Part shown: positions 1 to 33,663 of the stretch, in pieces
Layout of the letters: each line of letters begins with the position of its first letter
Position numbering within the stretch: position 1 is the stretch's first letter
Source: Streptomycetaceae bacterium
GTDB lineage: Bacteria; Actinomycetota; Actinomycetes; Nanopelagicales; Nanopelagicaceae
Direction: 5' to 3'
Length of the DNA: 33,663 nucleotides
Assembly: GCA_900298985.1 (NCBI GenBank)
Contig: OMHY01000001.1
Coordinates: 1 to 33,663 of the forward strand
Notes under the pieces: model-generated
Told to the model about the DNA's origin: nothing
The model's database searches: none
The model's input: only the letters and a program-made list of their open reading frames with translations
Translations under genes and position numbers: made by a program

Positions 1-1
1 A

Positions 2-3000
2 GATTCCGAGAAACAAGGTCGAGGTGAAATTCCCCGAATTTCCGGACTAGAAGAAATTTTTGAAGAGATTTCTCCAATTGAAGATTTTCATGGCGCAATG
101 TCATTGTCATTTTTCAAAACTCAAATTGAATATCCTCGAAATACTGATGGGGATTGTGAAGAACCTGCAATTAATAAATGTGCTAAGTGCCGTGAGGCTT
201 ACATTTTAAAATGTAAAGATCGTGATATGACTTATGCAGCTTCTTTATATGTAGAAGCAGAATTCACCAACAACAATACTGGTGAAATTAAACAACAAAC
301 TGTTTACATGGGTGAATTTCCATTAATGACACCTCGTGGAACCTTTATCGTAAATGGAACTGAACGTGTAGTGGTATCTCAAATTGTTCGTTCCCCTGGC
401 GTTTACTTTGAAAGAGATATTGAAAAAGGTTCTGACAAAGATTTATTCACCGCCAAGATAATTCCAAGTCGTGGTGCTTGGTTAGAGTTTGAAGTAGATA
501 AAAAAGATATGGTTGGAGTGCGCATTGATCGTAAGCGTAAACAATCAGTAACTATTTTCTTAAAGGCACTTGGTTGGACAGATGATCAGATTCGAGAAGA
601 GTTTGGCGATTTTGAATCAATGATGCAAACTTTAGAAAAAGATAATGCACATACTCAAGATGATGCATTGTTAGATATCTATCGCAAAATGCGTCCAGGT
701 GAACCACCAACCAAAGAAGCCGCACAAAACTTAATTGAAAATCTTTACTTCAATGTCAAGAGATATGATTTAGCAAAAGTGGGCCGCTTTAAATTAAATC
801 AAAAATTGGGCTTGGAATTAGATTTAAATAAAGGTTTAATTACTATTGAAGATATTGTGGCCACAATTCGATATTTAGTGTCTCTTCATCGTGGCGATGC
901 CATATTGGAATATGGCAAGCAGGTACGAGTAGAGGTAGATGATATTGACCACTTTGGAAATCGTCGTTTACGTACAGTGGGAGAATTGATTCAAAACCAA
1001 GTACGAACTGGTCTAGGACGTATGGAAAGAGTTGTGCGGGAAAGAATGACAACTCAAGATGTGGAAGCAATTACTCCACAAACATTAATAAACATCAGAC
1101 CAGTAGTTGCATCCATTAAAGAATTTTTTGGAACATCACAACTTTCTCAGTTTATGGATCAAACCAATCCACTTTCAGGTATGACACATAAGCGTCGTCT
1201 ATCAGCACTTGGACCTGGTGGTTTATCTAGAGAACGAGCTGGCTTTGAAGTTCGTGACGTACACCCATCTCACTATGGTCGTATGTGTCCAATTGAAACT
1301 CCAGAAGGTCCAAACATTGGATTGATTGGTTCCTTTGCAACTTATGCAAGAGTTACTCCATTTGGATTTATTGAAACTCCATATCGCAAAGTTGAAAAAG
1401 GTCGAGTCACAGACAAGATTGATTATCTAACTGGTGATGAAGAAGATGAACATATTATTGCGCAAGCAAATGCACCGCTAACTGCTGAAAATCATTTTGC
1501 AGAACCACGTGTTCTAGTTCGTCGTCGTGGTGGCGAAGTTGAATATATCCATGCAGATGAAGTTGATTACATGGATGTTTCACCAAGACAAATGGTTTCA
1601 GTTGCAACTGCAATGATTCCATTCTTGGAACATGATGATGCAAACCGTGCATTGATGGGTTCAAACATGATGCGTCAAGCAGTTCCATTGATTCAAGCAG
1701 AAAGCCCATTAGTTGGAACAGGTATGGAATATCGCGCAGCTATTGATGGCGGCGATGTATTACTTGCAACTAATTCTGGTGTAGTTACTGAAGTTGATGC
1801 AGATGAAGTAACTGTGATGAACGATAATGGAAGTTATCAACGCTACCGCTTAGATAAATTTACTCGCTCCAATCAAGGCACTAGCCGCAACCAAAAAGTA
1901 AGAGTTGCAAAAGGTGATCGAATTGAAGTGGGAACTGTATTGGCTGATGGTCCTTCTACTGATCAAGGTGAGATGGCCTTAGGTAAAAACCTACTTGTTG
2001 CTTTCATGTCTTGGGAAGGTCATAACTATGAAGATGCGATTATCTTGTCCCAAAGACTGGTGCAAGATGATGTATTGACCTCAATACATATTGAAGAATA
2101 TGAAGTAGATGCTCGTGACACAAAGCTGGGACCGGAAGAAATTACTCGTGACATTCCAAATGTTTCCGAAGAAGTGTTGAAGGATTTGGATGAGCGCGGA
2201 ATTATTCGAGTTGGTGCAGATGTGGTGCCCGGAGATATTTTGGTTGGAAAGGTAACACCGAAAGGTGAAACTGAATTAACTCCAGAAGAGCGCTTGCTTC
2301 GTGCAATTTTCGGTGAGAAAGCTCGTGAAGTTCGAGATACCTCTTTGAAAGTCCCGCACGGTGAATCTGGAAAAATTATTGATGTCCGAGTTTTTGATGC
2401 GGAAGATGGATATGAACTACCAGCTGGTGTGAACCAAGTTGTTCGGGTCTATGTAGCTCAAAAACGTAAAATTCAAGATGGGGATAAGTTAGCGGGAAGA
2501 CATGGAAATAAAGGTGTTATTTCTAAGATCTTGCCAGTTGAAGATATGCCATTTCTAGAAGATGGAACACCAGTAGATGTAGTACTAAATCCACTTGGAG
2601 TTCCAGGCCGTATGAATGTGGGCCAAATATTGGAAACACATTTAGGTTGGGTTGCAAAATCAGGTTGGAAAGTTGATTCCAATGAAGATTGGGCAAGCAG
2701 CTTAAAAGAAATTGGTTTAGATACTGCAAATCCGGGCACTCGCGTTGCCACACCTGTTTTTGATGGTGCGAAAGAAGAAGAGTTAATGGGATTGCTGCAC
2801 TCTACTTTGCCAAATAAAGATGGAATTAAATTAGTTGGCGCAAATGGAAAAGCACAACTTTATGATGGTAGAACTGGTGAGCCATATCGTCAACCAATCA
2901 CAGTTGGATATATGTATATCTTGAAGTTACATCACTTGGTAGATGACAAGATTCACGCACGTTCCACCGGTCCATACTCCATGATTACACAACAACCACT

Positions 3001-3361
3001 TGGTGGAAAAGCACAATTCGGTGGTCAGCGATTTGGAGAAATGGAAGTGTGGGCATTGGAAGCTTACGGTGCCGCTTATACCTTACAAGAACTGCTTACA
3101 ATTAAATCTGATGACGTGTTAGGTCGCGTTAAAGTTTATGAAGCAATTGTTAAAGGTGAAAATATTCCAGAACCAGGTATTCCAGAATCATTCAAAGTAT
3201 TGGTTAAGGAAATGCAATCACTATGTCTAAACGTCGAAGTACTTTCATCTGAAGGTGTTGCAATTGAAATGCGTGATACCGATGAAGAAGTATTCCGTAC
3301 CGCTGAAGAACTTGGCATTAACTTGTCTCGCATCGAGCCAAGCAGTGTTGAAGAAGTTTAA
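2..3361 (+). CDS. rpoB: DNA-directed RNA polymerase subunit beta, 5' end truncated by the window edge
   Basis: Frame is open to the window edge ([37 protein letters not shown]...), so the track start at Met98 is internal. Contains [68 protein letters not shown] and [15 protein letters not shown]. Confidence 0.98.
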
Positions 3362-3410
3362 GAAACAGTAAAGCTAGCAGAATTAGAAAAATTAAAGGAT
3401 AGGAAAACTA

Positions 3411-6400
3411 ATGTTAGATGTTAATTTTTTTGACGAATTGCGAATTGGTCTAGCTTCTACTGAAAACATTCGCCAGTGGTCACACGGTGAGGTAAAGAAG
3501 CCAGAAACAATTAACTACCGTACGTTGAAGCCAGAAAAAGATGGTCTCTTTGATGAAAAGATTTTTGGACCAACTCGTGATTGGGAATGTTATTGCGGTA
3601 AATATAAGAGAGTTAGATTCAAAGGAATCATTTGTGAGCGTTGCGGCGTGGAAGTTACTCGTGCCAAGGTTCGACGTGAGCGAATGGGCCATATTGAATT
3701 AGCAGCACCAGTAACACATATTTGGTATTTCAAAGGTGTGCCATCTCGTTTAGGTTACTTATTAGATCTTGCTCCAAAAGATTTAGAAAAAGTAATTTAT
3801 TTTGCTGCATATATGATTACTGAAGTTGATACTGAAGCTCGTGCGGAAGATATGCCAGCTTTAGAAAAGCGTCACTTGGCAGATATCAAGCGAATTGAAA
3901 ACAAAAGAGATGCCGAGGTTGATACTCGTACTAAGAAATTAGAAGAGGATCTATCTGAACTTGAAGGTGAAGGAGCAAAAGCAGAAGCTCGTCGAAAAGT
4001 ACGGGAAGCTGCAGAGCGTGAAATCAAAGCGGTTCGGGATAAAGCACAAAGAGATCTAGATCGTTTAGAGGATGTATGGGTTCGCTTCAAGAATTTGAAA
4101 GTTCAAGATCTTGAAGGTGATGAACAACTTTATCGGGAAATGCGCGATCGCTATGGTGTTTATTTCAAAGGTGACATGGGTGCATCCGCTATTAAGCGTC
4201 GCCTAGAAACTTTTGATTTAGAAGCAGAGTTTGCAGCACTTACAGATCTATCTCAAAATGGAAAAGGTCAAAAGAAGACCCGTGCAATTAAGAGATTGAA
4301 AGTTGTATCTTCATTTCTAAATACTAGAAACCATCCAACCTCAATGGTTTTGGATTGTGTGCCAGTTATTCCACCAGATTTGCGCCCAATGGTGCAATTA
4401 GATGGTGGAAGATTTGCTACCTCTGATTTAAATGATTTGTATCGTCGTGTAATTAACCGCAACAATCGTTTGAAGCGTTTGGTTGATTTAGGTGCACCAG
4501 AAATTATTGTCAACAATGAAAAGCGTATGTTGCAAGAAGCAGTCGATGCTTTGTTTGATAATGGTCGTCGCGGTCGTCCAGTAACTGGACCGGGTAACCG
4601 TGCCTTGAAATCACTTTCTGATATGTTGAAAGGAAAGCAAGGACGTTTCCGTCAAAACCTACTTGGAAAACGTGTAGATTATTCTGGCCGTTCCGTAATT
4701 GTGGTTGGACCACAATTGAAATTACATCAATGCGGTTTGCCAAAACAAATGGCATTGGAATTGTTCAAGCCTTTTGTAATGAAGCGATTGGTTGACTTAA
4801 ATCATGCGCAAAACATTAAATCTGCAAAGAGAATGGTGGAACGTGCACGTCCAGTAGTTTGGGATGTTTTAGAAGAAGTTATTTCAGAGCATCCAGTATT
4901 ACTTAACCGCGCACCGACTTTGCACCGTTTAGGTATTCAAGCATTTGAACCGCAATTAGTTGAAGGTAAAGCTATTCAAATTCACCCATTAGTTTGTACC
5001 GCTTTTAACGCAGACTTTGATGGTGACCAGATGGCAGTTCACCTACCACTTTCTGCAGAAGCACAAGCTGAAGCCAGAATTTTGATGCTTTCTAGTAACA
5101 ATATTCTTTCTCCTGGATCTGGTCGTCCAATTACCACTCCTACCCAGGATATGGTTTTGGGACTTTATTTCTTGACTTCTCTACGTGAAAATCAAGAAGG
5201 AGAAGGTCGTTCATTCTCCTCAGTTGCAGAAGCACTCATGGCTTATGATCAAAGAACATTGTCTTTACAAGCAAAAATTAAAATTGCAGTAAATGTTAAA
5301 GGTCAAAAAGTTGTACGGGAAACTACTTTGGGAAGAGAAATTTTCAATGAAGTTTTGCCAGAAGGTTTCCGTTATGTTGATTACGATGTAACTAAAAAAT
5401 TATTAGGACAAATTGTTGATGATTTGGCTGAAGGATTTCCAAAAGTTGTAGTTGCACAAACACTAGATAACCTAAAGGCTCTAGGCTTCTATTGGGCAAC
5501 TCGTGCTGGCATCACAATTGCTATTGAAGATGTAGTAACTCCAGATCGAAAGAAAGAGATTTTGGAAGGCTATGAAGTCAAAGCAGAAAAAGTTCAATCA
5601 CAATATGAAAAAGGTTTGATTACTGATGATGAACGTCGTCAGGAATTGATTGAGATTTGGACTAGTGCAACTGGTGATGTTGCTAAAGCAATGGAAGATA
5701 ATTTCCCAAAGACCAATCCAGTTTGGATGATGGTTTTCTCTGGTGCGCGTGGAAATATGATGCAAGTTCGTCAAATTGCAGGTATGCGTGGACTAGTTGC
5801 TAACCCAAAGGGTGAAATTATTCCAAGACCTATTAAATCTAACTTCCGTGAAGGACTTTCAGTTTTGGAATACTTCATTGCAACTCACGGTGCTCGTAAA
5901 GGTCTAGCTGATACTGCACTTCGTACTGCAGACTCAGGTTATTTAACTCGTCGTCTTTGCGACGTGGCACAAGATGTAATCATTCGTGAAGAAGATTGCG
6001 GAACTGATCGAGGACTTAACTTAGCAATTGCACGCAGTGTAAATGGCAAGTTAGTAAAAGATGATCATGTCGATACCTCCATCTTTGGTCGCAACTTGGC
6101 AGAGGATGCAGCAGTTGATGGCAAAGTAATTCTTAAAGCTGGAACCGATTTAGGCGATAAGAACATTGATTCTTTAGTTGATGCAGGTATTGCAGAAGTT
6201 AAAGTTCGTTCTGTATTAACTTGCGATAGCAAAGTTGGACAATGTGCAATGTGTTATGGCCGCTCCATGGCAACTGGAAAATTAGTTGATGTGGGTGAAG
6301 CAGTTGGAATTATTGCAGCACAATCTATTGGTGAGCCTGGTACTCAGTTAACAATGCGTACCTTCCACACTGGTGGAGTTGCTGGTGATGACATCACTCA

Positions 6401-7223
6401 TGGTTTGCCTCGTGTAGTTGAGTTGTTTGAAGCTCGTACTCCAAAAGGTGTCGCTCCAATTGCAGAAACTGCCGGTGTAGTTTCCTTCTTGGAAGATGCT
6501 AAAGGCAAGAAAATAATTGTTACTCCAGAAGATGGTGGCGAAGCAGTTGCATATCCAATTACTCGTCGTCAAAAGTTAATGGTTGATGAAAATATGAAGG
6601 TGGGAGTTGGACAACAACTAGTTGTTGGTGCAATTGATCCAAAGCAAGTACTTCGTATTCTTGGACCACGCCAAACTCAAATTCACTTAGTAACTGAAAT
6701 TCAAGAAGTTTATCGTTCACAAGGTGTATCAATTCACGATAAGCACATTGAAATTATTGTGCGCCAAATGTTAAAGCGCATTACAGTTCTAGAACCTGGT
6801 GATACTGATTTGCTTCCTGGTGAATTAGTAGAGCGTCAACGATTTGAAAATGAAAATCGTCGCGTGGTTGCAACTGGTGGAAAAGCAGCATCTGGTCGTC
6901 CAGAGTTAATGGGTATTACCAAAGCATCTTTGGCTACTGATTCCTGGTTATCTGCCGCTTCCTTCCAAGAAACTACTAAGGTTCTTACTGATGCAGCTTT
7001 GTCAGAAAAGAGCGATCCACTTCTTGGTCTAAAAGAAAACGTCATCATTGGTAAGTTGATTCCTGCCGGTACTGGTTTAGCTCGTTATCGCAACGTTAAA
7101 GTTGAACCTACTGAGGAAGCAAAGGCTGCGGTTTACGCTGCTTATGATGAGTTTGAATACACTCCATTTGAATCCAAAGGATCAGGTGAAGCTGTTCGAC
7201 TTGATGATCTAGAAGTTCGTTAA
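3411..7223 (+). CDS. rpoC: DNA-directed RNA polymerase subunit beta'
   Basis: [16 protein letters not shown] catalytic motif, N-terminal zinc ribbon [23 protein letters not shown], follows rpoB. Confidence 0.98.
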
Positions 7224-7242
7224 TAAAACTTACTTTCTAATT

Positions 7243-7275
7243 AAAAAGCACTGGGTGAAAATCCAGTGCTTTTTT
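7243..7275 (+). terminator. Rho-independent terminator after rpoC
   Basis: AAAAAGCACTGG-GTGAAAAT-CCAGTGCTTTTTT: perfect stem followed by a T run. Confidence 0.85.
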
Positions 7276-7329
7276 CTTGTTACTATTAATTACTTGCTAA
7301 CTGCAATTTAAAAGATTAAAGGAATTAAA

Positions 7330-7794
7330 TTGGAACTTACCCCCGCTAGTTACACAGTAACTCGATTAATTAATTCACCAATTGAAAATGTTTATGAGGC
7401 ATGGACCAACCCCGATCAATTAGCTACTTGGTACGGACCAGTTGGTTTAACTTGCCCGAGAGAATCGGTAACTCTGGATGTGAAAGTTGGTGGAAATTGG
7501 AGTGCCACAGTTGTTGATCCAACTGGCGGTCAACATCAATTCAAAGGGGAGTTTCGAGAGGTAATTCCATTGGAAAAACTCATCTACACTTTAGATTATT
7601 CAAATCCGGCAATGCCAAATATGCCTAAATATCCAGATGGTTTGCATGAAGTAGTTACCTTAACTTTTGAGAATAAAAATGGTTCTACTCAACTAACATT
7701 TCATCAAGATGGTTTTCTTCCTGAGAAACAAGTCCCACTTGCTCAAGCAGGTATGGAAAGTTATTTTGATTCTTTGGTTAATTTTCTTAATTAA
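7330..7794 (+). CDS. SRPBCC/AHSA1-family (START-like) protein
   Basis: TTG start with upstream AAAGGAA. VTRLINSPIENVYEAWTNPDQLATWYGPVGLTCPRESVTLDVKVGGNWS is typical of the AHSA1/SRPBCC family. Confidence 0.85.
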   Translation: MELTPASYTVTRLINSPIENVYEAWTNPDQLATWYGPVGLTCPRESVTLDVKVGGNWSATVVDPTGGQHQFKGEFREVIPLEKLIYTLDYSNPAMPNMPKYPDGLHEVVTLTFENKNGSTQLTFHQDGFLPEKQVPLAQAGMESYFDSLVNFLN

Positions 7795-7821
7795 ATTCTA
7801 GAATTGAGGTAGGTTATTAAA

Positions 7822-7959
7822 GTGGAAAACAAAGATTCAAACAACAATCAAACTCCTTCCAATTCATCAAACAGTGATAAAAGAATTCCGAGAAGTGTTC
7901 CCAAGCCTATAATGAAAACTTTGAATAAAGGTATCAGCCTTAATCAGCTTGGTAAGTAA
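7822..7959 (+). CDS. Small hypothetical protein (45 aa), absent from the supplied ORF track
   Basis: GTG start preceded by GAGGTAGG. Encodes MENKDSNNNQTPSNSSNSDKRIPRSVPKPIMKTLNKGISLNQLGK; its stop lies one base from the end of the convergent GNAT gene. Confidence 0.5.
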   Translation: MENKDSNNNQTPSNSSNSDKRIPRSVPKPIMKTLNKGISLNQLGK

Positions 7960-7960
7960 T

Positions 7961-8722
7961 TTATAGTTTTGAATAATAGACAAACTCATCAACCAAAGTA
8001 AAACCAACTGATTCATAAACATGCTTGGCAGTATCATTAAAATGCCAAACCCCAAGACATAGATCCGGATAACCTAAATGGTAAGAGGTAGCGACCAAAC
8101 GATTTACAAACTCTTTACCTATACCTTTTCCACGAAGATTTTGATTTACTGCAATGGATTGCGCAGCTAATTTCCCTGATTCCCATTTAGATAGCGCACC
8201 AATAGCAACAATTTCATCTGCCCCATCTAGCATCGCAGCCCAGCATTGAACCTCTTCTTCGCCTGGCCAAGTGGAAGCTCCATCAAAGTTTTCCTCTAAG
8301 AATTTCTTTATTTTTGGAAAATGTTCTGGAGAGTTCAAATTGTCTAGTGGTGTTAAAGAAGCATGATTTTTGGTATTAATAAGGTATGCATCCCAGCGCC
8401 CATCTTCAACAAAGGTCTTATCTGCTACCGTTTTCAGGAAATCTGGATCTTTGGCATTTGCAGAGATGGAAAAATGGTTCCAATTAGAATTGAAAGGGGC
8501 ATCTTCCCCAACACCCATTCCATAGAGGCCTTTTTCACCATCTTTTCGGGTTGCGCTAAAACTAGAATTCTTTATTGAGGCCTCAACAAAATGCTCTTTG
8601 GGGAACCAAAACTCTAGAAAATTAGGGGAGCCATAAAGTTCATAGGCCCAATGTAAAGAAATCTCATAACTCTTAGTGGTTAAGGCTTGCGACATTAGTA
8701 AATAATAGGATTTTTCAGACAA
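7961..8722 (-). CDS. GNAT-family N-acetyltransferase (start may be the internal Met at MSQALTTKSYE)
   Basis: C-terminal GNAT pattern SIAVNQNLRGKGIGKEFVNRLVATSYHLGYPDLCLGVWHFNDTAKHVYESVGF. Confidence 0.8.
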   Translation of the reverse strand: MSEKSYYLLMSQALTTKSYEISLHWAYELYGSPNFLEFWFPKEHFVEASIKNSSFSATRKDGEKGLYGMGVGEDAPFNSNWNHFSISANAKDPDFLKTVADKTFVEDGRWDAYLINTKNHASLTPLDNLNSPEHFPKIKKFLEENFDGASTWPGEEEVQCWAAMLDGADEIVAIGALSKWESGKLAAQSIAVNQNLRGKGIGKEFVNRLVATSYHLGYPDLCLGVWHFNDTAKHVYESVGFTLVDEFVYYSKL

Positions 8723-8958
8723 TAAGCAAAATAAATCCTTGCCGAAATCTACAATCTAGTTAGATTCCAAATAATGTAATCATTATTAATGGAAGGTAGT
8801 ACATTGAAAAAAGTATTAATAAAACAAACTAAAAACTAATGTATAAGCTTGATAAACCATTTGGAGCTCACTTCAAAAATAACTAGACAATCAAAAAATA
8901 GAACTAATTAGAAGTAGAAAATTAAAAATCATAATTTTATATGAAACTAGACCTAAAC

Positions 8959-9057
8959 TCATAAAACAAATAAGAGTAACCCGGCTACAGGAATTAATAG
9001 AATACCAAAAGTCCAAATTATCCAAAATATGGTATTTCTATTTGTCGTACTGAACAC
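8959..9057 (-). CDS. Possible very small single-TM peptide (32 aa) or remnant
   Basis: GTG-initiated frame MFSTTNRNTIFWIIWTFGILLIPVAGLLLFVL*. Strongly hydrophobic; no clear Shine-Dalgarno. Confidence 0.25.
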   Translation of the reverse strand: MFSTTNRNTIFWIIWTFGILLIPVAGLLLFVL

Positions 9058-9114
9058 TTACATTTGTTGCCTAAGCCAACGCCTTGGATCAATTTTCATA
9101 GAGAAGGAAAAAAT

Positions 9115-10359
9115 TTGATTAAAAAACTTACTTTGATAAAGATAAACAATTTTGACAAGTTTGAAATTACAGATAATAGCTTTAATATAAATAAAATAGA
9201 AAATGATAAATATGCAAATTTCAACTTAGTTTTTGGATTTAATGGCTCAGGCAAAACCACCATAAGTAAATCTTTATCACTATATAGTCCAAATAATTGG
9301 ATGTCAGATGAACTAAAAACTGAATTAGCAAAGGGCCTTGGGATTGAAAATGCTGGAAGTGAGATTCGCCTAAATAATTCAAATAACACCATCAGAACAA
9401 TAAACAACTTTCCCATAAAAAATATATTTGTGTTCAATAAAGAATTTGTTAACAGTCACGTATTCAATGGTGTTGAAGATAGAAAAAGCACAGTAAATCA
9501 AAAAGGTGCTAAGATAAAAAGTACCACCTTGAAAGATTTAGAAAAAAATATTATAGAGGCCAACAAAAAAATCAAGGAGCTCCAAGATAAGCAAAATAAT
9601 ATTAATGAAAAATTGAACTTATACCTCTTAGAAGGTCAAGAAAAATTGAGGATATATCTAGATTATGGGGCAAAGTTAACTCACAAAAAAATAGAAGAAT
9701 TCGTGAACGTAGAACTAGTTGACCTAGTGACAGCAGAAGGGGAAATTGAAGTAAAAGGAAATCTATTCAAAAATTCCAAATTCGAAGATCGGATATCTGA
9801 AAATTTGTCAAGATTGCATAAGATAACATTGGATTTTCAGGTCGAAAATTATGAATCAATTTTAGCCTTTTTATCAAAATCGACAGGTGACAAAATTGCT
9901 ACTGATTTACGAGAGCGTCTTGAAATTTTGAAAATAGATTATGAAGAGTCTTCGATCGGAGACTGGATTAAAACTTCTCAAAAATTGTTAACGTTAGTTC
10001 ATACTAGTGATAAAGACTTTTGCCCCACTTGTGGAAGTAACATCAAATTAATTTTGGAAGACTTAATTGGTGACTATGATAGATATTTTCAGATTTCAGA
10101 TATACATTTCTCTTCAACTCTAAGCTCATTTAAAGATGTTTTTAGATCATTTAGTTCTTTATTAAAAGAGGCATTGATTCAGATTGAAAATTTAAAGATG
10201 ATTTACCAAATATTTGACAATCAAGACGTAATTTTGAACATACGACAACTGGAAAATCGAATAAACAATCATTTAGCCTTTGTATCTGATTTTGAAAATT
10301 CACTTGTGGAAAAAGAGGCAAACCCAACAAAATCTAAATTTATAAAACTACCAACTTAG
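9115..10359 (+). CDS. N-terminal fragment of the AAA ATPase (Walker A, coiled coil, CPTC); the track start at 9064 is probably too early
   Basis: GAGAAGGA upstream of TTG 9115; LIKKLTLIKINNFDKFEI... then FGFNGSGKTTISKSL. Confidence 0.7.
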   Translation: MIKKLTLIKINNFDKFEITDNSFNINKIENDKYANFNLVFGFNGSGKTTISKSLSLYSPNNWMSDELKTELAKGLGIENAGSEIRLNNSNNTIRTINNFPIKNIFVFNKEFVNSHVFNGVEDRKSTVNQKGAKIKSTTLKDLEKNIIEANKKIKELQDKQNNINEKLNLYLLEGQEKLRIYLDYGAKLTHKKIEEFVNVELVDLVTAEGEIEVKGNLFKNSKFEDRISENLSRLHKITLDFQVENYESILAFLSKSTGDKIATDLRERLEILKIDYEESSIGDWIKTSQKLLTLVHTSDKDFCPTCGSNIKLILEDLIGDYDRYFQISDIHFSSTLSSFKDVFRSFSSLLKEALIQIENLKMIYQIFDNQDVILNIRQLENRINNHLAFVSDFENSLVEKEANPTKSKFIKLPT

Positions 10360-10407
10360 AATGGGTGCGTAGATGTCCATAGAAATGTAGTAGATACATT
10401 AAACTTA

Positions 10408-11553
10408 TTGAATGGCGTGATAGAAACGTGTTTAGCAATAAAGGTTTTGAATGCTAATCCAGAGAAAGATCTACGAAATTCAATTTATCGCTGGATATTT
10501 TCTAAATTGGCTTATTTTGAATCAGTGAATAATCTAGAGGACTTTAAGAATCTAAGCTCTTCTATCTTGACTTATGCAAATAGGATAAAAGAACTAGAAA
10601 GGCAATCCTCACAAGAGTATGCAAAATTATCGAATTTGCCTCAAAGTATGAATGAAATCCTAGAGGAATTAGGTATCCACGGACTTAAAATATCTACTAG
10701 CACAAATAATGAGGATTTAGGTTGGTTAATCGAATATCCAAATTTAGAGGATTCTAACGCAAAGGTCGTGCCAGGGCTGCGGCATAGTTTGAGTGAAGGA
10801 GAACTTACCTCTTTAGCTTTCGCCTTTTTTATTTTTAAACTGAAATCTGAAAATATGGATTTAGAGCTAGATGAATCGTCGATAGTTATTGATGATCCAG
10901 TATCAAGCCTTGATGAAGATAGGGTTATTCAGACAGCCTTAGCAATAAGGAATAAGTTTAAGGAGTATGGTCAAGTAATAGTTTTTAGTCATGATTTAAA
11001 GTTCCTAAAACACTTATATAAGATACTTCATACTGGAGATATAAATACTAGATGTAAATATTTGCAAAAAGATACAATTGTGGATTTTCCAAAAGTTTTC
11101 GGAAGTTTTGAAACTACATATTATTATATGTTAGGGGAATTATTGAGATTCAAACATGAAAAAATCAGTGAGCGATCCTTTGAACAAAAGGCTATAATTC
11201 CAAATTATTGCCGCAGAGTTTTAGAGTCATTTATGATATTTAAACTAGCAAAACTTCAAAAAGGTAATTCAAAATTAACACCTGGATTAAAAGATTGGAA
11301 GAAAGAGGACTTTAAGAGTTACCTATCTGAATCTGACACAGACAGATTATTAATGTTACTAAAGGATCTTGGATGTATTACTGACCCTTCAAGCCATGGA
11401 AATTTCTCCTTCAATATCGACTCTATGGAAATTCCAAAAGGGGGAGAGGGGAGAATGGTCGACATGGTTTTAGACGTAATTGAAACTCTTGATCAAGTTC
11501 ACCTTAAGTCAAGTGAGGAACTTGTGAAAATTGCTCAAGATAATCAAATATGA
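10408..11553 (+). CDS. C-terminal fragment of the same ATPase (ABC signature, Walker B, HEPN-like tail)
   Basis: Same reading frame as the upstream fragment, open from 10360. LSEGELTSLAFAFFIFKL, IVIDDPVSSLDEDR, VIVFSHDLKFLKHL. No SD before TTG 10408. Confidence 0.6.
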   Translation: MNGVIETCLAIKVLNANPEKDLRNSIYRWIFSKLAYFESVNNLEDFKNLSSSILTYANRIKELERQSSQEYAKLSNLPQSMNEILEELGIHGLKISTSTNNEDLGWLIEYPNLEDSNAKVVPGLRHSLSEGELTSLAFAFFIFKLKSENMDLELDESSIVIDDPVSSLDEDRVIQTALAIRNKFKEYGQVIVFSHDLKFLKHLYKILHTGDINTRCKYLQKDTIVDFPKVFGSFETTYYYMLGELLRFKHEKISERSFEQKAIIPNYCRRVLESFMIFKLAKLQKGNSKLTPGLKDWKKEDFKSYLSESDTDRLLMLLKDLGCITDPSSHGNFSFNIDSMEIPKGGEGRMVDMVLDVIETLDQVHLKSSEELVKIAQDNQI

Positions 11554-11625
11554 TTAGTTTTTGCATTTGATCTCATAAAATGGAAATAATTAAAGGTCAT
11601 AGATTTATTTCTTTAGGTGGTAATA

Positions 11626-11805
11626 ATGAATAAGAATGAAATGTCCAACGAAACACCTACTCCCATGTATCAGCGTTGGGCAAATGACAGGTTTGGCGAA
11701 ACTGTATTTGAATCGACTCTAGAATTGGAGGCGAGGTTCAAAAGGCTTGAACAGGAGTTTGAAAAGGGCCTAATAGAAGCCACTGGCCAATCTGACCAAC
11801 TATAA
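11626..11805 (+). CDS. Small acidic hypothetical protein (59 aa)
   Basis: AGGTGG five nt before ATG 11626. MNKNEMSNETPTPMYQRWANDRFGETVFESTLELEARFKRLEQEFEKGLIEATGQSDQL. The track start at GTG 11617 overlaps the SD. Confidence 0.5.
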   Translation: MNKNEMSNETPTPMYQRWANDRFGETVFESTLELEARFKRLEQEFEKGLIEATGQSDQL

Positions 11806-11878
11806 GTATCCCTCTAGACTCGCCCTTTTCGGCGTGTCGCAAACCAGGGGGCCGGGGCTAGGAGTATAAGAGCCCGTT

Positions 11879-11908
11879 TTGACCGCCTCTGGGATTTTAA
11901 GTTACTCT
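11879..11908 (+). promoter_or_regulatory. Candidate sigma70-type promoter for the rpsL-rpsG-fusA-tuf operon
   Basis: TTGACC-N18-TACTCT, preceded by the small GC-rich hairpin GGGCT...AGCCC (11855-11875). Leaves a leader of about 225 nt. Confidence 0.5.
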
Positions 11909-12139
11909 ACGCTTCTGCCTTTTTAACTAAAGGTTCACTTCTTGACGCTTGAATTAAGCAGCTCGTTGATGTTGATCAATGAAATCTGTTCTAAATTTTA
12001 GGTGCATAGATATGTAGCAGTCGCAACACACCCGACCGCGTGTATCGCTGAGTGAACATAAGTTTTAAATGCGAACAACTTAACAACAAAGAATTATTTG
12101 CAACTAGTAATACTTAATAATAAGGAAGAGTGGAAAACA

Positions 12140-12514
12140 GTGCCAACAATTGCGCAACTCGTTCGCAAAGGACGTGAAGAAAAAACAAGTAAGACTTCAA
12201 CTCCTGCGCTTAAAGGATCTCCGCAACGTCGTGGAGTTTGTACTCGTGTTTATACAACAACACCAAAGAAACCAAACTCTGCACTTCGAAAAGTTGCGCG
12301 TGTGCGTTTAACAAGTGGAATGGAAGTAACTGCATATATTCCTGGTGAAGGACATAACTTGCAGGAGCACTCAATTGTTTTGGTTCGTGGTGGTCGTGTG
12401 AAAGATCTTCCTGGTGTTCGTTACAAAATTATTCGTGGATCATTAGATACACAAGGTGTGAAAAATCGTAAACAAGCACGCAGCCGTTATGGTGCTAAGC
12501 GGGAAAAGAAGTAA
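12140..12514 (+). CDS. rpsL: 30S ribosomal protein S12 (GTG start; track start at 12098 is too early)
   Basis: [15 protein letters not shown]...[29 protein letters not shown] at 12122-12130. Confidence 0.97.
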
Positions 12515-12528
12515 GGGGAAGGTAACAA

Positions 12529-13002
12529 ATGCCACGTAAAGGTCCAGTTGCTAAGAGTCCAGTTATTGCGGATCCAGTTTATAACTCACCAATTGTTACT
12601 GCTCTAATTAATAAAATTCTTTTGCATGGAAAGCGATCAGTTGCAGAAGGAATTGTTTATGATGCATTAGAAGGTTGCAGAGATAAAACAAATGGTGTTG
12701 ATCCAGTAATTACTTTGAAGCGTGCATTAGACAATGTAAAGCCAACAATTGAAGTTAAATCTCGTCGCGTTGGTGGAGCTACCTATCAAGTTCCAATGGA
12801 AGTAAAAACAGCACGTGCAACTACATTGGCACTTCGCTGGTTAGTAGATTTTTCCAGATTGCGTCGCGAACATTCAATGGCAGAGCGTCTAACAAATGAA
12901 TTATTAGATGCATCAAATGGTTTAGGTGCAGCTGTTAAGAAGAGAGAAGATACCCACAAAATGGCAGAAGCTAATAAGGCTTTTGCACATTATCGTTGGT
13001 AG
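12529..13002 (+). CDS. rpsG: 30S ribosomal protein S7
   Basis: [48 protein letters not shown]; follows rpsL. Confidence 0.97.
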
Positions 13003-13062
13003 AAAAAAATCGTTGGTAATAAAGAGCTTTAGAAAATACGAGAGAATCAGAGAGAAGATTAA

Positions 13063-15165
13063 GTGGCCGCAGATACAGCAATCGACCTAGCCAAAGTTCG
13101 CAATATTGGAATTATGGCGCACATCGACGCCGGTAAGACTACGACGACTGAGCGCATCCTTTTTTACACCGGTATCAATTACAAAATCGGTGAAGTACAT
13201 GATGGTGGAGCCACCATGGACTGGATGGAGCAGGAACAAGAGCGCGGTATCACTATTACCTCTGCTGCTACCACTTGCCAATGGAAAGGCAACTTGATCA
13301 ACATCATTGATACACCTGGACACGTAGATTTCACAGTTGAAGTAGAAAGATCTTTGCGCGTTCTAGATGGTGCAGTTGCAGTGTTTGATGGTGTTGCGGG
13401 TGTGGAACCCCAATCTGAAACTGTTTGGCGTCAAGCAAATAAGTATTCAGTTCCACGTATTTGTTTTGTAAATAAATTAGATAGAACTGGCGCCTCCTTT
13501 GATCGTTGTGTATCTATGATTCGTGAGCGCTTAAACGCGGTCCCACTAGTTTTGCAAATTCCAATTGGTGCAGAAGCAGATTTCATTGGAGTTGTTGATT
13601 TAATTTCTATGAAGGCTTTGACCTGGCGTGGGGAAACCAAAAAAGGTGAAGATTATGTAGTTGAAGATGTTCCTGCTGATTTGAAAGCAGCTGCAGATGA
13701 AGCTCGTCATGCTTTAATTGAAACTTTGGCTGATGCTGATGATCAAGTAATGGAAAAATATTTAGAAGGTGCGGATATTAGTGAAGATGAAATCATCGCG
13801 GCTATTCGTCGCGCTACTATTGCATTTAAGTTAACTCCAGTGCTAACTGGATCTGCATTTAAGAATAAAGGTGTACAACCTATGTTGGATGCGGTAAATC
13901 GTTATTTACCAAGCCCGCTAGATGTAGAAGCAATCAAAGGTTTCAAGGTCGGAGATAACGACACCACAATTGAACGCCATCCATCAGAAGCAGAACCATT
14001 CTCTGCTTTGGCATTCAAGATTATGTCTGATCCACACCTAGGAAAATTAACTTTCGTGCGTATTTACTCTGGAAAAATCGAAGCTGGAGTTTCAGTTTTG
14101 AACTCTACTAAAGATCGCAAAGAGCGTATCGGCAAGATTTATCAAATGCACGCAAATAAGCGGGAAGAAAGAGATGAAGCTGGCGCCGGAATGATTATTG
14201 CAGTGATGGGTCTAAAAGACACCACCACTGGAGATACTCTTTGTGATTCTGATAAGCCAGTTATTTTGGAATCAATGGATTTCCCAGATCCAGTTATTTC
14301 AGTAGCGATTGAACCAAAGACTAAAGCAGACCAAGAAAAACTTGGAAATGCTATTCAAAGACTTGCCGAAGAAGATCCAACTTTCCACGTAAAGTCAGAT
14401 CAAGAAACAGGTCAAACAATTATTTCTGGTATGGGTGAATTGCACTTGGAAATCTTGGTTGATCGTATGAAGCGCGAGTTTAAAGTGGAAGCAAATGTAG
14501 GTATGCCACAGGTTGCTTATCGCGAAACAATTCGCAAATCAGTTGCTTCTCACTCTTACACCCACAAGAAACAATCTGGTGGTTCGGGACAATTTGCAAA
14601 AATTGATATTGCATTAAATCCAATTCCTGCCGGCGGCGAAAAACATTATGAATTTGTAAACAAGATTACTGGTGGAAGAGTTCCGCGTGAATATATTCCA
14701 GCAGTTGATGAGGGTTGCCAAGAAGCAATGCAAACTGGACCGCTAGCAGGATATCCAGTTGTAGATGTGCAGGTAACTTTGCAAGATGGTGCTTACCACG
14801 ATGTTGACTCCTCTGAACTTGCATTCAAAATTGCAGGTATTGCTGGATTCAAAGAAGCGATTGCAATGGCAGGTCCAGTTCTTTTGGAACCTGTTATGTC
14901 AGTGGAAGTAACTACCCCAGAAGATTTCATGGGTGATGTGATCGGTGACCTAAACAGTCGTCGAGGTCAGATCCAATCCATGGATGAACGATCTGGTGCC
15001 AGAGTTGTTAAAGCTCTTGTGCCACTCTCCGAGATGTTTGGTTATGTCGGAGATCTCCGCAGTAGAACGCAAGGTCGTGCGTCCTACAGCATGCAATTTG
15101 ATTCCTATGCTGAAGTGCCGGCCGCAGTTAGCAAAGAAATCATCGCAAAAGTTAGAGGCGAGTAA
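13063..15165 (+). CDS. fusA: Elongation factor G (GTG start)
   Basis: [51 protein letters not shown]. Confidence 0.98.
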
Positions 15166-15184
15166 TAAAAATTACTTGGCAAAA

Positions 15185-15231
15185 CTTTTGCAAATTAGCA
15201 AAAGCATCACCCAAAAAAACTAACTAGTTAG
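15185..15231 (+). other. fusA-tuf intergenic inverted repeats
   Basis: CTTTTGC-AAATTA-GCAAAAG (15185-15204), then the 12-bp perfect palindrome CTAACTAGTTAG (15220-15231). Confidence 0.45.
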
Positions 15232-15274
15232 AAAAGCAAAACTTAGAAAAAGAAAGAAACTGGAGGAGTAAAAA

Positions 15275-16468
15275 GTGGCAAAGGCAAAGTTCGAGCGTAC
15301 AAAACCGCACGTCAACATTGGCACAATTGGTCACATTGACCACGGTAAGACAACTCTTACTGCAGCCATCTCAAAGGTACTTCATGATAAGTATCCAGAT
15401 GTAAACCCATTCACCCCATTTGATCAAATTGATAAAGCTCCAGAAGAGCGTCAACGTGGTATCACAATTTCTATTGCCCACATTGAATATCAAACAGAAG
15501 CACGTCACTATGCACACGTTGACTGCCCAGGTCACGCCGACTACATCAAAAATATGATTACCGGTGCTGCACAGATGGACGGAGCAATCTTGGTAGTAGC
15601 AGCAACTGATGGTCCAATGCCACAAACTAAAGAGCACGTTCTACTTGCTCGCCAAGTTGGTGTGCCATCAATCGTTGTAGCTTTGAACAAGTCTGACATG
15701 GTTGATGATGAAGATATTTTGATGTTGGTGGAAGAAGAAGTTCGTGATCTTTTGAAGAAGTATGAATTCCCAGGAGATGACACACCAATCGTTCGTATCT
15801 CAGCTCTAAAGGCTCTCGAAGGAGATGCAGCTTGGGCAGAGAAGTTAATGGAATTGATGGCAGCTGTAGATAGCTTCATTCCAACACCTGCTCGTGAAGT
15901 TGATAAGCCTTTCTTGATGCCAGTTGAAGATGTATTCACAATTACTGGTCGTGGAACTGTAGTAACAGGTCGTATCGAGCGCGGTATCATCAAAGTTAAC
16001 GAAGAAGTTGAAATTGTTGGAATCCGTCCAGATTCACAAAAGACAACTGTTACTGGTGTTGAAATGTTCCGTAAACTTCTTGATGAAGGACAAGCAGGAG
16101 AAAACGTTGGTCTACTACTTCGTGGAACCAAGCGTGAAGATGTAGAGCGTGGTCAAGTAGTTTGCAAGCCAGGTACTATCACTCCTCATACAGAATTTTC
16201 TGCATCTGCTTATATCCTTTCTAAGGATGAAGGTGGACGCCACACTCCATTCTTCAACAACTATCGTCCACAATTTTATTTCCGTACCACAGATGTGACT
16301 GGGGTAGTTACTCTTCCAAGTGGAACTGAAATGGTTATGCCTGGTGATAACACCGAGATGAATGTTGTGCTAATTCAACCAGTTGCTATGGAAGAAGGTC
16401 TTCGCTTCGCTATCCGTGAAGGTGGACGTACCGTAGGTGCAGGTCGAGTTACCAAAATTACTAAGTAA
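15275..16468 (+). CDS. tuf: Elongation factor Tu (GTG start)
   Basis: [71 protein letters not shown]. Confidence 0.98.
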
Positions 16469-16498
16469 TAAAACTTAAGTAATTAAAAATATTGAAAA

Positions 16499-16530
16499 AT
16501 ATTGGGCGGCTTTAACTAGTCGCCCAATAT
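16499..16530 (+). terminator. Hairpin after tuf, atypical terminator or processing element (no T tract on + strand)
   Basis: ATATTGGGCG-GCTTTAACTAGT-CGCCCAATAT: 10-bp perfect stem followed by AAAAATTAAAAAAAG. Confidence 0.5.
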
Positions 16531-16603
16531 AAAAATTAAAAAAAGTTAAAAGTAAATTAAAAGTAAAAAAGTAATAAAGCTCAGAAATTAAAGGAGAATC
16601 GTT

Positions 16604-16912
16604 ATGGCGGGACAAAAGATCCGCATTCGACTAAAGGCTTATGATCATGAAGTGATCGATAGCTCTGCAAAGAAAATTGTAGAGACTGTTGAGCGCACCG
16701 GTGCATCTGTAGCTGGTCCAGTTCCGCTTCCCACGGAAAAGAATATTTTCTGTGTGATTCGCTCTCCTCACAAGTACAAAGACAGTCGTGAGCACTTTGA
16801 GATGCGTACTCATAAGCGCTTGATTGACATTATCGATCCAACACCAAAGACAGTTGATTCTTTGATGCGTTTGGATCTTCCTGCTGGTGTTGATATTGAG
16901 ATCAAGCTCTAA
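16604..16912 (+). CDS. rpsJ: 30S ribosomal protein S10
   Basis: [46 protein letters not shown]. Confidence 0.97.
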
Positions 16913-16950
16913 TCGGTAATTTGAAAAGATAATAAAGAGGATTTATTAAA

Positions 16951-17634
16951 ATGAAAACCACCCAAGCGCATAGCAAGGCGATCAAAGGGATTCTTGGCAC
17001 CAAGTTGGGAATGACCCAAGTATTTGATGCCAACAACAAGATCGTTCCAGTAACAGTAGTTGAGGCAGGTCCTTGCGTTGTTACTCAAATTAGAAATTTA
17101 GAAAAAGATGGTTACAACGCAGTGCAATTTGCATTTGGCAAGATTGATCCACGTAAAGTAACCAAACCAGCCGCAGGACACTTTGCAAAAGCTGGTGTTA
17201 CCCCACGCAAAGAAGTTGCAGAGTTACGTATTTCAGATACCACAGGTTATAACGTTGGTGATGAAGTTAAATGTGATGTTTTTGCAGCCGGAGACTTTAT
17301 TGATGCTACCGGAACTTCTCGCGGTAAAGGTACTGCTGGTGTTATGAAACGTCATGGTTTCTCCGGAATCGGTGCATCACATGGTGTCGATCGCAAGCAC
17401 CGTATGCCTGGTTCAATCGGTAACAGAACTACACCAGGTCGTGTATTCAAAGGTAAAAGAATGATGGGTCGGATGGGTGTTGACACCATCACTATGCAAA
17501 ATCTTTTAGTACATAGTGTTGATGTAGAAAAGAATTTAATTTTAGTAAAGGGTGCAATCGCTGGCCCAATTGGATCTACAGTCTTTCTTAGAACTGCTTC
17601 AAAGAAAGTTGCATCTGAAAAGGTAGGTGAGTAA
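16951..17634 (+). CDS. rplC: 50S ribosomal protein L3
   Basis: [33 protein letters not shown]. Confidence 0.97.
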
Positions 17635-17636
17635 GC

Positions 17637-18326
17637 ATGTCACTAACAGTTGAGGTAAAAGACGCTGCTGGTAAAAAAGTTGGAACTGTAAATCTTCCAG
17701 CTGAGATTTTTGATGTACAAACTAATGTACCTCTAATTCACCAAGTAGTTGTTGCGCAATTAGCTGCAGCTCGTGCCGGAACCCATAAGGCAAAAACTCG
17801 TGCTGAGGTTTCTGGTACCGGTAAAAAACCTTTCAAGCAAAAAGGCACCGGTCGCGCTCGCCAAGGTTCAGTTCGAGCACCATTACAAAGACATGGTGGA
17901 GTTTCCCATGGACCAGTTCCCAGAACTTATGAACAACGCACTCCAAAGAAAATGATTCAAGCAGCATTAAAAGGTGCTCTTTCTGATCGTCAAAGAACAG
18001 ATCGCATCCACTTACTTGATCAAGTCCCAGCAAATAAAGAGATTGCAGGATCAACTCAATTAGCTATCAATGCGGTTAGACAATTTTCAGATCGCAAGAA
18101 GCTATTAGTAGTGCTTTCTCGCTCTGAGGATTTAGCATGGAGAACTTTGCGAAATGCTGATGATATTCATTTAATAGTAAGTGATCAATTAAATGCATAT
18201 GACGTAGTTGGAAGCGATGATGTGGTTTTCTCTCAAAGTGGATTAAATGAATTTATTTCAGGTCCAGCTATGAGAGCAAGTGCAGTTGCACATGAAAGTG
18301 AAGTAACAGAAGGAGTATCAGCGTGA
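17637..18326 (+). CDS. rplD: 50S ribosomal protein L4
   Basis: [33 protein letters not shown]. Confidence 0.97.
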
Positions 18327-18616
18327 AAGATTACAGAGAAGTTCTATTAGCGCCAGTGATCTCAGAAAAATCTTATTCACTGATTGATCAAAACAAATAC
18401 ACCTTTTTGGTTGATCCACGTGCCAATAAAACTGAAATCAAAATTGCAGTAGAGAAGATTTTCGGAGTAAAAGTTTTAGCAGTAAATACTTTGAACCGAG
18501 ATGGAAAGCGCAAGCGAACCGCTATTGGAATTGGAAGACGTAATAATCAAAAGCGTGCCATTGTGCATGTAAAAGCCGGAGACAAAATCGACATCTTTGG
18601 TGGACAAGCTTCTTAA
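18323..18616 (+). CDS. rplW: 50S ribosomal protein L23 (GTG start, 4-bp overlap with rplD)
   Basis: [42 protein letters not shown]. Confidence 0.97.
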
Positions 18617-18668
18617 TCAGAAGTCACTGAAGAAAAGAATTTAAGAGAACTTAAAGGAGAAGAGACAA

Positions 18669-19502
18669 ATGGCGCTAAGAAAACTCAAGCCGACCACACC
18701 AGGTCAGCGCGGTGCTACCGTCCCGGATTTTGCGGAGATTACTCGAAGCACACCGGAAAAGTCTTTGGTTAGACCAATTAATTCCAAAGGTGGAAGAAAT
18801 GCATCTGGTCGCATCACTGTTAGACATCAAGGTGGCGGACACAAGCGCGCATATCGAGTAATTGATTTTCGTCGCAATGATAAAGATGGTATTCCAGCCA
18901 AAGTTGCACATATTGAATATGATCCAAACAGAACTGCACGTATTGCTCTTTTGCATTATGCAGATGGGGAAAAGCGTTACATCTTGGCTCCAAATAAATT
19001 GCAACAAGGTGATCCAATTGAAAATGGTGCGAGTGCTGATATCAAGCCTGGAAACAATTTACCTTTAAGAAACATCCCAGTTGGAACAGTGGTTCATGCC
19101 ATTGAACTTCGCCCAGGCGGTGGAGCTAAAATTGCACGCAGCGCAGGTGCATCAGTGCAATTAGTAGCAAAAGATGGTCCTTATGCGCAATTGCGTATGC
19201 CATCTGGTGAAATTAGAAATGTTGATGTGCGCTGCAGAGCAACTATTGGTGAAGTTGGAAATGCTGAGCAATCAAATATTAATTATGGAAAAGCTGGACG
19301 TATGCGTTGGAAAGGAAAACGCCCAACTGTTCGTGGTGTAGTTATGAACCCGGTTGATCACCCACATGGTGGTGGTGAAGGTAAAACTTCTGGTGGTCGT
19401 CACCCTGTTTCTCCTTGGGGTAAGCCAGAGGCTCGTACTCGTAAGAAAAAAGCATCAGATTCTTTAATTGTTCGTCGTCGTAAGTCCAACAAGAAGCGTT
19501 AA
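18669..19502 (+). CDS. rplB: 50S ribosomal protein L2
   Basis: [53 protein letters not shown]. Confidence 0.98.
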
Positions 19503-19523
19503 TCAAAAAGCGAGGAATAGGTA

Positions 19524-19805
19524 ATGCCAAGAAGTTTAAAGAAGGGTCCATTTGTGGATGGACATCTTGCTAAAAAGGTTGATGACCAAAACGAGAAAAA
19601 CACTCGTAACGTTATTAAAACCTGGTCAAGACGTTCGCTAATTGTTCCAGCAATGATTGGACACACCATTGCAGTTCATGATGGACGCAAACATGTTCCA
19701 GTATTTATTACCGAAGCAATGATTGGACACAAGTTAGGTGAATTTGCACCAACTCGTACCTTCAAAGGACACGTGAAAGATGATCGGAGGGCTACTCGTG
19801 GCTAA
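19524..19805 (+). CDS. rpsS: 30S ribosomal protein S19
   Basis: [20 protein letters not shown]...[29 protein letters not shown]. Confidence 0.97.
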
Positions 19806-20238
19806 TCAAGTTGATTCCGGAACTATTGTTTCGCGCGCAAAGTTAAGTAATACCCGCACTACTCCACAAAAGTCTCGTCGTGTAATCAACATAATCCGTG
19901 GCGAAAGAGCAGATGTTGCATTAACAACTTTGAAATTTGCAAACCAAGAAGTTGCTGGTGAAATTTATCAACTAGTTAATTCCGCAGTTGCAAGTGCAAA
20001 GCTAAAAAATCCAACATTGCGTGATGCCAGTGAATTATGGGTAGCAGAAGCTACAGTTGATGAAGGTTTCACCTTAAAGCGTTTTCGCCCACGAGCTCAA
20101 GGTCGTGGATATCGAATCAACAAGCGCACCTCTTCTATCAACATTGTGCTTTCCAGCGATAAGAATTTTCGTACCTCAGGTCCAGTGAAAAGAAGTGCTA
20201 AAAAAGTTGAAACCAAATCAGAAGGGAAGGCCGAGTAA
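19798..20238 (+). CDS. rplV: 50S ribosomal protein L22 (GTG start; track start at 19780 is too early)
   Basis: GGAGG at 19786-19790, GTG 19798 overlapping the rpsS stop; [20 protein letters not shown]. Confidence 0.95.
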
Positions 20239-21042
20239 ATGGGTCAAAAAGTAAATCCACATGGCTTTCGCCTAGGTATTACCACTGAATTTAAATCACG
20301 TTGGTATGCAGATAAGTTATACAAAGATTATGTAAAAGAAGATATTGAAATTCGTCGCATGATGAATAAAGGTATGGAGCGCGCTGGTGTTTCCCGTATT
20401 GAAATTGAGCGTACTCGCGAAAGAGTAAGAATTGATTTACATACCGCTCGCCCTGGAATTGTAATTGGGAGACGTGGAACTGAAGCAGATCGTATTCGCA
20501 TTGATTTGGAAAAAATGACCGGCAAGCAAGTGCAACTAAATATATTGGAAGTTAAAAATCCAGAGATTGATGCACAACTTGTTGCTCAAGGAATTGCAGA
20601 GCAATTAGCAGCTCGTGTTTCTTTCCGTCGTGCGATGAGAAAAGCAATGCAATCAGCGCTAAAAGCAGGAGCACAAGGAATTAGAGTTCAATGCGGTGGT
20701 CGTTTAGGCGGCGCTGAAATGTCACGAAGTGAGTTTTATCGTGAAGGTCGGGTTCCACTTCATACTTTACGTGCAGATATTGATTATGGATTCCATGAAG
20801 CACACACTACCTTTGGTCGATTAGGTGTAAAGGTTTGGATCTATAAAGGTGAAGTAATTGAATCACGTGCAGAAAGAGCAGCAGCTGCACTTGCAGCAGC
20901 GCGTGCTCCAAAGCCACGTCCAACTTCTCGTGCACCAAGACATCCACGTGGTGAAGTAACTACTTCTCATGTTGCTACAACCACTACAACTTCAGATTCA
21001 ACTGAAAATACTCCAGTTAATAATGAAGGAGGGGAAAACTAA
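20239..21042 (+). CDS. rpsC: 30S ribosomal protein S3
   Basis: [39 protein letters not shown]. Confidence 0.97.
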
Positions 21043-21456
21043 ATGTTAATCCCACGTCGTGTTAAGCACCGCAAGCAACACAACCCAAAGCTTTCTGGTA
21101 AAGCAAAAGGTGGAACAGAGGTTGCATTTGGTGATTATGGAATTCAAGCATTGGAACCACATTATGTAACTAACCGCCAAATTGAAGCAGCACGTATTGC
21201 TATGACTCGTCATATCAAGCGTGGTGGAAAAGTTTGGATCAATATTTATCCTGATCGTCCATTGACTAAGAAACCTGCAGAAACTCGTATGGGTTCTGGT
21301 AAAGGTTCTCCGGAATTTTGGGTAGCAAATGTGAAGCCGGGAAGAGTTATGTTTGAAATTTCTGGTGTGGCAGAGGAAATTGCAGTTGAGGCAATGAGCC
21401 GTGCAATACACAAAATGCCAATGAAGTGCAAGATTGTAAAAAGAGAGGAGTTCTAA
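21043..21456 (+). CDS. rplP: 50S ribosomal protein L16
   Basis: [39 protein letters not shown]. Confidence 0.97.
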
Positions 21457-21707
21457 TGGCTAACATCATTACCGCCGAGGAGCTAAGAGGTCTCTCTTCA
21501 GATGAGCTCGCAATTAAATTGCGAGATGCAAAAGAAGAGTTATTTAATCTACGTTTTCAAGCTGCAACTGGTCAATTAGAGAGCCATGGCCGCTTAACAG
21601 CAGTTCGAAAAGAGATTGCTCGCATCTACACAATTTTGCGAGAAAGAGAATTAGGTATTGGTCTTAACATTCAAGATTCAAGTAAGAAAGTTGGAGGTGC
21701 TGCATGA
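21456..21707 (+). CDS. rpmC: 50S ribosomal protein L29 (track start at 21426 is too early)
   Basis: ATG 21456 overlaps the rplP stop (TAATG), [47 protein letters not shown]. Confidence 0.95.
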
Positions 21708-21973
21708 GCCAAGTAAATGATGAGCGCAATTACCGCAAGGTGCGCGAAGGCATTGTTACCTCTAACAAAATGGATAAGACAGTGACAGTGGTTATTGATG
21801 ACCGAGTAAAACACGGTCTATATTCCAAAGTTCTTTCTAAATCCAAAAAATTGAAAGCACATGATGAAGCAAACTCTGCTGGAATTGGAGATCGAGTTTT
21901 GATTATGGAAACTCGTCCTCTATCCGCTACTAAGCGTTGGCGCGTAGTAGAAATCATCGAGAAGGCTAAGTAG
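21704..21973 (+). CDS. rpsQ: 30S ribosomal protein S17
   Basis: [42 protein letters not shown]. Confidence 0.96.
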
Positions 21974-22000
21974 TAGATACTCGAGTAAAAGGAAAAGAAA

Positions 22001-22369
22001 ATGATTCAAAATGAAACTCGTCTTCGGGTAGCGGATAACACCGGTGCTCGAGAACTCCTTTGTATTCGTGTACTTGGAGGCTCTTCTCGCAGATACGCCG
22101 GAATCGGTGACATCATTGTTTGTTCAGTGAAGGATGCAATTCCAGGTGGAACTGTGAAAAAAGGTGAAGTAGTAAAAGCAGTAATTGTGCGAACTGTAAA
22201 AGAAAATCGTCGCCCAGATGGTTCCTATATTAAGTTTGATGAAAATGCAGCTGTAATTATTAAAGCTGATGGTGAACCTCGTGGAACTCGTATCTTCGGA
22301 CCAGTAGCACGTGAACTTCGCGATAAAAGATTTATGAAAATTATTTCATTGGCTCCGGAGGTGCTCTAA
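22001..22369 (+). CDS. rplN: 50S ribosomal protein L14
   Basis: [46 protein letters not shown]. Confidence 0.97.
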
Positions 22370-22371
22370 AA

Positions 22372-22689
22372 ATGTCAGCAATTAAAAAAGGCGACAAAGT
22401 ACAAGTTATTGCCGGAAAAGATAAGGGCAAAACTGGAACTGTACTTTCAATTCACCACAAAGATGCACGTGTGATTGTGGAAGGCATCAATCGGGTATTG
22501 CGCCATACTAAAGAGAGCCAAACTGAGCGTGGAGTAAAAGTTGGCGGAATTATTACCAAAGAAGCAGCTATTCATCTTTCAAATGTTCAACTAGTTGCTG
22601 ATGATGGCAAAGCCAGTCGTATCGGCGCTAAAAAAGATGAGCGTGGCAAAAATGTTCGCATCTCAGTAAGAACTGGGAAGGAGATCTAA
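22372..22689 (+). CDS. rplX: 50S ribosomal protein L24
   Basis: [37 protein letters not shown] (KOW motif). Confidence 0.96.
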
Positions 22690-23246
22690 TGACAACTACA
22701 ACCGCTCCTAGATTAAAGGCACGTTATCGTGCTGAAATCGCACCAGCTTTGAAAAATAAGTTTTCGTATCAAAATGTAATGCAGATTCCAACACTTACTA
22801 AAGTAATTGTAAATATGGGTGTAGGAGAAGCAGCAAAAGATTCCAAACTAATTGAAGGTGCTATCAGAGATTTAACAATTATTACTGGACAAAAGCCAGC
22901 GGTAACACGTGCGAAGAAATCTATTGCACAATTTAAATTGCGTGAAGGAATGCCAATTGGAGCACATGTAACTTTGCGAAATGATCGGATGTGGGAATTC
23001 ACTGATCGATTGCTCAGCATTGCATTGCCTCGTATTAGAGATTTCCGTGGATTGTCACCTAAGCAATTTGATGGAAAAGGAAACTACACCTTTGGTTTGA
23101 CTGAACAAGTTGTATTTCCCGAAATCGATCAAGATAAATTAGATCGCACTCGCGGTATGGATATCACTTTTGTAACTACAGCAAAAAATGATGAAGAAGG
23201 ACGGGAATTGCTTCGAGCACTTGGATTCCCTTTCAAGGAAAACTAG
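22689..23246 (+). CDS. rplE: 50S ribosomal protein L5
   Basis: [63 protein letters not shown]. Ends in TAG. Confidence 0.97.
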
Positions 23247-23259
23247 GGAGTAAGAGCAA

Positions 23260-23445
23260 ATGGCAAAGACATCGCTAAAAATTAAAGCAAGTCGCAAACC
23301 TAAGTTCAAAGTTCGTGGCTATACCCGTTGTCAAAGATGTGGTCGCCCGCATGCTGTATATCAAAAATTTGGCATCTGCCGAATTTGTTTCCGCGAAATG
23401 GCACATCGTGGTGAACTTCCCGGAATTACAAAAGCATCTTGGTAA
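23260..23445 (+). CDS. rpsZ: 30S ribosomal protein S14, type Z (zinc-binding)
   Basis: 61 aa, [46 protein letters not shown]; two CxxC pairs. Confidence 0.95.
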
Positions 23446-23532
23446 TAATAGAGAAAAAGAGAATTAACAAATAACTACAACTACAGAGCAGGTCCGAAAG
23501 GAAACCACTTTGAGAAAGGCCAGAGGCCAGAA

Positions 23533-23937
23533 ATGACAATGACAGATCCAATCGCAGATATGCTTGCACGTCTGCGTAATGCGAATTCTGCCTACCACGA
23601 TACGGTAACTATGCCCTCATCATCGGTTAAGGCAAGAATTGCTGAGATTCTTAAGCAAGAAGGATTTATCTCCGGATATAAAGTTGAAAACTCAACTACC
23701 GGCTTTGGTAAATCTTTAACAATTGATCTTAAATTTGGAAGCAACCGCGAAAGATCTATAGCTGGATTACGTCGTGTATCCAAGCCAGGTCTGCGGGTTT
23801 ATGCAAAGTCCACTGCATTGCCAAAAGTTTTGGGTGGTCTAGGTGTAGCAATTATTTCTACCTCTTCCGGATTATTAACAGATAAGCAAGCAGCTAAGCA
23901 AGGCGTAGGCGGAGAAGTTCTCGCCTATGTATGGTGA
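23533..23937 (+). CDS. rpsH: 30S ribosomal protein S8
   Basis: [46 protein letters not shown]. Confidence 0.97.
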
Positions 23938-23943
23938 TCAATA

Positions 23944-24483
23944 ATGTCACGTATCGGTAAAAATCCAATTTCAGTCCCAAGTGGAGTTGAAGTAAATATT
24001 TCTGGACAAGAAGTAAAGGTAAAAGGTCCAAAAGGTGCTTTGGCATTAGAAATTGCAAAACCAATTGTAATTTCTCAAGAAGGTACAACCTTAACTCTAA
24101 CTCGTCCAGATGATGAACGATTATCTCGCAGTTTACATGGTTTATCTCGTACTTTAGTTGCGAATATGATTGAAGGAGTAACCAATGGTTACACCAAATC
24201 TATTACAATCGTTGGTGTTGGTTATCGTGTAGCAGAAAAAGGAAAAGATCTTGAGTTCCAACTAGGTTACTCACACAATATTCATTTCCCAGCTCCCGAA
24301 GGAATCACTTTTAAAGTTGAATCCCCAACTCGTTTTCACGTAAATGGAATTGATAAGCAATTAGTTGGAGAAACTGTTGCCAAAATTCAAAAATTGCGTA
24401 AATCAGATCCTTACAAAGGTAAAGGATTACATCTAGATGGACAACGCATCAGACGTAAGCAAGGAAAGACAGGTAAGAAATAA
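23944..24483 (+). CDS. rplF: 50S ribosomal protein L6
   Basis: [44 protein letters not shown]-terminus. Confidence 0.97.
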
Positions 24484-24863
24484 TGGCTATCGGCGTTAAA
24501 GTAAATAAAGGCTCGGCTACAACTGCCCGCAAGCGTCGTCACTTTCGTGTTCGCAAGAAAGTAGTTGGAACCTCTGCTCGTCCTCGCTTAGTTGTCTCTA
24601 GATCTACTCGTCATTTGTTTGCCCAAATTATTGATGATGCTGCTGGAATAACTTTAGTAAGTGCTTCCACCATGGAAGATGCACTTCGCAAAGATTCTGC
24701 AAGTGACAAAAGTGCAAAAGCTCGCACCATTGGTAAAGAGTTAGCAAATCGTGCAAAGGAAAAAGGAATTTCCGCTGTTGTCTTTGACCGTGGCGGTAAT
24801 AAGTATCACGGTCGAGTTGCAGCATTAGCACAAGCTGCTCGAGAGAATGGATTGGATTTCTAA
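24483..24863 (+). CDS. rplR: 50S ribosomal protein L18
   Basis: [37 protein letters not shown]...[28 protein letters not shown]. Confidence 0.97.
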
Positions 24864-25492
24864 TGAGCCCTGCAAATAATTCAACAAATTTAACTCGTGA
24901 AAACTCACGTGAGGAAAAAACTGGTGATCGTCGCGAACGACGTTCCCGTGAACCTCGGGAAGAAAGAGAGAAATCTCCTTATACCGAGCGCGTAGTATTT
25001 ATCAACCGGGTATCAAAGGTAGTAAAAGGTGGACGTCGTTTCTCCTTTACCGCTTTGGTAGTAGTCGGAGACCAAAAAGGTACTGTTGGTGTTGGTTATG
25101 GAAAGGCAAAAGAAGTTCCACAAGCAATTGCTAAAGGTGTCGAAGATGCTAAAAAGAATTTCTTCAAAGTTCCAGTATTAAATGGAACTATCCCTCATCC
25201 AGTACAAGGTGAAAAAGCAGCTGGTGTTGTATTGCTTCGCCCAGCAGCACCTGGAACTGGGGTGATTGCAGGCGGTCCAGTGCGTGCAGTATTGGATTGC
25301 GCTGGAATTACCGATGTATTAACAAAATCTTTAGGTTCTAACAATGCAATCAATATGGTGCATGCAACCGCTGATGCCTTAGCAACTTTGGAAAACCCAA
25401 CCAAAATTGCGGTGCGTCGTGGTCGTGCATTAGAAGATGTAGCTCCCGCAAGTATTGCTCGAGCAATCAATTCAACTAAGGTAGGTGCATAA
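24863..25492 (+). CDS. rpsE: 30S ribosomal protein S5
   Basis: [48 protein letters not shown]. Confidence 0.97.
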
Positions 25493-25493
25493 A

Positions 25494-25676
25494 GTGAAGC
25501 GATTAAAAGTTACTCAATTGCGTTCAAAAGTTGGCAATCCACCTAATCAAAGACACACACTACGCTCACTTGGTTTAAAAAGAATTGGTGACATTGTAGT
25601 AAAAGAAGATAAGCCAGAGATTCGTGGAATGGTAAATGCAGTTCGACATTTAATTCATGTCGAGGAGGTTGAATAA
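25494..25676 (+). CDS. rpmD: 50S ribosomal protein L30 (GTG start; track start at 25485 is too early)
   Basis: VKRLKVTQLRSKVGNPPNQRHTLRSLGLKRIGDIVVKEDKPEIRGMVNAVRHLIHVEEVE. Confidence 0.95.
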   Translation: MKRLKVTQLRSKVGNPPNQRHTLRSLGLKRIGDIVVKEDKPEIRGMVNAVRHLIHVEEVE

Positions 25677-25679
25677 ATC

Positions 25680-26120
25680 ATGGTATTGAAATTACATCAC
25701 TTAAGACCAGCACCAGGTGCGAAAAAAGAACGCACCCGTAAAGGTCGCGGTGAAGCATCTAAAGGTAAGACTGCGGGTCGTGGTACTAAAGGTACAAATG
25801 CTCGTAATACTGTTCGCCCAGGTTTTGAAGGTGGACAACTTCCATTAGTAATGCGTTTGCCAAAATTACGTGGATTTAAAAATCCAGCAACTGTTGTATA
25901 TCAACCAGTAAATGTTTCTACTTTAAATGAGCTTTATCCAAATGGTGGCAAAGTTACGGTAGAAGATTTAGTGGCAAAAGGCGCAGTTCGCGCTGGACAC
26001 CCAATTAAAATCCTAGGCAATGGTGAAATCACTGTTAAAGTAGCAGTTACTGCTCATGCATTTTCTTCTTCAGCATCTGAGAAGATTGCAGCAGCAGGTG
26101 GAACGGTAAGCACTCTCTAA
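25680..26120 (+). CDS. rplO: 50S ribosomal protein L15
   Basis: [48 protein letters not shown]. Confidence 0.97.
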
Positions 26121-26162
26121 CTTAGAGATGTGGTTTTAAGGGAAGAGACTAGGAGAAATTAA

Positions 26163-27458
26163 GTGCTAGCAAGTTTTGGGAAGGCGTTTCGAACTCCAGA
26201 TCTGCGAGTTAAGATTTTCTTTACTCTTTCTATTATGGCGCTATTTCGAGTTGGCTCCATTCTTCCAACCCCAGGTGTTTCCTATAAAGCAATTCAAGTT
26301 TGCTTAAAAAATGCAAATAACGGTGGCTTACTAGGATTGGTAAATCTATTTAGTGGTGGCGCATTGCTGCACCTATCTATATTTGCACTTGGCATCATGC
26401 CTTACATCACCTCTTCTATCATTATTCAATTGTTGACCGTTGTAATACCAAGATTTGAATCTTTGAAACAAGAAGGTCAATCTGGAACTTCAAAGTTGAC
26501 TCAATACACCCGTTATTTAACTGTGGGATTAGCAATTTTGCAGTCCACAGGTTTAATTGCAGTTGCTAGAACACCAGGAAGATTATTTAGTGGATGTTCT
26601 CAACAAATTTTGCCTGACACCAGCTGGTTCCGAATTGTGACCATGATTTTTGTAATGTCAGCTGGTACCTCAGTAATTATGTGGTTGGGTGAATTGATCA
26701 CTGATCGTGGTGTAGGAAATGGCATGTCAATTCTTATTTTCACCTCTATTGCTTCTGGTTTCCCAACACAACTTTGGGCAATTAAGCAACAAAAAGGTTG
26801 GTTCCCATTTATTGTGGTATTAATCGTTGGTTTTGGAACTATTGCAGCGGTGGTATTTGTGGAACAAGCAACTAGAAGAATTCCAGTCCAATATGCCAAG
26901 AGACAAATTGGCAGACAAGTTTATGGTGGAACTAGTACCTATATCCCAATCAAGGTTAACCAAGCCGGTGTAATTCCAGTAATTTTTGCATCATCTCTGC
27001 TTTATATTCCATCTCTAATTGTTAACTTCTCTGGAAGTAGTGCAGGTTGGGCGATTTGGATTCAACAAAATTTAGTTAAAGGTGATCACCCAATATATAT
27101 CGCCTCTTATGCGCTACTAATTATATTTTTCACTTACTTTTATGTATCAATTACCTTTAACCCAACTGAAGTTGCAGATAATATGAAAACTTATGGCGGC
27201 TTTGTTCCTGGTATTCGTGCCGGAAAGCCAACAGCAGATTATTTACAATATGTAATCAATCGCATTACCGCTCCAGGTTCTTTATATTTGGCATTAGTTG
27301 CAATCATTCCAATCATTGCTTTAATTTTGTTCCAAGCTTCTCAAAACTTCCCATTTGGTGGAACCGCAATTCTGATTGTGGTTGGTGTTGGTCTTGATAC
27401 CGCTAAGCAAATTGAAAGCCAATTACAGCAACGCGCATATGAAGGATTCATGCGCTAA
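26163..27458 (+). CDS. secY: Preprotein translocase subunit SecY (GTG start)
   Basis: Multi-TM protein: MALFRVGSILPTPGVSY, GLLGLVNLFSGGALLHLSIFALGIMPYITSSIIIQLL. Confidence 0.97.
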   Translation: MLASFGKAFRTPDLRVKIFFTLSIMALFRVGSILPTPGVSYKAIQVCLKNANNGGLLGLVNLFSGGALLHLSIFALGIMPYITSSIIIQLLTVVIPRFESLKQEGQSGTSKLTQYTRYLTVGLAILQSTGLIAVARTPGRLFSGCSQQILPDTSWFRIVTMIFVMSAGTSVIMWLGELITDRGVGNGMSILIFTSIASGFPTQLWAIKQQKGWFPFIVVLIVGFGTIAAVVFVEQATRRIPVQYAKRQIGRQVYGGTSTYIPIKVNQAGVIPVIFASSLLYIPSLIVNFSGSSAGWAIWIQQNLVKGDHPIYIASYALLIIFFTYFYVSITFNPTEVADNMKTYGGFVPGIRAGKPTADYLQYVINRITAPGSLYLALVAIIPIIALILFQASQNFPFGGTAILIVVGVGLDTAKQIESQLQQRAYEGFMR

Positions 27459-28099
27459 TGAAGTTAATCCTGGTGGGTCCGCCAGGTGCAGGAAAAGGAA
27501 CGCAAAGCTCTTTACTTGCATCTCACTTTTCCATTCCCCATATTTCAACTGGAGATATTTTTCGCGCCAACATTAAAGGGCAAACTGAACTTGGAAAACT
27601 TGCTCAGAGTTATACCTCAGCGGGAAATCTAGTCCCAGATTCGGTTACTAACGATATGGTGGCTGATCGTTTAAAGCAAGATGATCTTGCTAATGGCTAT
27701 CTCTTAGATGGATATCCAAGAAATGTAGGACAAGCAGAGTTTTTAAGTAATTTTCTAAACCAACATCAGGAAAAACTAGATGCAGTTTTAGAATTTTCTT
27801 TATCAAATGAAGAGATTATTACCCGGCTATCTGGCAGAAGAGTTTGCAAAAATTGCCAGGCTCCATTTCATATTGAATTTGAAAGACCAAAAGTCACAGG
27901 GGTATGTGATAAATGTGGGGGAGAGTTATATCAAAGAGATGATGATAAGGAAGAAGTCATTGCAAATCGCTTAGAAGTTTATAACGATCAAACCGCGCCT
28001 ATTATTAATTATTACAAAAATACCGGCCTACTTAAAACTATTTCAGCCCTTGGCTCAGTAGAAGAAATATTCCAACGAGCACTAATCGCAATTAAATAA
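27458..28099 (+). CDS. adk: Adenylate kinase, long form with four-Cys LID
   Basis: MKLILVGPPGAGKGTQSSLL, ISTGDIFRANI, CKNC...CDKCGGELYQRDDD. Confidence 0.97.
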   Translation: MKLILVGPPGAGKGTQSSLLASHFSIPHISTGDIFRANIKGQTELGKLAQSYTSAGNLVPDSVTNDMVADRLKQDDLANGYLLDGYPRNVGQAEFLSNFLNQHQEKLDAVLEFSLSNEEIITRLSGRRVCKNCQAPFHIEFERPKVTGVCDKCGGELYQRDDDKEEVIANRLEVYNDQTAPIINYYKNTGLLKTISALGSVEEIFQRALIAIK

Positions 28100-28105
28100 A
28101 TAAAA

Positions 28106-28921
28106 ATGGCTATTACCCTCAAAAACCTAGAGCAATTAAAGGTAATGCGCCAAGCGGGGCTAGTAGTTTATGAAGGTTTAGAAGCGGTTAAAAAAGAAAT
28201 CGCGCCAGGTGTTACTACTAACCACCTAAATGAAGTTGCAATTAAAGTTTTGAAAAAAAATGGGGCCAAATCAAATTTTCTAAATTATCATGGTTATCCA
28301 GCTGTAATTTGTGCCTCTGTTAATGATGAAATAGTTCATGGAATTCCAAATCAAAGAAAATTGGAAGAGGGAGATATTCTTTCCATTGATTTTGGAGCAA
28401 TTATTAACGGTTGGCATGGAGATAGTGCATTCACAGTTGCGGTGGGCCAAGTGCGAAGTAATGAAGAAGCAAAGCTAATTCAAGTATGCGAAGATTCAAT
28501 GTGGCATGGAATTGCAGCAGCCACTGTGGGCGGCAGGTTAACTGATATTTCTCATGCAATTGAAAGTTATATTAATTCTCAAGGCACCTATGGAATATTG
28601 CGCGAGTATGGTGGACATGGAATTGGTACGGCAATGCATGAAGATCCACATGTATTAAATTTCGGGGCAGCAGGTTTAGGTCCAGAGTTACAAGTTGGTA
28701 TGGTTTTAGCGATTGAACCAATGCCTACTTTAGGAACTCATAAAACCAAAACTTTAGATGATGATTGGACTGTAGTCTCTATTGATGGTTCGCGAGGCGC
28801 GCACTTTGAACATTCCTTTGCTTTACTTCCTGATGGAAAACCATTTGTCTTAACTTCTCCCGATGGTGGACAAGAAAAACTTAGCTCCCTTGGAGTTGCG
28901 ATCTCAGATTTATTAAATTAA
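28106..28921 (+). CDS. map: Type I methionine aminopeptidase
   Basis: SVNDEIVHGIPNQRKLEEGDILSIDFGAIINGWHGDSAFTVAVG, EYGGHGIGTAMHEDPHVLNFG. Confidence 0.95.
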   Translation: MAITLKNLEQLKVMRQAGLVVYEGLEAVKKEIAPGVTTNHLNEVAIKVLKKNGAKSNFLNYHGYPAVICASVNDEIVHGIPNQRKLEEGDILSIDFGAIINGWHGDSAFTVAVGQVRSNEEAKLIQVCEDSMWHGIAAATVGGRLTDISHAIESYINSQGTYGILREYGGHGIGTAMHEDPHVLNFGAAGLGPELQVGMVLAIEPMPTLGTHKTKTLDDDWTVVSIDGSRGAHFEHSFALLPDGKPFVLTSPDGGQEKLSSLGVAISDLLN

Positions 28922-30247
28922 GAAAAGTTGAAATAAGGATTCCTTAGTATAGGAATTTATTGATTCTTCTAGAGTTATTGATTGTTCGGAATTCCAGGCA
29001 GGTGCATTTGGATTTTTTGGTGGCTGCCTTGTTACTGGTACATTTAAAGCTAAATTAGGATCTTCGGAGGTCACAGGCCAATCACTACCAAATGCAATCC
29101 GCGCACCGGAATCTAATAGGGATCGCAACTGATATTGGCGATTATTTCTCTCTTCTCCAATTGCTGGCAAAATCAATTTCTCATTCATTACATCTAAATA
29201 ACACCAAAGAGGTTGCATATTTGCAATTACCTCTAACTTCGCGAATCTAGGTAAATCCTGCTGTGAAATTAATTGAGCGTGTGCAATTACAGCCCTGCGA
29301 TCTCTATGCCCATTTTCACTTATTACATTTTCTATTGCATCCAAAGATTGCCTAATAGCCCCATCCCCAATAGCGTGGATATGTAATTGAAAACCTAATT
29401 TATCAAATTCTTTTGTTGCTTGATTAAGTTCTGCATCATCCCAGATTTTTAATCCAAGAGATTTTGGATTGTTTAAATATGGTTCAAGTAAAAAAGCAGT
29501 TCCAGCAGAAAGCGCACCATCAGTTAGGAATTTAATGCTATGGCAAGTTAAATTTTTTCCAGTTAATCTTTTTTTCAATTCTAAAGATTGGGCAAGGAGG
29601 CTTTGCCAATTTTGAGGTGTGGCTAAAAGTGCTAGATTGGTTGGAATTTGGATTACTTCATTCTTTAAAGCAGCTTCATATACGAAAACCAATTCTGGAT
29701 CCACCCAAGCATCCTGCATAGCAACTACATTATGGGATTTATATTTTTCATAAGCCAAAGCAAGTGAGGTTAAATCATCTTGCAAAGTTCTTCGCGGAAC
29801 AAATTTTTCAATTAGATTAATTGCAGATGGCTCTCTTAAAGTTCCAGTTGGATGGCCAGATTTATCTCTAGCTATTTGACCACCTTTAGGATCTGAAGTA
29901 TTTTTATTTAAGTTGGCAATTTCCAATGCCTTGCTGTTAACCCAGATAGTATGAAAATCCATGGCCCGAAGTAATACTGGTCGATCAAGTACCGCTTCAT
30001 CTAGCCATTCTCTTTTGAAGTCACCGTTTGGAATTAAGGCAGCTTCATAAGCTCCACCAACTATCCATTCTAAATTTGGATTTTTCCTGGCAAAGTTTTT
30101 CACCTCATTTATGATCTCTTCAACAGTATTTAGACCAGTCACTTGGGGACCTTGCATTTGGCGCCCTCCAAATACTGGGTGGCAATGAGCATCGACAAAG
30201 TTCAGTTTCTCCCCTGGAACCTGCGAAATTGGGATTTGCCCTTCCAT
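28913..30247 (-). CDS. Amidohydrolase-3 (YtcJ-like) family metal-dependent hydrolase; start at 30247 or 30277, N-terminus short
   Basis: FVDAHCHPVFGG (HxH), FTDGALSAGTAFLLEPY, FQLHIHAIGDGAIRQSLDAIE, RIAFGSDWPVTSEDPNLALNVPVTR. Confidence 0.85.
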   Translation of the reverse strand: MEGQIPISQVPGEKLNFVDAHCHPVFGGRQMQGPQVTGLNTVEEIINEVKNFARKNPNLEWIVGGAYEAALIPNGDFKREWLDEAVLDRPVLLRAMDFHTIWVNSKALEIANLNKNTSDPKGGQIARDKSGHPTGTLREPSAINLIEKFVPRRTLQDDLTSLALAYEKYKSHNVVAMQDAWVDPELVFVYEAALKNEVIQIPTNLALLATPQNWQSLLAQSLELKKRLTGKNLTCHSIKFLTDGALSAGTAFLLEPYLNNPKSLGLKIWDDAELNQATKEFDKLGFQLHIHAIGDGAIRQSLDAIENVISENGHRDRRAVIAHAQLISQQDLPRFAKLEVIANMQPLWCYLDVMNEKLILPAIGEERNNRQYQLRSLLDSGARIAFGSDWPVTSEDPNLALNVPVTRQPPKNPNAPAWNSEQSITLEESINSYTKESLFQLFLI

Positions 30248-30283
30248 TAGGCAAATATAAAGGTAAAAACAATGCAAAAAATG

Positions 30284-30312
30284 AGTGACTTTTATGATTT
30301 AAAGGGGTATAA
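30284..30312 (+). promoter_or_regulatory. Candidate sigma70-type promoter for infA
   Basis: GTGACT-N17-TATAAG; the -10 lies in the loop of the inverted repeat TAAAGGGG...CCCCTTTA (30300-30332). Confidence 0.4.
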
Positions 30313-30362
30313 GTAGCAGGATTGCCCCTTTAGACCATTTACCCATAAACTAACCCTCTGCT

Positions 30363-30396
30363 CTTGGCGAGGTAGGCGCATGCCTTCCTAGTCAAG
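30363..30396 (+). promoter_or_regulatory. Long stem-loop in the infA 5' leader
   Basis: CTTGGC-G-AGG-T-AGGC-GCAT-GCCT-T-CCT-A-GTCAAG: 13 pairs (one G-T), two 1x1 mismatches, GCAT loop. Confidence 0.55.
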
Positions 30397-30422
30397 TACT
30401 GGCAAAACGAAACGGGAGTATA

Positions 30423-30644
30423 TTGGCTAAAAAAGAAGGCGCCATCGAAATTGAAGGCATCGTTCAAGAAGCTCTGCCAAATGCAATGTTTCGAGTTGAG
30501 TTGAGTAATGGACATAAAGTTCTTGCACACATCAGCGGAAAAGTTCGTCAGAACTATATCCGCATCCTGCCTGAGGATAAAGTGATTGTGGAGTTAAGTC
30601 CTTATGACCTAACTCGCGGTCGAATTATTTATAGATATAAATAA
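30423..30644 (+). CDS. infA: Translation initiation factor IF-1 (TTG start)
   Basis: [79 protein letters not shown]. Confidence 0.97.
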
Positions 30645-30701
30645 TTCAATAAAAGTTTTAAAGATTTTTGAAAGTAGATTAGAAAACAGAAAGGCAAGAT
30701 T

Positions 30702-30815
30702 GTGAAGGTAAAACCAAGCGTCAAGAAAATTTGCGATAAGTGCAAAGTGATTCGCCGTAATGGTCGCGTGATGGTTATTTGTGACAATCTACGCCACAAG
30801 CAACGTCAAGGTTAA
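30702..30815 (+). CDS. rpmJ: 50S ribosomal protein L36 (37 aa, C+ zinc form; absent from the ORF track)
   Basis: GTG start with AGAAAGG upstream: [37 protein letters not shown]. Confidence 0.96.
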
Positions 30816-30904
30816 TTGTAAAAAAATTAATATAGTAAAAACTAAATAGAGCACGAGTGATACAAATTTAATTTAAGTTTTTTAAGAACTTTTATTAAAT
30901 CCAC

Positions 30905-30990
30905 CACCAGGATTGAAAGGCTGGTGCTGAAATCAAAAAAGAGGAAGTGATTTCAGATGTATTGCGCAGGACCTTTCAACTAGATAAAGG
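30905..30990 (+). promoter_or_regulatory. Candidate pseudoknot / SD-switch leader of rpsM-rpsK-rpsD-rpoA
   Basis: Stem CACCAG/CTGGTG (30905-30910/30921-30926); hairpin CTGAAATCA/TGATTTCAG (30927-30935/30948-30956); loop TTGAAAGG (30913-30920) complementary to CCTTTCAA (30972-30979); CCTTT alternatively pairs with SD AAAGG (30986-30990). Confidence 0.55.
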
Positions 30991-30997
30991 AATATAA

Positions 30998-31375
30998 ATG
31001 GCACGTCTCGTTGGCGTTGACCTACCACGTGAAAAGCGGGTAGAAATTGCGCTTACCTATATATTCGGGATTGGCTTAACTAGATCACACGCTACCTTAG
31101 CTGCGACTGGAATTAGCCCAGATACCCGTGTAAAAGATTTGCAAGAAGCTGATCTTGCAAAGTTAAAAGAATTCATTGAAAGCAACTACAAAATTGAAGG
31201 TGATTTACGCCGTGAAGTTGCTGCTGATATTCGTCGCAAAGTTGAAATTCAATGCTATCAAGGTATTCGCCATCGTCGCGGATTGCCGGTGCGCGGACAA
31301 AGAACTCACACCAATGCACGTACTCGTAAAGGGCCACGCGTTGCAATTGCTGGTAAGAAGAAGGAGACCAAGTAA
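30998..31375 (+). CDS. rpsM: 30S ribosomal protein S13
   Basis: [58 protein letters not shown]. Confidence 0.97.
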
Positions 31376-31812
31376 TGGCTACTGCTAAAAAGGCTGCTGC
31401 AAGTACTGCAAATAAAGGTGCTGCCGCAAAAGGCAAAGTAAAGATGCGCAAGAAGGAAAAGAAAAATGTTGCAGTAGGTCAGGCATACATTAAATCAACC
31501 TTCAACAACACTATTGTTTCAATTACAGATCCAACCGGTGCAGTCATATCCTGGTCCTCTGCCGGTCAAGTTGGATTTAAAGGTTCTCGTAAATCAACTC
31601 CTTATGCCGCACAGATGGCTGCAGAAGCTGCAGCTCGTCGCGCACAAGAGCATGGTTTAAAGAAAGTAGATGTTTTCGTTAAGGGCCCTGGTTCTGGACG
31701 TGAAACTGCAATTCGTTCATTACAAGCAGCAGGTTTAGAGGTTGGAGCAATTCAAGATGTAACTCCAGCTCCACATAATGGCTGCCGTCCACCAAAGCCC
31801 CGCAGAGTTTAA
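31375..31812 (+). CDS. rpsK: 30S ribosomal protein S11
   Basis: [59 protein letters not shown]. Confidence 0.97.
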
Positions 31813-31825
31813 GGAAGGAATATAA

Positions 31826-32452
31826 ATGGCTCGATATACAGGTGCAGATTGCAAGCGTTGCCGTCGCGAGAAGGTAAAACTATTCCTTAAAGGTTCCAAA
31901 TGTGATGGACCTAAATGTCCAATGGAATCTCGTCCTTATCCACCCGGACAACATGGTCGTGGTCGTGGAAAAGAATCTGAATATTTATTACAGAAGCGTG
32001 AAAAGCAAAAGTGCGCTCGCATTTATGGAGTATTGGAAAGACAATTCCATGGATATTATGAAGAAGCAAGTCGTCGTGCAGGTAAGACCGGTGAAAACCT
32101 TTTGGTGTTGTTGGAAACTCGTTTAGACAATGTGGTTTTCCGTGCAGGTTTTGCTAAGTCACGGGATATGGCTCGTCAATTAGTAAGACATGGACATTTC
32201 CTAGTGAATGGTAAGAAAGTAAATATTCCTTCTTATCGTGTTTCACCAATGGACATCATTGATGTGCTTCCGGGATCAATGGATTTAACTCCATTTATCG
32301 TAGCAAGTGCAGAGTTAGGTGAAAGAGCAATCCCAGCTTGGATGGAGGTTGTAGGTTCACGCCTTCGCATCATCATCCACGCACTACCTACTCGCAGCAT
32401 CATCGATACTCAAGTACAAGAACAACTTATTGTTGAACTTTACTCAAAGTAA
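31826..32452 (+). CDS. rpsD: 30S ribosomal protein S4
   Basis: MARYTGADCKRCRREKVKLFLKGSKCDGPKCPMESRPYPPGQHG; RQLVRHGHFLVNGKKVNIPSYRV. Confidence 0.97.
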   Translation: MARYTGADCKRCRREKVKLFLKGSKCDGPKCPMESRPYPPGQHGRGRGKESEYLLQKREKQKCARIYGVLERQFHGYYEEASRRAGKTGENLLVLLETRLDNVVFRAGFAKSRDMARQLVRHGHFLVNGKKVNIPSYRVSPMDIIDVLPGSMDLTPFIVASAELGERAIPAWMEVVGSRLRIIIHALPTRSIIDTQVQEQLIVELYSK

Positions 32453-32546
32453 TTTTTTTGCAAGTAATTAAATACCCGAACTAAATACAGTCCCCAAAAC
32501 TAGTATGGAGATTAAATAGTGGATCTCCAAGGAAGAGAAGGTAAAA

Positions 32547-33545
32547 GCGCTAATTGCACAACGCACCGTCTTGTCAGAAGAAGTAGTTAATGAAACTCGT
32601 TCTCGCTTCATTATTGAACCGCTAGAACCAGGTTTTGGTTATACCTTAGGTAATTCACTTCGCAGAACTCTGCTTTCATCTATTCCTGGTGCAGCTGTAA
32701 CCAGCATTAGAGTTACTGGAGCTTTGCATGAATTCCAAACTTTGGAAGGTGTAAAAGAAGATTTAACTGAGATTGTATTAAATATAAAGAACCTAGTACT
32801 TTCATCAGATAATGATGAACCATCTCTACTTTACATTAGAAAAAGTGGTGAAGGGATAGTTACTGGAAATGATATTACCGCTCCCGCGGGAGTAGTTGTA
32901 CATAACCCAGATCATGTAATTGCTTCTCTAAATTCCAAAGCGAATTTTGAAGTGGAATTAACAGTAGAGCGTGGTCGAGGCTATGTAACTGCGGTACAAA
33001 ATAAAGCTGCCGGTGGAGAGATTGGCCGAATTCCAGTGGATTCTATTTATTCTCCTGTATTGCGCGTTTCCTACAAAGTAGAAGCTACTCGTGTAGAACA
33101 GAGAACTGACTTTGATCGTTTAGTAGTGGATGTTGAAACTAAACCTTCAATTCGACCAGCTGATGCTATGGCATCTGCCGGCAAGACTTTGGTTGAGTTA
33201 TTTGGATTAGCTCGAGAATTAAATGTTGATGCTGAAGGTATTGAGATGGGACCATCTGTACAGGATGCTGCGCTCGCAGCTGATCTAGCACTACCTATCG
33301 AAGATCTTGATTTAACTGTACGTTCCTACAATTGCTTGAAGCGTGAAGGAATTCATAGTGTCGGAGAATTAGTTTCTCGTTCCGAAGCAGATTTGATGGA
33401 TATTAGAAATTTTGGTTCTAAATCTATTGATGAAGTAAAGGCCAAATTGCATTCCATGGGGCTAGCGTTAAAAGATTCCCCAATTGGATTTGATCCAACT
33501 AAGCATGCAAATTATGGTGCTGATTTTGATAGTGAACTTGAGTAA
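32547..33545 (+). CDS. rpoA: DNA-directed RNA polymerase subunit alpha; start uncertain (homology and SD point to GCG 32547; first canonical in-frame start is TTG 32571)
   Basis: (A)[73 protein letters not shown]. Confidence 0.93.
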
Positions 33546-33556
33546 GAGGAGAAAAA

Positions 33557-33663
33557 ATGCCAAAGCCTACTAAAGGTCCAAGACTGGGAAGTGGACCAGC
33601 TCATCAAAAAGCAATGTTGGGAACATTAGCAACTCAACTTTTTGCTCATGGAAAAATCACTAC
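33557..33663 (+). CDS. rplQ: 50S ribosomal protein L17, 3' end truncated by the window edge
   Basis: AGAGGAG upstream; [35 protein letters not shown]... Confidence 0.93.

What the first reader, a model, noticed from the sequence alone, without database searches (positions are those of the whole stretch)
9115..11553. RloC/PrrC-like zinc-hook ATPase, candidate anticodon nuclease, between rpoC and rpsL
Reading through one TAG gives a single ~812-aa protein with Walker A (GFNGSGKTT), a coiled-coil-like region with a CPTC hook, ABC signature (LSEGE), Walker B/D-loop (IVIDDPVSSLDED), H-loop (FSHD), and a C-terminal domain with R-x3-E (CRRVLES) followed by SSH. Established: RloC combines an ABC ATPase, a Rad50-like zinc hook and a PrrC-type R/E/H anticodon nuclease of the HEPN class. 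The family assignment here is inference from motifs. Such a candidate tRNA-targeting toxin beside the translation operons would be notable.
Basis: partly seen in the sequence, partly recalled or inferred. Interest (0 to 1): 0.6.

Follow-up and report, generated by a model that had tools for sequence, protein, structure and literature searches.

The report
Broken RloC-like tRNA-cutting defence gene
Between two core gene clusters of a small-genome actinobacterium sits a stray, probably broken copy of a known type of bacterial self-sacrifice gene (an RloC-like tRNA-cutting enzyme); it is a new, distant member of a known family, at a spot where relatives keep other assorted genes, so it is fairly ordinary.

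Summary
Window 9115-11553 is one 812-codon reading frame interrupted once by TAG (codon 415). Read through, it is a full-length AAA_13 protein (PF13166, E=2.9e-39) with Walker A, CPTC hook, ABC signature, Walker B/D-loop, H-loop and a C-terminal R700-x3-E704-x56-H761 triad. Across 60 aligned sequences C303, C306, R700 and H761 never vary; E704 is E (53) or D (7). AlphaFold2 gives a Rad50/SMC-like ATPase with coiled coil. The C-terminal domain is all-helical and its top PDB matches are HEPN toxins, though below significance. RloC-like identity is well supported; tRNA cleavage is inferred. It pairs with a Desulfovibrionaceae protein (27% identity) in a branch whose E-to-H spacer (52-59) mostly exceeds the published 36-52. 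As assembled the gene is probably dead: TAG cuts off half the ATPase and the nuclease. An assembly error or polymorphism cannot be excluded. The location is not special. In 66 genomes (63 of this family) the rpoC-rpsL interval runs from 195 to 14,134 bp with varied cargo, and only one of 295 other family genomes holds any AAA_13 protein. Best reading: a low-GC, horizontally acquired, decaying defence gene.

The parts
9115..11553 (+). RloC-like gene (AAA_13 ABC ATPase + zinc hook + C-terminal HEPN-like nuclease domain), one reading frame interrupted by a single TAG
   Evidence: PF13166 E=2.9e-39 over residues 22-735; alignment with 59 homologues; 27% identity over 804 columns to an intact 805-aa protein
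9102..9117 (+). Shine-Dalgarno-like AGAAGGA (9102-9108) and TTG start codon (9115-9117)
   Evidence: sequence read directly
9235..9258 (+). Walker A, GFNGSGKT (residues 41-48)
   Evidence: N43, G46, K47 invariant in 60 sequences
10021..10032 (+). CPTC zinc-hook motif (residues 303-306) between long helices
   Evidence: both Cys invariant in 60 of 60; flanking helices in the model
10357..10359 (+). in-frame TAG (codon 415), after the hook, at the start of a returning helix, in a variable and often gapped alignment column
10789..10803 (+). ABC signature LSEGE (559-563)
   Evidence: S560 and G562 invariant
10882..10917 (+). Walker B and D-loop IVIDDPVSSLDE (590-601)
   Evidence: D593, D594, P595, S598, D600 invariant
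10984..10995 (+). H-loop FSHD (624-627)
   Evidence: H626 invariant
11068..11550 (+). C-terminal all-helical domain (residues 652-812) with triad R700 (11212-11214), E704 (11224-11226), H761 (11395-11397)
   Evidence: R and H invariant, E in 53 and D in 7 of 60; AlphaFold2 model pLDDT 84; best PDB matches HEPN toxins, not significant
7330..7794 (+). AHSA1-domain gene, neighbouring cargo of the interval
   Evidence: PF08327 8.1e-24
7961..8722 (-). GNAT acetyltransferase gene, neighbouring cargo of the interval
   Evidence: PF00583 1.4e-09

Best explanation
A horizontally acquired RloC-like anticodon-nuclease gene disrupted by one nonsense mutation. In the intact ancestor a Rad50-like ABC ATPase with coiled coil and CPTC zinc hook would keep the C-terminal HEPN-like domain (R700/E704/H761) silent; on sensing DNA breaks or phage attack, ATP-driven change of the head would release the nuclease to cut tRNA anticodons, stopping translation and phage growth. 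As assembled, the TAG at codon 415 separates the N-lobe and hook from the C-lobe and nuclease, so the cell would make only an inert 414-aa fragment and the gene is probably a young pseudogene. Shown: domain order, conserved motifs, homologues, near-absence of relatives in the family, variable site, stop codon. Inferred: tRNA substrate, trigger, loss of activity. The family part of this statement I hold at about 0.9; the figure below is for the whole, pseudogene included.
For: PF13166 match along the whole length. PADLOC PDC-S06 6.4e-36, and PrrC 1.8e-10 over the ATPase. C303/C306/R700/H761 invariant and E704 E or D in 60 sequences whose homologues were found through the Walker B motif only, so not selected for triad or hook. 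Intact 805-aa homologue in a Desulfovibrionaceae MAG, 6e-65. Rad50/SMC/PtuA folds for the full model, HEPN toxins ranked first for the C-terminal domain. RloC definition, triad and hook mutants: PMC2610378. HEPN assignment: PMC3710099. Activation by DNA breaks, also in an R-M-deficient host: PMC3874168. GC 29-33% against 38-43% in neighbouring genes. AAA_13 in only 2 of 296 family genomes, this one included. A UUG start fits the weak starts reported for some RloC genes.
Against: The HEPN match of the C-terminal domain is below significance (best E 0.34, TM about 0.4). E-to-H spacing of 56 lies outside the published 36-52. A single clean lesion with both halves otherwise conserved could be an assembly or sequencing error or a polymorphism, in which case the gene is intact.
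Confidence: 0.62

Rival explanations
1. The same RloC-like gene, but intact in the organism: the TAG is an assembly or sequencing error, or a minority polymorphism, in a metagenome-assembled draft, and a functional defence protein is made.
For: Only one lesion in 812 codons; codon-position GC bias kept in both halves; all motifs on both sides intact; the genome is a draft of 134 contigs, 89% complete.
Against: No read data available to support an error; a nonsense codon in a costly foreign defence gene is unsurprising.
Confidence: 0.28
2. Two-piece protein: the N-lobe/hook and C-lobe/nuclease halves are made separately (reinitiation at TTG 10408 or GTG 10417) and reassemble.
For: The break lies in the coiled coil, away from both ATPase lobes; the next in-frame start is 48 bases after the stop.
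Against: No Shine-Dalgarno before 10408 or 10417; the nearest homologue and nearly all aligned ones are single chains.
Confidence: 0.03
3. An SMC/Rad50-like DNA-repair or other ABC ATPase without nuclease activity.
For: Full-length structural matches are Rad50 and SMC heads.
Against: Rad50/SbcC lack the C-terminal domain with the R/E/H triad (PMC2610378), which is present and conserved here.
Confidence: 0.05
4. A gene functionally tied to the transcription and translation operons on either side (rpoC, rpsL).
For: Position only.
Against: In 66 closed intervals (63 of this family) the gap is 195-14,134 bp with unrelated cargo and none holds this gene.
Confidence: 0.02

Closest known systems
RloC (Geobacillus kaustophilus, Acinetobacter baylyi; PMC2610378, PMC3874168)
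   Same: ABC ATPase split by a coiled coil with CxxC zinc hook; C-terminal R-x3-E...SH triad; stand-alone gene; weak start codon
   Different: E-to-H spacer 56 against published 36-52; very divergent; interrupted by a stop codon
PrrC (E. coli)
   Same: ABC motifs and R-x3-E...H triad
   Different: PrrC has no hook insert, has a spacer of 31, and sits in a type I R-M locus; here there is a hook and no type I R-M domains were found in the draft genome
PDC-S06 (PADLOC candidate single-gene defence family)
   Same: best PADLOC match, nearly full length, 6.4e-36
   Different: a candidate class for which the library gives no mechanism
Rad50/SbcC
   Same: ABC head, coiled coil and zinc hook; best structural matches
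   Different: they lack the C-terminal nuclease-like domain

Membership tests
RloC | ABC ATPase motifs (Walker A, signature, Walker B/D-loop, H-loop) | tested here: met
RloC | coiled-coil insert with central CxxC zinc hook | tested here: met
   CPTC 303-306, Cys invariant in 60/60; long helices on both sides in the model
RloC | C-terminal catalytic residues R-x3-E and (S)H | tested here: met
   R700-x3-E704 and S760-H761
RloC | E-to-H spacer of 36-52 residues (range of the 2008 survey) | tested here: not met
   spacer 56; 52-59 in its own branch of eight, 36-59 in all 60. Hence filed as RloC-like, a long-spacer branch, not as RloC in the strict published sense
RloC | C-terminal domain of the HEPN fold | tested here: inconclusive
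   all-helical, pLDDT 84; HEPN toxins at ranks 1-2 and recurrent, but E 0.34 or worse and TM about 0.4
RloC | anticodon nuclease activity, zinc-responsive | not testable with these tools
   needs biochemistry; as assembled the nuclease domain lies behind a stop codon
PrrC | no zinc-hook insert | tested here: not met
   hook present
PrrC | linked type I restriction-modification locus | tested here: not met
   no HsdM-type (PF02384) or HsdR-type (PF04313) domain in the 89% complete genome; controls ring
Rad50/SbcC | no C-terminal nuclease-like domain after the ATPase | tested here: not met
   about 160 residues with a conserved R/E/H triad follow the H-loop region

The most novel reading that the evidence does not exclude
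This protein and seven relatives with 52-59 residues between E and H form a distinct RloC branch (support 1.0 in a midpoint-rooted tree) whose enlarged nuclease loop selects a different tRNA or trigger, and the gene here is functional because the stop is an assembly artefact.
Probability: 0.12. Interest if true: 0.4.

Novelty: new member of a known kind. Interest (0 to 1): 0.22.

Why it matters
It extends RloC-like defence genes to a streamlined actinobacterial family where AAA_13 proteins are almost absent (2 of 296 genomes), gives an example of such a gene apparently decaying after transfer, and shows that the gap between the rpoBC and str operons is a cargo site in this family that also carries toxin-antitoxin-like genes. 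It does not change the understanding of RloC itself.

Tried and rejected
Single-sequence searches of genome contigs, viral contigs and the PDB gave no relative; only an alignment query did. The 59-codon frame at 11626-11805 was considered as a partner or antitoxin and dropped: no relative in 60 genomes. Repeats that would mark a mobile element: only short, imperfect, chance-like pairs. Promoter- and terminator-like sites: fewer than in shuffles. No tRNA or Rfam element in the window. Stop-codon reassignment was rejected because TAG ends three other genes in the window. Triad distances in the model could not be measured because coordinates are not exposed.

Full report
Observation. The stretch 9115-11553 is a single frame with one internal stop, TAG at 10357-10359. 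The other two frames hold 96 and 98 stops, and 500 Markov resamples never had fewer than 43 in their best frame. A TTG start is preceded by AGAAGGA. Both halves match PF13166 (AAA_13) on their own, and the joined protein matches at 2.9e-39 over residues 22-735.

What it is. Single-sequence searches found no relative in genome or viral contigs and only distant ones on plasmids (138 records, 21-30% identity among those listed; 110 of the plasmids conjugative). Seven of those already share R700, E704 and H761 with the window protein. An alignment-based search, seeded only on the Walker B motif, found 411 relatives, of which 79 loci were kept. In an alignment of the joined protein with 59 of them, N43, G46, K47, C303, C306, S560, G562, D593, D594, P595, S598, D600, H626, R700 and H761 never vary; E704 is E in 53 and D in 7; position 760 is S in 55 and H in 5. 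These are the features that Davidov and Kaufmann used to define RloC: PrrC-like ABC motifs, a coiled-coil insert with a CxxC hook, and Arg-x3-Glu-x36-52-His, often with Ser before His (PMC2610378).

Spacer. The spacer between E and H is 56 here. In the 60 sequences it runs from 36 to 59. Nine have 52 or more, and eight of these nine, this protein included, form one branch of a midpoint-rooted FastTree (support 1.0), in which it pairs with a Desulfovibrionaceae protein (support 0.998; 27% identity, E=6e-65). Seven of the eight exceed the published range. I therefore file it as RloC-like, a long-spacer branch. The experimentally studied RloC proteins were not available to place in the tree.

Structure. 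AlphaFold2 on the 60-row alignment gave mean pLDDT 76 and pTM 0.59, with long helices on both sides of the hook. Foldseek places the whole model with Rad50, SMC, Lamassu and PtuA heads. The C-terminal domain folded alone (pLDDT 84, pTM 0.78) is entirely helical. Its best PDB matches are HEPN toxins (7ae6 at ranks 1 and 2; 7ae8, 7ae9 and MntA-HepT type entries recur), but E-values are 0.34 or worse and TM-scores about 0.4. I count this as consistent with, not proof of, a HEPN fold. The PrrC/RloC nuclease domains were assigned to HEPN in the literature (PMC3710099). No RloC or PrrC structure came up in the PDB by sequence.

State of the gene. The TAG comes after the hook, at the start of a returning helix, in an alignment column that is variable and often gapped. 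It removes the second ATPase half and the nuclease from the product. No Shine-Dalgarno precedes the next in-frame starts at 10408 and 10417. TAG ends three other genes in the window, so it is an ordinary stop here. No other lesion is visible. My judgement, not a measurement: a recently broken gene about 65%, an assembly or sequencing error or polymorphism about 30%.

Origin and location. GC is 29-33% against 38-43% in neighbouring genes. Of 296 family genomes only this and one other have an AAA_13 protein, the other being distant, 33% identical over a short stretch. In 66 genomes (63 of this family, 3 of other families of the class) with rpoC and rpsL on one contig, the gap is 195 to 14,134 bp. 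Its contents include HlyIII-like proteins (29 intervals), a nucleoside phosphorylase (17), PIN-domain proteins and MazE-type antitoxin domains, and one HipB/HipA-like pair; some of these genomes are close relatives of each other, so the counts are not independent. The window's own AHSA1, GNAT and RloC-like genes were found in none of them. The gap between the rpoBC and str operons is thus a general cargo site, and the position says nothing specific about tRNA toxicity or ribosomes.

Mechanism. From the literature: RloC cuts tRNA at the anticodon and excises the wobble nucleotide; Ala mutants at R, E or H abolish this; hook mutants are hyperactive (PMC2610378); DNA breaks activate it even in an R-M-deficient host (PMC3874168). 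The genome here shows no HsdM- or HsdR-type domain (draft, 89% complete), which fits RloC rather than PrrC. For this protein the tRNA target and the trigger are inferred only.

Verdict. The two points that raised its interest, a working toxin and a meaningful position beside translation operons, are not supported.

Noticed in passing
rpoC-rpsL interval, window 7224-12130, and loci L041-L060, L142-L201: A variable cargo site between the rpoBC and str operons, 195 to 14,134 bp in 66 genomes, including PIN/MazE- and HipA-type toxin-antitoxin-like genes, HlyIII and a nucleoside phosphorylase.
   Followed up: partly
window 28913-30277 (-): An amidohydrolase (PF07969, 9.2e-65) on the minus strand directly after map, interrupting the ribosomal-protein cluster; possibly another cargo insertion.
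   Followed up: no
window 11626-11805 (+): A 59-codon reading frame with an AGGTGG Shine-Dalgarno-like site and higher GC than the RloC-like gene; no relative in 60 genomes.
   Followed up: partly
L061:1079-2365 and L061:7326-8747: The closest intact homologue lies near a tyrosine-recombinase-like frame and beside one that looks like a type III restriction helicase subunit; read by eye only.
   Followed up: no
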